Positions 1 to 52,958 of a stretch of DNA of 52,958 bases are shown piece by piece. A program made the position numbers and the translations under genes. Source of the stretch: an uncultured Eubacteriales bacterium (GTDB lineage: Bacteria; Bacillota; Clostridia; Oscillospirales; Acutalibacteraceae); the NCBI GenBank assembly GCA_900316495.1, contig ONDC01000001.1, forward strand, positions 1 through 52,958. The letters are read 5' to 3'. The notes under the pieces were generated by a model. The model was not told where the DNA came from, did no database searches, and saw nothing but the letters and a program-made list of their open reading frames with translations. Positions within the stretch are counted from its first letter, which is position 1, and every line of letters starts with the position of its first letter.

Positions 1-365
1 CCGCCACCCGTGACGAAAATCACAGTGCACAGTCCCATTTTTCGCTGCGGAAGGCTGCTTTTGATTTCCGAGCCGCGAATATCGCTCCGGTTGATGATCA
101 GCGTGCGTCTGGTCAGCAGCCCCTTTTCTATTTTAATGCATCCCCCGCTGCGGGTATAGCTTACTCTCCCGAAGCTCATGGGAATCACCACGGCGGCGGC
201 GCACATCACGGCGCAGACTCCCGCCGCGGCAAATGCCGCCGTCTCAAGCTCCCACATTCCAAGTGCAACGGAAGCACACAGCGCGGTGAATGCCGTCATT
301 CCGCAGTATATTCTCAGCAGCACCCTGTATTTTGACGAGCAACGATGCTTGATTTCTACTCTCAT
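1..365 (-). CDS. bPH-domain (DUF304/YdbS-like) membrane protein, 3' end cut by window edge
   Basis: The frame opens at ATG 365-363 on the minus strand and runs off the window start without a stop, giving at least 121 residues. Residues about 14-50 form two hydrophobic segments separated by a short loop. They are followed by a pattern typical of the bacterial PH (bPH_2) domain: EKGLLTRRTLIINRSDIRG, then LPQRKMGLCTVIFVTGG. Proteins of this family (YdbS/YdbT type) are membrane proteins of poorly known function, in some species linked to envelope stress. A plausible promoter lies at 422-449 on the same strand. The ribosome binding site is weak (GGAG about 11 bases upstream). The family call is from the visible motif; the missing C-terminus prevents a better assignment. 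Confidence 0.7.
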   Translation of the reverse strand, partial: MRVEIKHRCSSKYRVLLRIYCGMTAFTALCASVALGMWELETAAFAAAGVCAVMCAAAVVIPMSFGRVSYTRSGGCIKIEKGLLTRRTLIINRSDIRGSEIKSSLPQRKMGLCTVIFVTGG

Positions 366-421
366 TCCGATTCACACTCCATGATCTGACTACTAATTTT
401 ACTGTTCCCGATGAGCCGGAA

Positions 422-449
422 ACTATACCGCGCCTCAAAAATATTTCAA
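422..449 (-). promoter_or_regulatory. sigma-A type promoter for the bPH-domain gene
   Basis: On the minus strand TTGAAA (449-444) is followed 16 bases later by TATAGT (427-422), about 57 bases upstream of the ATG at 365. It is arranged divergently from the rplU promoter, whose -35 box begins only 8 bases away. Confidence 0.5.
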
Positions 450-456
450 AAAACTA

Positions 457-486
457 TTGACAAGCCCCTCATAGGGATGATATAAT
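457..486 (+). promoter_or_regulatory. Consensus sigma-A promoter of the rplU-prp-rpmA operon
   Basis: A perfect TTGACA (457-462) and a perfect TATAAT (481-486) are separated by 18 bases. Transcription would begin near 492, about 96 bases before rplU, leaving room for a ribosomal-protein leader. Confidence 0.8.
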
Positions 487-491
487 CATAG

Positions 492-587
492 AGCCGCTTG
501 TTGCGGGCTTTTTTAAGTCGGTCTTTTTCCAAGGAAGGCCGCGCCCGGCAGCAGCGAGTCTATGGATAAGGCAGGTGCCGTAAAATT
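492..587 (+). promoter_or_regulatory. Possible ribosomal protein L21 leader
   Basis: The roughly 96-base untranslated region upstream of rplU begins with a small hairpin (CCGC, 493-496, with GCGG, 502-505) and ends with GGCAGGTGCC close to the start codon. Bacillota rplU genes are known to carry an L21 leader (an Rfam family) thought to be bound by L21. Position and general look fit, but the full consensus could not be checked by eye. Confidence 0.4.
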
Positions 588-893
588 ATGTACGCAGTTA
601 TCGAAACAGGCGGAAAGCAGTTCAAGGTGGAACAGGGCGACGAGATCTACGCGGAGCTTCTGAACGCCGAGGCAGACGACGTCGTGGAACTGAAGGTTCT
701 CGCTCTCGGCGGCGAGGACGGAATCAAGGTCGGAAGCGACGTTGAGAACGCCAAGGTCATGGCCAAGGTCGTCAAGAACGGTAAGGCAAGAAAGATCACC
801 GTCTTCACCTACAAGCCCAAGAAGAGCTCTTCCCGCAAAATGGGTCACAGACAGCCCTACACCAAGCTCACCATCACTGACATCATCGCATAA
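588..893 (+). CDS. rplU: 50S ribosomal protein L21
   Basis: The 101-residue product has the usual L21 length and the diagnostic start [18 protein letters not shown]. The conserved C-terminal portion contains [18 protein letters not shown] followed by KLTITDI. L21 binds 23S rRNA in the large subunit. It is the first gene of the conserved rplU-prp-rpmA cluster; prp starts 8 bases after its stop. Expression is driven by the consensus promoter at 457-486 through a possible L21 leader. Nothing odd is seen in the gene itself. Confidence 0.97.
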
Positions 894-901
894 ATCCTGC
901 G

Positions 902-1225
902 GTGGTCACAGTAGAGTTCTATTCCGCGAAGGGTTCCGATGAACCGGCGGGATTCAGGGTCAGCGGCCATACGGGCGTCACGGGAAAATCGGTCGTTTGC
1001 GCGGCGGTTTCTTCCGCATGCTATATGGCGGCGAACACAATCACCGAAATTCTCGCCATCGACGCGGAGATTTCGGAGCGCGACGGATATATGCGCGTCG
1101 TCCTTCACGGCGGCGACATTCCGAAGGCAAGGGTGATACTCATGGGTCTGCGGCTTCACATGGAGCAGCTGACGCAGCAGTATCCCAAACAAATCAGAAT
1201 GATTACATCGGAGGTGCATCAGTAA
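902..1225 (+). CDS. prp: Ribosomal-processing cysteine protease Prp (YsxB family)
   Basis: The 107-residue product is placed between rplU and rpmA exactly as in other Bacillota. The two catalytic motifs are visible: the His motif in [11 protein letters not shown] (His about 23) and the Cys motif in [14 protein letters not shown] (Cys about 34). Prp removes the N-terminal extension of L27, which is needed for a functional ribosome in Bacillota; the neighbouring rpmA encodes such an extension. The chosen start is a GTG at 902-904, which keeps the beta-strand VTVEFY typical of the family and leaves an 8-base gap after rplU. The ribosome binding site is poor, suggesting coupling to rplU translation. 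The stop overlaps the rpmA start (TAATG). Confidence 0.92.
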
Positions 1226-1509
1226 TGCTGAAGGTCAATATACAGCTTTTCGCTCATAAAAAAGGTATGGGCTCCACCAAGAACGGCAGAGATTCCGAGT
1301 CCAAGCGTCTCGGCGTCAAGAGAGGCGACGGTCAGTTCGTCCTCGCGGGCAACGTGCTTGTCCGTCAGAGAGGAACCAAGATCCATCCCGGCGTCAACGT
1401 AGGCAAGGGCGGCGACGACACCCTCTTTGCCACCTGCGACGGCGTCCTGAAGTTCGAGAGACTCGGCAGAGACCGCAAGAAGGCTTCTGTCTATCCCGTC
1501 GAGCAGTAA
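1225..1509 (+). CDS. rpmA: 50S ribosomal protein L27 with Prp-cleaved N-terminal extension
   Basis: The 94-residue product matches L27 throughout ([20 protein letters not shown] near the N-terminus, then [20 protein letters not shown]). The mature L27 N-terminus reaches the peptidyl transferase centre. Here it is preceded by [10 protein letters not shown], the extension found in Bacillota that Prp cuts after FA, so the expected mature protein begins at HKKG. The ATG at 1225 overlaps the prp stop by one base, and GGAGGTG at 1210-1216 is its binding site. The operon ends at the terminator at 1564-1610. Confidence 0.97.
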
Positions 1510-1563
1510 TTTCATTGTCGGGCTGAGCTATTTCGGTCAGACGGCTTTTGTAAGCATACACAC

Positions 1564-1610
1564 AAAAACCCGGGGCCACTTTGTTTCGTCTCGGGTTTTT
1601 TATATTTTTT
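1564..1610 (+). terminator. Rho-independent terminator after rpmA
   Basis: The arms AAAAACCCG (1564-1572) and CGGGTTTTT (1592-1600) pair perfectly around a 19-base loop. They are followed by a T-rich run to 1610. Confidence 0.8.
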
Positions 1611-1630
1611 GATTCAAGGGGGTCTTAATT

Positions 1631-2089
1631 GTGACAAAATCAATCTGCAAGCTGATCTACGGTTATATGGCGGTGACCTATGCCATGCTTTTTTTTGGCG
1701 TGCTGATCAGTGACACGCTTTACGACGGAAAGGCGAGAATTCTCTGCGGGACGACGGTTCCGAGATATTTTGTTCCCGGCATCATGAACGTCCCCCCCGT
1801 GGTGATTTGGTTGCTTTTCGGCATGATGATCGCCGTTACGGCTATCTGCGCTATCATCTTCAAGCAGTTTACGCTCGGCATAGGCATTACCAACGGTCTG
1901 CTGGGGCTTTACACCCTGATTATCTACGGCAGCGAGCTGAAGAATTTCTTCCCGCTGTCGCTGAGCATGCCGACCGTCCGTTCGGCATTTCTGGTGATCG
2001 GCTCGTATGTGATCGTGCTGCTGACGCTGATTTTTGTCCCGATGATCATTTTCAGCAAGGACGAGGATCAGTTCGACAGGATCTGGTGA
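1631..2089 (+). CDS. Hypothetical four-helix membrane protein
   Basis: The 152-residue product is not recognised. It shows four hydrophobic stretches at about residues 9-27, 57-75, 79-99 and 115-140, the last followed by an acidic tail (SKDEDQFDRIW). The start is a GTG at 1631-1633 with a good AAGGGGG site 9 bases upstream. It lies just after the rpmA terminator and ends 6 bases before obgE, so it is probably cotranscribed with obgE. No known catalytic motif is visible, and no function can be given. Confidence 0.75.
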   Translation: MTKSICKLIYGYMAVTYAMLFFGVLISDTLYDGKARILCGTTVPRYFVPGIMNVPPVVIWLLFGMMIAVTAICAIIFKQFTLGIGITNGLLGLYTLIIYGSELKNFFPLSLSMPTVRSAFLVIGSYVIVLLTLIFVPMIIFSKDEDQFDRIW

Positions 2090-2095
2090 TATAGC

Positions 2096-3361
2096 ATGTT
2101 TATCGATAAAGCCAAAATCAAGCTCAAGGCCGGCAACGGCGGGGACGGCGCGGTTTCCTTCCACCGTGAAAAGTACGTCGCGGCGGGCGGTCCCGACGGC
2201 GGGGACGGAGGACGCGGCGGTAATATCGTCTTTGTGGTGTCAACGCATCTCTCCACGCTCGCCGACTTCCGCTACAAGCGGAAGTACCGCGCCGAGGACG
2301 GCGGCAAGGGCAAGCCGGGCAGAGGCTCCGGCAAGAAGGGCGAGGATCTGGTCGTTCAGGTGCCGCTTGGTACCGTCGTGCGGGACGCGGAGAGCGGCAG
2401 GATCATCGCCGACCTTTCGGACGATAAGCCGCATATCATTGCAAAGGGCGGCAACGGCGGCTGGGGTAACACCCATTTCGCCACCCCCACCCGGCAGGTA
2501 CCCAAGTTCGCCAAGCCCGGCATTCCGGGCGAGGAGATGGAGGTGCTGCTGGAGCTGAAGCTGCTGGCGGACGTGGGACTTGTCGGCTTCCCGAACGTCG
2601 GAAAATCCTCGCTCATCAACGAGGTCAGCGAGGCAAATTCCGTCGTGGGGAATTACCATTTCACCACCGTCGAGCCGGTGCTGGGCGTGGTGCGCCGTGC
2701 GGAGGGACAGTCCTTCGTGATGGCGGACATCCCGGGACTCATCGAGGGCGCGGGCGACGGCGTGGGTCTGGGGCACGAATTTCTGCGGCACGTCGACCGG
2801 TGCCGTCTGTTAGTGCATATCGTGGACGTTTCCGGCAGCGAGGGACGTGATCCGATAGAGGATTTCGAGACCATCAACGCCGAGCTTGTCAAATACAGCG
2901 AGGAGCTGGCGAAACGTCCCATGATCGTGGCGGGAAATAAGATCGACCTTGCCGACGACGAGCAGCTCAGACGCTTCGAGGAATACATCCGCGACAGGGG
3001 ATACGAATACTTCCCCCTTTCCGCGCCGATTCACTACGGCGTGGACGCGTTGATCGCCAAAATCGTGGAAATGCTCTCCAAGCTCCCTCCGATCGCAGTA
3101 TACGAGCCGGAGCCTTTTGTGCCGGAGCCGGTGGAGAATAAGCGGGAATTCAGCATCCGCGTGGAGGACGGCGTATACGTGGTGGAAGCCCCATGGCTGC
3201 TGCAAATCATGCGCTCGGTGAATTTTGACGACTACGAATCCATGCAGTATTTCGAGAGGGTGCTGACCAACAGCGGCATCATCGACGGACTGCGCGAGGC
3301 GGGCGTTCAGGAGAAGGACACCGTATGCATCTACGATTTCGCGTTTGATTTTATTAATTAG
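2096..3361 (+). CDS. obgE: Obg family GTPase (ObgE/CgtA)
   Basis: The 421-residue protein shows the complete Obg layout. A glycine-rich Obg fold occupies about 1-157 (FIDKAKIKLKAGNGGDGAVS). The G domain follows with G1 GFPNVGKSS, G3 DIPGLIEGAGDGVGLGHEF and G4 NKID. A C-terminal OCT domain lies at about 340-421 (FSIRVEDGVYVVEAPWL). Obg is an essential GTPase acting in large-subunit assembly and in ppGpp and stress responses. In many bacteria it sits next to rplU-rpmA, as here. The OCT domain at the end is the common Bacillota arrangement. The gene follows the small membrane protein by 6 bases. Confidence 0.97.
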   Translation: MFIDKAKIKLKAGNGGDGAVSFHREKYVAAGGPDGGDGGRGGNIVFVVSTHLSTLADFRYKRKYRAEDGGKGKPGRGSGKKGEDLVVQVPLGTVVRDAESGRIIADLSDDKPHIIAKGGNGGWGNTHFATPTRQVPKFAKPGIPGEEMEVLLELKLLADVGLVGFPNVGKSSLINEVSEANSVVGNYHFTTVEPVLGVVRRAEGQSFVMADIPGLIEGAGDGVGLGHEFLRHVDRCRLLVHIVDVSGSEGRDPIEDFETINAELVKYSEELAKRPMIVAGNKIDLADDEQLRRFEEYIRDRGYEYFPLSAPIHYGVDALIAKIVEMLSKLPPIAVYEPEPFVPEPVENKREFSIRVEDGVYVVEAPWLLQIMRSVNFDDYESMQYFERVLTNSGIIDGLREAGVQEKDTVCIYDFAFDFIN

Positions 3362-3388
3362 CATATATTTCTGAAGGAGATCATTCAA

Positions 3389-4789
3389 ATGAAAGAAAAA
3401 ACACTGGCGGAGAAGCTGCGTGAGCAGCTTGCCTACAATCCCAAGCACGGCGGGCTGAAGCTGACCGAGGATCAGCTCAGACGCGCCTATGAATTCTGCG
3501 ACGACTACAAGGAGTTCCTTGACGCGGCAAAGACCGAACGCGAAGCGGTCGCCGAGGCGGTCAGGCTCGCGGAGATCGCCGGCTTTGTCCCCTTTGAGAA
3601 GGGCAGAGTTTACAAGGCGGGCGAAAAGGTGTACCGCGTCAACAGGGGAAAGGCCATCATTCTCGCGGTCATCGGCAGCAAGCCGGTGAGCGAGGGCGTT
3701 CGCTTCGCCATTTCCCACATCGACTCCCCCCGTCTCGACCTCAAGCCCAACCCGCTCTATGAATCCGACGAGATCGCCATGTTCAAGACCCACTATTACG
3801 GCGGCATCAAGAAATATCAGTGGACGACCGTTCCGCTTGCCATGCACGGCGTAATCTGTCTCGCTGACGGCAGCAAGCTTGAAGTGCGCATCGGCGAGGA
3901 GGAGGGCGACCCGCAGTTCTGCGTCACCGACCTGCTGCCCCATCTCGGACGCAAGCAGGAGAAGGAACCTCTCGCCACCGCCATTCCCGCCGAGAACCTG
4001 AACATCCTTGTCGGCAGCCTTCCCATCAACGAGGAAAAGGGCAGCGACCTTGTCAAGCTCAACACGCTCCGTCTGCTCAATGAGAAGTACGGGCTGGTGG
4101 AGGCGGACTTCCTCTCCGCCGAGATCGAATTCGTCCCCGCCGCCAAGGCGCGTGACGTGGGCTTTGACCGCTCGATGATCGGCGCCTACGGTCACGACGA
4201 CCGCGTCTGCGCCTATCCCGCGCTGATGGCGGCGCTCACCTGCAACAACCCTGTTCACACCGCCATCACGGTTCTCACCGACAAGGAGGAAATCGGCAGC
4301 GAGGGCAATACCGGACTCAAATCGGCGTACATGCAGTACTTCATCTATGACCTCGCCGATATGCAGGGCGTGAAGGGGAGAGACGTTCTCTCCGCCTCCC
4401 AGTGCCTTTCCGCCGACGTGAACGCGGCATACGATCCCACTTATTCCGACGTATACGAGAAGAGAAACTCCTGCTTCATCAACAAGGGCGTCTGCATCAC
4501 CAAATACACAGGCGCGGGCGGCAAGAGCGGCACCTCGGACGCCTCCGCGGAATTCATGGGTCGTGTCAGGAGACTGCTTGACAGCCGGAACGTCCTGTGG
4601 CAGATCGGCGAGCTGGGCAAGGTGGACGTCGGCGGCGGCGGAACCGTCGCCAAATTCGTCGCGGATCTCGACGTGGATACCGTGGACGTGGGCGTACCGG
4701 TGCTTTCCATGCACGCGCCGTGGGAAATCGTCTCCAAAATCGACGTGTACATGGCTTACAGGGCATTCTATGAATTCTTCCTCGATTGA
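3389..4789 (+). CDS. M18 family metallo-aminopeptidase
   Basis: The 466-residue product matches the clostridial M18 aminopeptidase group in length and in metal-site motifs. These are the His-Asp site in FAISHIDSPRLDLKPNP, the central DKEEIGSEG, the Asp in SADVNAAYDPTYSD, and the C-terminal His in SMHAPWEIVSKIDVYM. M18 enzymes are cytoplasmic, dinuclear-zinc, dodecameric aminopeptidases that remove N-terminal residues, often acidic ones, from peptides. A strong AAGGAG site lies 11 bases before the ATG. The gene follows obgE by 27 bases and ends before a clear terminator, closing this transcription unit. Substrate preference cannot be read from the sequence. Confidence 0.9.
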   Translation: MKEKTLAEKLREQLAYNPKHGGLKLTEDQLRRAYEFCDDYKEFLDAAKTEREAVAEAVRLAEIAGFVPFEKGRVYKAGEKVYRVNRGKAIILAVIGSKPVSEGVRFAISHIDSPRLDLKPNPLYESDEIAMFKTHYYGGIKKYQWTTVPLAMHGVICLADGSKLEVRIGEEEGDPQFCVTDLLPHLGRKQEKEPLATAIPAENLNILVGSLPINEEKGSDLVKLNTLRLLNEKYGLVEADFLSAEIEFVPAAKARDVGFDRSMIGAYGHDDRVCAYPALMAALTCNNPVHTAITVLTDKEEIGSEGNTGLKSAYMQYFIYDLADMQGVKGRDVLSASQCLSADVNAAYDPTYSDVYEKRNSCFINKGVCITKYTGAGGKSGTSDASAEFMGRVRRLLDSRNVLWQIGELGKVDVGGGGTVAKFVADLDVDTVDVGVPVLSMHAPWEIVSKIDVYMAYRAFYEFFLD

Positions 4790-4815
4790 ATGATTTCAAC
4801 CCCATAATTCATTCT

Positions 4816-4864
4816 GCCGGATATTCCTTTCTTCGCAAAGAAAAAGGGAATATCCGGCTTTTTT
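4816..4864 (+). terminator. Rho-independent terminator after the M18 gene
   Basis: GCCGGATATTCC (4816-4827) pairs with GGAATATCCGGC (4847-4858), extended by partly paired CTTTCTT/AAGAAAAAG inside. A run of six T follows. Confidence 0.9.
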
Positions 4865-4924
4865 GTGTTGCAAAAATTAACAAATTAACAAAATATAAAA
4901 ATTATTACAAATGTTGAAAAAGAA

Positions 4925-4953
4925 TTGAATTCCGGTGCATTTTTTGATATAAT
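4925..4953 (+). promoter_or_regulatory. Promoter of the CotH / acetyltransferase pair
   Basis: TTGAAT (4925-4930) and TATAAT (4948-4953) are 17 bases apart. The -10 box is extended by TG at 4945-4946. It lies 42 bases upstream of the ATG at 4996. Confidence 0.75.
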
Positions 4954-4995
4954 AACATGAAAATGCAGTAGTTGCCGGAGCAGGGAGGTTCTGAC

Positions 4996-6489
4996 ATGAA
5001 AAAAATCATTGCCTGTGTTCTTTCGGCAGCCATTGTGCTGCTTATGCTGAACGCGCTGCACGTCGATTCCGCGAAGCTGGAGAAGGGCAGCGTGCAGGTG
5101 GACGATCCCTCCGTAACCTATGACCAGCAAGCACTTTTTGAAGAGCTTTTTGATCCGCAGAGCGTAGTGGATATTTCCATTAATATCTCCAAGGAGCAGA
5201 TCGCCGATATACAGCAGGATTTCACCTACTACAGGAAAATCGGCGGAAAATCCACCACCTACCGCATCGCGGACAGCGTGACCTTCACCGTAAACGGTCG
5301 AAAATACGTGATCGAGGACGTCGGCGTCCGCATGAAGGGCGCACAATCCCGCTGCAATTTTTACAATGACATTCTGGGTATCTACAATCTTCTGAATCTC
5401 CGTCTCAGCTTCTGCGAGACCTTTGACGACATGTCCGACTACAAGCTGGACACAAGGGTATGGAACAGCGACAAAGCACGCAAGCAGCGGCAAAAGCGCA
5501 CGTTTGCCACAATGAAGTCGATGGAGCTGAAATGGAACGCCTCTGCGGACAACACCTACATCCGCAACATTTATGTAAACGAGGTGTTCCGCGCCAACGG
5601 CATTCCGGTGCAGAGGTGCCACCTTTCTTCGCTCTCATTGGGCGGGTGCAGCATGGGCGTTTACCGGATATTCGAGCCGGTGGACAAGGACTTCATTCAA
5701 CGCTATTTTCCGGAGGAGGACTGGGGCGGCGACCTCTACAAGGCCACCAGCACTGACGACCAGGCTCTCACCTATAAGCTTGACAATACCTATGGCGTGA
5801 CCAGGAAGCAGAAGGCGGAGCTGTACAATTTCAATCTGAAAACCAATCAGTCAACCTCCCGGAATGAAAGCCTGCTGCGGCTGCTGAAGGTCATCAACCA
5901 ACCCGGCGCAACCAAGGCGGATTATGAAAGCGTCGTTGATATGGATCAGCTGGCGCTCTTCACCGCGATTAATTTTGCCATGGGCAATATTGACGACATG
6001 CGCATCAATTACAATAATCACTATATCTATTTCCGCAAGAGCGACGGCAAGGCGGTGTTCATTCCCTATGACTGCGAGCTTGTCATGGGCGATCTCTATT
6101 CGTGGAGCCTGCGGGAACGCGGTATGACCGAACTGTCTCCTTATTATGACGGCTCCGTGTATGAAGATTTCGGACAGCTGAATCCGCTCATGCAGCGGAC
6201 GGTGCTGCAGGGCAGCTGGTTTGAGCCGCTGTACACGGATCATCTGAGAGAGATCGCCGCAAGCAAATGGATGGACTTCACAAGCTTCAGATCGTATTAC
6301 GATCCGATTGCCACCCACTACAGCGAAAAGGTGCTGCCCAGCTACAGCTTTATGAGTACCATGCACATGAACACTGCGTTTTCGCTGGAGGGCGGCGAGC
6401 AATACAACGGCAATATGTCGGTTGCAGAATTTCTGAAATTGATGAAGGATAATCTCATCAGCCACATTCCGCAGAACACGGAGGAATAA
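4996..6489 (+). CDS. CotH kinase-family protein, membrane-anchored or secreted
   Basis: The ATG at 4996 is preferred because GGGAGG lies 7 bases upstream; an in-frame ATG 24 bases earlier lacks a site. The 497-residue protein starts with a Lys-rich N-terminus and a hydrophobic signal or anchor (about 5-21). CotH features follow: the early GVRMKGAQSRCNF segment, PVQRCHLSSLSLGG with GVYRIFEPVDKDF, then AINFAMGNIDDMRINYNNHY and the metal-site-like VFIPYDCELVMG. CotH proteins are atypical kinases; Bacillus CotH phosphorylates spore coat proteins, and related proteins occur in gut Clostridia outside sporulation. The downstream acetyltransferase begins one base after the stop, implying cotranscription. 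Substrate is unknown. Confidence 0.82.
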   Translation: MKKIIACVLSAAIVLLMLNALHVDSAKLEKGSVQVDDPSVTYDQQALFEELFDPQSVVDISINISKEQIADIQQDFTYYRKIGGKSTTYRIADSVTFTVNGRKYVIEDVGVRMKGAQSRCNFYNDILGIYNLLNLRLSFCETFDDMSDYKLDTRVWNSDKARKQRQKRTFATMKSMELKWNASADNTYIRNIYVNEVFRANGIPVQRCHLSSLSLGGCSMGVYRIFEPVDKDFIQRYFPEEDWGGDLYKATSTDDQALTYKLDNTYGVTRKQKAELYNFNLKTNQSTSRNESLLRLLKVINQPGATKADYESVVDMDQLALFTAINFAMGNIDDMRINYNNHYIYFRKSDGKAVFIPYDCELVMGDLYSWSLRERGMTELSPYYDGSVYEDFGQLNPLMQRTVLQGSWFEPLYTDHLREIAASKWMDFTSFRSYYDPIATHYSEKVLPSYSFMSTMHMNTAFSLEGGEQYNGNMSVAEFLKLMKDNLISHIPQNTEE

Positions 6490-7113
6490 ATGTACGGAAA
6501 AGACGAAAAGAAAAAAATGCTGGCGGGCAAGCTCTTTTGCCACAGGGACAATCAGGAGCTGGCGGACGACATAAAAAAATGCCGCATGCTGGTGCGCCGG
6601 TATAACGAAACGACGGAGGAAGAGGCGGACTACCGCCGCGAGCTGCTCCGGGAGCTTCTTGGCGGATGCGGCGAAAGGTTCCGCATTGAACCGCCGGTGC
6701 ATTTTGACTACGGCAGCAACACCTATCTTGGCGAGCATTTCTACGCTAATTTTGACTGCGTGTTCCTTGACGTCAACCGCATCACCATTGGCAGCGACGT
6801 GCTGCTTGGCCCCAAAGTATGCATTTTTACGGCAGGGCATCCGATCGACGCGACAATCCGCAACGAGGCGCTGCAGTACGGCTTCCCTGTGACCATCGGC
6901 AACAATGTCTGGATCGGCGGGAATACGGTCGTCAACCCCGGCGTGACCATCGGTGACAACGCCGTCATCGGCTCCGGCTCGGTGGTGACAAGGGACATCC
7001 CCCCGGACGTGGTGGCAGCGGGCAACCCCTGCCGCGTCATCCGCCCCATCACCGAAAAGGACAGGGATTACTGGCGCGCCCTGCGCGATGAATACTTTGC
7101 AAGCGACGATTAA
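6490..7113 (+). CDS. Maltose/galactoside-type O-acetyltransferase (left-handed beta-helix)
   Basis: The 207-residue product starts with the N-terminal Mac domain (DEKKKMLAGKLFCHRDNQEL, where LacA/Maa proteins have a similar motif). It continues as hexapeptide repeats (ITIGSDVLLGPKVCIF, then VTIGNNVWIGGNTVVNPG and VTIGDNAVIGSGSVVTRDI). The catalytic His is visible in FTAGHPID. Such enzymes move acetyl from acetyl-CoA to a sugar hydroxyl in the cytoplasm. The start follows the cotH stop immediately, and its GGAGG site lies inside the cotH end, so the two are translationally linked. Whether the acceptor is a free sugar or a glycan precursor cannot be told. Confidence 0.92.
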   Translation: MYGKDEKKKMLAGKLFCHRDNQELADDIKKCRMLVRRYNETTEEEADYRRELLRELLGGCGERFRIEPPVHFDYGSNTYLGEHFYANFDCVFLDVNRITIGSDVLLGPKVCIFTAGHPIDATIRNEALQYGFPVTIGNNVWIGGNTVVNPGVTIGDNAVIGSGSVVTRDIPPDVVAAGNPCRVIRPITEKDRDYWRALRDEYFASDD

Positions 7114-7209
7114 AAGGGCGAATGCCGCCAACTGTATCCTGTTCTGAGAATAAGCCATTTCTCTCCAAAATACCATGGATTGATTGATTATCTTTGGCGT
7201 AATGTCCAA

Positions 7210-7238
7210 TTGAAATAATTGGCAGAACACTTTATAAT
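7210..7238 (+). promoter_or_regulatory. Promoter of the two acidic/Thr-rich membrane protein genes
   Basis: TTGAAA (7210-7215) and TATAAT (7233-7238) are separated by 17 bases and lie 56 bases upstream of the ATG at 7294. Confidence 0.7.
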
Positions 7239-7293
7239 TATAGTCGGAAAGTAACAAAAAAATCAGGTTATTGGAAGGAAACGAGGGAACGGT

Positions 7294-9414
7294 ATGATTT
7301 CAGAAAACAACAACGGGATGAATGAAAACGCAATTGAAAAGAGTATCGACCAGACAGTTGAATCGGCCGGGGTGGAGAATACCGTCACAGACGAATATCC
7401 CCTGGGCTTTGACGAGCTGCCGGACGATGATCTTTCCGCCGCGCTTGAAGCTCTTGCGGATGAATTGCAGGAGCATTCTTCTTCCTCGGAGGAACAGGCA
7501 GAGGAAGACCAGCCGGAGGACAATGTTTCTTACGAAGAACCGACGGAGGAGGAATTCTCTGAAGAAGAGCAGGTAGAGGACGAAGTCTCTGACGAGGAAC
7601 CGACAGAAGACGAAGTCTCTGGCAAGGAACCGACGGAGGACGAAGCCTTTGACGAGGAACCGACAGAAAACGAAGTTTCTGACGAAGAACCGACGGAGGA
7701 CGAAGCCTTTGACGAGGAACCGACGGAGGACGAAGTCTCTGACGAGGAACCGACGGAGGACGAAGTCTCTGACGAGGAACCGACGGAGGAAGAAGTTTCT
7801 GACGAGGAACCCACCAAGGAGGAAGAAGTCTCTGACAAGGAACCGACGGAGGACGAAGTCTCTGACGAGGAACCCACCAAGGAGGAAGTCTCTGACGAAG
7901 AACCGACGGAGGACGAAGTCTCTGACGAGGAACCCACCGAGGAAGAAGTCTCTGACGAGGAACCCACCGAGGAAAAATTGACCGACAGAATTAACGATCT
8001 TGTGGATGAGCTGCAGGAAAAAATCCCCGAAGCCGGCACGGACGAAGCAGACGTTGTTTCCACCGATGATCTTTTGCTTATCGCAGACGAGCTTTCAGAT
8101 AATGAAACCTCTGAATGTGATGTATCTGACACATCTGAATCCGAAGCACCCGACCCGATTGCATCAGAGCTGAATGCTCTTGCGGATGTAATGAATACTG
8201 AAAACGACGAAGCGGATTCCTTTTATGACGCGGAAAGCAACGGAAACAACGCTTCCGAAAGCGTTATCGTGGAAGAATCAATTGGTTCTGTCCCTTCTTA
8301 TGCAGAATCAGTTGATCTGAGCCAGGTGATGAACACGCAGAACGACGAAGCCGCTTCGTTTATTGCCGATAACATGGAGGATGAAGACGAAGACATAAAG
8401 GTATTTGTCAAAAAAGCAGAGAAGCCAAAGGCATCCGAAAGCAGTTCCTTCAACCTGCCGGAGGAAAACGTCCCTGCCCCTGAACCTTTTGATAAGACGA
8501 TTGTCAATATTCCTCTTTCCGCGATTGCCGCGGAAGAACTCGAATCCGTTCCGGAGGACATCGGGCAAACCAGCGTATTTGAACCCGTCAGACCACAGCC
8601 GACATACGGTGAGGCAGGCGGGAAACACACTGCCTACGCTGAAAACGGCTCCGGACGCAGAAGCAAGAAAAAATACGGCTTTTTCAGAGGGTTTGCCCTC
8701 ATCGCCGGACTGTTTGCCGCGGTAGTATGCATTGCATGGCTGCTGAGTGTGGTCGCGTTCTCTGCCATGGGCGAAGGAGATACGGTTTCTGCGGAGGAAT
8801 ATGATTACTCCACCACCAGCACAATCATTAAGCCGTTTAATGACGATCAGGAGCCGGAACCGATTGTTGTCCCGGAATTTACCGCCGAAAAGCTGACGAT
8901 CGGCGACACGGGCGATATGGTGGACGCCGTTCAGAAGACGCTCGCCTCTCTTGGCTATCTCGCCCAGAACAAGGTCAGCGGGACCTATGATACCGCCACC
9001 AAAAAAGCGGTCACGCAGTTTCAGAAGGCAAACTTTCTGGAGGCGACGGGCGAGGTGGACAAGGAGACATATGCGCTGATTTTCGACGCAAACGCGACCG
9101 CTCCCACCACCAGAACCACAGATTTGCCGACCACTACCGAAGTCAGCACCACTGTGACCGAAGCTGTGACGAAGTCTACTGCCGCACAGGAACAAAGCAC
9201 AACCGCCTCGACCTCTGCGGAATCAAAGCAGTCAACGTCCTCCACTACCGCTGAATCCGAAAAAACCAGCCATACGGAACAGCAAAGCACCTCTGAGGAA
9301 ACGAAGTCAACCACTGTCACAGAGGATCCAAATACGACAGAAAAGCCAAACCAGACCGAGACTACAAAAAGCACCACGGCTTCCGACAGCGATAATCCGG
9401 AACCGGTGGGTTGA
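7294..9414 (+). CDS. Acidic-repeat, single-pass membrane protein with peptidoglycan-binding domain and Ser/Thr-rich tail
   Basis: The 706-residue protein has four visible parts. Residues about 80-228 are tandem copies of a decapeptide, EEPTEDEVSD and variants. Residues 229-455 are an acidic, low-complexity linker. A Lys/Arg cluster (GRRSKKKYGFFR) precedes one membrane helix at about 463-492, predicting an inside N-terminus and outside C-terminus. Residues about 530-597 are a PG_binding_1-type domain (IGDTGDMVDAVQKTLASLGY, then FQKANFLEATGEVDKETYAL). The last 110 residues are Ser/Thr-rich and end NPEPVG. The domain suggests contact with the cell wall; the role of the acidic cytoplasmic part is unknown. 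The next gene follows by 44 bases without a terminator. No named family fits the whole protein. Confidence 0.85.
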   Translation: MISENNNGMNENAIEKSIDQTVESAGVENTVTDEYPLGFDELPDDDLSAALEALADELQEHSSSSEEQAEEDQPEDNVSYEEPTEEEFSEEEQVEDEVSDEEPTEDEVSGKEPTEDEAFDEEPTENEVSDEEPTEDEAFDEEPTEDEVSDEEPTEDEVSDEEPTEEEVSDEEPTKEEEVSDKEPTEDEVSDEEPTKEEVSDEEPTEDEVSDEEPTEEEVSDEEPTEEKLTDRINDLVDELQEKIPEAGTDEADVVSTDDLLLIADELSDNETSECDVSDTSESEAPDPIASELNALADVMNTENDEADSFYDAESNGNNASESVIVEESIGSVPSYAESVDLSQVMNTQNDEAASFIADNMEDEDEDIKVFVKKAEKPKASESSSFNLPEENVPAPEPFDKTIVNIPLSAIAAEELESVPEDIGQTSVFEPVRPQPTYGEAGGKHTAYAENGSGRRSKKKYGFFRGFALIAGLFAAVVCIAWLLSVVAFSAMGEGDTVSAEEYDYSTTSTIIKPFNDDQEPEPIVVPEFTAEKLTIGDTGDMVDAVQKTLASLGYLAQNKVSGTYDTATKKAVTQFQKANFLEATGEVDKETYALIFDANATAPTTRTTDLPTTTEVSTTVTEAVTKSTAAQEQSTTASTSAESKQSTSSTTAESEKTSHTEQQSTSEETKSTTVTEDPNTTEKPNQTETTKSTTASDSDNPEPVG
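7531..7980 (+). repeat. Tandem ~30-bp repeat encoding EEPTEDEVSD decapeptides
   Basis: About fourteen clear copies and one degenerate copy (EEQVEDEVSD) of a 30-base unit lie head to tail and in frame. The unit encodes [EK]EPT[EK][DEN]E[VA][SF][DG]. One copy has an extra codon (EEPTKEEEVSD), giving 33 bases. Several copies are nearly identical at the DNA level, as expected if the array expands and contracts by slippage or recombination. Confidence 0.92.
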
Positions 9415-9458
9415 TAGAATCTACCATCAGACAACAAAGCAGCGGGGGAATCAGAAAA

Positions 9459-11033
9459 ATGATCAGAGTAACAATTAACGGCGAGATGAAAAGATTTGAG
9501 CCGGGCAAGACCGTATATGACATCATCGACGAGTTTGACAGGAATTACACAAATGATACCTGTGCGGTGAGAATAAACGGTCAAAGGCTCAGTCTGGAGG
9601 ATGAGATCACCCAGGACTGTGAAATGGAGCTGCTTACGTTCCGGGACATGGTCGCAAACAGGTCTTCGGAGGATTACGATTATGACGAAGCGGACGAAGA
9701 AGACGAAAGTGATTTTGGTTTTTTCCCTGATTTCTTTGATCCGAATGCCATGATCACATTCAGCCAGATGTTCGGCGAAGGATATTTCGGAGATAATGCC
9801 ACGCGTATGTCTGACAAAACGACAGACACAGATGCGGCCGATGATCCTCATGAAGACGTTTATGTGGATTCCCAAGCAGATCCTTACGAAGATAACGGAG
9901 ATCAAGCGGAAGAGCTGACAGAGCAGGAAGCAGAGGAGCTGACAGAGCAGGAAGCGGAGGAACTGACGGAGGAGGTTGAACCCGAATCCGATGGAGAGTT
10001 TATCTCTGTCAGCCGGAATGACAACAGAGAACTGACTCCTGAAATGCTTGCCAAAGAAGAAAACAAGGATTCTGACGTTTCGGGTAATGCCGGAATTATT
10101 GTTGCCGAATCCGATGATATGCAGATGCATCTGAACGTTCCGAAAATAGATGACCTGGTAGCAGAGCTTCTTGTGGACATTGAGCAAAAGGATGACACGG
10201 AGCTGTCCACTGACGCCGAAGGGGATTATTCGGTTGACGACGATGACATGGACGCGTTTCTCACCTCACGGATCCTTCCCGAAGAAGTGACGGACGACAT
10301 TCCCGACGACAACGAGATAATAGCAATCGACCACTCGGACAGCGAACCGATCGTTCCTGTTGTGACTAATGAAGCATGGTACGAGGTGGACGAAAACGCA
10401 ATCGAAGATTTCGTCGATTATGAAAAAAGTACTCCCCCCTCTCCTTTTTCGGAGGCTCCGGAATCCCAACACAACGGCAGAAAGAAGCGTATTCCGGCAT
10501 TTCTCAAGGTCGCAGCATTGCTTGTGCTGCTGTTTGGAATAGGCTGGCTTGTCAGCCGGATTGCCATTCATGTGGCAGGCTCCCCGGGAACCGTCAGCAA
10601 CGGCGACAGCAAAGCGCCTGTTTCCGTGGCGGACGTTTCAAAGACCGACGAGATCATTCCGGCTTCATCAGAGGAGGTCACCACCACAACCACCGAAGCA
10701 ACCACCACGACCACCAAGGTGTCCACTACAACTACCGGAACAACCACCACTTCGGCCATCACTACGACTACCAAGGCAACCACCAAGGCGGCAACCACCA
10801 AGGCGACAACCACCAAAAAAGCGACAACTAAGCCAACTACCAAGCCAACCAAAAAAACCACCAAAAAAACTGATGCAAGCACAACGTCATCCGACAGCAC
10901 ATCTCAGACAGATGCGTCCACAACCGGTTCGGAAAAGCCCACGACAAACACAAAGGAAAAGCCAACCACCAATCCCCCTTCTCCTACACTGGGACCGAAC
11001 GAACCTTACGATCCGAATGAAGTCGTCGGCTGA
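9459..11033 (+). CDS. TGS-like N-terminal domain, acidic region, one membrane helix and Thr-rich tail
   Basis: The ATG at 9459 is chosen because GGGGG lies about 11 bases upstream; it overlaps nothing. Residues 1-63 align without gaps to the TGS domain of the nearby ThrRS, with about 22 identities (both share DCE-x-E near residue 53 and NG at 40-41). Residues 64-340 are strongly acidic, including three near-identical EELTEQEA repeats. A basic GRKKR precedes one membrane helix at about 345-369, so the TGS-like part should be cytoplasmic and the tail outside. Residues about 405-480 are dominated by Thr with Lys, Ala and Ser. The end is PNEVVG, similar to the preceding protein. TGS domains occur in ThrRS, SpoT/Rel and some GTPases, usually in RNA or nucleotide contexts; none of these catalytic domains is present here. 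Function is unknown. Confidence 0.85.
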   Translation: MIRVTINGEMKRFEPGKTVYDIIDEFDRNYTNDTCAVRINGQRLSLEDEITQDCEMELLTFRDMVANRSSEDYDYDEADEEDESDFGFFPDFFDPNAMITFSQMFGEGYFGDNATRMSDKTTDTDAADDPHEDVYVDSQADPYEDNGDQAEELTEQEAEELTEQEAEELTEEVEPESDGEFISVSRNDNRELTPEMLAKEENKDSDVSGNAGIIVAESDDMQMHLNVPKIDDLVAELLVDIEQKDDTELSTDAEGDYSVDDDDMDAFLTSRILPEEVTDDIPDDNEIIAIDHSDSEPIVPVVTNEAWYEVDENAIEDFVDYEKSTPPSPFSEAPESQHNGRKKRIPAFLKVAALLVLLFGIGWLVSRIAIHVAGSPGTVSNGDSKAPVSVADVSKTDEIIPASSEEVTTTTTEATTTTTKVSTTTTGTTTTSAITTTTKATTKAATTKATTTKKATTKPTTKPTKKTTKKTDASTTSSDSTSQTDASTTGSEKPTTNTKEKPTTNPPSPTLGPNEPYDPNEVVG

Positions 11034-11051
11034 GTTTTTTTCAAAAAGGTG

Positions 11052-11080
11052 TTGACAAATCGGTTTTTGTGAGTTATGAT
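11052..11080 (+). promoter_or_regulatory. Sigma-A promoter of thrS
   Basis: TTGACA (11052-11057) and TATGAT (11075-11080) are 17 bases apart. Initiation near 11087 gives a leader of about 357 bases. No clear terminator separates this promoter from the TGS-like gene upstream. Confidence 0.8.
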
Positions 11081-11086
11081 GTCCTT

Positions 11087-11396
11087 ATGATAAAAGCATC
11101 GGAAATAAAATAGCATCAAAACGTTGAGGGAGAACAAACCTTTCTGTTCCATGTCACAGAGATCCGCCCGGTTGCTGAGAGGGCGGACGGAGCATTCAGG
11201 CATACACCGCTCCCGAGTCCGGAGTCAGAAAGCCCGTTTGGGCAAAAGCTCCGGCGCGCGGCTGCGTTAACTGCCAATGAGCGGGAGCGTGTTTCTCTGA
11301 AAGCGCTTCAACACGGGTGGAACCGTGGGGCATTGTATTTTTGATCGATCCTCACCCCGAATGTACCGAAATGTGTGCATTCGGGGTGATTTTTTC
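11087..11396 (+). promoter_or_regulatory. T-box leader (threonine) controlling thrS
   Basis: The T-box core GGTGGAACCGTG is at 11316-11327, before the terminator at 11352-11396. Stem I can be drawn with GGGAG (11128-11132) pairing CTCCC (11210-11214) and an upper hairpin TCCGCCC/GGGCGGA (11163-11187 region). This puts ACC (11206-11208), a threonine codon followed by a purine, where the specifier is expected. A further stem, CCGGAG/CTCCGG with an inner GCCCGTTTGGGC hairpin, lies at 11219-11254. Uncharged tRNA-Thr should favour the antiterminator and raise thrS transcription. The T-box call is firm; the specifier assignment is a hand fold. This also accounts for the 410-base gap between the two genes. 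Confidence 0.9.
11352..11396 (+). terminator. Regulated terminator of the thrS T-box
   Basis: TCACCCCGAATG (11352-11363) pairs with CATTCGGGGTGA (11378-11389), followed by a T run. The preceding T-box sequence can form the competing antiterminator. Confidence 0.9.
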
Positions 11397-11443
11397 TTCC
11401 GTTGTTTTCTCAGATTTCACTTTATTTTTCAGGAGGTATTCTT

Positions 11444-13354
11444 ATGATCAAGGTAACGCTTAAAGGCGACGTAAAGGAATTTGAATCCGGCGTATCGGTC
11501 GCCGACGTCGCAAAATCCATCGGCGCGGGTCTCTTTAAATCCGCCTGCGTCGCAAAGGTGAACGGAAATGTGTGCGATCTGCGCACTGTTCTGAATGAGG
11601 ATTGTGAGGTGGAAATCATCACATTCGACGATCCCGAAGGCAAAAAGGCATTCTGGCACACAACCTCGCATATTTTAGCGCAGGCTGTCAAGCGTCTTTA
11701 TCCCGCGGCGAAGCTCTCCATCGGTCCGTCCATCGACAGCGGCTTCTATTACGACTTCGACGTGGAGAAGCCCTTCACATCTGAAGATCTTGAGGCTATT
11801 GAGAAGGAAATGAAGGCCATTGTCAAGAGCGGCATTGAGATTGCCCGCTTTGAGCTTGCGCCCGCCGAGGCTGTCAAGCTGTGCGAGGATATGCAGGAGC
11901 CTTATAAAGTGGAGCTTTGCAACGAGCATGTGGACAAGGGCGAGCCGATTTCCTTCTACAAGCAGGCGGAATTCACCGACCTCTGCGCCGGTCCTCACCT
12001 CATGAGCGTCGCCCCCGTCAAGGCATTCAAGCTGACCAACTGCACGGGCGCGTACTGGCGCGGGGATTCCAAAAACAAAATGCTCTGCCGCGTCTACGGC
12101 GTTTCCTTCCCGAAGGCGGCGCAGCTTGAGGAACACCTCACCATGCTCGAGGAGGCCAAAAAGCGCGACCACAGAAAACTGGGCAAGGAGCTTGAAATAT
12201 TCACTCTGATGGAGGAAGGTCCGGGATTCCCCTTCTTCCTCCCCAAGGGCATGATCGTGAAGAACGAACTGATTAATTACTGGCGCGAGATACACAGGGC
12301 GGCCGGGTACGACGAAATTCAGACGCCCATCATACTCAGCCGTCATTTGTGGGAGACAAGCGGACACTGGTATCATTACAAGGAGAACATGTACACCACG
12401 GTCATTGACGACGAGGATTATGCCATCAAGCCGATGAACTGTCCCGGCGGCATTCTGGTTTACAAGACAAAAATGCATTCCTACCGCGATCTGCCGCTCA
12501 GAATGGGCGAGTTGGGTCTTGTTCACAGACATGAGCTTTCCGGTGCGCTGCACGGTCTTATGCGTGTCAGGAACTTCACACAGGACGATGCGCATATTTT
12601 TATGACAAAAGAACAGATCAAGGATGAAGTAAAGGGCGTTGTGCAACTGATCGATAAGGTTTACAGGCAGTTCGGCTTTACCTATCACATTGAGCTTTCC
12701 ACCAAACCGGCGGATTCCATGGGCAGCGAGGAGGACTGGGAGATCGCGACAGAGGCGCTCCGTCAGTCTATCACGGAACTGGGATATGATTACAAGGTCA
12801 ATGAGGGTGACGGCGCGTTCTACGGTCCGAAGCTCGATTTCCACCTGACCGACTGCATCGGCAGAACATGGCAATGCGGTACCATTCAGCTCGACTTCCA
12901 GCTTCCCGAGCGGTTTGAACTGGAATATGTCGGCGCGGACGGAAACAAACACCGTCCTATCATGATTCACCGCGTGGTATTCGGCAGTATTGAGCGGTTT
13001 ATCGGTATTCTGATAGAGCATTTTGCCGGCGCGTTTCCGGTGTGGCTGGCTCCCGTACAGGTCAAGCTCCTTCCCATTGCCGACAGACACCTCGACTATA
13101 TCTATGAGGTCAAGAAGGCGCTCGAAGCCAAGGGCATCCGCTGCGAGGTGGACGACCGCAACGAAAAGATCGGCTACAAGATCAGAGAAGCACAGGTCAA
13201 GAAGGTTCCTTACATGGTGATTGTCGGCGACAAGGACGTCGAGGCGGGCACGGTTGCCATCCGTTCCCGCAAGGACGGCGACCTCGGCGCCATGACGCCT
13301 GCCGAATTCGTTGAATTTATGGTGGAGAAGGTCAGTTCCAAAGTCAACGACTGA
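11444..13354 (+). CDS. thrS: Threonyl-tRNA synthetase
   Basis: The ATG at 11444 has an AGGAGG site 8 bases upstream. The 636-residue protein has all ThrRS parts. A TGS domain spans 1-62. The editing SAD region at about 65-230 contains HTTSHILAQAVKRLYP and DLCAGPHL. The class II core contains the zinc-site Cys in AIKPMNCPGGILVYK (about residue 333), then HRHELSGALHGLMRVRNF and TQDDAHIF. The anticodon-binding domain at about 540-636 starts near PVWLAPVQVKLLPI. It charges tRNA-Thr in the cytoplasm and clears mischarged Ser-tRNA. The T-box upstream matches this specificity. Nothing is missing. Confidence 0.98.
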   Translation: MIKVTLKGDVKEFESGVSVADVAKSIGAGLFKSACVAKVNGNVCDLRTVLNEDCEVEIITFDDPEGKKAFWHTTSHILAQAVKRLYPAAKLSIGPSIDSGFYYDFDVEKPFTSEDLEAIEKEMKAIVKSGIEIARFELAPAEAVKLCEDMQEPYKVELCNEHVDKGEPISFYKQAEFTDLCAGPHLMSVAPVKAFKLTNCTGAYWRGDSKNKMLCRVYGVSFPKAAQLEEHLTMLEEAKKRDHRKLGKELEIFTLMEEGPGFPFFLPKGMIVKNELINYWREIHRAAGYDEIQTPIILSRHLWETSGHWYHYKENMYTTVIDDEDYAIKPMNCPGGILVYKTKMHSYRDLPLRMGELGLVHRHELSGALHGLMRVRNFTQDDAHIFMTKEQIKDEVKGVVQLIDKVYRQFGFTYHIELSTKPADSMGSEEDWEIATEALRQSITELGYDYKVNEGDGAFYGPKLDFHLTDCIGRTWQCGTIQLDFQLPERFELEYVGADGNKHRPIMIHRVVFGSIERFIGILIEHFAGAFPVWLAPVQVKLLPIADRHLDYIYEVKKALEAKGIRCEVDDRNEKIGYKIREAQVKKVPYMVIVGDKDVEAGTVAIRSRKDGDLGAMTPAEFVEFMVEKVSSKVND

Positions 13355-13387
13355 TCGTTGTTGTTTATTGCATACAATTCTTTCGTT

Positions 13388-13416
13388 CCTTCACCGGAAA
13401 TATCTTCCGGTGAAGG
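13388..13416 (+). terminator. Hairpin after thrS, possible terminator
   Basis: CCTTCACCGGA (13388-13398) pairs perfectly with TCCGGTGAAGG (13406-13416). Only a short A/T-rich stretch follows rather than a real T run, so termination may be incomplete. Confidence 0.5.
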
Positions 13417-13446
13417 AATATTTATATCGGAAAAAAGGTGATAATT

Positions 13447-14433
13447 GTGAAAATAACCGTACTCGATATGGATACTGCCGTGATTGACGGCGATATTTCG
13501 CTTGACGAGCTCAGTGAATTGGGAAATCTTAAAATAATAGGAAAGACCGGATTTGACGACACCGTAGAACTTATTGGCGATGCCGAAGCGGTGATTTGCA
13601 ACAAGACCCGAATCACCCGGGATGTTATGAAAAGCTGCCCTGATTTAAAATACGTCGGGCTGATGGGAACCGGCTTTGATCAGGTGGACATTGCCGCCGC
13701 CTGCGAGAGGGGAATCACGGTCTGCAATGTGCCGGCGTATTCCTCCGACGCGGTGGCGCAGCACACCTTCGCCCTGATACTCAATCATTTTTGCAGAATA
13801 TCGGAATACGTGACTGACTGCGCGGAGGGCGGCTGGAGGGAGAAGAAATATCTGTCCGTCTTCGGGCGGGAGACACACGAGCTTGCCGGAAAAACCATCG
13901 GGCTGATCGGCTGCGGCGGCATTGGCGGAAGGGTGGCAAAAATCGCCCACGCGTTCGGTATGCGGGTGCTTGTTTTCAACCGCTCCCCCGAAAAGCTCAG
14001 GAATTTTTCCTGTGTCGCGCCTGCTTCGCTTGAAACGCTTCTCCGCGAATCGGACGTCGTGTCGATCCACTGTCCGCTGAACGAATCCTCCCGCGAGCTG
14101 CTCAACCGTCGCACCCTTTCCCTGATGAAGCCGACCGCGCTGCTGGTCAACACCTCCCGCGGGGGCATTATCAACGAAGCCGACTTAGCGCAGGCGCTCA
14201 ATGAAGGACGCATCGCGGCAGCCGCCGTCGATGTGCTGACAGAGGAGCCGATGACGGAGGGCACGCCGCTCCTTCACGCAAAAAACATCGTTTTCACCCC
14301 GCACGTCGCGTGGGCGCCGGTGGAAACCCGCCGCAGGCTGTTTGAAACCGTCGCGGCAAATCTCAGAGCCTTCCTTGCGGGAAGCCCGCAGAACGTTGTG
14401 CAAAACCAGCCTCACACAGAAGGCAAAGAATAA
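13447..14433 (+). CDS. D-isomer-specific 2-hydroxyacid dehydrogenase
   Basis: A GTG at 13447 is preferred over the in-frame GTG at 13438, because the latter overlaps AAGGTG, which serves well as the binding site for the former. The 328-residue protein has the family layout. The NAD-binding motif is IGLIGCGGIGGRVAKIA (about 148-164). The catalytic residues are visible as Arg in NTSRGGIINE, Glu in TEEPMTEG and His in FTPHVAW. This fits the glycerate/hydroxypyruvate-type branch of the family, but the substrate cannot be fixed. It stands alone between thrS and a strong terminator. Confidence 0.93.
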   Translation: MKITVLDMDTAVIDGDISLDELSELGNLKIIGKTGFDDTVELIGDAEAVICNKTRITRDVMKSCPDLKYVGLMGTGFDQVDIAAACERGITVCNVPAYSSDAVAQHTFALILNHFCRISEYVTDCAEGGWREKKYLSVFGRETHELAGKTIGLIGCGGIGGRVAKIAHAFGMRVLVFNRSPEKLRNFSCVAPASLETLLRESDVVSIHCPLNESSRELLNRRTLSLMKPTALLVNTSRGGIINEADLAQALNEGRIAAAAVDVLTEEPMTEGTPLLHAKNIVFTPHVAWAPVETRRRLFETVAANLRAFLAGSPQNVVQNQPHTEGKE

Positions 14434-14448
14434 CGCGCCACACCATTG

Positions 14449-14493
14449 ACGTCCCCGTACAGCCGGAAAACAGGATGTACGGGGACGTTTTTT
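14449..14493 (+). terminator. Rho-independent terminator after the dehydrogenase gene
   Basis: ACGTCCCCGTAC (14449-14460) pairs perfectly with GTACGGGGACGT (14477-14488), followed by six T. Confidence 0.92.
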
Positions 14494-14555
14494 GCGTACA
14501 ACCGGAAAAATAGAAAAAATCCCTATAAAAAAACAAAAAAGTTATCAAAAAATAC

Positions 14556-14584
14556 TTCATTTTTATGCAATTGTATGATATAAT
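14556..14584 (+). promoter_or_regulatory. Probable promoter of hprK
   Basis: A perfect TATAAT at 14579-14584 is preceded by a weak TTCATT (14556-14561) at 17 bases, 71 bases upstream of the hprK start. Confidence 0.5.
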
Positions 14585-14654
14585 TACATTAACTACAGCT
14601 GTGAGAATGTTGTTTCCCCGTGAGAAATAAATCTATTACGAAAGGTCGTATCAT

Positions 14655-15623
14655 ATGGCAATCACCTTCACCGTATCCCTTGCGAAAATCATCAAGGAAT
14701 TTTCGCTGGAAACCGTCTATCTTGAAAAGAATCCGGAGGAAGTGCTGATTTCCTCCAACGAAGTCAACCGACCCGGCGTCGAGCTGACCGGCTTCTTCAA
14801 CTTCTACGACAACCGCAGGATCATGGTCTGCGGCAACACTGAAATGGCGTATCTCGGCGGCTTCACGCCGGAACAGAGGGCGAAATGTCTTGACGACCTG
14901 ATGTCAAAGGGCGCGCCCGCGCTGATTCTCTGCCGCAGCTTCGAGCCGTTTGAGGAAATGCTGGAAGCGGCGAAGAAGTACAATATGCCGATATTTGTCA
15001 CTCCCGAACCGACCTCCCAATTCATGTCCGACCTCATTGCGCTGCTGAATGTGGAGCTTGCGCCGCGAGTCACCCGCCACGGCGTTCTGGTGGAGGTCTA
15101 CGGCGAGGGCATTCTACTGCTCGGCGACAGCGGCGTCGGCAAGAGCGAGACAGCCATCGAGCTGGTCAAGAGAGGCCACCGTCTCATCGCCGACGACGCG
15201 GTGGAGATCCGCAAGGTCTCCAATAAGACCCTCGTCGGCTCAGCGCCCGCCAATATCCGCCACTTCATCGAGCTGCGCGGCATCGGCATCATCAACGCCC
15301 GCCGCATCTTCGGTATGGGCTCGGTCAAGATCACAGAAAAGATCGATCTCGTCATCGCCCTTGAAAACTGGGATCCCGACAAGGTCTATGACCGCATGGG
15401 CATGGAGAACGAGTACACCGAGCTTCTGGGCAACAAGCTGCCCATGCTGACCATTCCCGTCAAGCCCGGCAGAAATTTAGCCATCATCATCGAGGTCGCG
15501 GCGATGAACAACCGCCAGAAGAAGATGGGCTACAACGCCGCGCAGGAGCTTCTGCACAACCTCGGTATGGACGTGGTTCCCACCACGCCGGAGGTCAAGG
15601 AGGAATGGGACAGCTTCAGCTGA
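14655..15623 (+). CDS. hprK: HPr(Ser) kinase/phosphorylase
   Basis: The 322-residue protein carries the Walker A motif LLGDSGVGKSETAIELVKR at about residue 155-170. The HprK signature ALENWDPDKVYDRMGMENE is followed by YTELLGNKLPMLTIPVKPGR. HprK phosphorylates Ser46 of HPr (and Crh) according to glycolytic state and reverses this reaction, which governs carbon catabolite control in Bacillota. Its position upstream of a ROK kinase, murB, rapZ and whiA matches a loosely conserved Bacillota neighbourhood. No ptsH or crh gene lies in this window. The site GAAAGG lies about 10 bases before the ATG. Confidence 0.97.
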   Translation: MAITFTVSLAKIIKEFSLETVYLEKNPEEVLISSNEVNRPGVELTGFFNFYDNRRIMVCGNTEMAYLGGFTPEQRAKCLDDLMSKGAPALILCRSFEPFEEMLEAAKKYNMPIFVTPEPTSQFMSDLIALLNVELAPRVTRHGVLVEVYGEGILLLGDSGVGKSETAIELVKRGHRLIADDAVEIRKVSNKTLVGSAPANIRHFIELRGIGIINARRIFGMGSVKITEKIDLVIALENWDPDKVYDRMGMENEYTELLGNKLPMLTIPVKPGRNLAIIIEVAAMNNRQKKMGYNAAQELLHNLGMDVVPTTPEVKEEWDSFS

Positions 15624-15728
15624 GTGAAGGGTTCCGGAAGAAGCGGTATTTCAACTGGTCAATAATGCATGAGTGTCCGAAAGAACGGGCGCTGTGTGTT
15701 AAATATAGAAATGTTGAGGTGTATTTTT

Positions 15729-16697
15729 ATGTACAATCTTGGTATCGATCTGGGCGGTATGAGCGTCAAGGTCGGCGTTGTTGACGAGAACAATTCCATC
15801 ATCGGCAAGGCAGCCGTCCCCACCAATTCCCCGAATCAGCCCCCCCGTCCGGCGGACGACATCATGGACGACATTGCCACGGCATGTCATCTTGCGGTCG
15901 AGAACGCAGGCGTGAGCTTCGATGAGGTCGCCAACATCGGTCTGGGCTGTCCCGGCTCGGTCAATTCCGCCACCGGCATGCTGGAATTTTCCGGCAACTT
16001 AGGCATGAAGAACTATCCTGTGGCCGAAAAGCTCAAGGAGCGTCTGGGACGCAACGTTTTCATTGAGAACGACGCAAACGCGGCGGCATTCGGCGAATCC
16101 ATCGCGGGCGCTGCAAAGGGCGCCAGGAACGCGGTGTGCGTCACCCTCGGCACTGGCGTCGGCGGCGGCATCATCATCGACGGCAGGATCTACAGCGGCT
16201 CGAATTACGCGGGCGGCGAGCTGGGTCATATGGTCATCGTCGCGGGAGGCAGACACTGCACCTGCGGCAGAGACGGCTGCTGGGAGGCATACGCCTCGGC
16301 TTCCGCTCTGATTTACCAGACGCAGCTCAAAATGCTCGATGACAAGTCCTCCTCCATGTGGAATATCGCGGACGGGGATCTGAGAAACGTCAGCGGAAGA
16401 ACGGCGTTTGACGCCTACCGCATGGGCGACAAGGCGGGCTGCGAGGTGGTAGACAAGTACATCTCCTACATAGCCTGCGGCATTGCCAACGTCATCAACA
16501 TCTTCCAGCCCGACATCATCTGCATCGGCGGCGGCGTGAGCAAGGAGGGCGACACCCTGTTAGCGCCTCTGATGGGCTATGTCAACAAGGAGCGCTTCGG
16601 CAAGAACCTCGCCAAGCAGACCGAGATCGTCGTCGCGAAACTGGGCAACGACGCGGGCATCATCGGCGCAGCCAATCTCTACCTCAACGCCGAATAA
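15729..16697 (+). CDS. ROK family sugar kinase (glucokinase-like)
   Basis: The start at 15729 (MYNLGIDLGG) follows GAGGTG by 8 bases; an upstream in-frame ATG would add 20 residues unlike the family. The 322-residue protein has the ATP site LGIDLGGMSVKVGVVDE, the sugar-binding ENDANAAAFGE and GGELGHMVIV, and the ROK zinc site CTCGRDGCWEAYASASAL. Such enzymes phosphorylate glucose or N-acetylhexosamines in the cytoplasm. The usual Thr of the DxGGT motif is Met here, a variant I recall from clostridial ROK proteins. Location after hprK suggests glycolytic glucokinase, but GlcNAc or ManNAc use is possible given murB downstream. Confidence 0.9.
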   Translation: MYNLGIDLGGMSVKVGVVDENNSIIGKAAVPTNSPNQPPRPADDIMDDIATACHLAVENAGVSFDEVANIGLGCPGSVNSATGMLEFSGNLGMKNYPVAEKLKERLGRNVFIENDANAAAFGESIAGAAKGARNAVCVTLGTGVGGGIIIDGRIYSGSNYAGGELGHMVIVAGGRHCTCGRDGCWEAYASASALIYQTQLKMLDDKSSSMWNIADGDLRNVSGRTAFDAYRMGDKAGCEVVDKYISYIACGIANVINIFQPDIICIGGGVSKEGDTLLAPLMGYVNKERFGKNLAKQTEIVVAKLGNDAGIIGAANLYLNAE

Positions 16698-16773
16698 TTC
16701 ATCTCACGTTCATCACTTTTTGATATAAAGAATCATACTATAAATAAAAAAACTCCGGAGGAATTGACATCTG

Positions 16774-17691
16774 ATGGCAAACGAATGGATCCAATACAAA
16801 CCCCTTTTCGAGCGCTTTGGCTGCGAAGTAAAAGCCGACGAGCCGATGAAGAACCACACATCGTTCAAAATAGGCGGCTGTGCCGATCTTTTTGTCACAG
16901 TCAGCCGGACAGAGCAGCTTGTTCAGGTAATCAGAACAGCCGGCGACAACCGGATACCGCTCTTTATTCTGGGCAACGGCTCGAATCTTCTGGTTTCGGA
17001 CAAGGGCATCAGAGGCATTGTGCTGAAGCTGGGGGGAGAATTCTGCGACATCGGATGGAATGAGGACGGAACGATCCGCTGCGGCGCGGGCGCGCAGCTG
17101 TCAAAGCTGTGCGCCTTCGCGCTGGAGCATTCGCTCACGGGTCTGGAATTTGCATGGGGAATTCCCGGCTCGTGCGGCGGAGCGGCATTCATGGATGCGG
17201 GCGCCTACGGCGGCGAAATGAAGGACGTCGTGACGTCCTGCGAGCATATCGACCTTTGCACAGGCGAGGCCGGCCGCTTTGAGGGAGAGGAGCTGGATTT
17301 CGCCTACCGCCACAGCGTGTATTCCGGCGGCGGGTATGTGATCACGGCGCTCCATCTCCGTCTGAAAGAGGGCGACAAGGAGGAAATACGGGCAAAAATG
17401 GACGACCTGATGGGTCGCCGCAAAGAAAAGCAGCCGCTCGAGTATCCGAGCGCGGGAAGCGTCTTCAAGCGTCCGGCTGGATACTTTGCGGGGGGACTCA
17501 TCGAGCAGTGCGGCTTGAAGGGCGCGCAGTCAGGCGGCGCCCAGGTCAGTCCGAAGCACGCGGGCTTCATCGTCAACGTCGGCGGTGCCACCTGCGAGGA
17601 CGTTCTGAGGCTGATCGAAAGAATTCAGAAAACCGTCAGGGAAGAGACGGGAGTCGAGCTGGAATGCGAGGTAAGAAAGACAGGAGAGTAA
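16774..17691 (+). CDS. murB: UDP-N-acetylmuramate dehydrogenase (UDP-N-acetylenolpyruvoylglucosamine reductase)
   Basis: The 305-residue product has the FAD-binding motifs NHTSFKIGGCADLFV, LGNGSNLLVSD and IPGSCGGAAFMDAGAYGGE. It also has YRHSVYS, the type II MurB feature, and the catalytic Ser in YPSAGSVFKRP. MurB reduces UDP-GlcNAc-enolpyruvate to UDP-MurNAc with NADPH in peptidoglycan precursor synthesis. GGAGGAA lies about 10 bases before the ATG. It lies upstream of rapZ-whiA, as in many Bacillota. A 189-base gap follows before rapZ, in which only a 16-codon open stretch near 17728 is seen, not supported as a gene. Confidence 0.97.
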   Translation: MANEWIQYKPLFERFGCEVKADEPMKNHTSFKIGGCADLFVTVSRTEQLVQVIRTAGDNRIPLFILGNGSNLLVSDKGIRGIVLKLGGEFCDIGWNEDGTIRCGAGAQLSKLCAFALEHSLTGLEFAWGIPGSCGGAAFMDAGAYGGEMKDVVTSCEHIDLCTGEAGRFEGEELDFAYRHSVYSGGGYVITALHLRLKEGDKEEIRAKMDDLMGRRKEKQPLEYPSAGSVFKRPAGYFAGGLIEQCGLKGAQSGGAQVSPKHAGFIVNVGGATCEDVLRLIERIQKTVREETGVELECEVRKTGE

Positions 17692-17880
17692 ATGCCTGAG
17701 CAGCAGGCAGTCATGAGAAAAAGGAAAGATGAAAAAAATCGGCGAAGGAGCTGCGATCGACAGGCTGAAAGAGAAGTAGTGTGTTAATGTTTTTGATTTT
17801 TATCCTTTATTAAGAAGAGAATAATTCAGAAAACAAGCCAATGTGTATAAAGTAAAGGAATAACTGCGGAGGTTAAATCT

Positions 17881-18738
17881 ATGGAATTTCTGATAGTGAC
17901 GGGACTGTCCGGAGCGGGAAAATCTCTGGTAGTGGACGCGCTCGAGGATATAGGCTATTATTGCGTGGACAACATGCCTCCTGTGATGATACTGCGGTTT
18001 TACCGCATATGCCTGAATTCGCAGGAGGAATTTGACAAGGTCGCGGTGGTGACGGATATTCGAGGCGGAGAGCCGTTCCGCACGCTGATCACCGATCTTG
18101 AAGTGTTGAAGGTAGAAAAAAAGCCGTTCAAAGTGTTATATATCAACTGCAGCAAGCATGTGCTGCTCAACCGGTACAAGGAGACCCGCCGGAAGCATCC
18201 CCTTGCCGAGGAGTTTGAAGGCTCTGTGGAGCAGGCGATCGAGGAAGAGATCAGAATGCTCGAGCCTGCCTACAAGATGTCGGATTACCTCATCGATACG
18301 ACCGAGCTTTCACCCGCCCAGCTCAAGGAACGCGTGAAGGAGATGTTCGGCGGCAGCGTTTCGGCACAAATGGTGATACGCGTCATGTCCTTCGGATTCA
18401 AGTACGGTCCCAACAAGGAGGCGGATCTGATCTTCGACGTGCGCTGCTTCCCGAATCCCTATTACGTGCCGGAGCTGAAGCACCATACGGGGCTGGAAAG
18501 CTGCGTGAGGGAATACGTGATGAACGACGATTCCACCATGGGATTTCTGAGTCGACTGTACGACATGATCGACTATCTGTTGCCGCTCTACAAAAAGGAG
18601 GGCAAGAGCGAGCTGGTCATCGCCATGGGCTGCACCGGCGGCAAGCACCGTTCGGTGACAATCGCCGAGAATTTAGGCGGCTATCTCGCCTCCAAGGGGA
18701 ACAAGGTGCTAATTTCGCACAGAGACATCAACAAGTAA
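17881..18738 (+). CDS. rapZ: RapZ/YvcJ family nucleotide-binding protein
   Basis: The 285-residue protein begins with the P-loop IVTGLSGAGKSLVVDALED and ends with the conserved MGCTGGKHRSVTIAENLG. Between them is the Walker B-like AVVTDIRGGEPF and, in the C-terminal half, MSFGFKYGPNKEADLIFDVR. In E. coli RapZ presents sRNA GlmZ to RNase E and senses GlcNAc6P; in Bacillus the homologue YvcJ has nucleotidase activity and affects competence. A link to amino-sugar or cell-wall metabolism fits murB upstream. The gene is followed by whiA after 28 bases. The usual yvcK gene between them is missing. Confidence 0.96.
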   Translation: MEFLIVTGLSGAGKSLVVDALEDIGYYCVDNMPPVMILRFYRICLNSQEEFDKVAVVTDIRGGEPFRTLITDLEVLKVEKKPFKVLYINCSKHVLLNRYKETRRKHPLAEEFEGSVEQAIEEEIRMLEPAYKMSDYLIDTTELSPAQLKERVKEMFGGSVSAQMVIRVMSFGFKYGPNKEADLIFDVRCFPNPYYVPELKHHTGLESCVREYVMNDDSTMGFLSRLYDMIDYLLPLYKKEGKSELVIAMGCTGGKHRSVTIAENLGGYLASKGNKVLISHRDINK

Positions 18739-18766
18739 CCTGTTAGAAGGGGTATTTCAGAGCAAT

Positions 18767-19681
18767 ATGTCATATTCAACTGTAGCAAAGAACGAATTAT
18801 GCCATATAAGACCGGAAAGCGACTGCTGCAGACTGGCGGAGGCTTACGGTCTTTTGCTGTATTCCCGGCTGCTCAGCGAGGGGCACGATTCCTATGCCAC
18901 CGAGACGAAGGAAATTGCCGATCTGATGGCGGAGACAACGGCTTCCGTGTGCGGAGTCTACACCGATGTGATCACTCTCTCCAGACCGGGCAGAAACAGC
19001 CCCCGCTACACGGTCAGAATTCCGAACGCCGGGCAGAAGAAGCTGATCTGCGCCAGATTTGCCGAGGCGGGCGGCGGCATACTTGATAAGGAATGCTGCG
19101 TGGCGGCGTTCCTGCGGGGCGTATTTATCGTGTGCGGCACTGTCACCGAGCCAAGCCGGGATTACCATATGGAATTCCTATCGGGAAGCGAACGAAGGTG
19201 CGATATGCTGGGCGACACACTCGGTCGCGTCGGCATACACGGCAGCAAGCTGCAGCGGGGCGACCGCTGGCTGTTCTATATCAAGGGCGCGGACGACATC
19301 ATCACGCTGATGAAGGTCATGGGCGCACAGTACGCGGTGCGGCACATCGAGCAGACAAGGAATATGCGCGACTTCCGCAACAACGCCAACCGCGTCTTCA
19401 ACTGCGACCAGGCGAATATCGACCGCACACTTTCCGCCTCAGAGCAGCAGTGCGCGGCGATACGCCGGCTGATTCAAAAGAAGGGCTACGCCGGCATTCC
19501 GCAGGAGCTTCGGGAAATCGCCCGTCTGCGGCTGGAAAATCCCGAAATGTCACTCCGCGATCTCAGCGAAAGTCTCAGCGAGCCGATCACCCGCAGCGGC
19601 GTCAATCACCGGCTCAAAAAGCTGATGGAGCTGGCGGAGGACAAACGCCCTTCGCTGACGGAAGAACGAAGAAACCAGTAG
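18767..19681 (+). CDS. whiA: DNA-binding protein WhiA
   Basis: The 304-residue protein starts SYSTVAKNELCH, the common WhiA N-terminus. It has the LAGLIDADG-like fold region (FLRGVFIVCGTVTEPSRDYH) and the linker RNNANRVFNCDQANIDRT. The C-terminal helix-turn-helix is MSLRDLSESLSEPITRSGVN. WhiA is a sporulation regulator in actinomycetes and affects cell division and chromosome segregation in Bacillota. It directly follows rapZ. An AAGGGG site lies about 15 bases upstream, somewhat far. Confidence 0.96.
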   Translation: MSYSTVAKNELCHIRPESDCCRLAEAYGLLLYSRLLSEGHDSYATETKEIADLMAETTASVCGVYTDVITLSRPGRNSPRYTVRIPNAGQKKLICARFAEAGGGILDKECCVAAFLRGVFIVCGTVTEPSRDYHMEFLSGSERRCDMLGDTLGRVGIHGSKLQRGDRWLFYIKGADDIITLMKVMGAQYAVRHIEQTRNMRDFRNNANRVFNCDQANIDRTLSASEQQCAAIRRLIQKKGYAGIPQELREIARLRLENPEMSLRDLSESLSEPITRSGVNHRLKKLMELAEDKRPSLTEERRNQ

Positions 19682-19738
19682 AGAAGATCACGCTGTATTT
19701 GATGAGTTCAAAAAGCTAAGACGAAATGAGGTTATTAC

Positions 19739-20125
19739 ATGATTCATTCCTACAATATGAAGAACGCGGACAAGCCGTACCTGACGCAGGCGGAGAACGG
19801 CATTGAGGGCTTTGCGCCTGTCATCGCGGACAGCCGCGCACAGCAGGGCGTGAGCCACATGTCCCCGTCGGAGCTGATGGAGGCGGCGCTGGCAAGCTGC
19901 ACCAATATGACGCTGAGCGGCGTTCTCCGCAAGCGGGGCATTCCGTATGACGAGATTTTTGTCGACGTCAGCATGGAGACTGAAAACGGCAAGACGGTCA
20001 TCACCCGCCGGATTACGGTGATCTCCGACGCTCCCGAAGCCGACGTGAAGTCCGCCGTGGAGCGTGCGAAAAGCTGTCACCTCTACAAGGTGCTCAGCGG
20101 CGAGATAGAGGTGCGCGACGAGTAG
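19739..20125 (+). CDS. OsmC/Ohr family protein
   Basis: The 128-residue protein carries the OsmC motif with first reactive Cys in SPSELMEAALASCTNMTLSG (Cys about 59) and the second in AKSCHLYKVLSGEIEV (Cys about 116). OsmC/Ohr proteins are thiol peroxidases acting on organic hydroperoxides or, in some subgroups, of unknown function. A GAGG site precedes the ATG by 8 bases. It follows whiA by 57 bases and may be read from the same transcript. The exact subfamily is not assigned. Confidence 0.9.
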   Translation: MIHSYNMKNADKPYLTQAENGIEGFAPVIADSRAQQGVSHMSPSELMEAALASCTNMTLSGVLRKRGIPYDEIFVDVSMETENGKTVITRRITVISDAPEADVKSAVERAKSCHLYKVLSGEIEVRDE

Positions 20126-20178
20126 TCGTTCATTGATACCCATTATTCATTTCAATCTGAGACCCGAAGGTGATATAC

Positions 20179-20880
20179 ATGATTTACGCCGCGATACTGG
20201 CGGGCGGCAAGGGAACCCGGATGGGCGGCGACCTGCCAAAGCAGTTCCTTGAAATTAACGGCGTGCCGATTGTGGTACGCACGGTCAGGGCGTTCCTGCA
20301 TTGCGGGATTGTGGACAGCACCGCGCTTTGCGTCCCCCGCGATTATATCGAATACACCCGTGATGTACTGAACCGCTTTCCCGACACGGCCGACAGAATC
20401 GGCGTCATCGAGGGGGGCGCCGAACGCACGGATTCACTGGAAAGAGCCTGTCGTTTTTTTGACCGCCCCGGAAAAACCTCTCCGGATGACATCATTATCA
20501 CCCACGACTGCGTGAGACCGTTTGTTTCCCCGGAGATGATTCTTGCCAGCGTAGAAGCGGCAAGGAGATACGGCGGCGCAACCGCTGCTGTGCCGAGCGT
20601 GGACACGATTTGCTTCTCCTCCGATGGCAAGATAATCGAAAGCGTTCCCGACCGCTCAAAGCTGTACAGCGTACAAACGCCTCAGACCTTCCTTTTTCGT
20701 GATTTCACCGAAATACTGTATTCTCTCACATCAGAAGAAAAAAGACGCGTCACAGACGCCTCGGCAGTGTTCCGCATGAGAGGAAGAACCGTCGCTCTCT
20801 CCGATGGTAGTCCCTCCAATATCAAAATCACTCATCCCAGCGACATTCCTCTTGCCGAAAAGCTGTCCGAAGCCTTCTGA
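20179..20880 (+). CDS. IspD/TarI family cytidylyltransferase
   Basis: ATG 20179 is preferred to GTG 20170 because GAAGGTGAT at 20166-20173 forms its binding site. The 233-residue protein has the nucleotidyltransferase motif AAILAGGKGTRMGGDLPKQF, then ITHDCVRPFVSPEMI, SVQTPQTF and the C-terminal NIKITHPSD. The family includes IspD (CDP-methylerythritol, isoprenoid synthesis) and TarI (CDP-ribitol, wall teichoic acid or capsule). GGKGTRMG and HDxVRPF look TarI-like to me, and the next genes encode a TagGH/Wzm-Wzt exporter. IspD cannot be excluded without a tree, so no symbol is given. Confidence 0.88.
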   Translation: MIYAAILAGGKGTRMGGDLPKQFLEINGVPIVVRTVRAFLHCGIVDSTALCVPRDYIEYTRDVLNRFPDTADRIGVIEGGAERTDSLERACRFFDRPGKTSPDDIIITHDCVRPFVSPEMILASVEAARRYGGATAAVPSVDTICFSSDGKIIESVPDRSKLYSVQTPQTFLFRDFTEILYSLTSEEKRRVTDASAVFRMRGRTVALSDGSPSNIKITHPSDIPLAEKLSEAF

Positions 20881-20907
20881 GAATTTGGAAAATTAACATT
20901 TTAGTAG

Positions 20908-20935
20908 TAATTCCCTGTTGTCAATGTGGTATAAT
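20908..20935 (+). promoter_or_regulatory. Extended -10 promoter of the ABC exporter genes
   Basis: TATAAT (20930-20935) is preceded by TG at 20927-20928 (TGG before the hexamer), an extended -10, with only a weak -35 around 20908. The first exporter gene begins 87 bases downstream, so the exporter need not depend on the cytidylyltransferase transcript. Confidence 0.55.
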
Positions 20936-21021
20936 GTTTTTGTATACGTGATTCATATAAAATGATGAAGATTGGTAAGATAGTTATTGTTATAATAATA
21001 TAATTACGCAAGAGGGTTTTT

Positions 21022-21849
21022 ATGAAAAGTGTAAAATTGTTTATTCAGGAGCACATGGCATTTAAAAAACAGCTGCTTGTGCTTGCCAAGGCGGATGTGG
21101 TCAAAACCTACCGCGGCGCCAGTCTGGGATGGCTTTGGGCACTCATCAAGCCATCCATCACGATTTTCGTCTATTTCTTCGCCTTTTCCATCGGAATCAG
21201 GGCGTCAAAGCCTGTTACCAACAGTGCAGGAGTGACGTTTCCGTTCTTCCTGTGGCTGATAGGCGGTATTATTCCGTGGTTCTATGTTTCGGAAATGATG
21301 ACGCAGGGCACCGACTGCATCAAAAAATACAGTTACCTCGTCACAAAAATGCGTTTTCCGGTTTCTACCATTCCCACCTTTGTCAGCTTATCCAAGATGC
21401 TCATCAATATCATTCTGACGGGCGTCGTCATGCTGATTTACTGCTGCTACGGTCATTTTCCCACTGTCTATTATATACAGATTCCGTATTACATGTTCTG
21501 TCAGTTCCTGCTCTTTACCCCGTTTGCCTTGTTCAACTCCACCCTGTCAGTCATCAGTCCGGACTACGGCAATCTCATCAAATCGCTGACTACAGCGGTC
21601 TTCTGGCTTTCGGGAATCATGTACAACATCGACAGGGTGGGCAACCCGTGGTTCAGGAAGGTTCTGAGAATCAATCCCGTCACCTACATCTGTTCAGGAT
21701 ACAGGGACTGCTATATCAATCAGAGATGGTTCTTCGGAGAGGTCAGATACAAATCGTCTCTGGGCTTCTTTATAGTGGTACTCCTGATGTGGACATTAAG
21801 CCTTTTTATCTATAATAAAGCCCGCAAGGATCTCCCCGATGTGCTGTAA
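21022..21849 (+). CDS. Polysaccharide/teichoic-acid type ABC-2 permease (Wzm/TagG-like)
   Basis: The 275-residue protein has about six hydrophobic segments and the ABC-2 polysaccharide exporter features. These are the amphipathic N-terminal LLVLAKADVVKTYRGASLGW followed by LWALIKPSITIFVYFFAFS, the central GGIIPWFYVSEMM, and the C-terminal INPVTYICSGYRDCYI. It would form the membrane channel with the ATPase encoded 26 bases downstream. Such systems export O-antigen, capsule or wall teichoic acid. A GAGGG site lies 7 bases before the ATG. Confidence 0.92.
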   Translation: MKSVKLFIQEHMAFKKQLLVLAKADVVKTYRGASLGWLWALIKPSITIFVYFFAFSIGIRASKPVTNSAGVTFPFFLWLIGGIIPWFYVSEMMTQGTDCIKKYSYLVTKMRFPVSTIPTFVSLSKMLINIILTGVVMLIYCCYGHFPTVYYIQIPYYMFCQFLLFTPFALFNSTLSVISPDYGNLIKSLTTAVFWLSGIMYNIDRVGNPWFRKVLRINPVTYICSGYRDCYINQRWFFGEVRYKSSLGFFIVVLLMWTLSLFIYNKARKDLPDVL

Positions 21850-21875
21850 CCGAGCAACGACAAGGAGCAAATGAA

Positions 21876-22724
21876 ATGCCTGATACTATCATGGAAAGCA
21901 AAGAGAACAATTTCCCCGAAACAGAGACATCCTCTGCTTTAGAAAATAAAAACGACGTGGTCATTCGTCTCAATCACGTCACAAAACAGTTTAAGCTCTT
22001 TAAAAGCAAAAAGAGCCGTCTTATCTCTCTTTTCAGCAAAAGGGTCAACTACTCCATCAACACTGCCAACGACGACCTGACCTTTGAAATACGACGCGGA
22101 GAATCGGTCGCATTCTTAGGCAAGAACGGCGCCGGCAAATCCACGCTTCTCAAGATGATCACCGGCGTCCTCTTCCCCACCAGCGGAGAAATTGAGGTCA
22201 ACGGCGAGGTCAGCGCCCTCCTTGAGCTGACGGCGGGCTTCGATCCCGAATTCACCGGTCGCGAAAACATCTACCTGCGCGGACACATGCGCGGCATGAC
22301 CGACGATGTGATCAAAAAATACGAGAACGCAATCATTGATTTTGCCGACATCGGCGAATACATCGACCAGCCGGTGCGCACCTATTCCAGCGGTATGAAG
22401 GCGCGTCTTGGCTTTGCCATCAACGCAAACATCGAGCCGGAGATCCTGATTGTGGACGAAGCGCTCAGCGTCGGCGACGCCGCCTTCCGCAAAAAGTGCA
22501 AGGAAATCGTCAACCGTATCATTGCCGAGGACAATACCACGCTGCTGCTCGTCACCCATTCCAGCGTCATGGCAAGACAATTCTGCAAGCGCGGAATCGT
22601 CCTTTACAACAGCAAGGTCTACTTCGACGGCGACATCGACGAGGCGATACGGGTCTATGAGGAGGACGTTTTAGAGGGCAAGCCGGCTCCCAAGCCTAAA
22701 GCCAATTCCATCTTGAATCAGTGA
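21876..22724 (+). CDS. Polysaccharide/teichoic-acid type ABC ATPase (Wzt/TagH-like)
   Basis: The 282-residue ATPase has Walker A LGKNGAGKSTLLKMI, signature YSSGMKARLGF and Walker B PEILIVDEALSVGD, then the H-loop LVTHSS. The wording SVGDAAFRKKC is typical of the Wzt/TagH branch. It ends soon after the nucleotide-binding domain, so it lacks the long C-terminal glycan-recognition domain of some Wzt proteins, suggesting a cap-independent export mode. The start at 21876 has AGGAG 8 bases upstream. It forms a transporter with the permease just upstream. Confidence 0.93.
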   Translation: MPDTIMESKENNFPETETSSALENKNDVVIRLNHVTKQFKLFKSKKSRLISLFSKRVNYSINTANDDLTFEIRRGESVAFLGKNGAGKSTLLKMITGVLFPTSGEIEVNGEVSALLELTAGFDPEFTGRENIYLRGHMRGMTDDVIKKYENAIIDFADIGEYIDQPVRTYSSGMKARLGFAINANIEPEILIVDEALSVGDAAFRKKCKEIVNRIIAEDNTTLLLVTHSSVMARQFCKRGIVLYNSKVYFDGDIDEAIRVYEEDVLEGKPAPKPKANSILNQ

Positions 22725-22729
22725 GCCAT

Positions 22730-22790
22730 TATACAAAAAAAACATCCCCGGAAAGTCCGCGCTCTTTCGCAGACTTTCCGGGGACATTTG
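22730..22790. terminator. Bidirectional terminator between convergent transporter operons
   Basis: TCCCCGGAAAGTC (22745-22757) pairs with GACTTTCCGGGGA (22772-22784). On the minus strand it is followed by eight T (22733-22740), a strong signal for the operon ending at 22798. On the plus strand the T content after the stem is modest. Confidence 0.85.
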
Positions 22791-22797
22791 TTTGCCG

Positions 22798-23466
22798 TTA
22801 CAATTCCTTATGATTGTAAATTTTCATGCTGAGAAGCAGGGAGAGAACATACACAGCTACCGCAATGACCGATGCCATAATGAATGCCGGTATCACGGGA
22901 ATGGACGCCAACCTGTCGAGCGAATCCAGCAGCGACGACTCTTCCTCTGCCGAACCGTTCCAGAGCATTGCCAGCGCAAATACCAGCATAGAGGGAAGCA
23001 GCATGGCGGCGATCACGATAATGCGGCTCTTCTGCACGCCGAATTTGTAGATGATCGGGGTAATAATGGCAACGTAGAACAGCGAGAGGACAATCGGGAT
23101 CACATATGTCTCCGGTCCGGAGGCGTTGCCGCCGCATGCCATGAAGATCATATTGCCGACAAATACAACGAGCGTGGTAAAGCCCATGACCATCAGATTC
23201 ACCAGATAGCGGCAGGCAACGATCTGATTCTTGCTCACGGGAAGCGCCGCGCCGAACTGATCCCAGCCGCACTGCTCGTCATAACCAGCGCAGGAGAGCG
23301 GCACCATGACATTGATTACCAGCGCCATGATGGAAAGATAGCTCATCGAACCGTCCGAGTTCTTCATGCTCATAAATCCCAGAAACAAATAGAACATCAT
23401 CAGTATGCTCATTGTCAGCGCCACCTGCTTGAGTGAGAGTAAATCCTTTGTAATTACGCCTTTCAT
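22798..23466 (-). CDS. ABC-2 transporter permease
   Basis: The 222-residue protein has about six hydrophobic segments. The N-terminus, MKGVITKDLLSLKQVALTM, is typical of the ABC2_membrane_5-type permeases that pair with YtrB/BcrA-like ATPases. Its central part reads GYDEQCGWDQFGAALPVSKN, a motif often seen in this group. It follows the ATPase gene by 16 bases and closes the GntR-ATPase-permease operon. The exported substrate is unknown; relatives handle antimicrobial peptides or unknown stress substrates. Confidence 0.88.
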   Translation of the reverse strand: MKGVITKDLLSLKQVALTMSILMMFYLFLGFMSMKNSDGSMSYLSIMALVINVMVPLSCAGYDEQCGWDQFGAALPVSKNQIVACRYLVNLMVMGFTTLVVFVGNMIFMACGGNASGPETYVIPIVLSLFYVAIITPIIYKFGVQKSRIIVIAAMLLPSMLVFALAMLWNGSAEEESSLLDSLDRLASIPVIPAFIMASVIAVAVYVLSLLLSMKIYNHKEL

Positions 23467-23482
23467 ATGTTTTCTCCTTTCT

Positions 23483-24322
23483 TCACGCTTCGTTTTTGAT
23501 CATCATAAGCATGATGTCCTCGATGCCCGCCTTTGCCGAGACAAAGCCCTCCGGCACCTTGCCCGTGAGCATGAGCAGCTCCGCGCCGAAGGCGTTGGTG
23601 CGCTTGCCCACGATGTCGGCGGGATTGACAGAGGCAAGCTCCTCGTTGCCGCACTTGACAAGGCGGTATTTTTCCATCAGCGTGTCCTTCTCCTCACAGA
23701 ACACGATGCGTCCGTTGTTGATAAAGGTAACATAATCCGCCGCCTTCTCCAGATCGCTGATAATGTGGGAGGATGCTAAAATCGTGTGCTGCTCGTCCTG
23801 GATAAATTCGAGAAAGAGGTCTAAGATCTCGTCCCTCACCACCGGATCGATGCCGCTGGTCGCCTCGTCGAGGATCAGCAGCTTCGGGTGATGTGCCAGC
23901 GCCGCCGCCAGCGAGAGCTTCATCTTCATACCGCGGGAGAATTCCTTGATCTTCTTGTTCATCGGCAGCTTGAATTGATCGATGTATTGACGATACAGGT
24001 CATCGTCCCAGTTTTTATAGGCGCCCTTCAGAATCAGGCGGACGTCCGCAGCCGTGAACACCTGCGAAAATTTGATCTCGTCAAATACGACGCCTACGTC
24101 CTCGCGGGAGGCTTCTGACTTGTTGCTCACTCCGTTGACCGTGATCTCGCCGCTCTCTGTTCTGATCAAGTTTAGGATGGACTTGATCATGGTGGACTTG
24201 CCCGCGCCGTTGGAGCCGATCAGACCCATGATACAGCCGGACGGTATGGCAAGAGAATCGATGGAGAGGGTAAAGTCTCCGTAGGTCTTGACCAGATTTT
24301 TGATTTCAATCGCGTTTGCCAT
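23483..24322 (-). CDS. ABC transporter ATP-binding protein (YtrB/BcrA-like)
   Basis: The ATG at 24322 has AGGTGA 9 bases upstream and fits the family start MANAIEIKNLVKTYG; an ATG nine codons upstream is less likely. The 279-residue ATPase shows Walker A IGSNGAGKSTMIKSI, signature EFSRGMKMKLSLAAA, Walker B PKLLILDEATSGIDP and H-loop LASSHIISD. With the downstream permease it forms a simple two-part ABC-2 transporter. The upstream GntR gene suggests substrate- or stress-controlled expression. Confidence 0.93.
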   Translation of the reverse strand: MANAIEIKNLVKTYGDFTLSIDSLAIPSGCIMGLIGSNGAGKSTMIKSILNLIRTESGEITVNGVSNKSEASREDVGVVFDEIKFSQVFTAADVRLILKGAYKNWDDDLYRQYIDQFKLPMNKKIKEFSRGMKMKLSLAAALAHHPKLLILDEATSGIDPVVRDEILDLFLEFIQDEQHTILASSHIISDLEKAADYVTFINNGRIVFCEEKDTLMEKYRLVKCGNEELASVNPADIVGKRTNAFGAELLMLTGKVPEGFVSAKAGIEDIMLMMIKNEA

Positions 24323-24363
24323 AATGGTTTCACCTGTTGCCTTTCCCATAAAGAATGATTAAG

Positions 24364-24747
24364 CTAATTGCTGTCATAGAGCATCAAAAGCGTATCCACC
24401 AGCTCGTCCCGGGAGATTCCCGCCGACTTCGCCGCGTCCACCGCCTGCTGCAAATGCTCCTCTGCGATGCGGAGGTGCTCCTCGCGGAGAAAATCCGCGT
24501 TCATGCCGGAGACAAAGCTCCCCTTGCCCGCGACCGTCTCGATAAAACCGCTCCGTTCCAGCTCCTCATATGCCCGCTTGGTGGTGATAACGCTGATCCG
24601 CAGCTCCTTCGCCAGAAAGCGCATAGAGGGCAGCGCCTCACCCGACTTAAGCGCGCCGGTGATAATGAGATTCTTGATTTGCGACGTGATCTGCTCATAG
24701 ATGGGTCTTGGGTCAGCATTGGAAATAATGATTTTCAAATGTCCCAT
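24364..24747 (-). CDS. GntR family regulator, YtrA subfamily
   Basis: The 127-residue protein is short, as in the YtrA subfamily. It has an N-terminal winged helix-turn-helix (RPIYEQITSQIKNLIITGAL, then SMRFLAKELRISVITTKRAY, then GFIETVAGKGSFVSG). A short C-terminal helical part of about 50 residues replaces the large effector domain. YtrA-type repressors usually control the ABC operon they belong to. The palindromes overlapping the promoter just upstream fit autoregulation. The ATPase gene begins 41 bases after its stop. Confidence 0.93.
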   Translation of the reverse strand: MGHLKIIISNADPRPIYEQITSQIKNLIITGALKSGEALPSMRFLAKELRISVITTKRAYEELERSGFIETVAGKGSFVSGMNADFLREEHLRIAEEHLQQAVDAAKSAGISRDELVDTLLMLYDSN

Positions 24748-24758
24748 CGCCTTCTTTC

Positions 24759-24811
24759 ACTGTGTATATCTGAGCTTTTTATATATACTGTATATATTTA
24801 TTATACACAGT
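24759..24811 (-). promoter_or_regulatory. Candidate YtrA-type operator
   Basis: ACTGTGTATA (24759-24768) and TATACACAGT (24802-24811) are perfect 10-base inverted arms. Between them lies the near-perfect palindrome TATATACTGTATATA (24782-24796). The right arm overlaps the promoter spacer and -10 box, so a bound dimer would block transcription. The binding claim is inference from position. Confidence 0.7.
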
Positions 24812-24827
24812 ATAACGCAAAAGTCAA
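24800..24827 (-). promoter_or_regulatory. Promoter of the GntR-ABC operon
   Basis: On the minus strand TTGACT (24827-24822) is followed by TATAAT (24805-24800) with a 16-base spacer. It overlaps the right arm of the inverted repeat. Confidence 0.8.
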
Positions 24828-24875
24828 TAGCTATCTATGAATTTTTTGTAAATCCGAGATTCATTCCGGCAAATG

Positions 24876-24919
24876 TAAAAATCCGGCTCCTGCCGATGCT
24901 GCTCGACAAAAACCGGATT
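24876..24919 (-). terminator. Probable terminator of the small gene at 25010-25336
   Basis: On the minus strand AATCCGG (24919-24913) pairs with CCGGATT (24886-24880), and T residues follow the stem. The 262-base gap between this gene and gntR otherwise contains only the promoter and operator. Confidence 0.55.
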
Positions 24920-25009
24920 CTTTTCTGCTTGATCTGATGGATTGGTGTGTGCCTGTGCGTGTACAAATGAAATACGGCACAGGCGGCTTTCCGGATGTGC
25001 AGACGGCAC

Positions 25010-25336
25010 TTACATGGCGATAGCCAGCAGTCTGCTTCTCTCTAATTCAAGAGCGTTGAGAGATTCCTTGAGTTCGGCGATACGTGTCTGGATATAATCC
25101 TTTACGGCTTCGCTTGCCGTAGACAGATTCCCGGAGAGCGCCTTGTACTCCTCGTTGGCGGCGATGAGCTGATCATCGATCTGGAGGATGCGCTCACGCT
25201 GGGAATGATTACGTATGACCGCAAAGTTGCCTGATTGGTTGTCAGACGCAAGATAGGGCGATTCCATACCGTTATAACCGCCGCTTCTCACGCAGCTTGG
25301 CGCATCCGCTAATGTGATACCATAGTTGTTATACAT
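25010..25336 (-). CDS. Small hypothetical protein with C-terminal coiled coil
   Basis: The ATG at 25336 has GGAGG 7 bases upstream; two earlier in-frame ATGs lie too close to that site. The 108-residue protein begins MYNNYGITLADAPS and has a Gly/Ser/Asn-rich first half. From about residue 45 to the end it is a charged helix with heptad-like Leu/Ile spacing (ILQIDDQLIAANEEYKAL, then IAELKESLNALELERSRLL). No family is recognised. It is monocistronic between the gntR operon and a long AT-rich gap. Confidence 0.7.
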   Translation of the reverse strand: MYNNYGITLADAPSCVRSGGYNGMESPYLASDNQSGNFAVIRNHSQRERILQIDDQLIAANEEYKALSGNLSTASEAVKDYIQTRIAELKESLNALELERSRLLAIAM

Positions 25337-25900
25337 AATCATACCTCCAATTGTTTGCATTTGTCATTCGTTGTTTTTGGTAGATAAAGCACTAAAGCAT
25401 ATCGGCTACTAAATAATTCGCTGTTCAGGCTCACGCCCTGCCGAAATACATTGCAATCCGCGGACATTCCGCAGCAGTCTCAATCAATTTACGCATAAAT
25501 CTTTCTCATTATGACTAATCCCTCAAAATTTTTACCAGTCACCGAAAAAAACAATACATCTAAAAAATCTCTCTGCAATGAAAACGGATTGGAACGGCGA
25601 ACAATTCAAGCCAGATTCGGAAAAAAACACAAATTCCACAAAAACAATAAACAACTCCTATTCATATTATATCACCGTAATGAATTCAACTATGTACAAA
25701 TTATTAATAAACCTTTAATTTTTGTCACATTCCACAATTTTGTTAATTTGGTTTTTATCAAATCGAAAAGTTTACAAAAACCACTCGCCCTTTTTTAGCA
25801 TTTTTTCTCTAATCCCCCTCTTTTTTTTCGCTATGTACATTACTTTTGCACAAAAATTTTAACGAATTGGCTTTTTAAAGAATTAAAGTGGTAAATCATA
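25337..25900. other. Long AT-rich intergenic region
   Basis: No convincing gene is seen. On the minus strand an extended -10 (TGATATAAT, around 25668-25676) could start a long leader of over 300 bases for the small gene at 25010-25336. Within it lies a 21-codon minus-strand frame (25431-25496). A plus-strand frame at 25511-25798 is rich in Lys/Asn/Phe, as expected of random AT-rich DNA, and is not called. Confidence 0.5.
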
Positions 25901-25929
25901 TTGACAAAACGGGAGGGATTCAATATAAT
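25901..25929 (+). promoter_or_regulatory. Consensus promoter of the sodium/solute symporter gene
   Basis: TTGACA (25901-25906) and TATAAT (25924-25929) are exactly 17 bases apart. Initiation near 25936 gives a leader of about 70 bases. Confidence 0.85.
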
Positions 25930-25935
25930 GAGAAG

Positions 25936-26006
25936 TACCCGCACCGCAGACCGTCTGCGGGGTACAACTATTTGCCCGGAATCGGGCAGGAAAGGATTGA
26001 TCAATC
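25936..26006 (+). promoter_or_regulatory. Structured 5' leader of unknown type
   Basis: The short leader holds two hairpins. GTACC plus CGCAGAC-type arms (about 25936-25966) form a long stem closed by GTAC at both ends, and GCCCGGAATCGGGC forms a second stem (about 25974-25987). The binding site AGGAAAGGA follows immediately. No known riboswitch class is recognised. Confidence 0.5.
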
Positions 26007-27581
26007 TTGAACACCATCGAATTGAGCGCAATCGCCCTTTACTTCATGCTTGTCATAGGAATAGGCATCTTCTTCTTTGTCAAATCCAAAAAGAGCGAGA
26101 GCGAAAAGGAGTACTTCCTCGGCGGGAGAAATATGAACGGTCTGGTGGCCGCTCTCAGCGCGGGAGCCTCCGACATGAGCGCGTGGGTGCTCATGGGTCT
26201 GCCGGGTTCCATCTATCTGGCGGGCGTGGGTAAGGTGTGGATCGCCGTCGGCCTTCTCTGCGGCACCATTGCCGCTTGGATCTTTGTCGCGCCGAAGCTG
26301 CGCCGCTTCTCCATCAGAGCCAACGACTCCATCACCATTCCCCAGTTTCTCACCAACCGCTTCCTGACGAAAAACAAGGCGCTGCAGATCATCTCCGCGC
26401 TCGTCTTTGTCATCGTCTACTGCGTCTACTCCGCCTCCAGCATCGTCGCCTGCGGAGACCTCTTCAAGACGGTTCTTGACGTGGATCCCAGAATCTCCAT
26501 GATCGTCGCTACCGCCATTATCGTTCTCTACACCTTCCTCGGAGGCTTCAATGCCGTCTGCTGGACGGACTTCTTCCAGGGACTTCTCATGCTGGGCGCC
26601 CTGATGCTCTGCCCGATCATAGCGCTGATCGCGGTGAAAACCGGCAGCCATGTTATCGCCGCAGGCGCGGTGCTTCCCGACAATTACTACAACCTGCTGT
26701 CGAGCGGCTCCTTCAACTGGGCGAGCATTGCCGACATTCTCACAGGCTTCGGCTGGGGTCTCGGCTACTTCGGTATGCCGCATATCATCGTGCGATTCAT
26801 CGCCATCAAGTCCGAAAAGGATATGAGGAAATCCCAGATCGTCGGCAGCAGCTGGACCGCTGTCATCCTCACCATGTCGGCTGTTGTCGGCCTGTTTGGC
26901 AGATACCTCTTTGGCGACAGTCTCTCCGACAGCAAGAGCCTTGTCTTTGTCACAATGGTGCGCACCTTCTTCCCCGCATTCATCGCCGGCATTCTGCTCT
27001 CCGCCATTATCGCGGCTGCCATGAGCACCGCCGACTCCCAGCTTCTTGCCTCCTCTTCCGCCTTTTCCTCCGACGTGTACAAGGCGGTCATCCGCAAGAA
27101 TGCGTCCAACAGGGAAATGATGTGGGCGGGCAGAATCGTGGTTGTCATTATCGCGGTTGTCGCCTTCCTGATTGCCAGCAGTCCGAGCTGCGAGGGCATC
27201 ATGGAGCTGGTGGAATGCGCGTGGGGCTTCTTCGGCGCCTCCTTCGGTCCGGTCATCCTCCTCGCCCTCTACTGGAAGAGATTCACCTATCCCGGCGCGG
27301 TCGCGGGAATCGTCACCGGATTTGCCGTGGACATGGTCTGGTACCTGCTCTTCACAGGTGATTCCGGCATTTACAAGATCGGTCTTTTCAACACCGGCAT
27401 TTACGAGATTATCCCCGGCTTCTTCTGTGGCATGCTCGCCGCCGTGCTGGTCTCGCTCATCAGCAAAAAGCCCTCACAGGAGGTACTCGACCTCTTTGCG
27501 CTGGCCAAGAAGCCGATAGACGTTGTGTCCGAGAGTACAAAGGAAATGACATCCGCAACGGAGTCTGCTGTTTCCGAATAA
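26007..27581 (+). CDS. putP: Sodium:solute symporter, PutP-like (sodium/proline)
   Basis: The 524-residue SSF-family carrier has about 13 hydrophobic segments. The family motifs are visible: EYFLGGRNMNGLVAALSAGA with SDMSAWVLMGLPG, later GWGLGYFGMPHIIVRF and AAAMSTADSQLLASSSAFS. These match PutP-type transporters, which take up proline with sodium; other solutes are possible. A TTG at 26007 is used as start, because AGGAAAGGA lies 10 bases upstream and NTIELSAIALYF begins the first helix. It is transcribed alone from a consensus promoter to a strong terminator. Confidence 0.93.
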   Translation: MNTIELSAIALYFMLVIGIGIFFFVKSKKSESEKEYFLGGRNMNGLVAALSAGASDMSAWVLMGLPGSIYLAGVGKVWIAVGLLCGTIAAWIFVAPKLRRFSIRANDSITIPQFLTNRFLTKNKALQIISALVFVIVYCVYSASSIVACGDLFKTVLDVDPRISMIVATAIIVLYTFLGGFNAVCWTDFFQGLLMLGALMLCPIIALIAVKTGSHVIAAGAVLPDNYYNLLSSGSFNWASIADILTGFGWGLGYFGMPHIIVRFIAIKSEKDMRKSQIVGSSWTAVILTMSAVVGLFGRYLFGDSLSDSKSLVFVTMVRTFFPAFIAGILLSAIIAAAMSTADSQLLASSSAFSSDVYKAVIRKNASNREMMWAGRIVVVIIAVVAFLIASSPSCEGIMELVECAWGFFGASFGPVILLALYWKRFTYPGAVAGIVTGFAVDMVWYLLFTGDSGIYKIGLFNTGIYEIIPGFFCGMLAAVLVSLISKKPSQEVLDLFALAKKPIDVVSESTKEMTSATESAVSE

Positions 27582-27608
27582 TACATCCTTCTGAAGCATG
27601 AATTCAAA

Positions 27609-27656
27609 CGAGCCTTGAACGGAATTGCAAAAAAACCGTCAAGGCTCGCTTTTTTT
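27609..27656 (+). terminator. Rho-independent terminator after putP
   Basis: CGAGCCTTGA (27609-27618) pairs with TCAAGGCTCG (27639-27648), extended by ACGG/CCGT inside. Seven T follow. Confidence 0.9.
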
Positions 27657-27697
27657 GTAATTATCAGATTATTTACATCACCGTGTAACTTTGACCT

Positions 27698-27725
27698 TGC
27701 AATTATCGAAATAATTTGATATAAT
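27698..27725 (+). promoter_or_regulatory. Promoter upstream of the Ig-like surface protein
   Basis: TTGCAA (27698-27703) and TATAAT (27720-27725) are 16 bases apart. TG at 27717-27718 extends the -10 box. Confidence 0.65.
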
Positions 27726-27785
27726 AAAATGACATGAGTCGTATCACCTTGAGAATTACACCTGACAGAAACGGAGGGAAAAGCC

Positions 27786-28649
27786 ATGAAGCATGATAAG
27801 CGAGGCGAAACAGGCGCATATCGCAGACTGACAGCGTTACTGACCGCGCTTGCGGCTGTCTGCATTCTGCTCATCACCGCCCCCGCAGCTCACGCCACCG
27901 GACAGAACGGGACGTCATCCAACACCGTCGGCACCACACGAAACAGCAATTCATCCTCTGATCCCGACGCCAGCGTGCCGGAGGTCACCGTCTCCTCCAA
28001 CCCGCAGGAGACGCTCGGCACAGTCGGCTTTTCCGAGGCGAACACCAAGCGCATTACCGTCGGCAAATCCACCGTGCTGTATCTGACCATTAAGGACATG
28101 GGATACAAATTCAATACCACATTTGAATCCTCCGACCCCGAAATTGCCACCGTCAAAAAAATCGATAACCGCGCCGTCAAGGTAGTAGGTCTGAAAAGCG
28201 GCACCGTTATCATCACGGCAACCGTCCCGAAATCCAAAACCGTCACCATATCGGCAAAATATGAGCTTGAAATCGGAGAGGGGGACGTCTCCTCCTCCGG
28301 AACCCCCGCCGACAACACGTCATCGGTTAACGGCGGCGGCATCGTCAACGACGTAAGCGACAACACCGACCTCGATCTGTATTCCTCCACCGCTGATCCT
28401 ATGCTGCTGGAATACGCAAAAGCCCGAAGAAGCACAAATGCCGCCACCCTCCTGTTGGGCATCATCGGATGGGGACTAATACTGCTGGCGGTGGGATATG
28501 TTTTCTCTGTCGTAATCCGCAGCCGGACTCCCAAGCTCAACGTTTCCCCCGGCAGCAGAAAACGTTATAGCGCCCGCACTTCAGGCTCCCTTCGCTCCGG
28601 GAACAGATTGCTTCCAAACAAATATTACCGGAATCTGAAGAAATACTGA
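27786..28649 (+). CDS. Cell-surface protein with Big_2-like domain and C-terminal membrane anchor
   Basis: The 287-residue protein has a signal peptide (Lys/Arg-rich start, hydrophobic core about 20-36, cut near AHA). A Ser/Thr/Asn-rich spacer follows. An Ig-like domain at about 75-160 shows the bacterial Big_2 pattern (FESSDPEIATVKKID, then VVGLKSGTVIITATVP). After another Ser/Asp-rich spacer comes one membrane helix at about 218-243, with a basic tail inside. It is thus predicted as an outward-facing anchored protein. GGAGGG lies 7 bases before the ATG. Ligand and role are unknown. The next gene follows by 38 bases. Confidence 0.8.
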   Translation: MKHDKRGETGAYRRLTALLTALAAVCILLITAPAAHATGQNGTSSNTVGTTRNSNSSSDPDASVPEVTVSSNPQETLGTVGFSEANTKRITVGKSTVLYLTIKDMGYKFNTTFESSDPEIATVKKIDNRAVKVVGLKSGTVIITATVPKSKTVTISAKYELEIGEGDVSSSGTPADNTSSVNGGGIVNDVSDNTDLDLYSSTADPMLLEYAKARRSTNAATLLLGIIGWGLILLAVGYVFSVVIRSRTPKLNVSPGSRKRYSARTSGSLRSGNRLLPNKYYRNLKKY

Positions 28650-28687
28650 TACACTTTTTTAGGTTGATTTAAGAACAGGGGTTCATA

Positions 28688-29278
28688 ATGAATAAAAAGA
28701 AAAGCAATAAAAACCAGAATCGGAAAAACGACGGAAACGGCATGCTGAAAAAGCTGACTGACAAAATACAGGAATACGACAAAAGCAGTCTGATCAGCTT
28801 CATCACGGGATGTGTTTTCATTCTTCTCAGCATTATTCAGCTGATTCTACTCATCAGCACTCCCCTTGCGCGGACATTTGACCACTTTTCCCTCATACTG
28901 GTCGATTTCATCATAGCGGCTGTCTGCTTTGTCTATGTGCTATACAGACAGGGAAAGCTAACTGCGTTTGTACAGATCGGTGAACCGAAGCAAGACGCAG
29001 ACGAAGCGGATACGTCGCACAGCGGGAACCGGTCGGAGCATTCGGCGACCTCGAGAATCGTCATCCCAAGCGCGGGAATCGGGAACAGCCCCCGTCCTGT
29101 GCGTTCCTCGACCGACCGAAAGAAACGCCCGTCCCAGTCCGCAGCGAAAAATGAAAATCTGTTTTCTCCCCGGCACAGATATTCGGACGCCTCCACGCAA
29201 CAGCGCCGTTCCCCCGCTTCACACGCGGAAAAGCGGCATACAGGAAAAAAATTCAACAGCAGAGGCTCCGGGAGATAA
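28688..29278 (+). CDS. Hypothetical two-helix membrane protein with basic tail
   Basis: The 196-residue protein starts with a very basic stretch (NKKKSNKNQNRKN). It has two membrane segments at about 37-60 and 65-84, and ends in a Ser/Arg/Lys-rich hydrophilic tail. It is not recognised. Both ends should lie in the cytoplasm. It lies between the Big_2 protein and lepA in the same direction and may share their transcript. Its ribosome binding site (GGGG, 7 bases away) is acceptable. Confidence 0.7.
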   Translation: MNKKKSNKNQNRKNDGNGMLKKLTDKIQEYDKSSLISFITGCVFILLSIIQLILLISTPLARTFDHFSLILVDFIIAAVCFVYVLYRQGKLTAFVQIGEPKQDADEADTSHSGNRSEHSATSRIVIPSAGIGNSPRPVRSSTDRKKRPSQSAAKNENLFSPRHRYSDASTQQRRSPASHAEKRHTGKKFNSRGSGR

Positions 29279-29317
29279 CACAATCCCGACAGAACGAATA
29301 ATGAGGTGTAAGATAAA

Positions 29318-31129
29318 TTGCCAGCTCCACAGGATAAAATACGCAATTTCAGCATTATTGCCCATATAGACCACGGCAAGAGCACGCTTGCCGACCGCAT
29401 TTTAGAAAAAACCTATTCCGTCAGCCAGCGCGAGATGGAGGATCAGATCCTTGACAACATGGAGCTTGAACGGGAACGCGGCATTACCATCAAATCCCAC
29501 GCCGTCACCCTCAATTACAAGGCGTCGGACGGCGAGCTGTACACCTTCAATCTGATAGACACCCCCGGTCACGTCGACTTCAATTACGAGGTATCCCGTT
29601 CCCTCGCCGCGTGTGAGGGCGCGATACTGGTCGTCGACGCAAGCCAGGGCATTGAAGCCCAGACACTCGCCAACACCTATCTCGCCATTGACGCGGGTCT
29701 GGAGGTAGTGCCGGTCATCAACAAGATCGATCTTCCCTCCGCCGACACGGCGCGGGTCATTCACGAGATCGAGGACATTATCGGACTGCCTGCCGAGGAC
29801 GCGCCGCAGATTTCCGCAAAGGTCGGTCTGAACATCGAGGATGTTCTGGAGAAAATCGTCACCGACATTCCCGCGCCTGACTGCAACCGCGAAGCGCCGC
29901 TCAAGGCGCTGATTTTTGACAGCTACTACGACAGCTACAAGGGCGTGATCGTCTACGTCAGGCTCATGGCGGGCAGCCTGCGTCCCGGCGACACCATCCG
30001 CATGATGAGCACCGGCGCGGAATTCAATGTGGTGGAATGCGGCTACATGCGCACCACCACGCTCGAACCGGTCAAGGAGCTTGCCGCCGGCGAGGTCGGC
30101 TACATCGCCGCCTCCATCAAGACGGTCTCCGAGGCAATGGTGGGCGATACCGTCACCAATGCCGCGCGCCCCGCCGATACGCCCCTTCCCGGTTTCCGCA
30201 AGGCAAATCCCATGGTATTCTGCGGCATTTATCCGGCGGACGGCGCCAAATACGGCGACCTGCGCGACGCGCTCGAAAAGCTGCAGCTCAATGACGCTTC
30301 GCTCTCCTATGAGCCGGAAACCTCCGTTGCACTGGGCTTCGGCTTCCGCTGCGGCTTCCTCGGACTGCTGCACATGGAGATTATCCAGGAGCGTCTGGAG
30401 CGGGAATACAATTTGGATCTGATTACCACCGCTCCCAGCGTCATCTACAGAATCACCGGCACCGATGGTCAGACGCGTTACATCGACAACCCCACCAATT
30501 ACCCCGACCCCTCCCTGATTCAGGAAGCGGAGGAGCCGATCTGCGAAGCGCATATTTATTCCCCCACCGAATACGTCGGAAACATCATGGAGCTTTGTCA
30601 GGACAGGCGCGGCGTTTTCAAGGGAATGGAATACATCGACACCGACCGCGTGGATATTCACTATATTCTCCCTCTGAACGAGATCATCTACGACTTTTTC
30701 GACGCGCTCAAAAGCCGCACCAAGGGCTACGCCTCATTTGATTACGAACCGGCAGGCTACCAGCGCTCCAACCTGGTCAAGCTGGACATTCTGCTCAACG
30801 GCGAGGTGGTGGACGCGCTTTCCTTCATCGTACACGCGGACAGCGCCTATCCCCGCGCCCGCAAGATGACCGCCAAGCTGCGGGAGCACATTCCGCGTCA
30901 ACTTTTCGAGGTGCCAATTCAGGCAGCCGTCGGCGGCAAGATCATCGCCCGCGAGACGGTCAAGGCGCTGCGCAAGGACGTTTTGGCCAAATGCTACGGC
31001 GGCGACATCACGCGAAAGAAAAAGCTGCTGGAAAAGCAGAAGGAAGGCAAAAAGCGCATGAGACAGCTCGGCTCTGTCGAGGTTCCTCAGGACGCGTTTA
31101 TGGCAGTACTCAAGCTGGATGAAGAATAA
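29318..31129 (+). CDS. lepA: Elongation factor 4 (LepA)
   Basis: The 603-residue translational GTPase has G1 [14 protein letters not shown], the switch motif [18 protein letters not shown]3 [10 protein letters not shown] and G4 NKIDLP. It then shows the LepA-specific C-terminal part, ending [23 protein letters not shown]4 acts on stalled or mis-translocated ribosomes and in 30S biogenesis. The start is a TTG at 29318, with GAGGTG 9 bases upstream and family-typical [17 protein letters not shown] next. It is at standard length. Confidence 0.97.
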
Positions 31130-31149
31130 GGATTGGATGCGATAATTGT

Positions 31150-32265
31150 ATGAAAAAAAGTCAGGCAGCCAAAAGACGTGAAAGGCAAAGAAAACAGGCA
31201 AATAAATCCATGAACGTCACGATCATGATTCCCGCTCTCAACCCCGACCAAAAGCTGATTCATTACGTACAGCAGCTTGCCGCCGAGGACTTCCGTGAGA
31301 TCGTAGTCATCAACGACGGCAGTTCGGAAAAATACGACCCCATTTTTGATCAGGTCGCCGCAATGGACAAATGCACCGTACTCAGGCACAAGGTCAACCG
31401 CGGCAAGGGCAGGGCATTAAAAACCGGCATGGAATATGTGCTGAAGAATCACCCCGACTGCATTGGCATTGTCACCGGTGACGCCGACGGACAACATCGT
31501 CTGAAGGACACGATCCGCGTGGCCAAGGAACTGATCCGGGACGACAACCGTCTCATTCTCGGCTCCCGCAACTTCAACTCTCCGGATATTCCCGCGCGCT
31601 CGTCCTTTGGCAACAAGGTGACGTCGGGCGTGTTCGCCGTGATGTTCGGACAGAAGCTGATGGACACCCAGACGGGACTGCGCGGAATTCCACTCAAAAT
31701 CGTCCCAAGAATGCTCAAAATCTTCGGTGAACGGTTTGAGTATGAGATGAATATGCTCATCGAATGCCGCAAGCACAAGATTGAGATCTATGAAATTCCG
31801 ATTGACACCATCTACATAGATGAGAACAGCAGCTCCCACTTCAACCCCGTCATTGACTCGATCAAGATTTACCTGCTCATTTTCCGCAGCTTCTTCTCGT
31901 TTATCTTCACGTCGATTGGCTGCACGCTGCTTGATCTGGCGATTTTCACCATCCTTGCGAGATACGTAATGCCCCGCGACTTCGGTTACCGAATTCTCGT
32001 CGCCACCGCTATCGCCCGTGTGATCTCCGCGACGGTCAACTTTATCGTCAACAAGAACGTGGTGTTCCACAAGAAGGGACACATTCTTTCCTCGGCTGTT
32101 AAGTACTTCTGCCTCGCTGTTGTGCAGATGCTGATCTCCGCGAAGTCGGTGGAATTCTTCGTCGGACTGCTTGGCTGGCACGAGACAATTGTCAAGGCAA
32201 TCGTCGACACCATCCTCTTCATCTTCAATTACTTTTTCCAGAAGAAATTTGTCTTTAAGAAATAA
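31150..32265 (+). CDS. Fusion of GT2 family glycosyltransferase and GtrA-like membrane domain
   Basis: The 371-residue protein has a Lys-rich N-terminus and a DPM1-like GT2 domain at about 20-240. This contains VTIMIPALNPDQ, EIVVINDGSS, TGDADGQHR as the DxD-like metal site, and DTQTGLRGIP. It is followed by a GtrA-type domain with four membrane helices at about 245-371 (FIFTSIGCTLLDLAIFTIL to FNYFFQKKFVFKK). Such fusions are thought to make polyprenyl-phosphate-linked sugars and flip them across the membrane for glycan decoration. The start at 31150 is uncertain; Met 21 at 31210 is an alternative. It follows lepA by 20 bases. Confidence 0.9.
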   Translation: MKKSQAAKRRERQRKQANKSMNVTIMIPALNPDQKLIHYVQQLAAEDFREIVVINDGSSEKYDPIFDQVAAMDKCTVLRHKVNRGKGRALKTGMEYVLKNHPDCIGIVTGDADGQHRLKDTIRVAKELIRDDNRLILGSRNFNSPDIPARSSFGNKVTSGVFAVMFGQKLMDTQTGLRGIPLKIVPRMLKIFGERFEYEMNMLIECRKHKIEIYEIPIDTIYIDENSSSHFNPVIDSIKIYLLIFRSFFSFIFTSIGCTLLDLAIFTILARYVMPRDFGYRILVATAIARVISATVNFIVNKNVVFHKKGHILSSAVKYFCLAVVQMLISAKSVEFFVGLLGWHETIVKAIVDTILFIFNYFFQKKFVFKK

Positions 32266-32278
32266 GCGGTTGCACGCA

Positions 32279-32328
32279 AAAAAACCCGTATTTCCCCTGC
32301 CTTGGCATGGGAAACACGGGTTTTTGTT
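32279..32328. terminator. Bidirectional terminator between the GT2-GtrA gene and folD
   Basis: AACCCGTATTTCCC and GGGAAACACGGGTT pair with one interruption. T runs of at least five lie outside both arms (32322-32326 on the plus strand, opposite 32279-32284 on the minus strand), so it can serve both convergent units. Confidence 0.88.
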
Positions 32329-32338
32329 TATGGCGCCA

Positions 32339-33193
32339 TTACTTGATTCCGTTCTGAAGCTTGGCGGCTTTGAGTGTATTCTTCATCAGCATGGCGATGG
32401 TCATCGGCCCGACGCCGCCGGGAACCGGCGTGATGGCGGCGCACTTCGGCTCCACCGAAGCAAAGTCCACGTCGCCGCAGAGCTTGCCGTTTTCGTCGCG
32501 GTTCATTCCCACGTCGATCACGACCGCGCCTTCCTTCACCATATCGGCCGTGACGAATTTTGCCTTACCCACGGCGGCAACCAGAATATCGGCTCTTTTT
32601 GTCACCTCGGCGAGATTTTTTGTGCGGCTGTGGCAGATGGTAACGGTGCCGTTCTGATGAAGCAGCAGCATTGCCATCGGCTTGCCGACAATATTGCTTC
32701 TGCCGATCACCACACATTCCTTTCCGGCCACCTCGACGCCGCTTTCCTTGATCAGCTCCATAACGCCGGCGGGGGTGCAGGGCAGGAAGTCATATTTGCC
32801 TATCATAATCCTGCCGACGTTTTCTTCGGAGAAGGCGTCCACATCCTTCTCAGGAGCAATCGCCTTTATAACCGCTTTATCGTCAAGCCCCTGCGGAAGC
32901 GGAAGCTGACAAAGAATGCCATTGATGTCGCTGCGGTCATTGAGACATCTGACAAGTGCCAGCAGTTCGCTCTGATCGGTGTCGGCGGGGAGAGCAAATT
33001 CCTCCGACCTGAAACCCACCTCGGCGCACGCCTTCTTTTTATTGTTGACATATACCCTTGAAGCGGGGTCATCCCCCACGATAATCACCGCGAGGCCGGG
33101 GGTAATACCTTTCTCCCTGAGCGCTGCGGTCCCGGCAGCAACCTCGGCGCGCACGCGCGCGGCAACAGCCTTTCCGTCAATTATTTTTGCCAT
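32339..33193 (-). CDS. folD: Methylenetetrahydrofolate dehydrogenase/cyclohydrolase
   Basis: The 284-residue protein has the catalytic Lys motif [28 protein letters not shown], the NADP site [17 protein letters not shown] and the C-terminal [15 protein letters not shown]. FolD interconverts 5,10-methylene- and 10-formyl-tetrahydrofolate for purine, thymidylate and formyl-Met supply. It is the last gene of the seven-gene operon, 38 bases after the acidic membrane protein gene. The start has GGAG 10 bases upstream. Confidence 0.98.
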
Positions 33194-33231
33194 GAAATAT
33201 CAACTCCAAAAATAGAATAAGCAAGAAATCT

Positions 33232-34419
33232 TCAGTCTTCGTCCTCGTCATCGTCATACTCCCACAATATCAGCCCTGAATTCACCAGCAGCTCCCGCAG
33301 CGGGGGGAATACAAAAACGACATATGCCGCCACCGCTCCGGTCATCGCCATACAGCCCTGCGACAGGTCAAACGATCCCGACATGGTCAGTATCCGGATG
33401 GCACTCACCGCAAAAAAGAGAAATGCCATCGTCAGCAGATAAAGGAATATGTGACGGAACGGCTTGAAAAGAACAAGCATGATAAACGCAAACGGAACCA
33501 CAAACAAAGCGCATCCCAACATTCCCGCATTTCCCATGGCGGTCAGACCCCCGACCACATCGGTGTGTATGTTCATTTTGGCATACGCCATGACATGATC
33601 CTTATCAATTCCGTTGTTCAGCAGCCGTTCCAGAAACAGAGCGTCCGCGGCATAGACCACATAAAATGCAAACAGCGCATATGCGGCGATTCGCATGATC
33701 ATTTCCTTCCCCACGCGGAAGGGAATAAAGGAAGCGTTAAGCCCCACGGCGGTCAGCAGACAAATGGTGATCTCGGTAAAGCAGAGCGGGTCAAATATGT
33801 TGGAATGATAATCCATTTCAACCATTACATATAATCCAGCAGCGCCGAGTCCGAGAAGCATGACCGTAAAAAACAGTCTCAGCCAGTTTGGAAGCCGTTC
33901 ATCTTTGATCTCAGAGTACTCCTCCGTCGATTCATTTGTCTCCTCCTTGCTTCTGGCGGCAGAGGAATGACGCATACTTTCGCTTGATTCCGCCCGCATG
34001 ATGGCAACCAGTTCATCGTGATGCGTCAGTCTGGTCGGTTCGGGCTGTTTCTCCTGCTTTTGCTCCGGTTCTGGCTCGGTATCTGATGCAGCCGCAGGCT
34101 GCTGCTCCGGTTCGGGCTGTCTCTCCTGCATCTGATCCGGCTCGGACGTCGGTTCAGGCTCCGGCGCTGTTTGCGGTTCAGGTTCGGGCAATGGCTCGCA
34201 AGTCGTTTCAGACTCCGCCTCTTCTTCCGCTATCGAGGCGGCAGGCGCCGCCTCCGCTTCCTTTGCCGCCGCGGCGTCTCTCTCCTCTTTGGCACGGCGT
34301 TCGTGCTCCTGTTCAAGCATTCTGGCGCATTCAGCCTCAAACGCCGCCATTTCGTCGTCTTCATTTGAAATGCTCTTGTCGGTTTCAAAGCTGTAGCCGC
34401 CTGCGTTCCAGTTATCCAA
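33232..34419 (-). CDS. Acidic Glu/Pro-rich multi-pass membrane protein of unknown function
   Basis: The 395-residue protein starts with a TTG at 34419 (GAGGTG 7 bases upstream). Residues 1-175 are hydrophilic: an EHERRAKEERDAAAAKEAEA helix, then a Pro/Glu/Gln-rich tract (EPEPEQKQEKQPEPT). From residue 176 there are about six membrane segments (LFFTVMLLGLGAAGLYVMV first, CMAMTGAVAAYVVFVFPPL last), and the end is an acidic YDDDEDED. No family is recognised. It lies between lgt and folD, 18 bases after lgt, and is likely cotranscribed with them. Confidence 0.82.
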   Translation of the reverse strand: MDNWNAGGYSFETDKSISNEDDEMAAFEAECARMLEQEHERRAKEERDAAAAKEAEAAPAASIAEEEAESETTCEPLPEPEPQTAPEPEPTSEPDQMQERQPEPEQQPAAASDTEPEPEQKQEKQPEPTRLTHHDELVAIMRAESSESMRHSSAARSKEETNESTEEYSEIKDERLPNWLRLFFTVMLLGLGAAGLYVMVEMDYHSNIFDPLCFTEITICLLTAVGLNASFIPFRVGKEMIMRIAAYALFAFYVVYAADALFLERLLNNGIDKDHVMAYAKMNIHTDVVGGLTAMGNAGMLGCALFVVPFAFIMLVLFKPFRHIFLYLLTMAFLFFAVSAIRILTMSGSFDLSQGCMAMTGAVAAYVVFVFPPLRELLVNSGLILWEYDDDEDED

Positions 34420-34437
34420 AATAGATCACCTCTTTTA

Positions 34438-35439
34438 TTATTTCGCGTCGGCGCTTCCTTGATCCGATACCGCTGAGGTTTCGTCAGCAGCAGCGAAAGC
34501 ATGCGATTCCGCCCACTGCTTTGTAGGCTGAAATGAAACCTGGAATAGCTCAAATTCAAATCCGAGTCCGGCTATTCCCTTGCCCTTTTCGGTGCGCTTT
34601 ACCTTCGGCAGCGGAAGCGGCTTGTCATTCCATCCCAGCCAGAGCAACGCGCCTGCCACCAGAACGCAGAGAATGGCAAGCAGCTGCGAGACTTTGAGAA
34701 TATTTTCCACCAGCCAAAGGCTGTCGGTTCTCAGACCCTCGATCCACGCTCTGCCCAGACCGTACCAGACGAGATAGCTGAGGAAGATCTGTCCCTTGAA
34801 TTTATAATAGCGTCTGCTGACAATGTGCAGCAGGATAAACCCTGTCAGGCACCATATCGATTCATAGAGGAAGCAGGGATGCACCGCCGTCGGTCCCACC
34901 TTCTGCGAAACGCCGTCAATCACATCATAATAGTAGGTGTTGACACTGTACATGCCCCACGGCAGACCCGTTTTGCTGCCAAACGCCTCCTGATTCATGA
35001 AGTTGCCCCAGCGTCCGACCCCCTGCCCTATCAGGAATCCAATTGCCGCAATATCAAATATCGGAAGAATCTCTATCTTCTCAATATATTTACACATGAT
35101 CAGACCGGATAAAAACGCCATGATGACGCCGCCGTAAATGGCGAGACCTCCGTCTCGGATATTGATCATATCCCACAGGCTGCTGTAGCTGTCGAACCGG
35201 AAGATGACATAATAGATTCTCGCGCCGACAATGCCGCAGAAAAGCCCCACCAGCACCACGTCGATCAGCGGATCCATCTTCACGTCAAAGGTCTTTGTAC
35301 TTCTCCACGCGTAAAGAACTGCCAGAATAAAGCCCGTCATAATCAGCAGCGCGTACCAGTAAATATCCAGTCCGAAAAGACTGAACGCCACCCGGTTGAT
35401 GTTAAACTCAAGCCCCAGCTTCGGAAAACTGACTTCCAT
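34438..35439 (-). CDS. lgt: Prolipoprotein diacylglyceryl transferase
   Basis: The 333-residue protein has about seven membrane helices and the Lgt signature GVGRWGNFMNQEAFG at about residues 138-152, plus the C-terminal GLGRAWIEGLRTDSLWL. Lgt moves diacylglycerol from phosphatidylglycerol to the lipobox Cys of prolipoproteins, the first step in lipoprotein maturation. About 45 residues after the last helix form a hydrophilic tail with no recognised motif. Its ATG overlaps the preceding gene's stop by one base (TAATG), suggesting translational coupling. A substrate-type lipoprotein gene is present at 42462-43151. Confidence 0.95.
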   Translation of the reverse strand: MEVSFPKLGLEFNINRVAFSLFGLDIYWYALLIMTGFILAVLYAWRSTKTFDVKMDPLIDVVLVGLFCGIVGARIYYVIFRFDSYSSLWDMINIRDGGLAIYGGVIMAFLSGLIMCKYIEKIEILPIFDIAAIGFLIGQGVGRWGNFMNQEAFGSKTGLPWGMYSVNTYYYDVIDGVSQKVGPTAVHPCFLYESIWCLTGFILLHIVSRRYYKFKGQIFLSYLVWYGLGRAWIEGLRTDSLWLVENILKVSQLLAILCVLVAGALLWLGWNDKPLPLPKVKRTEKGKGIAGLGFEFELFQVSFQPTKQWAESHAFAAADETSAVSDQGSADAK

Positions 35440-36731
35440 TAATTGCCCTCCTTGCCCCGTCTGACAACAGACAGCGAACTGTTTGAAATATCGTATTGCT
35501 CACGGAAAAGCTCGTTGGCTTCCTCCACCGTCACATCGGCGGCAGCCCTCGCCGCGACGAAGGTGTCGGTGCCGAACATGAGATCGTCGCAAAGATAATC
35601 CGCAATATCATCGGCATTGTTGAAAAGCGTCACCATTCCTCCGTAGCAGCTGCGCCTCGCGCATTCAAAGAGCCGGGGACAAATCCCCTCGCGCTTCACA
35701 CGCTCGATTTCTTCAAATATCTCGTCGCGCAGCGTTTCCGGAGAAGCGCTCATTCCCTGGAAGAGAGAAGCGCTCGCACCCCTCAGGTACAGGGAATCCG
35801 CCCCAAAGCCGGGATTGATGAGCTTCTTCCGCATCATGCGGTCGTAAAAATCCGAGATCGGACCGAAGACAGCGCTCCTAAAAATGCCGGAAAGAATCCG
35901 TTCACGCTCGCTGATCCTTCGATAGCTCTGCTTGAAGCCCAGCTGGAAAAGCGGAAGCGGAACGTCAGACTCCTGCTCAATGAAGGACTGTACCACTTTC
36001 CCGTCGTCCTCCGGACTGCGGCGGACAATCTCATGTCGCTCCTTGGGCTGCAGCAGCTCATCGCACAACTCCAGCACCCGCTGCGGATCGACCTTGCCGG
36101 CAACCGTTAGCACCATATTGTCCGGGTTATAGAAGGTGTGATAGCATTGATAAAGCAGCTCCGGCGTAATCTGTGAAATGGATTCCACCGTTCCGCCGAC
36201 GTCGATCCTCACGGGATGCTCGCGGTACATCGCCTTCATCAGGTTGGCAAATACCTGCCATCCGGGACTGTCCTGATACATCTTAATCTCCTGCGCGATG
36301 ATGCCTCGTTCCTTCTCCACCGTCTCCTCGGTAAAGAACGGCTTCTGCACAAAGTCAAGCAGTATCCCGAACGCCTCTTCAAAATGCCGCGTGCAGGAAA
36401 ACAAATAACAGGTCTTGTCATAGCCCGTATAGGCGTTGGCGCACGCGCCGGTCTTTGCGTAACGTTCAAACGCGCCGCAGTCCTCGTTTTCAAAGAGCTT
36501 ATGCTCCAGATAATGCGCTATTCCGTCGGGTACGCGGGTAAACTCTCCCCCGTCCACGCTGAAATCATTGTCGATAGAGCCGTATTTTGTTCCAAAGGTC
36601 GCGTAAGCCGTCTTGAATTCCGGCTTCGGACAGATGGCAATCTTAACGCCGGTCGGATGGGTGGTGTAATACACCGTTTCACCTGTCAGACTGTCCTCAT
36701 GGATCCGGAATCTGTCCATCACATCACTCAT
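35439..36731 (-). CDS. M16 family metallopeptidase (YmfH-like)
   Basis: The 430-residue protein keeps the inverted zinc motif HYLEHKLFE (HxxEH) at about residue 70, followed by the downstream Glu region ERGIIAQEIKMYQDSPGW. It therefore looks catalytically competent. The ATG at 36731 is chosen because GGAGG lies 8-9 bases upstream; two codons earlier another ATG is too close to that site. It overlaps the preceding M16-like gene by 8 bases. The pair corresponds to Bacillus ymfF-ymfH; databases connect these with EF-P modification. The true substrate is uncertain. Confidence 0.9.
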   Translation of the reverse strand: MSDVMDRFRIHEDSLTGETVYYTTHPTGVKIAICPKPEFKTAYATFGTKYGSIDNDFSVDGGEFTRVPDGIAHYLEHKLFENEDCGAFERYAKTGACANAYTGYDKTCYLFSCTRHFEEAFGILLDFVQKPFFTEETVEKERGIIAQEIKMYQDSPGWQVFANLMKAMYREHPVRIDVGGTVESISQITPELLYQCYHTFYNPDNMVLTVAGKVDPQRVLELCDELLQPKERHEIVRRSPEDDGKVVQSFIEQESDVPLPLFQLGFKQSYRRISERERILSGIFRSAVFGPISDFYDRMMRKKLINPGFGADSLYLRGASASLFQGMSASPETLRDEIFEEIERVKREGICPRLFECARRSCYGGMVTLFNNADDIADYLCDDLMFGTDTFVAARAAADVTVEEANELFREQYDISNSSLSVVRRGKEGN

Positions 36732-38055
36732 TCTCATTGCCTCCCTCCGGCTCGCCGGTTTCCTCCGATAATTCCGGCGCAAGCAGATAAATCGTATCGA
36801 GCCGCGCAGAAGAAGCGCATTCCGCCACCTGGCTCCGGGTGACAGCCTTCATGCGCTCCGCAGCCTGCTCCGGCGTGCGCACGCAGCCATCAAGGAACTG
36901 CATGGAATACCACGACTCGATCGAGCCGACGGAATCGGCAATATTGTCGAACGCACTCAGCGAAAACAGCTTGGCGGCGTTGAATTCGTCATCGGTAAAG
37001 GCATTGTTCGCGATAATGTCAAGCTGGCGCTTGATCTCCTCTATTGCTTGTTCACGGTTTTCCTCCTCAATGCCGCTGCGCACATAAAGCAGCCCTGAGG
37101 AACGGGAGTAGCCGGACGAACAGTAATAGCACAGGCTGAGCTTTTCCCGCACGTTCTTAAAAAGCAGACTGGTAGTGGCGCCGCCGAAAAGCAGCGACAT
37201 CAAGCGCGCCGCCATCGTGCGGTCGTCCGGCTCCAGTATCGGCATACGGAAGCCCATAATCATCTTGCTCTGCTGCAGCTCCATGCGCTCGGTGACCTCC
37301 TTGACCTCCGTCGGCTCCTTATACACCGGCGGCGCGGGAAGCCCCTTGCATTCGCGGGCAACCGCCCCGAATTCTTGGGCGAATATTTTTTCGACGGGCT
37401 TGTGATCCGCTCCGCCGACCATAATGATCTCGACGTTTGCCGTCGAAATGATTTTTCTCCACGCCTGCGCCAGCGCCTCACGGGTCACACCCGGCAGATC
37501 CTCCAGATAACCGCCCGGCTCAATGCTCATCGGTTCGCCCTCGCACATGATCTCGGTGCAGCGGGACGAAGCGTATTCCGCCTTGTCGTTAATGCGGGAG
37601 CGGATTCGTTCTTCGGCGTTGCGAAGCGTGATCTCCAGGTCGTCCTCTCTGAACAGGGAGCCATTCTCGCCGACGGTCGGGCGGAAGATCAGCTCGCTGA
37701 GCAGCCCGGCACATTCGCCGGACACACATTCGTCTCCCGGAATGAACCTGTCGTCGACATAATCAATTCCCACGGTCAACATCTGGCATGTGCCGATATT
37801 GGACACCGACGTGTCCAATACCGCCCCGTAAAGCATGGAAAGGGCGCGGCGCAGCTCGGAGTACTGAGGATATTTCGCGCAGGAACGGCGCAGCATGGAA
37901 ATCAGCACCGCGTTCACAGTGACCTCTTCCCTTTTGAGGGGATAGTAGAAGTGAACCTCTATGCAGGCATTCTTGAATCTCGTCTCCCGCACCGAACGGA
38001 AACGGATGCCCTCTCCGATCGTGCTGACGTATATTTTATTTTCGTTGTTCTCCAA
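36724..38055 (-). CDS. M16-family partner without zinc motif (YmfF-like)
   Basis: The 443-residue protein follows the M16 fold (the C-terminal half contains GFRMPILEPDDRTMAARLMS and LSLCYYCSSGYSRSSGLLYV). Where the HxxEH motif should be, it reads LRRALSMLYGAVLDTS, so it should be an inactive partner, as in heteromeric M16 pairs. The start is a TTG at 38055 with GGAGG 10 bases upstream. It overlaps the active partner by 8 bases, so the two are probably made in equal amounts. Confidence 0.88.
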   Translation of the reverse strand: MENNENKIYVSTIGEGIRFRSVRETRFKNACIEVHFYYPLKREEVTVNAVLISMLRRSCAKYPQYSELRRALSMLYGAVLDTSVSNIGTCQMLTVGIDYVDDRFIPGDECVSGECAGLLSELIFRPTVGENGSLFREDDLEITLRNAEERIRSRINDKAEYASSRCTEIMCEGEPMSIEPGGYLEDLPGVTREALAQAWRKIISTANVEIIMVGGADHKPVEKIFAQEFGAVARECKGLPAPPVYKEPTEVKEVTERMELQQSKMIMGFRMPILEPDDRTMAARLMSLLFGGATTSLLFKNVREKLSLCYYCSSGYSRSSGLLYVRSGIEEENREQAIEEIKRQLDIIANNAFTDDEFNAAKLFSLSAFDNIADSVGSIESWYSMQFLDGCVRTPEQAAERMKAVTRSQVAECASSARLDTIYLLAPELSEETGEPEGGNENE

Positions 38056-38070
38056 TGACAGGCAACCTCC

Positions 38071-38508
38071 TCACGCCTCCGGCTCAATATAATCCTCAAT
38101 GTTGGGTGTAAAATGCTCGTCCGAAAAGAATTCCTCAATGTATTCCTCCGGCATCTGCTCCTTTTCCGGCATTTTCCTGCTTTCCTCGTCCAGCCTGTGA
38201 AGCGCCAGACCGCAGACCAGCATGACAAATCCAAGAACCCCTACCGCGACGGCAAGCACTCTGAGAATAAACAGCTTTTGATTCGCCCGGTTCGCGTCTT
38301 CGGATACGCCGGCGGCTTTTTCCTTCTCCGGCTGTTCCGATTGTTCCGTCGATTCATCGAGACGCTTTTCCGCAGGCGCTTCAGCCCGGGGTTTTTCTTC
38401 CGCCGAAGCGTCCGCCTGTCCGTCTGACTCCCCGGGATTCACGCCGTTAAGCTCATTCAGAAGGGAATCGTCAAACAGAGCGTTGTTCTTTTTCTTATCC
38501 TCCAACAC
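38071..38508 (-). CDS. Small single-pass membrane protein with acidic ends
   Basis: A GTG at 38508 is preferred, since AAGGA lies 8 bases upstream; a GTG two codons earlier is an alternative. The 145-residue product has a Glu/Ala-rich hydrophilic first part (residues 1-80), one membrane helix at about 83-105 (LFILRVLAVAVGVLGFVMLV), and an acidic tail (EYIEEFFSDEHFTPNIEDYI). It is not recognised. It lies 14 bases after the phosphohexomutase gene and 15 before the M16-like gene, within the operon. Confidence 0.68.
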   Translation of the reverse strand: MLEDKKKNNALFDDSLLNELNGVNPGESDGQADASAEEKPRAEAPAEKRLDESTEQSEQPEKEKAAGVSEDANRANQKLFILRVLAVAVGVLGFVMLVCGLALHRLDEESRKMPEKEQMPEEYIEEFFSDEHFTPNIEDYIEPEA

Positions 38509-38522
38509 GCACACCGTCCTTC

Positions 38523-40046
38523 TCAGCCTATCATTCTTTCAATCGCCGTTATGTCAAGATACGGGCAGCCCTTGAGAAACGCGTAGAGCTTTTCCGCGAT
38601 GGCCCGGCAGCCGCCCTCCTTCATGCTCTCCAGATTGAGGGGCATGATCGGGTCGTGGACACTCAGGCGCAACAGGAACCAGCCCTGCTCATCCTCAAAG
38701 GACACGCGGATTCCCTCGCGGTTGTCGTCGGCAATGATCCAATCCTCGCGTGCCTTGGCATATTCCTCCAGGTCGGCAAGCACCTGCTGTCCATATTCCC
38801 TGAAGTCCTCGGCGGTAATCCTGAAACGAAGCTCACATTCCTCCAGCGGATCCTCCAGCGCCGCCGTCAGCATGGAAAGGCTTTCGCCGCGCGCACGGAG
38901 CTGCGCCATTTTTATGATAATCATCGTCACGAGATACGCGCCGTCGTCAAGGAAATAATTATCCCGCATGGCGGCGTGACCGCTGGTCTCGATGGCGAGA
39001 GGACAGTCGATTCCCTCCCGGTTCAGCTCGATCGCGCGATTGATGACATTGCGGTAGCCCCTGCGGTAGCGGTAGTGAACCCCTCCGAGCGAGCCTTCAA
39101 TGAATTTTCTCAGCCCCGCCGAGGTGGTGGAATCCGTGACGACGGTGCCGCCGGGACAGTTTTCAAGGGCAATGGCCGAAGCGAGCGCCACCAGCCGGTT
39201 GCGGTTGATCTCCGCGCCGGAATCGTCCACAGCGCCGCCCCTGTCCACGTCGGTATCGAAAATCACGCCCAGATCGGCGTGCGATTGCAGCACGGCATGA
39301 CAGATCGACTCCATGGCCTTCTTGTCCTCTGGATTGGGAATGTGATTGGGAAACATGCCGTCCGGCTCGAGGAAGACGCTGCCCGATATATCCGCGCCGA
39401 GAGGCTTCAGAACGTCATAGGCATAAAAGCCGCCCGCGCCGTTGCCTGCGTCCACGACGATATGCAGTCCTTCGAGCGGCCGGTCATAATGGTCGCTGTT
39501 GATGCCCTTGCAGATGATGTCGCGCAGATGCGCGGCGTAATCCTTCATATAATCGATTTTCTCCGCGCTGCCGCCTTTTTCGGACGCCGGAAGGTCTCCG
39601 CTGTCACAGAAGCCTAAAATAGCTTCAATGTCGCAGCCGTCCAGACCGCCTGCGGGAGTGAAGAATTTCAGTCCGTTGCGGTGATAGGGGTGATGGCTGG
39701 CGGTGATCTGCACCGAGCCGTCCAGTTGCCTGTCAAGCGTGATCATGAACATCGAGGGAGTGGACGAAAGCCCACAGTCCAGAACCCTCGCGCCGCATTC
39801 CACCATGGCGTTCACGACCGCCGAGCGTATCCTGTCGGCGGAAATGCGGCTGTCGTGTCCCACGGCGACCTTCAGCCCGGCGGGGTTCTTTCCCGTCCGC
39901 TGCGAAAGCCACTGCAGAAACGCCTTCGCCATCCTGCCGACCACCTCATCGGTGAGGTTGAGGGGTTCCCCCTCCACGCCGTCCACTGCGACGCCCCGGA
40001 TGTCCGTACCGCTCTTGAAGCCCTTCCAAAATTTATCCATAGCCAT
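38523..40046 (-). CDS. Phosphomannomutase/phosphoglucomutase family enzyme
   Basis: The 507-residue protein has the phosphoserine loop QITASHHPYHRNGLKFF, the metal loop IFDTDVDRGGAVD, the sugar-binding LAIETSGHAAMRDNY, and a C-terminal phosphate-binding domain. It interconverts hexose 1- and 6-phosphates, feeding nucleotide-sugar and wall or capsule synthesis. Man versus Glc preference is not readable; a Glu-Thr-Ser-Gly-His loop is common in bifunctional PMM/PGM. It is the first gene of the operon that continues to folD, driven by the promoter at 40112-40140. Confidence 0.92.
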   Translation of the reverse strand: MAMDKFWKGFKSGTDIRGVAVDGVEGEPLNLTDEVVGRMAKAFLQWLSQRTGKNPAGLKVAVGHDSRISADRIRSAVVNAMVECGARVLDCGLSSTPSMFMITLDRQLDGSVQITASHHPYHRNGLKFFTPAGGLDGCDIEAILGFCDSGDLPASEKGGSAEKIDYMKDYAAHLRDIICKGINSDHYDRPLEGLHIVVDAGNGAGGFYAYDVLKPLGADISGSVFLEPDGMFPNHIPNPEDKKAMESICHAVLQSHADLGVIFDTDVDRGGAVDDSGAEINRNRLVALASAIALENCPGGTVVTDSTTSAGLRKFIEGSLGGVHYRYRRGYRNVINRAIELNREGIDCPLAIETSGHAAMRDNYFLDDGAYLVTMIIIKMAQLRARGESLSMLTAALEDPLEECELRFRITAEDFREYGQQVLADLEEYAKAREDWIIADDNREGIRVSFEDEQGWFLLRLSVHDPIMPLNLESMKEGGCRAIAEKLYAFLKGCPYLDITAIERMIG

Positions 40047-40111
40047 GTACCTTCCTTACTTCATTTTTTCGCACCATTCTCACAATGAGGAAACAGGGTC
40101 ATATTAGAAAT

Positions 40112-40140
40112 ATTATACTACATTTCTTTTGTTTCATCAA
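40112..40140 (-). promoter_or_regulatory. Promoter of the phosphohexomutase-lgt-folD operon
   Basis: On the minus strand TTGATG (40140-40135) and TATAAT (40117-40112) are 17 bases apart, 66 bases before the ATG at 40046. Confidence 0.75.
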
Positions 40141-40198
40141 GTATATTTTGTGTCAAACGCGTCGTTCGCTCCAAAAAAGTTTGAAATTTCTCTGAACG

Positions 40199-40247
40199 CC
40201 GCAAAAACGCCGTCCCGCAGCCTGTCAATACCGCTGCGAAACGGCGT
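40199..40247 (-). terminator. Rho-independent terminator after the 3D-domain protein gene
   Basis: On the minus strand ACGCCGT..CGCAGC (from 40247) pairs with GCTGCG..ACGGCGT (to 40207), and TTTTT follows. Confidence 0.88.
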
Positions 40248-40272
40248 CCGTTCCGAATTTTCATGCTGTTTT

Positions 40273-41328
40273 TCAGTCAAGTATGTAGACCTTGACCTGA
40301 CGTCTGCCGAAGTTGACACACTCGCGCTCGGTGTTGTAGAAAAGGTCGACAAGAACTCTTCCACTTCTGAGCGCGCCGCCTGTGTCGGCCGCGATAGCAT
40401 ATCCGTAGTTGTACCTTCCGTCGGAGGACACGATGTAGAGCCTGGTGCCGTAGGGGATCTTTCTCGGATCGACCGCTACCAGTCCCACCTTGACAGCCTT
40501 GCCGGTGGATGTGCGCGCCCCTCTGCGGGCCGTGTAGGCGGTACCTGTTCCGGTTAGCACCTTGGAGTAGCTGATCTCCCTGCCGTTGATAGTAAGGGTC
40601 TTGCCGCCCTTGTTGACAGAAACAGAGGATTTCTTAGCGGAAGTCTTCTTCGCTTCCTTTCCGGTACCCTTAAGCACCACCTTGTTGACTGCTTTTTTCG
40701 TGACCTTTTCGGTTACTTTGGTGTCAGTCAGCTTGCCGTTGACATACCTTCTGACTGTTGTAACCTTCTTTTCGCCGTTGACGCCCTCGACAGAGACCTT
40801 CGTCTTGCCCGCAGCAAGCGTCTTATCCTTTTTGGTGACGGTTTGGTACTTGACCGTTTTTGTCTTTGTGTCCGTCACGGTTCTGACACGGTCGATTCTG
40901 ATCGTCATGCCCTCATCGACCTCGGAAGAAAGCGCGACATTAACGATGTCCTCCCCCTCGGGAAGGGCAATGCCCGCATTCTCCAGCGCGTCGGCAACGG
41001 TGCCGCTCACAGCGGAAACGGTCTTTTCCTCTCCGCCGTCGAATACCGTTATATCGAACGCCCGGATGATCTCGATGATGGAGCTATCCGCGCCGTTGAC
41101 AGAATATTCGTCATGCTCCGACAGGGCAACGCCCGCCTGCCGGATGATTTCCACAGAGTTTCTGTTCTTGGTCGTGATCACCTTGCTCGTCACATCGCCA
41201 TCCACGACCCTGACCACCGAAAGGCTGGACGAAAGAATGACCGAACCGGTCAGTGCAGCCGCAGCAAGAAGCATGGTAGCCCCCTTGCGGCTCCTGATGA
41301 ATTTGTATGCTTTACTGATCATACGCAT
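40273..41328 (-). CDS. Secreted cell-wall protein with DUF348/G5 and 3D domains (YabE/RpfB-like)
   Basis: The ATG at 41328 has GAGGGA 6 bases upstream; the frame stays open further upstream, but the promoter at 41393-41421 rules out earlier starts. The 351-residue protein has a signal anchor (about 19-36) and two DUF348-type repeats (VEIIRQAGVALSEHDEYSVN and TVADALENAGIALPEGEDIV). A G5 domain lies around residues 135-220, followed by a Lys-rich linker. The C-terminal 3D domain is complete: GTGTAYTAR, LVAVDPRKIPYGTRLYIV, then AADTGGA and VDLFY. The three Asp suggest lytic transglycosylase-like activity on peptidoglycan, as in YabE/YocH and Sps relatives. No LysM is present. Confidence 0.92.
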   Translation of the reverse strand: MRMISKAYKFIRSRKGATMLLAAAALTGSVILSSSLSVVRVVDGDVTSKVITTKNRNSVEIIRQAGVALSEHDEYSVNGADSSIIEIIRAFDITVFDGGEEKTVSAVSGTVADALENAGIALPEGEDIVNVALSSEVDEGMTIRIDRVRTVTDTKTKTVKYQTVTKKDKTLAAGKTKVSVEGVNGEKKVTTVRRYVNGKLTDTKVTEKVTKKAVNKVVLKGTGKEAKKTSAKKSSVSVNKGGKTLTINGREISYSKVLTGTGTAYTARRGARTSTGKAVKVGLVAVDPRKIPYGTRLYIVSSDGRYNYGYAIAADTGGALRSGRVLVDLFYNTERECVNFGRRQVKVYILD

Positions 41329-41392
41329 GAATGATCCCTCTGCTTTCCTTCTTTTTGGGGACATCCGGGAATCACTCCCGAACGATGTGCCT

Positions 41393-41421
41393 ATTATAGT
41401 CCTTATCTTTCGTTCTGTCAA
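41393..41421 (-). promoter_or_regulatory. Consensus promoter of the 3D-domain gene
   Basis: On the minus strand TTGACA (41421-41416) and TATAAT (41398-41393) are 17 bases apart. The leader is about 60 bases. Confidence 0.88.
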
Positions 41422-41824
41422 ACAAGTTATTATCAAAACTTTTGTTTGTATTGCATATATTGATTTTCTCATTTGTATAAAACAATTGGATTGCGGCATG
41501 ATTAATTATTCTAATTCAACATAAACCGTTCCTCAAGCAATTTATCGTATTAAAGCGAGAAACCGAAAACTTGTTCAAGCTGACGAAATCACTCTGTCAT
41601 TATTTTGTAACCACTTCGTTTCCATTCCTATGCGATCAATTCCGGAAATATGCAATAATACGAAAAAAAACAGCCGGTCGCTTTTGCAACCGACTGCCAC
41701 TGACAATAGAAAAAATATACTTCACATAATTCCGATTGAAAAAAACCGGAAATCTGACTGTTTTCAAATTCATTCATGCGCTTTTCCGCGCATCGGGTTG
41801 ATTCAACATGCCGTTCAAAAAGGA
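41422..41824. other. Intergenic region without a recognised gene
   Basis: Apart from the terminator at 41663-41695, nothing is supported. A plus-strand frame at 41630-41884 runs through the terminator and into the next gene's end and is not called. Confidence 0.5.
41663..41695 (-). terminator. Terminator downstream of the Usp-like gene
   Basis: On the minus strand CAGTCGGTTGC (41695-41685) pairs with GCGACCGGCTG (41681-41671) with two G-T pairs. Eight T follow (41670-41663). It lies 130 bases after the stop. Confidence 0.75.
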
Positions 41825-42253
41825 CTAAACACGTGCGCTTCTGGACGCGTCCGCACGACCGGCAAGAAAGCCGGGTGCAAATAAGCTGTATTTGCCGCCG
41901 TCCGGCGGAACCAGAAAGACCGAAACCCCGGGCAGCATTCTTCTGATAAGCCTTGCCGCTCCGCTGGTGTCGCTTTCACTGATGATAATATCCGTAACGG
42001 CATGGCTTCCCGCATATTTCAGAAGCGCGGCCGCCGGCTGTGTGCTGTAAAGCACCGTGAGATTTGCTCCTATCGAGGACGAATATCTGAAAAGCTCTTC
42101 CGTGCGCTCGGCGTACTCCTTCCCGCAACTCGGGAACACACCGACCACCGACATCTTGTCGCCTTCATCGCGGCAAAGGGCAAGCAACTTTGCCGCCAGT
42201 TGTCCGCGGCTGTCTTCCAGATAAAACGCCGCAGCTCGGCGAGCGTTATCCAT
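41825..42253 (-). CDS. Universal-stress-protein-like single-domain protein (KdpD-Usp type)
   Basis: The ATG at 42253 has GGAGG 10 bases upstream; the longer frame to 42316 lacks a site. The 142-residue product has a Usp/HUP-like alternation: MSVVGVFPSCGKEYAERTEE, then IGANLTVLYSTQPAAALL, then AVTDIIISESDTSGAARLIR and MLPGVSVFLVPP. This resembles the Usp domain found in KdpD sensors, including the TVLYVxQP-like strand, but the kinase is absent. ATP-binding G-2x-G-9x-G residues are not clear. Call is tentative; it could be an orphan signalling domain. Confidence 0.55.
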   Translation of the reverse strand: MDNARRAAAFYLEDSRGQLAAKLLALCRDEGDKMSVVGVFPSCGKEYAERTEELFRYSSSIGANLTVLYSTQPAAALLKYAGSHAVTDIIISESDTSGAARLIRRMLPGVSVFLVPPDGGKYSLFAPGFLAGRADASRSARV

Positions 42254-42400
42254 AAAGTAAACACCTCCGTATGTATTGCGGAAACAATTGCATTTCCGCT
42301 TAGTTTTATTATACACCTGTCGATCCCTCGATATAATGATTTTTAGTGTATTTTATATAAATAATATGTTAATAACTATGAATAGCCTGAAAACATACAC

Positions 42401-42436
42401 AAAAAGCATGTAACTCTCGCACGAGCTACATGCTTT
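42401..42436 (-). terminator. Terminator of the lipoprotein gene
   Basis: AAAAGCATGTA and TACATGCTTTT are perfect inverted arms around a 14-base loop. On the minus strand the stem is followed by TTTTTG. It lies 26 bases after the lipoprotein stop. Confidence 0.82.
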
Positions 42437-42461
42437 TGCTTCCGTATAAAACCTTCCGAAA

Positions 42462-43151
42462 TCAGTCGTCTTCGGTACTTCTTTCCAGCTGTACTTCCTT
42501 GTCAGTGCCCTTCACAGTACCCTTGCCGGAGAGACTGTCCACCTCATAGACCGCCAATTCCCTGCCGTTTTTGCCGCTCAGCGTGATCAAAGCCATACCG
42601 TCTGCTCCCACCACGACATCCGCCGACACGGGACGTTCGCCCTTCTGCGTCTCATAATAATCCAGCGCCATCTCACTGAGATCGTTCCGGGTAAAATAGC
42701 TAAAGGAATCCGGCTCCTGCTCCGTGAGCAGCACAAGATTTTCCACCCGGTTCTCATTGGTCCATGTGAGCGTGCGCTTGCCCTCCCCCACGTTCTCCAC
42801 GGTCGTGGGATCGGTAAAATCTGCCGCGCCAAGGGCAAAATCGACAGTCTCTTTGTTGACTCTCACCTTAAAAGGAACCTCCATGCCAAGCTGAGCGTCG
42901 CTGAACTTGCCGTTCTCTCCGTCGTAGAATATGTAATAACCGACTCTCTTCTCTCCGTCGTCGGCAGCCCAGACGCCGCGGCAGAAGGTCTCGCCGTTGT
43001 CAAAATAGGTGCCGTCCGCATTCTTGTTGGGCTTTATCTCAGAAGAGGTTGCCTCCGTGTTCTCTCCCGAACAGCCTGCCATACAGAAAAGCAGTGCAGC
43101 CAGCGCCGCCAGCGCTGTCAGCTTCATCAATATCGTCTTTCTCTTTTTCAT
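42462..43151 (-). CDS. Hypothetical lipoprotein
   Basis: The ATG at 43151 gives a lipoprotein signal: KKRK start, hydrophobic LTALAALAALLF, and lipobox CMAGC (Cys about 26). GGAGGGA lies 11 bases upstream. The 229-residue mature part contains FCRGVWAADDGEKRVGYYIF and a later DGMALITLSGKNGREL, but no known domain is recognised. It would be lipidated by Lgt, encoded at 34438-35439, and sit on the outer face of the membrane. It lies downstream of lysC (102-base gap). Confidence 0.75.
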   Translation of the reverse strand: MKKRKTILMKLTALAALAALLFCMAGCSGENTEATSSEIKPNKNADGTYFDNGETFCRGVWAADDGEKRVGYYIFYDGENGKFSDAQLGMEVPFKVRVNKETVDFALGAADFTDPTTVENVGEGKRTLTWTNENRVENLVLLTEQEPDSFSYFTRNDLSEMALDYYETQKGERPVSADVVVGADGMALITLSGKNGRELAVYEVDSLSGKGTVKGTDKEVQLERSTEDD

Positions 43152-43253
43152 TGCAGTAATTATTCCCTCCGAATTTTCAGAAAATGGCAGACACACCAGT
43201 GCCGGATTTGTCCTCCGACACTGATGCGTCAGGCAATCATATCATTATCATAA

Positions 43254-44459
43254 TCAGCCGATGAACATGGCATGAATGGCGGAAACAGCCTTGTCAGCGT
43301 CCTCCTCGTTGATCAGGACGGAGATCTTGATCTCGCTGGTGGAAATCATCCGGATATTGATGTGAGCGCCGTACAGCGCCTCAAACATCTTCGCCGCAAC
43401 GCCTGCGTGCGTCTCCATACCCGCTCCGACAATGGACACCTTCGCGACCGCCTTCTCGAGGGCAACGCCCTTGCCACCGACACTGGCGACGAATTCCTGC
43501 ATCAGAACCTCCGCGTCCTCACAGCAGTCCTCCGCCACGGTAAAGCTGATGTCCTTCGTGCCGTCTCTGCCAATGGACTGGAGAATAATGTCGACATTGA
43601 TATTCTTCGAGGCAAGGCGGCTGAACGCCTGGAACGCGATACCCGGTTCATCGGGAAGTCCCAGAAGGGAGATTCGGGCAACATGTGTGTCCTTTGCTAC
43701 GCCGCTGATAAGCATTTTTTCCATTTTAACCTTCTCCTTCACTATAGTACCGGGCTTTCTGACAAGCGATGAAAGCACCTCAAGCTTTACGTTATACTTC
43801 TTTGCCATTTCAACAGAACGGTTGTTGAGAACCTGCGCGCCGAGCGTGGCAAGCTCCAGCATTTCGTCATAGGTAATCTCGCTGAGCTTGACCGCGGTCT
43901 CCACCTTGCGCGGATCGGCGGTGTAGACGCCCTCCACGTCTGTGAAGATCTGGCACCTGTCGGCGCGGAGCGCCGCGGCAATGGCAACGGCGCTGGTATC
44001 GCTGCCGCCTCTGCCGAGGGTCGTCATGTCGTCGTACTTGTTAAGCCCCTGGAATCCGGCAACGACAACGATTCTGTTCTGATCCAGCTCGCTCTGAAGC
44101 CTGTCGGTCTCAATGCGTCTGATTCTGGCGCTGCCATAGACCGAGCTTGTCACAAAGCCCGCCTGCCAGCCCAGAAGGGAAATGACCGGGTAGCCTAACT
44201 TCTGGATCGCCATGGCAAGCAGCGAAATGGAAATCTGCTCACCGGCGGTCATCAGCATGTCAAGCTCGCGCTTGGAGGCGGAAGGATTGATCTCTTTTGC
44301 CTTCTCGATGAGATCATCGGTGGTGTCGCCCTGAGCGGACACCACCACAACCACCTTGTTGCCCTGTTTATAGGTGTCGGTAACGATCCGGGCGACGTTC
44401 ATCACCCGTTCGGCGTCGGCGACCGATGTGCCGCCGAATTTCTGGACTATTAAACCCAT
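43254..44459 (-). CDS. lysC: Aspartate kinase
   Basis: The 401-residue protein starts LIVQKFGGTSVADAERV, the aspartokinase signature. The kinase domain (to about 245) contains FQGLNKYDDMTTLGRGGSDT. Two ACT domains follow (from about 265; ISLLGLPDEPGIAFQAFSRL and KVSIVGAGMETHAGVAAKMF). It phosphorylates aspartate, the first step to Lys, Thr and Met. ACT domains imply feedback inhibition by end products. Location after thrB and hom suggests a role in threonine supply. It lies 88 bases downstream of thrB. Confidence 0.96.
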   Translation of the reverse strand: MGLIVQKFGGTSVADAERVMNVARIVTDTYKQGNKVVVVVSAQGDTTDDLIEKAKEINPSASKRELDMLMTAGEQISISLLAMAIQKLGYPVISLLGWQAGFVTSSVYGSARIRRIETDRLQSELDQNRIVVVAGFQGLNKYDDMTTLGRGGSDTSAVAIAAALRADRCQIFTDVEGVYTADPRKVETAVKLSEITYDEMLELATLGAQVLNNRSVEMAKKYNVKLEVLSSLVRKPGTIVKEKVKMEKMLISGVAKDTHVARISLLGLPDEPGIAFQAFSRLASKNINVDIILQSIGRDGTKDISFTVAEDCCEDAEVLMQEFVASVGGKGVALEKAVAKVSIVGAGMETHAGVAAKMFEALYGAHINIRMISTSEIKISVLINEEDADKAVSAIHAMFIG

Positions 44460-44547
44460 ACGTTCAATACCTCCGAATTAATTTTATTGCCTGAATTACA
44501 CTAAGGGGAATGCCCCGATGCATAATATGTATGTGAAGCAGCGCGTG

Positions 44548-45465
44548 TTATTGTATGTCAGCGCGCTGTTGCCGCTTGATTCGCTGTGCGCCACGGGAAT
44601 CCACGTCAAGGATCACCATCCGCCAGTTGCCGAGACCGCGTTCCATCAGCTCACGGGAGATCTCGCTTTCAAATTCCTCCTCGTACCGGCGGCTGATGAT
44701 GGACATGACCGTCGGTCCCGCGCCGCTGATGTAGGTCGCGTAGGAGCCGAATTCGTATGACAGCCGGAAGATGTCCTCCGCGCCGGGGATCAGTCCCATG
44801 CGGTAGGGCTGGTGCAGCCTGTCCCCCACCGCGACACGGAGATTCTCCACGTTGCCGGTGGCAAGCGATCCCGCCATCAAAGCCGAACGGGAGAGATTGT
44901 AGACCGCGTCCTCGCGCGAGACCGTCTTTGGCAGAATTCCCCTCGCGACAGAAGTCTTCAGCTCAAAATCGGGAATGAAGGCGGCAAAACGGAATTTATC
45001 CGCGACGTGAAGCGTGACGGCATAGACCCTTCCATCCTCCACGGCGGCTGCGGTAAGTCCTCCTAAGAGCGCGGGTGTGGTGTTGTCGGGGTGTCCCTCG
45101 ATCGAGCAGGCGATGTTGACAAGCTCCTCCCTGCTCATCGGCTTGCCGAGCAGATAATTCGCCCCCAGCAGTCCCGCCGCGACGCAGGCGGAGCTGGAGC
45201 CAAGCCCCCTTGTCATAGGAATGACGTTGCTCTGGGCGATCTTAAAGCCCATCGGAACCGGCTTGCCGCATTCCTCATAAAGCCGGCAGGCGGACACAAA
45301 AATGAGATTGTCCTTGCCGACCGGAACCTCAACGTCATCAAGCGACGTGATCTCCAGCCGGTCGCTTTCCTCGATGTCCACCTCGTTGTACATGGACAGC
45401 GCAATGCCCAGCGCGTCAAAACCGGAACCGATATTGGCGCTGGTTGCGGGTATTCTGAATTTCAA
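44548..45465 (-). CDS. thrB: Homoserine kinase
   Basis: The 305-residue GHMP kinase has the N-terminal FRIPATSANIGSGFDALGIA, the ATP motif TRGLGSSSACVAAGLLGANY and the C-terminal TYISGAGPTVMSII. It phosphorylates homoserine on the way to threonine. The start is a TTG at 45465 with GAGG about 10 bases upstream, overlapping the area just after hom's stop (16-base gap). No thrC is visible in the window. Confidence 0.95.
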   Translation of the reverse strand: MKFRIPATSANIGSGFDALGIALSMYNEVDIEESDRLEITSLDDVEVPVGKDNLIFVSACRLYEECGKPVPMGFKIAQSNVIPMTRGLGSSSACVAAGLLGANYLLGKPMSREELVNIACSIEGHPDNTTPALLGGLTAAAVEDGRVYAVTLHVADKFRFAAFIPDFELKTSVARGILPKTVSREDAVYNLSRSALMAGSLATGNVENLRVAVGDRLHQPYRMGLIPGAEDIFRLSYEFGSYATYISGAGPTVMSIISRRYEEEFESEISRELMERGLGNWRMVILDVDSRGAQRIKRQQRADIQ

Positions 45466-45481
45466 AGGTCATCACCCTCGG

Positions 45482-46720
45482 TTATCGGCTGAGCGTTCGC
45501 ATGGCGCTGATGACATTCACGCCTCTGGCAAGGAATTTCTTGGCGGTGATCTCCTGCTCGGTGTAGGTTGCCATATCCGTGATGATGGCGATCTCGTCGG
45601 GGTTCACGCCGTCGGTATAGATGCACTCCCTGCAAAGCTCGTTGGCAATGGTCATCAGCTCGTCGGTGCTCTTGCCGCAGAGACGCAGGTACATGGAGCA
45701 TTTCTCGTCGTGGTAATCGGCGATCATGCCCTCCTCGGCGGGCGCCCAGTAGAGATACTTCCGTGCGACGCGGTGCTTCACGCAGTCAATGACGTCGGCG
45801 ACAACCGCGCTGGCGGTGGGCAGCTTGCCCGCGCCCTTGCCGTAGAACATAACCTCGTCGGTCGCGTCGCCGATGACGCAGATGGCGTTGAACACGTCGC
45901 TCACGCCGGCGAGCGGAGAGGTCTTGGAAACCATCCTCGGCGCGACGTTGATCAGCAGCTTGCCGTCGGGCATAATCTTGAACATGCCGATCAGCTTGAT
46001 CGCCGCGTTGAATTTGTCGGCGTACTGCACATCCTCAAGCGTGATGTTGCGGATGCCCTCGACATAGACGTCCTTGGGATACACATGCTTGCCGATGACG
46101 AGCGACGCTAAAATGCATATCTTGCGGCAGGCGTCGTGTCCGTCCACGTCGTCAGTAGGATTGCGCTCGGCGTAGCCTAAGTTCTGCGCCAGCTGCAGTG
46201 CCTCGTCAAAGGGCATGTTCTCGGTGATCATCTTGGTGAGAATGAAGTTGGTAGTGCCGTTGAGAATGCCCGCCACCGCGTCGATCTCGTTCGCTGCCAT
46301 GCACTGGGCGAGCGGCCGGATAATCGGAATGCCGCCGCCGACGCTGGCTTCAAAGAGAAAATTGAGATTGTTGGCCTTGGCGACCTCAAGAAGTTCCTGT
46401 CCCTTCGCGGCGACAAGCTCCTTGTTGGAGGTGACGACGCTCTTGCCTGCCTTCAAGCTGCTCATGCAGAAGTCGAACGCCGGCTTGACGCCGCCCATGC
46501 ACTCGACGACAATCTCCACCTCGGGGTCGTTGAGAATGATATTGACGTCCTTGACGAATTTATCCGCATAGGGCAGATCGGGAAAATCGCGCAGGTCTAA
46601 AATATACTTGACCTGTATTTCCTCCTTTGCACGGCGCTCGATGCCCTCATGGTTCTTCATGAGAACCTCCACCACGCCGGAGCCGACAGTACCGTGACCC
46701 ATTACTGCAATTTTGACCAT
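45482..46720 (-). CDS. hom: Homoserine dehydrogenase
   Basis: The 412-residue protein has the NAD(P) site VKIAVMGHGTVGSGVVEVLM at the start, the catalytic region GGGIPIIRPLAQCMAANEID, and GTTNFILTKM, then DPTDD-like NPTDDVDGHDACRK. A C-terminal ACT domain at about 340-412 (YLRLCGKSTDELMTIANELC) suggests threonine feedback. It reduces aspartate semialdehyde to homoserine. It lies 62 bases after the ACT/PheB-type gene and precedes thrB. Confidence 0.96.
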   Translation of the reverse strand: MVKIAVMGHGTVGSGVVEVLMKNHEGIERRAKEEIQVKYILDLRDFPDLPYADKFVKDVNIILNDPEVEIVVECMGGVKPAFDFCMSSLKAGKSVVTSNKELVAAKGQELLEVAKANNLNFLFEASVGGGIPIIRPLAQCMAANEIDAVAGILNGTTNFILTKMITENMPFDEALQLAQNLGYAERNPTDDVDGHDACRKICILASLVIGKHVYPKDVYVEGIRNITLEDVQYADKFNAAIKLIGMFKIMPDGKLLINVAPRMVSKTSPLAGVSDVFNAICVIGDATDEVMFYGKGAGKLPTASAVVADVIDCVKHRVARKYLYWAPAEEGMIADYHDEKCSMYLRLCGKSTDELMTIANELCRECIYTDGVNPDEIAIITDMATYTEQEITAKKFLARGVNVISAMRTLSR

Positions 46721-46782
46721 AGATAATCACTGCTTTCCATTATTGTGATTTATAATAATAATAATTTATTATACGAATTGAA

Positions 46783-47226
46783 TCAATCCGACTCAGCGCC
46801 GACTCCTGAAACAGAAATCACGCCGTCGAGCGACCGCAACCTTTCAAAAAGCTCGGGAACGGTAATATCCATTTTGGCGGTGCTGACCGACATGGTGACG
46901 TATGCCGCTCCGTTGGAGGGAATATTCTGGTTGACGGTCAGGATATTCGCACCCGCGTCAAAGAAGGAGGTGATCATCGAGGATAACACCCCCGGCTTAT
47001 CCTTCAGCATGGACTGAATGGTAAGCACTCTCTCCTGTCCGCCCTCTCTGTAGGGCATGACAGCATCCTTGTACTTATAGAACGCGCTGCGGGAAATGCC
47101 CACCAGCCTTGCCGCCTCCGAAGCGGAATGAGCCGCGCCTGTACCGAGCAGACGCTTGGCCTGCACTACCTTGGCGAAGACCTCGGGCAGCGCACTGCTG
47201 CTCACAATATAATATTCGTCAGCCAT
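46783..47226 (-). CDS. UPF0735/PheB-type ACT domain protein with HTH-like N-terminus
   Basis: The ATG at 47226 has GGTGGA 8 bases upstream and yields 147 residues, the usual family length. An HTH-like segment (SASEAARLVGISRSAFYKYK) is followed by an ACT domain from about residue 68 (LTIQSMLKDKPGVLSSMITS, then NILTVNQNIP). This group often precedes hom and thrB in Bacillota and may regulate amino-acid metabolism, but no mechanism is proven. It is the first gene of the hom-thrB-lysC cluster; its promoter is at 47271-47299. Confidence 0.9.
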   Translation of the reverse strand: MADEYYIVSSSALPEVFAKVVQAKRLLGTGAAHSASEAARLVGISRSAFYKYKDAVMPYREGGQERVLTIQSMLKDKPGVLSSMITSFFDAGANILTVNQNIPSNGAAYVTMSVSTAKMDITVPELFERLRSLDGVISVSGVGAESD

Positions 47227-47270
47227 CGCAAATTCCACCACCCGTGTACGACTGTATCGTGTCAATGAAC

Positions 47271-47299
47271 ACTATACCATCTTTTACCGGCAAATGCAA
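47271..47299 (-). promoter_or_regulatory. Promoter of the ACT-hom-thrB-lysC cluster
   Basis: On the minus strand TTGCAT (47299-47294) and TATAGT (47276-47271) are 17 bases apart. No T-box or other leader is seen in the 45-base untranslated region. Confidence 0.65.
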
Positions 47300-47364
47300 G
47301 CGATTTTCAGGATTTTTTTGCGATTTTCCAGCCAAATGACACATTCTCCCTTTGTACCAAAAAA

Positions 47365-48759
47365 TCAGGTCATATTTTCCACAATGTTATTGACCCAGAC
47401 GCCCCTTTTCACCATGACAAAGCCCACCGCCGCCTTGATCACCTCGGACAGCTGGCAGATCATATAGACCGGAATGATGGGAAGGCCTGTAAAGCGGGTA
47501 AGCAAAAATGACATCGGCACGACCACGCAGAGCATGAAGGCGCCGTCAAAGAGAAACGTCACGAAGGTGTTGCCGCCGGAGCGAAGCGTGAAGTAAGCCG
47601 CGTTGGTGAAGGCGATGAACGGCAGCATTGCTGCCGACGTCAGAAGCATGACTGTGGCAAGCCGCCGCACCTCCCCCGTCGTATTATAAAGCAACGGGTA
47701 GAACGGCGCGCAGACAGCCATAATCAATCCCATCGCCGCGCTCCCCAGCACCGAATAGGTACAGAGAACGCGGTCGGAGGCACGCGCCTCCTCCTTCTTG
47801 TCCGCGCCAAGGAGCTGACCGATCATAATGGAAATCGCGTCGCCCGCGGCAATGAAGAACACACAGAATACATTGGAAAGCGTAGAGCAGATATTCACAC
47901 CCGCCACAGCGTCAAGCCCGCGCGTGGAATAGCTCTGGTTCAGGAACGTCATACCGAATGCCCACGAGGTTTCGTTGATGATCAGCGGAATACACTTGAC
48001 GATCACCCTTCCAAGCAGTCTGCCCGGAATATAGAGCGAACGGAGCAGCCCCTTGACAAAGGGATAGCTTTCGGCATGGCGATGCATCCAGACAACGACG
48101 ATGGTAAGCTCCGTCACTCTCGCGAGTATAGTGGCAAGCGCCGCGCCCTTTACGCCCATTGCCGGCAGACCAAACTGACCAAAGATCAGCACCCAGTTCA
48201 TGACGACGTTCACCACGACCGCTGCGAGTCCCGCCTTCATGGGAATTACGGTCTGCCCCACCTCGCGCAGCGTGCTGACATACACCTGACAGAGGGCAAA
48301 GGGAATCAATCCCCACATCGACACGCTCAGGTAATCCAACCCGTATTTCATAGTCAGCGCGACGTCGCCGGCATTGTTGCTGTGAAGGAACAGGTCAATC
48401 AAATCGCTCCCGCAGAAAAACAGCGTGAGGATAGAACCGGCTACGACCAGCGCACCAATACACAGCTTGAAGCGAAACGTGTATTTGATTCCCTCATTAT
48501 CTCCGCTGCCGTAAAACTGAGCGGTAAAAATCCCCGCGCCCGCCATCGCTCCGAAGAGCGCCAGAAACGGGATAAAGGAAATCTGGTTGACAATGGAGAC
48601 GCCGTTCATCTGGTGCGTGCCAAGCTGACCCACCATGAGATTATCCAGCATACTGACAAAATTGGTAATGCCGTTCTGAACGGCAATCGGCATGGCAATC
48701 ACGAGGAATTGCTTCAGAAATCGTCTGTTGCCGAGGTAGGACTTCATTGTGCTGTTCAT
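47365..48759 (-). CDS. MATE family multidrug/cation exporter
   Basis: The 464-residue protein has about twelve membrane segments in two halves. The first opens with FLVIAMPIAVQNGITNFVSM then LDNLMVGQLGTHQMNGVSI. The second half shows AGDAISIMIGQLLGADKKEE. MATE proteins expel drugs or metabolites using sodium or proton gradients. It follows the terminator at 48790-48823 with a 29-base leader to the start region. Substrate is unknown. Confidence 0.93.
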   Translation of the reverse strand: MNSTMKSYLGNRRFLKQFLVIAMPIAVQNGITNFVSMLDNLMVGQLGTHQMNGVSIVNQISFIPFLALFGAMAGAGIFTAQFYGSGDNEGIKYTFRFKLCIGALVVAGSILTLFFCGSDLIDLFLHSNNAGDVALTMKYGLDYLSVSMWGLIPFALCQVYVSTLREVGQTVIPMKAGLAAVVVNVVMNWVLIFGQFGLPAMGVKGAALATILARVTELTIVVVWMHRHAESYPFVKGLLRSLYIPGRLLGRVIVKCIPLIINETSWAFGMTFLNQSYSTRGLDAVAGVNICSTLSNVFCVFFIAAGDAISIMIGQLLGADKKEEARASDRVLCTYSVLGSAAMGLIMAVCAPFYPLLYNTTGEVRRLATVMLLTSAAMLPFIAFTNAAYFTLRSGGNTFVTFLFDGAFMLCVVVPMSFLLTRFTGLPIIPVYMICQLSEVIKAAVGFVMVKRGVWVNNIVENMT

Positions 48760-48789
48760 ACTTTCATCTCCTCTCGTGAAAAAGTAAAG

Positions 48790-48823
48790 AAAACACCTGC
48801 CGTCATGCGGCGACAGATGTTTT
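48790..48823 (-). terminator. Terminator of the zinc-ribbon/TM2 gene
   Basis: On the minus strand AAAACATCTGTCGCCG pairs with CGGCAGGTGTTTT with one mismatch and G-T pairs. T-rich sequence (TTTCTTTACTTTTTC) follows. Confidence 0.75.
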
Positions 48824-48860
48824 CATAGAACATAAAGTTATAAGTACAAACGCCTATTCA

Positions 48861-49496
48861 TTATTCACCGAGCGGTCTGCCGGAAGCATCCGTGTTGATG
48901 GAGCCGGTAAGAATCATAATGCCCTCGATGAAACCCCAGAGGGAGCCAATACCACAGGTAATAAGAGATACCACGATCTGAATGACGGCCTTGCTTGTAA
49001 AGCCAAGATAGAAGTTGTGAACGCCAAAGCCGCCCAGGAAAATACCCAGAAGACCCGCTGCCATTTTAGATTTGGGCGGAGTCATCATGTTGGGATATCC
49101 GTTTGTCTGGTAAGCCTGCTGCTGATAAGGCTGCTGCTGATAGGCCTGCTGCTGATAAGGCTGCTGCTGATAAGCCTGCTGCTGGTAAGCCTGCTGCTGA
49201 TAAGGCTGCTGGTAAGCCTGCTGCTGATAAGGCTGCTGCTGGTAAGGCTGCTGCTGGTAAGCCTGCTGCTGGTAAGCCTGCTGCTGGTAAGCCTGCTGCT
49301 GATAAGCCTGCTGCGCATCGGGCTGTGCCTGAACCTCGGGTTGTGCCTGAACCTCGGGCTGTGCCGCGGCTTCGGTCTGATCCGCTTCCACAATTTCAGG
49401 TTCCTGCGAAGCCAACTCAACAGGGGTGCCGCAGGAGGGGCAGAACTTAATGTAATCGCCAAAAACATTGCCGCAGTTTTTACAGGTATAATCCAT
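48861..49496 (-). CDS. Zinc-ribbon, Gln/Tyr-repeat, TM2-domain membrane protein
   Basis: The ATG at 49496 is favoured, with AGAGGA about 6 bases upstream; the adjacent ATG at 49499 is possible. The 211-residue product starts with a zinc ribbon, YTCKNCGNVFGDYIKFCPSCG. An EVQAQP-rich spacer and an array of QQQAY/QQQPY pentapeptides follow (about 60-130). A TM2 domain lies at about 145-205, with two membrane helices (GLLGIFLGGFGVHNFYLGF and WGFIEGIMILTG). Such proteins are common in Clostridia; the role is unknown. It is alone between two terminators. Confidence 0.88.
   Translation of the reverse strand: MDYTCKNCGNVFGDYIKFCPSCGTPVELASQEPEIVEADQTEAAAQPEVQAQPEVQAQPDAQQAYQQQAYQQQAYQQQAYQQQPYQQQPYQQQAYQQPYQQQAYQQQAYQQQPYQQQAYQQQPYQQQAYQTNGYPNMMTPPKSKMAAGLLGIFLGGFGVHNFYLGFTSKAVIQIVVSLITCGIGSLWGFIEGIMILTGSINTDASGRPLGE
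49106..49310 (-). repeat. Tandem ~15-bp repeat encoding QQQ[AP]Y
   Basis: On the minus strand about thirteen copies of a 15-base unit encoding Q-Q-Q-A/P-Y occur in frame; one copy is shortened to 12 bases (QQPY without one Gln). Purely triplet-based length variation keeps the frame. Confidence 0.9.
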
Positions 49497-49531
49497 CATT
49501 ATTCCTCTTTTCATTGTTTTTTACAAGTTAA

Positions 49532-49572
49532 AATGCCGCAATTAGCCATAATACAGCTAACCGCGGCATTCA
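49532..49572 (-). terminator. Terminator after rplA
   Basis: On the minus strand AATGCCGCGGTTAGC pairs with GCTAATTGCGGCATT with one mismatch. TTTTAACTT follows, so it closes the rpmG-secE-nusG-rplK-rplA operon. Confidence 0.75.
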
Positions 49573-49627
49573 TCACTGTTAAAGTTATACAGCCGCGAAA
49601 AAAAAGCTGACCGTAAAAATACAAAAA

Positions 49628-50323
49628 TTACATGGTGACCTTGCTCGGATTGATCTTCACGCCCACGCCCATGGTCGAGCTGACAACGCAGGAGCGGATG
49701 TACTGACCCTTGGCGGCCGCAGGCTTTGCCTTGTTGACAGCGCCGAGCAACGCGTTGAAGTTTTCCAGCAGCTTCTCTGTGCCGAAGGAAACCTTGCCGA
49801 TGGGGCAGTGAATGATGTTGGTCTTGTCGAGACGGTACTCGATCTTACCGGCCTTTGCTTCCTTGATAGCTCTGGCAATGTCAGGGGTAACGGTACCCGC
49901 CTTGGGGTTCGGCATGAGACCGCGGGGACCGAGGATCTTACCGAGACGACCGACCATGCCCATCATATCGGGTGTGGTGATAAGGACGTCGAAATCCATC
50001 CAGCCTTCCGACTGAATCTTCTGAATGTATTCGTCATTGCCGACATAATCCGCACCGGCAGCCTCGGCCGCCTTGAGAGCATCGCCCTTGCAGATAGCGA
50101 GAACTCTGACGCTCTTGCCGATACCGTTGGGCAGAACGATGGCGCCTCTGACCTGCTGGTCGGCGTGACGGCCGTCAACGCCCAGCTTTACGTGAACCTC
50201 AACTGTCTCGTCGAACTTAGCGGTAGCAGTCTTGATCACGAGATCAAGGGCTTCGTTGGAATCGTATAACTTCATACGGTCAACAGCCTTGGCGGCGTCG
50301 ACATATTTCTTTCCGTGTTTCAT
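49628..50323 (-). CDS. rplA: 50S ribosomal protein L1
   Basis: The 231-residue protein matches L1, from [20 protein letters not shown] through [20 protein letters not shown] and [11 protein letters not shown]1 forms the L1 stalk at the E site and in many bacteria represses its own operon. It follows rplK by 77 bases, containing a candidate L1 site. GGAGGATA precedes the ATG. It is the last gene of the operon; rplJ and rplL do not follow. Confidence 0.98.
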
Positions 50324-50344
50324 TTAGTCAATATCCTCCTGTAA

Positions 50345-50374
50345 TGTGGTAATATCGGAGATTTTCCTCCCACA
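50345..50374 (-). promoter_or_regulatory. Candidate L1 autoregulatory site before rplA
   Basis: On the minus strand TGTGGGAG...CTCC...GATATTACCACA folds as a hairpin: outer GTGG/CCAC, inner GGAG/CTCC, and an unpaired stretch only on the 3' side. The same plan recurs before rplK. Known Gram-positive L1 sites look similar; binding here is inference. Confidence 0.55.
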
Positions 50375-50400
50375 TAGAGCGACTCTTCCGATAAAGGGAA

Positions 50401-50826
50401 TCAGTCCTCTACTGTAATGCCCATGCTGCGGGCAGTGCCTGCGACCATGCTCATAGCAGCCTCGATGGAGCCGGCGTTGAGGTCGGGCATCTTGGTTTCC
50501 GCAATCTTTCTGACCTGTTCCTTGGTGATCTTGGCAACCTTTGTCTTGTTAGGTGTGCCGGAACCGCTCTCGATGCCGCATGCCTTCTTGATGAGAACTG
50601 CCGCAGGGGGAGTCTTGGTTACGAATGTGAAGGAACGGTCTGCATAAACCGTGATAACAACAGGAATAATAAGACCCACATCGTTCTTTGTGCGTTCGTT
50701 GAAGTCCTTGGTGAACTGCATGATGTTGACACCGTGCTGACCAAGGGCAGGGCCGACAGGGGGCGCAGGTGTTGCCTTGCCCGCCGGAATCTGAAGTTTA
50801 ATGTAACCTGTTACTTTCTGAGCCAT
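50401..50826 (-). CDS. rplK: 50S ribosomal protein L11
   Basis: The 141-residue protein has the L11 N-terminus [19 protein letters not shown] then [15 protein letters not shown], and the C-terminal [16 protein letters not shown]11 forms the GTPase-associated centre and is the thiostrepton target. It lies between nusG and rplA in the classic order. GGAGGTG precedes the ATG by 8 bases. Confidence 0.98.
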
Positions 50827-50845
50827 TAAAAAGCACCTCCAAAAA

Positions 50846-50900
50846 CGTGGTGATACCGAGACAGCATTTATTTTGGAATAGATTTACTGTCTCTCCCACA
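50846..50900 (-). promoter_or_regulatory. Candidate L1 autoregulatory site before rplK
   Basis: On the minus strand TGTGG-GA-GAGACAG pairs with CTGTCTC-GGTATCA-CCACG: outer GTGG/CCAC, inner GAGACAG/CTGTCTC, and an asymmetric GGTATCA bulge. It matches the rplA site in outline. A further GC-rich hairpin without a T run lies nearer nusG, at about 50955-50980. Confidence 0.55.
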
Positions 50901-50999
50901 GAAGCGCGCCGATAGCGTCTGCTTCTATCGCAAGCATTGTGCGGTCTTGCCTGCCGCCGCCGGGCTGCGCCGGCGCGTGATGAAAAAAGCGCTGATGCT

Positions 51000-51581
51000 T
51001 TAGTTGAGCGGAACCACGCTGGAAAGATCGACCTCAGCGTCAACCTTGCGTCCGAACATATCCAGTGTGATAGTAGCGGTCTTAGCCTCGTAGTCAATTC
51101 CATTGACCACGCCCTTGTGACCGGACATGGAGCCGTCCACGACCTTGACCTCCTCGCCCACTTCAAACGCAAATCTTTCGGATTTCATCTCGACGCCCCA
51201 CTTTGCCGCCTCTTCATCGGTAAGAGGCACCGGCTTGGAGTCGGGCACGAGCTTGGAATCATGACCCACAAATCCGGTACATCCGCGCGTGTTGCGGACG
51301 ATGAACCATGTTTCGTTGGTCATGACCATCTTCACAAGCACATAGCCCGGAAAGAGCTTGTGCTCCACTGCACGCTCTACCTGCTGCTCCACGCCGTCCT
51401 TTTTGACTGTAACAGTCTCGACAACGGTCTCGGTGGGAATCTTGACATCCATGATCATATCCTGGAGCTTGCGGTTTTCCACTATCGTCATCAGGTCGGA
51501 AGCGACCTTGTTTTCATAGCCTGCATAGGTATGGATCACATACCAGTGCGCGGAACCCGAAACGCCTGTTGTATCTGCCAT
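51000..51581 (-). CDS. nusG: Transcription termination/antitermination protein NusG
   Basis: The 193-residue protein has the NGN domain (HWYVIHTYAGYENKVASDL, then LFPGYVLVKMVMTNETWF) and C-terminal KOW domain (FEVGEEVKVVDGSMSGHKG). It binds RNA polymerase and affects pausing and Rho or ribosome coupling. Order secE-nusG-rplK is universal in bacteria. GGGAGTG lies about 9 bases before the ATG. Confidence 0.97.
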   Translation of the reverse strand: MADTTGVSGSAHWYVIHTYAGYENKVASDLMTIVENRKLQDMIMDVKIPTETVVETVTVKKDGVEQQVERAVEHKLFPGYVLVKMVMTNETWFIVRNTRGCTGFVGHDSKLVPDSKPVPLTDEEAAKWGVEMKSERFAFEVGEEVKVVDGSMSGHKGVVNGIDYEAKTATITLDMFGRKVDAEVDLSSVVPLN

Positions 51582-51670
51582 ATTGCTTTCACTCCCATCG
51601 TGAGGCAGCCATGCCGCTGTCAGGGCGGCACTGGCATTCTGCCTGTGTCAATGTCTGAGCTGAATACGGA

Positions 51671-52063
51671 TTATTCAGCGGTATCGCTCGGTGTCACAGT
51701 AAGATCCGAAGGCGAGGGAACGTCGTCGGCCTTTGCAGCGGCAGACCATTCGGGAATCTTCTTCAGACCGAGATCTCTGATCTCACTGAGTCCGAAGTCC
51801 AGCACCCAGATGAATACGCCCACAACGGCAATTGCCGCAAGGGTGATCGCAGTGTTTCTGGTGGTATCCTTTACACTGGGCCAGGAGATCTTCTTAAGCT
51901 CGCTCTTGTACTCACGAACGAACTTACCCACCGATTTGATGGGACTTGCCTTCTTCTTGGACGAATCCTTCTTGGAAGCGGCCTTTTTGCCTGTGTCCTT
52001 GGCGATCTTCTTGTCATCCTTCTTGGATGACTTATCGTCCTTTTTGGTCAGCTTGTCGCTCAT
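51671..52063 (-). CDS. secE: Protein translocase subunit SecE
   Basis: The 130-residue protein has a long Lys/Asp/Ser-rich N-terminus (residues 1-45). The conserved SecE core reads KFVREYKSELKKISWPS, followed by one membrane helix (AITLAAIAVVGVFIWVLDFG). About 25 acidic residues form an unusual C-terminal extension. SecE clamps SecY in the translocon. Most single-helix SecE proteins are 60-80 residues, so both ends here are extended. Context rpmG-secE-nusG is standard. Confidence 0.95.
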   Translation of the reverse strand: MSDKLTKKDDKSSKKDDKKIAKDTGKKAASKKDSSKKKASPIKSVGKFVREYKSELKKISWPSVKDTTRNTAITLAAIAVVGVFIWVLDFGLSEIRDLGLKKIPEWSAAAKADDVPSPSDLTVTPSDTAE

Positions 52064-52081
52064 TGATCCATTCGTCCTCCC

Positions 52082-52231
52082 TTACTTGCTTTCCTTGTGC
52101 GAAGTATGCTTCTTGCAGAATCTGCAGTACTTCTTCATCTCAAGTCTGTCAGGGTCATTCTTCTTGTTCTTGACAGTGTAGTAGTTTCTCTGCTTGCATT
52201 CTGTGCATGCTAATGTGATTTTAACTCTCAT
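52082..52231 (-). CDS. rpmG: 50S ribosomal protein L33, zinc-ribbon form
   Basis: The ATG at 52231 has GGAGG 7 bases upstream and gives the usual 49 residues. It keeps both Cys pairs (CTEC and CRFC), the zinc-binding form, plus the [16 protein letters not shown] end. It opens the secE-nusG operon as in most Bacillota. Confidence 0.97.
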
Positions 52232-52396
52232 GTCGGCACCTCCTGTAACGGAATAATTTACCGCAGGCTCACCCTGCCTCTGCAAAAACAAAGCGGTTCC
52301 ACGGCATTTCAGCCTCCCTCGATACCGCAGCCGGAAAGCGTCGGTATACTGATAAAAGGACGCATAAAAAAAACACGCCCAATGCGAGGTAAGATT

Positions 52397-52425
52397 ACTA
52401 TAGCATATATTTTTCGATTAGTCAA
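52397..52425 (-). promoter_or_regulatory. Promoter of the rpmG-secE-nusG-rplKA operon
   Basis: On the minus strand TTGACT (52425-52420) and TATAGT (52402-52397) are 17 bases apart, leaving a leader of about 160 bases before rpmG. The GC-rich, uncharacterised leader contains no recognised element. Confidence 0.75.
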
Positions 52426-52457
52426 GTGTTTTTTCTTCTTTATTCTGAATAATTCCG

Positions 52458-52497
52458 AAAAAAAGAGACTCAGCGCAGGCGAAGCCTCTTTTTTTTC
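52458..52497. terminator. Terminator hairpin between the 75-residue protein gene and the rpmG operon
   Basis: AAAAAGAGACT and AGCCTCTTTTT pair with one mismatch, with T runs outside on both strands. It should end transcription of the minus-strand gene at 52569-52796. Confidence 0.8.
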
Positions 52498-52568
52498 CAC
52501 AACAATAAACCCATCCACAACAGCGCCGCGATCCATTCAGAAGCCGTTGCACTACACGGCAACAAGCG

Positions 52569-52796
52569 TCAGGACACCAAGCTCAGACGCCCGCCGGCGG
52601 ACACAAGCTCATGGTATTCCATGATAACAGCCTCCATTGTCTCTCTCTTCTGCTCCTCTGTCAGGTGCAACTTTTCAAGCGTTTTGGCGTACATCCTGAT
52701 ATAATATCCGGCGAGTCTGATCTGATTATCGTCCGGGACGGATCCGGACTTCCGCACATTCTTGTTTATGATAACATTTTTATTTTTTCTGAACAT
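52569..52796 (-). CDS. Small hypothetical protein
   Basis: The ATG at 52796 has GGAG 8 bases upstream and gives 75 residues. A basic first third (FRKNKNVIINKNVRKSG) is followed by a likely helix pair (IRLAGYYIRMYAKTLEKLHL, then EEQKRETMEAVIMEYHELV). No family is recognised and no membrane segment is seen. It ends before a terminator. Bases 52797-52958 contain no supported gene. Confidence 0.6.
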   Translation of the reverse strand: MFRKNKNVIINKNVRKSGSVPDDNQIRLAGYYIRMYAKTLEKLHLTEEQKRETMEAVIMEYHELVSAGGRLSLVS

Positions 52797-52958
52797 ACCG
52801 ATAACTCCTTGCATTATGTTTTAGGAATTTATACTCTTTTGTTTTTCTTTGCGTGAGAAAATGATTTTTGCAAAAATCTGTTTCCAGGCTGTCTTTGTTT
52901 TGCCCTTCATAAAGAAAACGCTTCAGACCCGCAAAAAGTGTCACCTATTTCAAAAAAA

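Follow-up and report, generated by a model that had tools for sequence, protein, structure and literature searches.

In 2006, TGS domains were described as almost confined to multidomain proteins that bind RNA (PMC1779556). The closest known relative of the domain treated here is the N-terminal TGS domain (N1, PF02824) of threonyl-tRNA synthetase (ThrRS), which has the same fold and length, the same D-C-E...L-T-F-x-D end and the closest profile. The protein described below nevertheless lacks the editing, catalytic and anticodon domains of ThrRS, and the basic residues conserved in ThrRS TGS domains are mostly lost. Mitochondrial ribosomal protein mL39, which ranked among the best structural matches, also carries a TGS domain without being a synthetase; mL39 belongs to the ribosome and has no membrane helix. 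Bacterial non-synthetases with TGS were met in six of the genomes searched, in frames which we take to be TGS-uridine kinase-like fusions from the GxSSSGKT motif read in them; these keep their kinase-like domain, and none of the six has a membrane helix and tail layout.

Cyanobacterial synthetases anchored by a CAAD domain likewise join the synthetase machinery to the membrane, but there the anchor sits on the synthetase itself, whereas here only the TGS domain is joined to a membrane protein (accessible part of PMC4893482). Actinobacterial membrane proteins fused to YukD also carry a ubiquitin-like beta-grasp domain, yet they differ in their 12 helices, in the beta-grasp family concerned and in their ESAT-6 export neighbourhood (PMC1779556, as far as its text was available). 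The use of beta-grasp domains as protein adaptors is established, according to the available part of PMC1949818. No description of a TGS domain on a transmembrane or peptidoglycan-binding protein was found in the literature searched, which covered few subscription papers.

The TGS-TM gene lies in a window of 52,958 nucleotides (contig ONDC01000001.1 of assembly GCA_900316495.1, from an uncultured Eubacteriales bacterium), and the initial observation on its product is confirmed, the gene being seen in one genus. In contrast to the norm of RNA-binding multidomain proteins, its TGS domain stands on a bitopic membrane protein, joined in most members by a wall-binding domain. The locus would illustrate how, in nature, a neighbouring gene captures a domain of a synthetase; the paralogue P3 has no such domain, and one genome of the genus (G009) displays the arrangement without it.

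Layout of the TGS-TM protein

The TGS-TM gene (P1, encoding P0001 of 524 aa), recognized by ORF reading, BLASTP and Pfam, occupies 9459..11033 on the forward strand, to which all features of the window given below belong. Its open frame spans 9411..11033, and the ATG at 9459, preceded by a GGGGGA stretch, opens a gene of 1,575 bases. BLASTP, Pfam, profile comparison and an AF2 model place a ThrRS-type TGS domain at residues 1-63 (9459..9647). It is followed by an acidic, probably disordered and presumably cytosolic linker (about residues 67-344, 9657..10490; 33% D/E and 4% K/R), by a membrane helix (about residues 347-366, 10497..10556) located by hydropathy and alignment, with a G-[ILV]-G-W motif that recurs in relatives, and by a Thr-rich outer tail (10641..11030), where the PG_binding_1 domain of most members is missing. 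Hydropathy over the whole protein gave one hydrophobic peak. Threonine accounts for 72 of the 524 residues, 48 of them within the richest 100. Since RKKR stands before the membrane helix, the sequence suggests an N-in/C-out topology.

No other domain of P0001 reached its cut-off in full-length Pfam and NCBIfam scans, which revealed neither the editing, catalytic or anticodon-binding domains of ThrRS nor a RelA/SpoT synthetase/hydrolase or GTPase domain. DUF6752 and Utp14 were weak Pfam matches below cut-off, ThiS turned up weakly in NCBIfam as well, and NCBIfam GltJ (26.6 bits against a cut-off of 450) matched the low-complexity outer part. As regards a CAAD-type anchor, this general Pfam scan matched no domain at the membrane helix. 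The layout given in the original prediction, namely an acidic region, one helix and a Thr-rich tail with no synthetase or GTPase domain, was borne out.

Nature of the N-terminal domain

Residues 1-63 of P0001 are confirmed as a ThrRS-type TGS domain. The gapless alignment with residues 1-63 of the ThrRS encoded at 11444, which had been noticed at the outset, was reproduced by BLASTP with 22 of 63 positions identical, 35 positives, 0 gaps and E = 6e-11 (valid for that one comparison only), and the common NG at 40-41 and DCE at 53-55 were both found. PF02824 matched the domain alone with 24.5 bits, above the cut-off of 22.2; the score was 23.6 bits in the genome search and, when the full-length protein was scanned, 19.0 bits, which misses the cut-off. 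The window's genome gave four TGS matches with E no higher than 0.01, namely ThrRS, P0001, a frame of Rel size and a weak match that stays under the cut-off. The domain is divergent, with the PF02824 cut-off passed in 4 of the 14 genomes carrying a TGS-TM gene (genome search) and Pfam TGS listed (E of 0.01 or less) for one of seven full-length relatives.

In the full-length scan of P0001, Pfam ThiS scored 21.7 bits (cut-off 22.5), slightly more than TGS, which speaks for a sulfur carrier of the ThiS/MoaD type, or a ubiquitin-like modifier, in place of TGS. The same can be said of the matches of the 14 TGS-TM domains at E up to 1, of which ThiS drew nine and TGS ten, and of the two ThiS rows that nest inside the TGS-TM group of the tree. 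Such an identity is nevertheless scarcely credible. The window's own ThrRS also scores 21.7 on ThiS, identical to P0001, and the best E value among the 14 domains was 4.3e-8 for TGS against 4.4e-5 for ThiS. Profile comparison by hhalign decided strongly for ThrRS, the 14 domains matching 53 ThrRS TGS domains with 2E-21 (score 101.5), ThiS with 4.8E-10 (score 49.8, the ThiS group being two rows only) and 10 Rel domains with 1.7E-5 (score 29.0); no other beta-grasp family was clearly indicated, in agreement with the original prediction. In addition, the P0001 domain has no terminal Gly-Gly, because it continues into the linker, whereas two ThiS-like proteins read for comparison end in GGGK and GGG.

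Against the PDB, phmmer with the single P0001 sequence returned only an E of 0.037 (human ThrRS TGS), and the profile built from 14 relatives reached ThrRS 6vu9 with an E of 1.2e-6, SAMP2 at 0.0019 and mL39 at 0.19. The AF2 model of the domain is a beta-grasp fold (mean pLDDT 90.6) with 1tje as its best Foldseek match (TM-score 0.83 by query length), ThrRS and mL39 ranking first; the model leans toward ThrRS because its input alignment consisted of P0001 and 58 ThrRS rows. In the TGS tree, all 14 TGS-TM domains fell together in a deep cluster outside the ThrRS clade of the genus; derivation by recent copying from the local thrS is thereby rejected. One origin is not shown by this tree: a branch of TGS-TM domains only was present in 2% of bootstrap trees, and the nesting of the ThiS rows is probably long-branch attraction over 67 columns. 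The tree, which had been proposed as a check, sets the TGS-TM domains apart from the genus ThrRS and does not separate ThrRS from ThiS.

Distribution and gene neighbourhood

A TGS-TM gene was found in 14 of 18 genomes of the genus and stood beside thrS in all 14, the conserved adjacency that the original prediction had anticipated. In 12 of them, it immediately precedes thrS on the same contig, in order; in G001 and G014 it is split over contig ends, with the tail on the thrS contig (that of G014 was assigned by reading its end EPYDPNDVVG). G009 has P3 followed by thrS without a TGS-TM gene. G004 has thrS, and the tail of a TGS-TM gene was not traced in the 665 bases upstream; its tail match was rejected as a member, being a Thr-rich lipoprotein-like protein without TGS. 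G011 (77% complete) and G012 (86%) gave no match of the TGS-TM profile and not even thrS.

Outside the genus, no member was recognized in overlapping samples of 300 family, 394 order and 398 phylum genomes, of which 56, 273 and 264 were without any match at the thresholds used, and divergent members may have escaped. For the 300 family genomes, the absence holds among the matches listed. Frame length alone decided for most genomes that had a single match; closer reading covered the genomes having two matches and most of the short frames, the 283-aa frame of G1059 excepted. Second TGS-like matches turned out to be Rel-like in G062 and G153, ThiS-like in G284 and G317 and a second ThrRS-like frame in G878, and the candidates of G565, G752, G787, G869, G896 and G920 were the TGS-uridine-kinase-like frames. 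The short frames of G046, G151, G152, G168, G310, G514, G903 and G1005 start as ThrRS, and the 191-aa frame of G283 starts like ThrRS with a ThrRS core at the same locus.

A promoter-like site, TTGAAA-17-TATAAT, lies upstream of the P3/TGS-TM pair (7210..7238; 11/12 consensus, a pattern match only). Behind the TGS-TM gene, thrS has its own, TTGACA-17-TATGAT (11052..11080; 11/12 consensus matches), and similar hexamers are readable in L042, L044 and L048. The T-box leader of thrS (11115..11362) matched RF00230 over the full model with 73.4 bits and E 4e-16, which is below the gathering score of 93, no Rfam match reaching the gathering threshold; an intrinsic-terminator-like site (11352..11389; a 15-pair stem and then a T run) ends it. 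An ACC read in its stem I region would fit threonine. The gene itself (11444..13354) encodes a ThrRS of 636 aa (TIGR00418 740 bits; PF02824 54.5 bits, TGS at 11444-11632). Considering that its promoter-like site and T-box follow the TGS-TM gene, thrS looks separately controlled, and since no terminator was listed before this site, read-through from the TGS-TM gene is possible.

The nine window neighbours sought keep the same order around P3-P1-thrS at 14 of 17 loci of the genus, conserved as far as the pieces reach and including obgE, M18, CotH, an acetyltransferase (at some loci), HADH and hprK. At two of the 17 (L032 and L042), none of the nine occurs in the sequence piece examined, and G009 (L064/L044) is rearranged, with hprK and the genes around it lying inverted upstream of P3, which is still beside thrS. 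At 15 loci of other genera, the surroundings of thrS yielded a single obgE match and a single HADH match. The adjacency of TGS-TM gene and thrS tells little, because it is mostly gene-order conservation within the genus.

Paralogue P3 and architecture in the genus

P3 (P0003, 706 aa; 7294..9414), encoded upstream of P1, is a paralogue with an acidic N-terminus, one helix, a PG_binding_1 domain (PF01471, 56.2 bits, cut-off 23) and a Thr-rich tail; the Pfam scan found no TGS in it. By eye, its acidic part contains a long run of EEPTEDEVSD-like repeat units. The helix-to-wall cores of P3 and TGS-TM proteins align (16 of 27 collected cores), so that the TGS-TM protein, sharing its core with a TGS-less homologue, appears as a P3-like protein with a TGS domain in front. 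In a tree that comprised 24 cores, had three further TM-PGB proteins from these genomes as its root and left out the three TGS-TM proteins without a wall domain, P3 (13 rows, 92/89) stood apart from TGS-TM (10 rows, 86/75), with caution flagged for long branches among the outgroup. The P3 of G009 sides with P3 in this tree, not outside both paralogues. G009 is basal in the ThrRS-flank tree and among P3 (80/75); in the RelA tree, which has a very long outgroup, it is not basal, so it may have lost the TGS-TM gene.

Two proteins of G000, on C124 and C92, have the same acidic part, helix, S/T-rich spacer and wall domain and, like P3, differ from the TGS-TM protein in the absence of TGS. That on C124 (L198:3111-3923) stands beside LytR-CpsA-Psr-like and Wzz/CpsD-like genes and that on C92 (L199:3436-4383) beside an asparagine-synthetase-like gene, all named by sequence reading. 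Among the matches listed outside the genus in the family search with the helix/wall core, none starts before model position 28; with the helix at about 12-36, they look like wall-binding domains alone.

Acidic linkers of 244-347 aa with 29-44% D/E were measured in 11 TGS-TM members, L043 being left out because it did not fit the motif used; the helix motif is G-x-G-W in the members and A-L-G-W in L043. Of the 13 TGS-TM proteins whose outer part could be read, that of the window included, 10 have PG_binding_1 between helix and tail (the fourteenth, L037 of G014, ends at a contig end), and the domain exceeded the Pfam cut-off in 7/7 relatives scanned, where it would be a putative wall anchor. 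The three proteins without it, those of the window, L031 and L035, are nearest TGS relatives (clade 99/82), and because their genomes do not form one clade in the RelA tree, one loss or more are both possible.

In the members read to the end, TGS is N-terminal and the Thr-rich tail C-terminal; for the 11 proteins in which Thr was counted, the richest stretch of 100 residues contains 42-72 Thr. Such an order and composition would suit a co-translational supply of threonine, in which the nascent TGS draws ThrRS to its own polysome for the tail made last. This seems very improbable, since P3 and the lipoprotein-like protein of G004 are Thr-rich without TGS, and ACC, the commonest Thr codon of the P1 tail, is likewise commonest in ten neighbouring genes and nothing special; the recruitment of ThrRS by TGS would itself be hypothetical.

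Residues kept and lost

The TGS-TM domains retain the fold residues and D-C-E-x-x-L-T-F-R-D. Of the residues conserved in ThrRS, K24 (43/53 ThrRS rows) and K/R32 (52/53) are each kept in one of the 14 TGS-TM domains, R47 (47/53) is D or E in all 14 and D62 (45/53) is R in 12. The Lys after strand 1 (52/53) is N in 11 of 14 and R, K and E once each in an ungapped reading, its position being a gap for TGS-TM domains in the alignments made. Mean net charge was -7.4 for TGS-TM (-12 to -3), -4.9 for TGS of the genus ThrRS (-6 to -3), with which the range overlaps, and +0.6 for Rel. RelA touches the CCA end via P411, K412 and H432 (PMC4974054, in the part available); at these columns, the TGS-TM domains have a gap for P in 14/14, K in one (R in another) and H in none. 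The same alignment has no equivalents in the 53 ThrRS rows either, so that this comparison excludes only a RelA-like reader.

The original prediction had offered a sensor of threonine or tRNA-Thr status as one role, and this is not supported, though it keeps some probability, because most of the basic residues that ThrRS TGS domains conserve have disappeared or changed to the opposite charge. The kept and lost residues together would point, not strongly, to a changed, protein-facing role.

Where dS was finite, the TGS domain gave a dN/dS of 0.09-0.23 in 8 of 10 pairs (for example 0.094/0.489 and 0.239/1.993), which points to purifying selection. Linker dN exceeded TGS dN in 9/9 pairs; as linker dN/dS was also low where finite (0.10-0.31, 4 of 9 pairs), the low ratio is not peculiar to TGS. 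This bears on a plainer view, that TGS is a reused fold without specific role, just a soluble cap that an accidental fusion left at the N-terminus. Fast divergence (35-66% identity of the relatives' domains to that of the window) against the slowly changing TGS of the genus ThrRS and the restriction of the gene, as seen, to one genus would agree with it, as would the linker ratios. It is still unlikely, considering that TGS was kept under a low dN/dS in all 14 members found and has conserved residues of its own, such as R62 in 12/14.

Proposed origin and role

The TGS identity, paralogy, architecture, distribution searched, selection and basic-residue loss obtained in this analysis are the basis on which we infer the topology, the number and route of origins and the docking function of the TGS-TM protein. 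It is quite possible, and our tentative preference, that a thrS-derived TGS was fused to a duplicated envelope protein P3 and now serves as a cytosolic docking module and not as a tRNA-Thr sensor. A single origin is likely, although the tree does not prove it, and identity, paralogy and order are most simply explained if the TGS was fused to a duplicated P3. The fusion would probably have happened once, at or near the base of the genus, to a duplicate of the bitopic, peptidoglycan-binding P3. A tandem duplication of the P3-thrS segment may have been followed by a deletion that fused the TGS codons at the start of thrS copy 1 with the acidic/TM/wall-binding region of P3 copy 2, a route that would give the exact order P3 - TGS::P3 - thrS. 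In the resulting protein, TGS would be cytosolic, held by a long acidic tether, and outside the cell the Thr-rich spacer and, in most members, PG_binding_1 would anchor the protein to the wall. TGS would most likely be a protein-docking module by which a cytosolic partner is held at the membrane, alongside P3. For the duplicated TGS unit on the inner face of the membrane that was originally proposed, the ThrRS type was found and the inner face stays a prediction from topology.

ThrRS itself may be that partner, tethered for example by TGS-TGS pairing, or uncharged tRNA-Thr may be sensed, so that threonine charging would be coupled to the envelope. A ThrRS-type TGS of low dN/dS, present beside thrS in 14/14 genomes having the gene and beside both catalytic types of ThrRS, agrees with such a role. 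According to the available part of PMC4974054, the isolated TGS of the C. leptum RSH dimerises and the tRNA end disrupts the interface; the tether keeps some probability because TGS domains can pair. A precedent of a membrane-anchored synthetase is the CAAD-bearing ValRS (accessible part of PMC4893482). Coupling of this kind is rather doubtful, however, with the basic residues of ThrRS TGS mostly gone, a promoter-like site and T-box belonging to thrS, an adjacency that is part of a conserved gene block, and thrS present without a TGS-TM gene in G009 and in other genera searched; the absent RelA CCA contacts count little, being absent from ThrRS too. A bolder form, in which the TGS-TM protein is a TGS decoy bound to membrane and wall, pairs with ThrRS TGS and concentrates threonine charging, or polysomes making Thr-rich envelope proteins, at the membrane, is decidedly unlikely. 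If the partner of the docking module were ThrRS, a synthetase anchor would have been built from the synthetase's own domain; if it were another protein, the locus would exemplify a TGS role taken up once the conserved basic residues were given up.

Two further observations concern the locus. The last two residues are -VG or -MG in six of the 11 TGS-TM proteins listed and -VG in three of 11 P3 proteins, possibly a common motif. The catalytic core of ThrRS (12221-13048 in the window, residues about 260-535) occurs in the genus as two very different types, 24-51% identical by segment, with the TGS/editing part (75-97%) and the anticodon domain (83-90%) genus-like. The window's type was found in 7 of 16 genomes and the other in 9, its best PDB match being S. 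aureus ThrRS (loci cited are the window, L036, L038-L043, L045 and L048). The conflict between core and flank trees suggests an in-gene replacement of the catalytic domain, perhaps as an escape from a drug.
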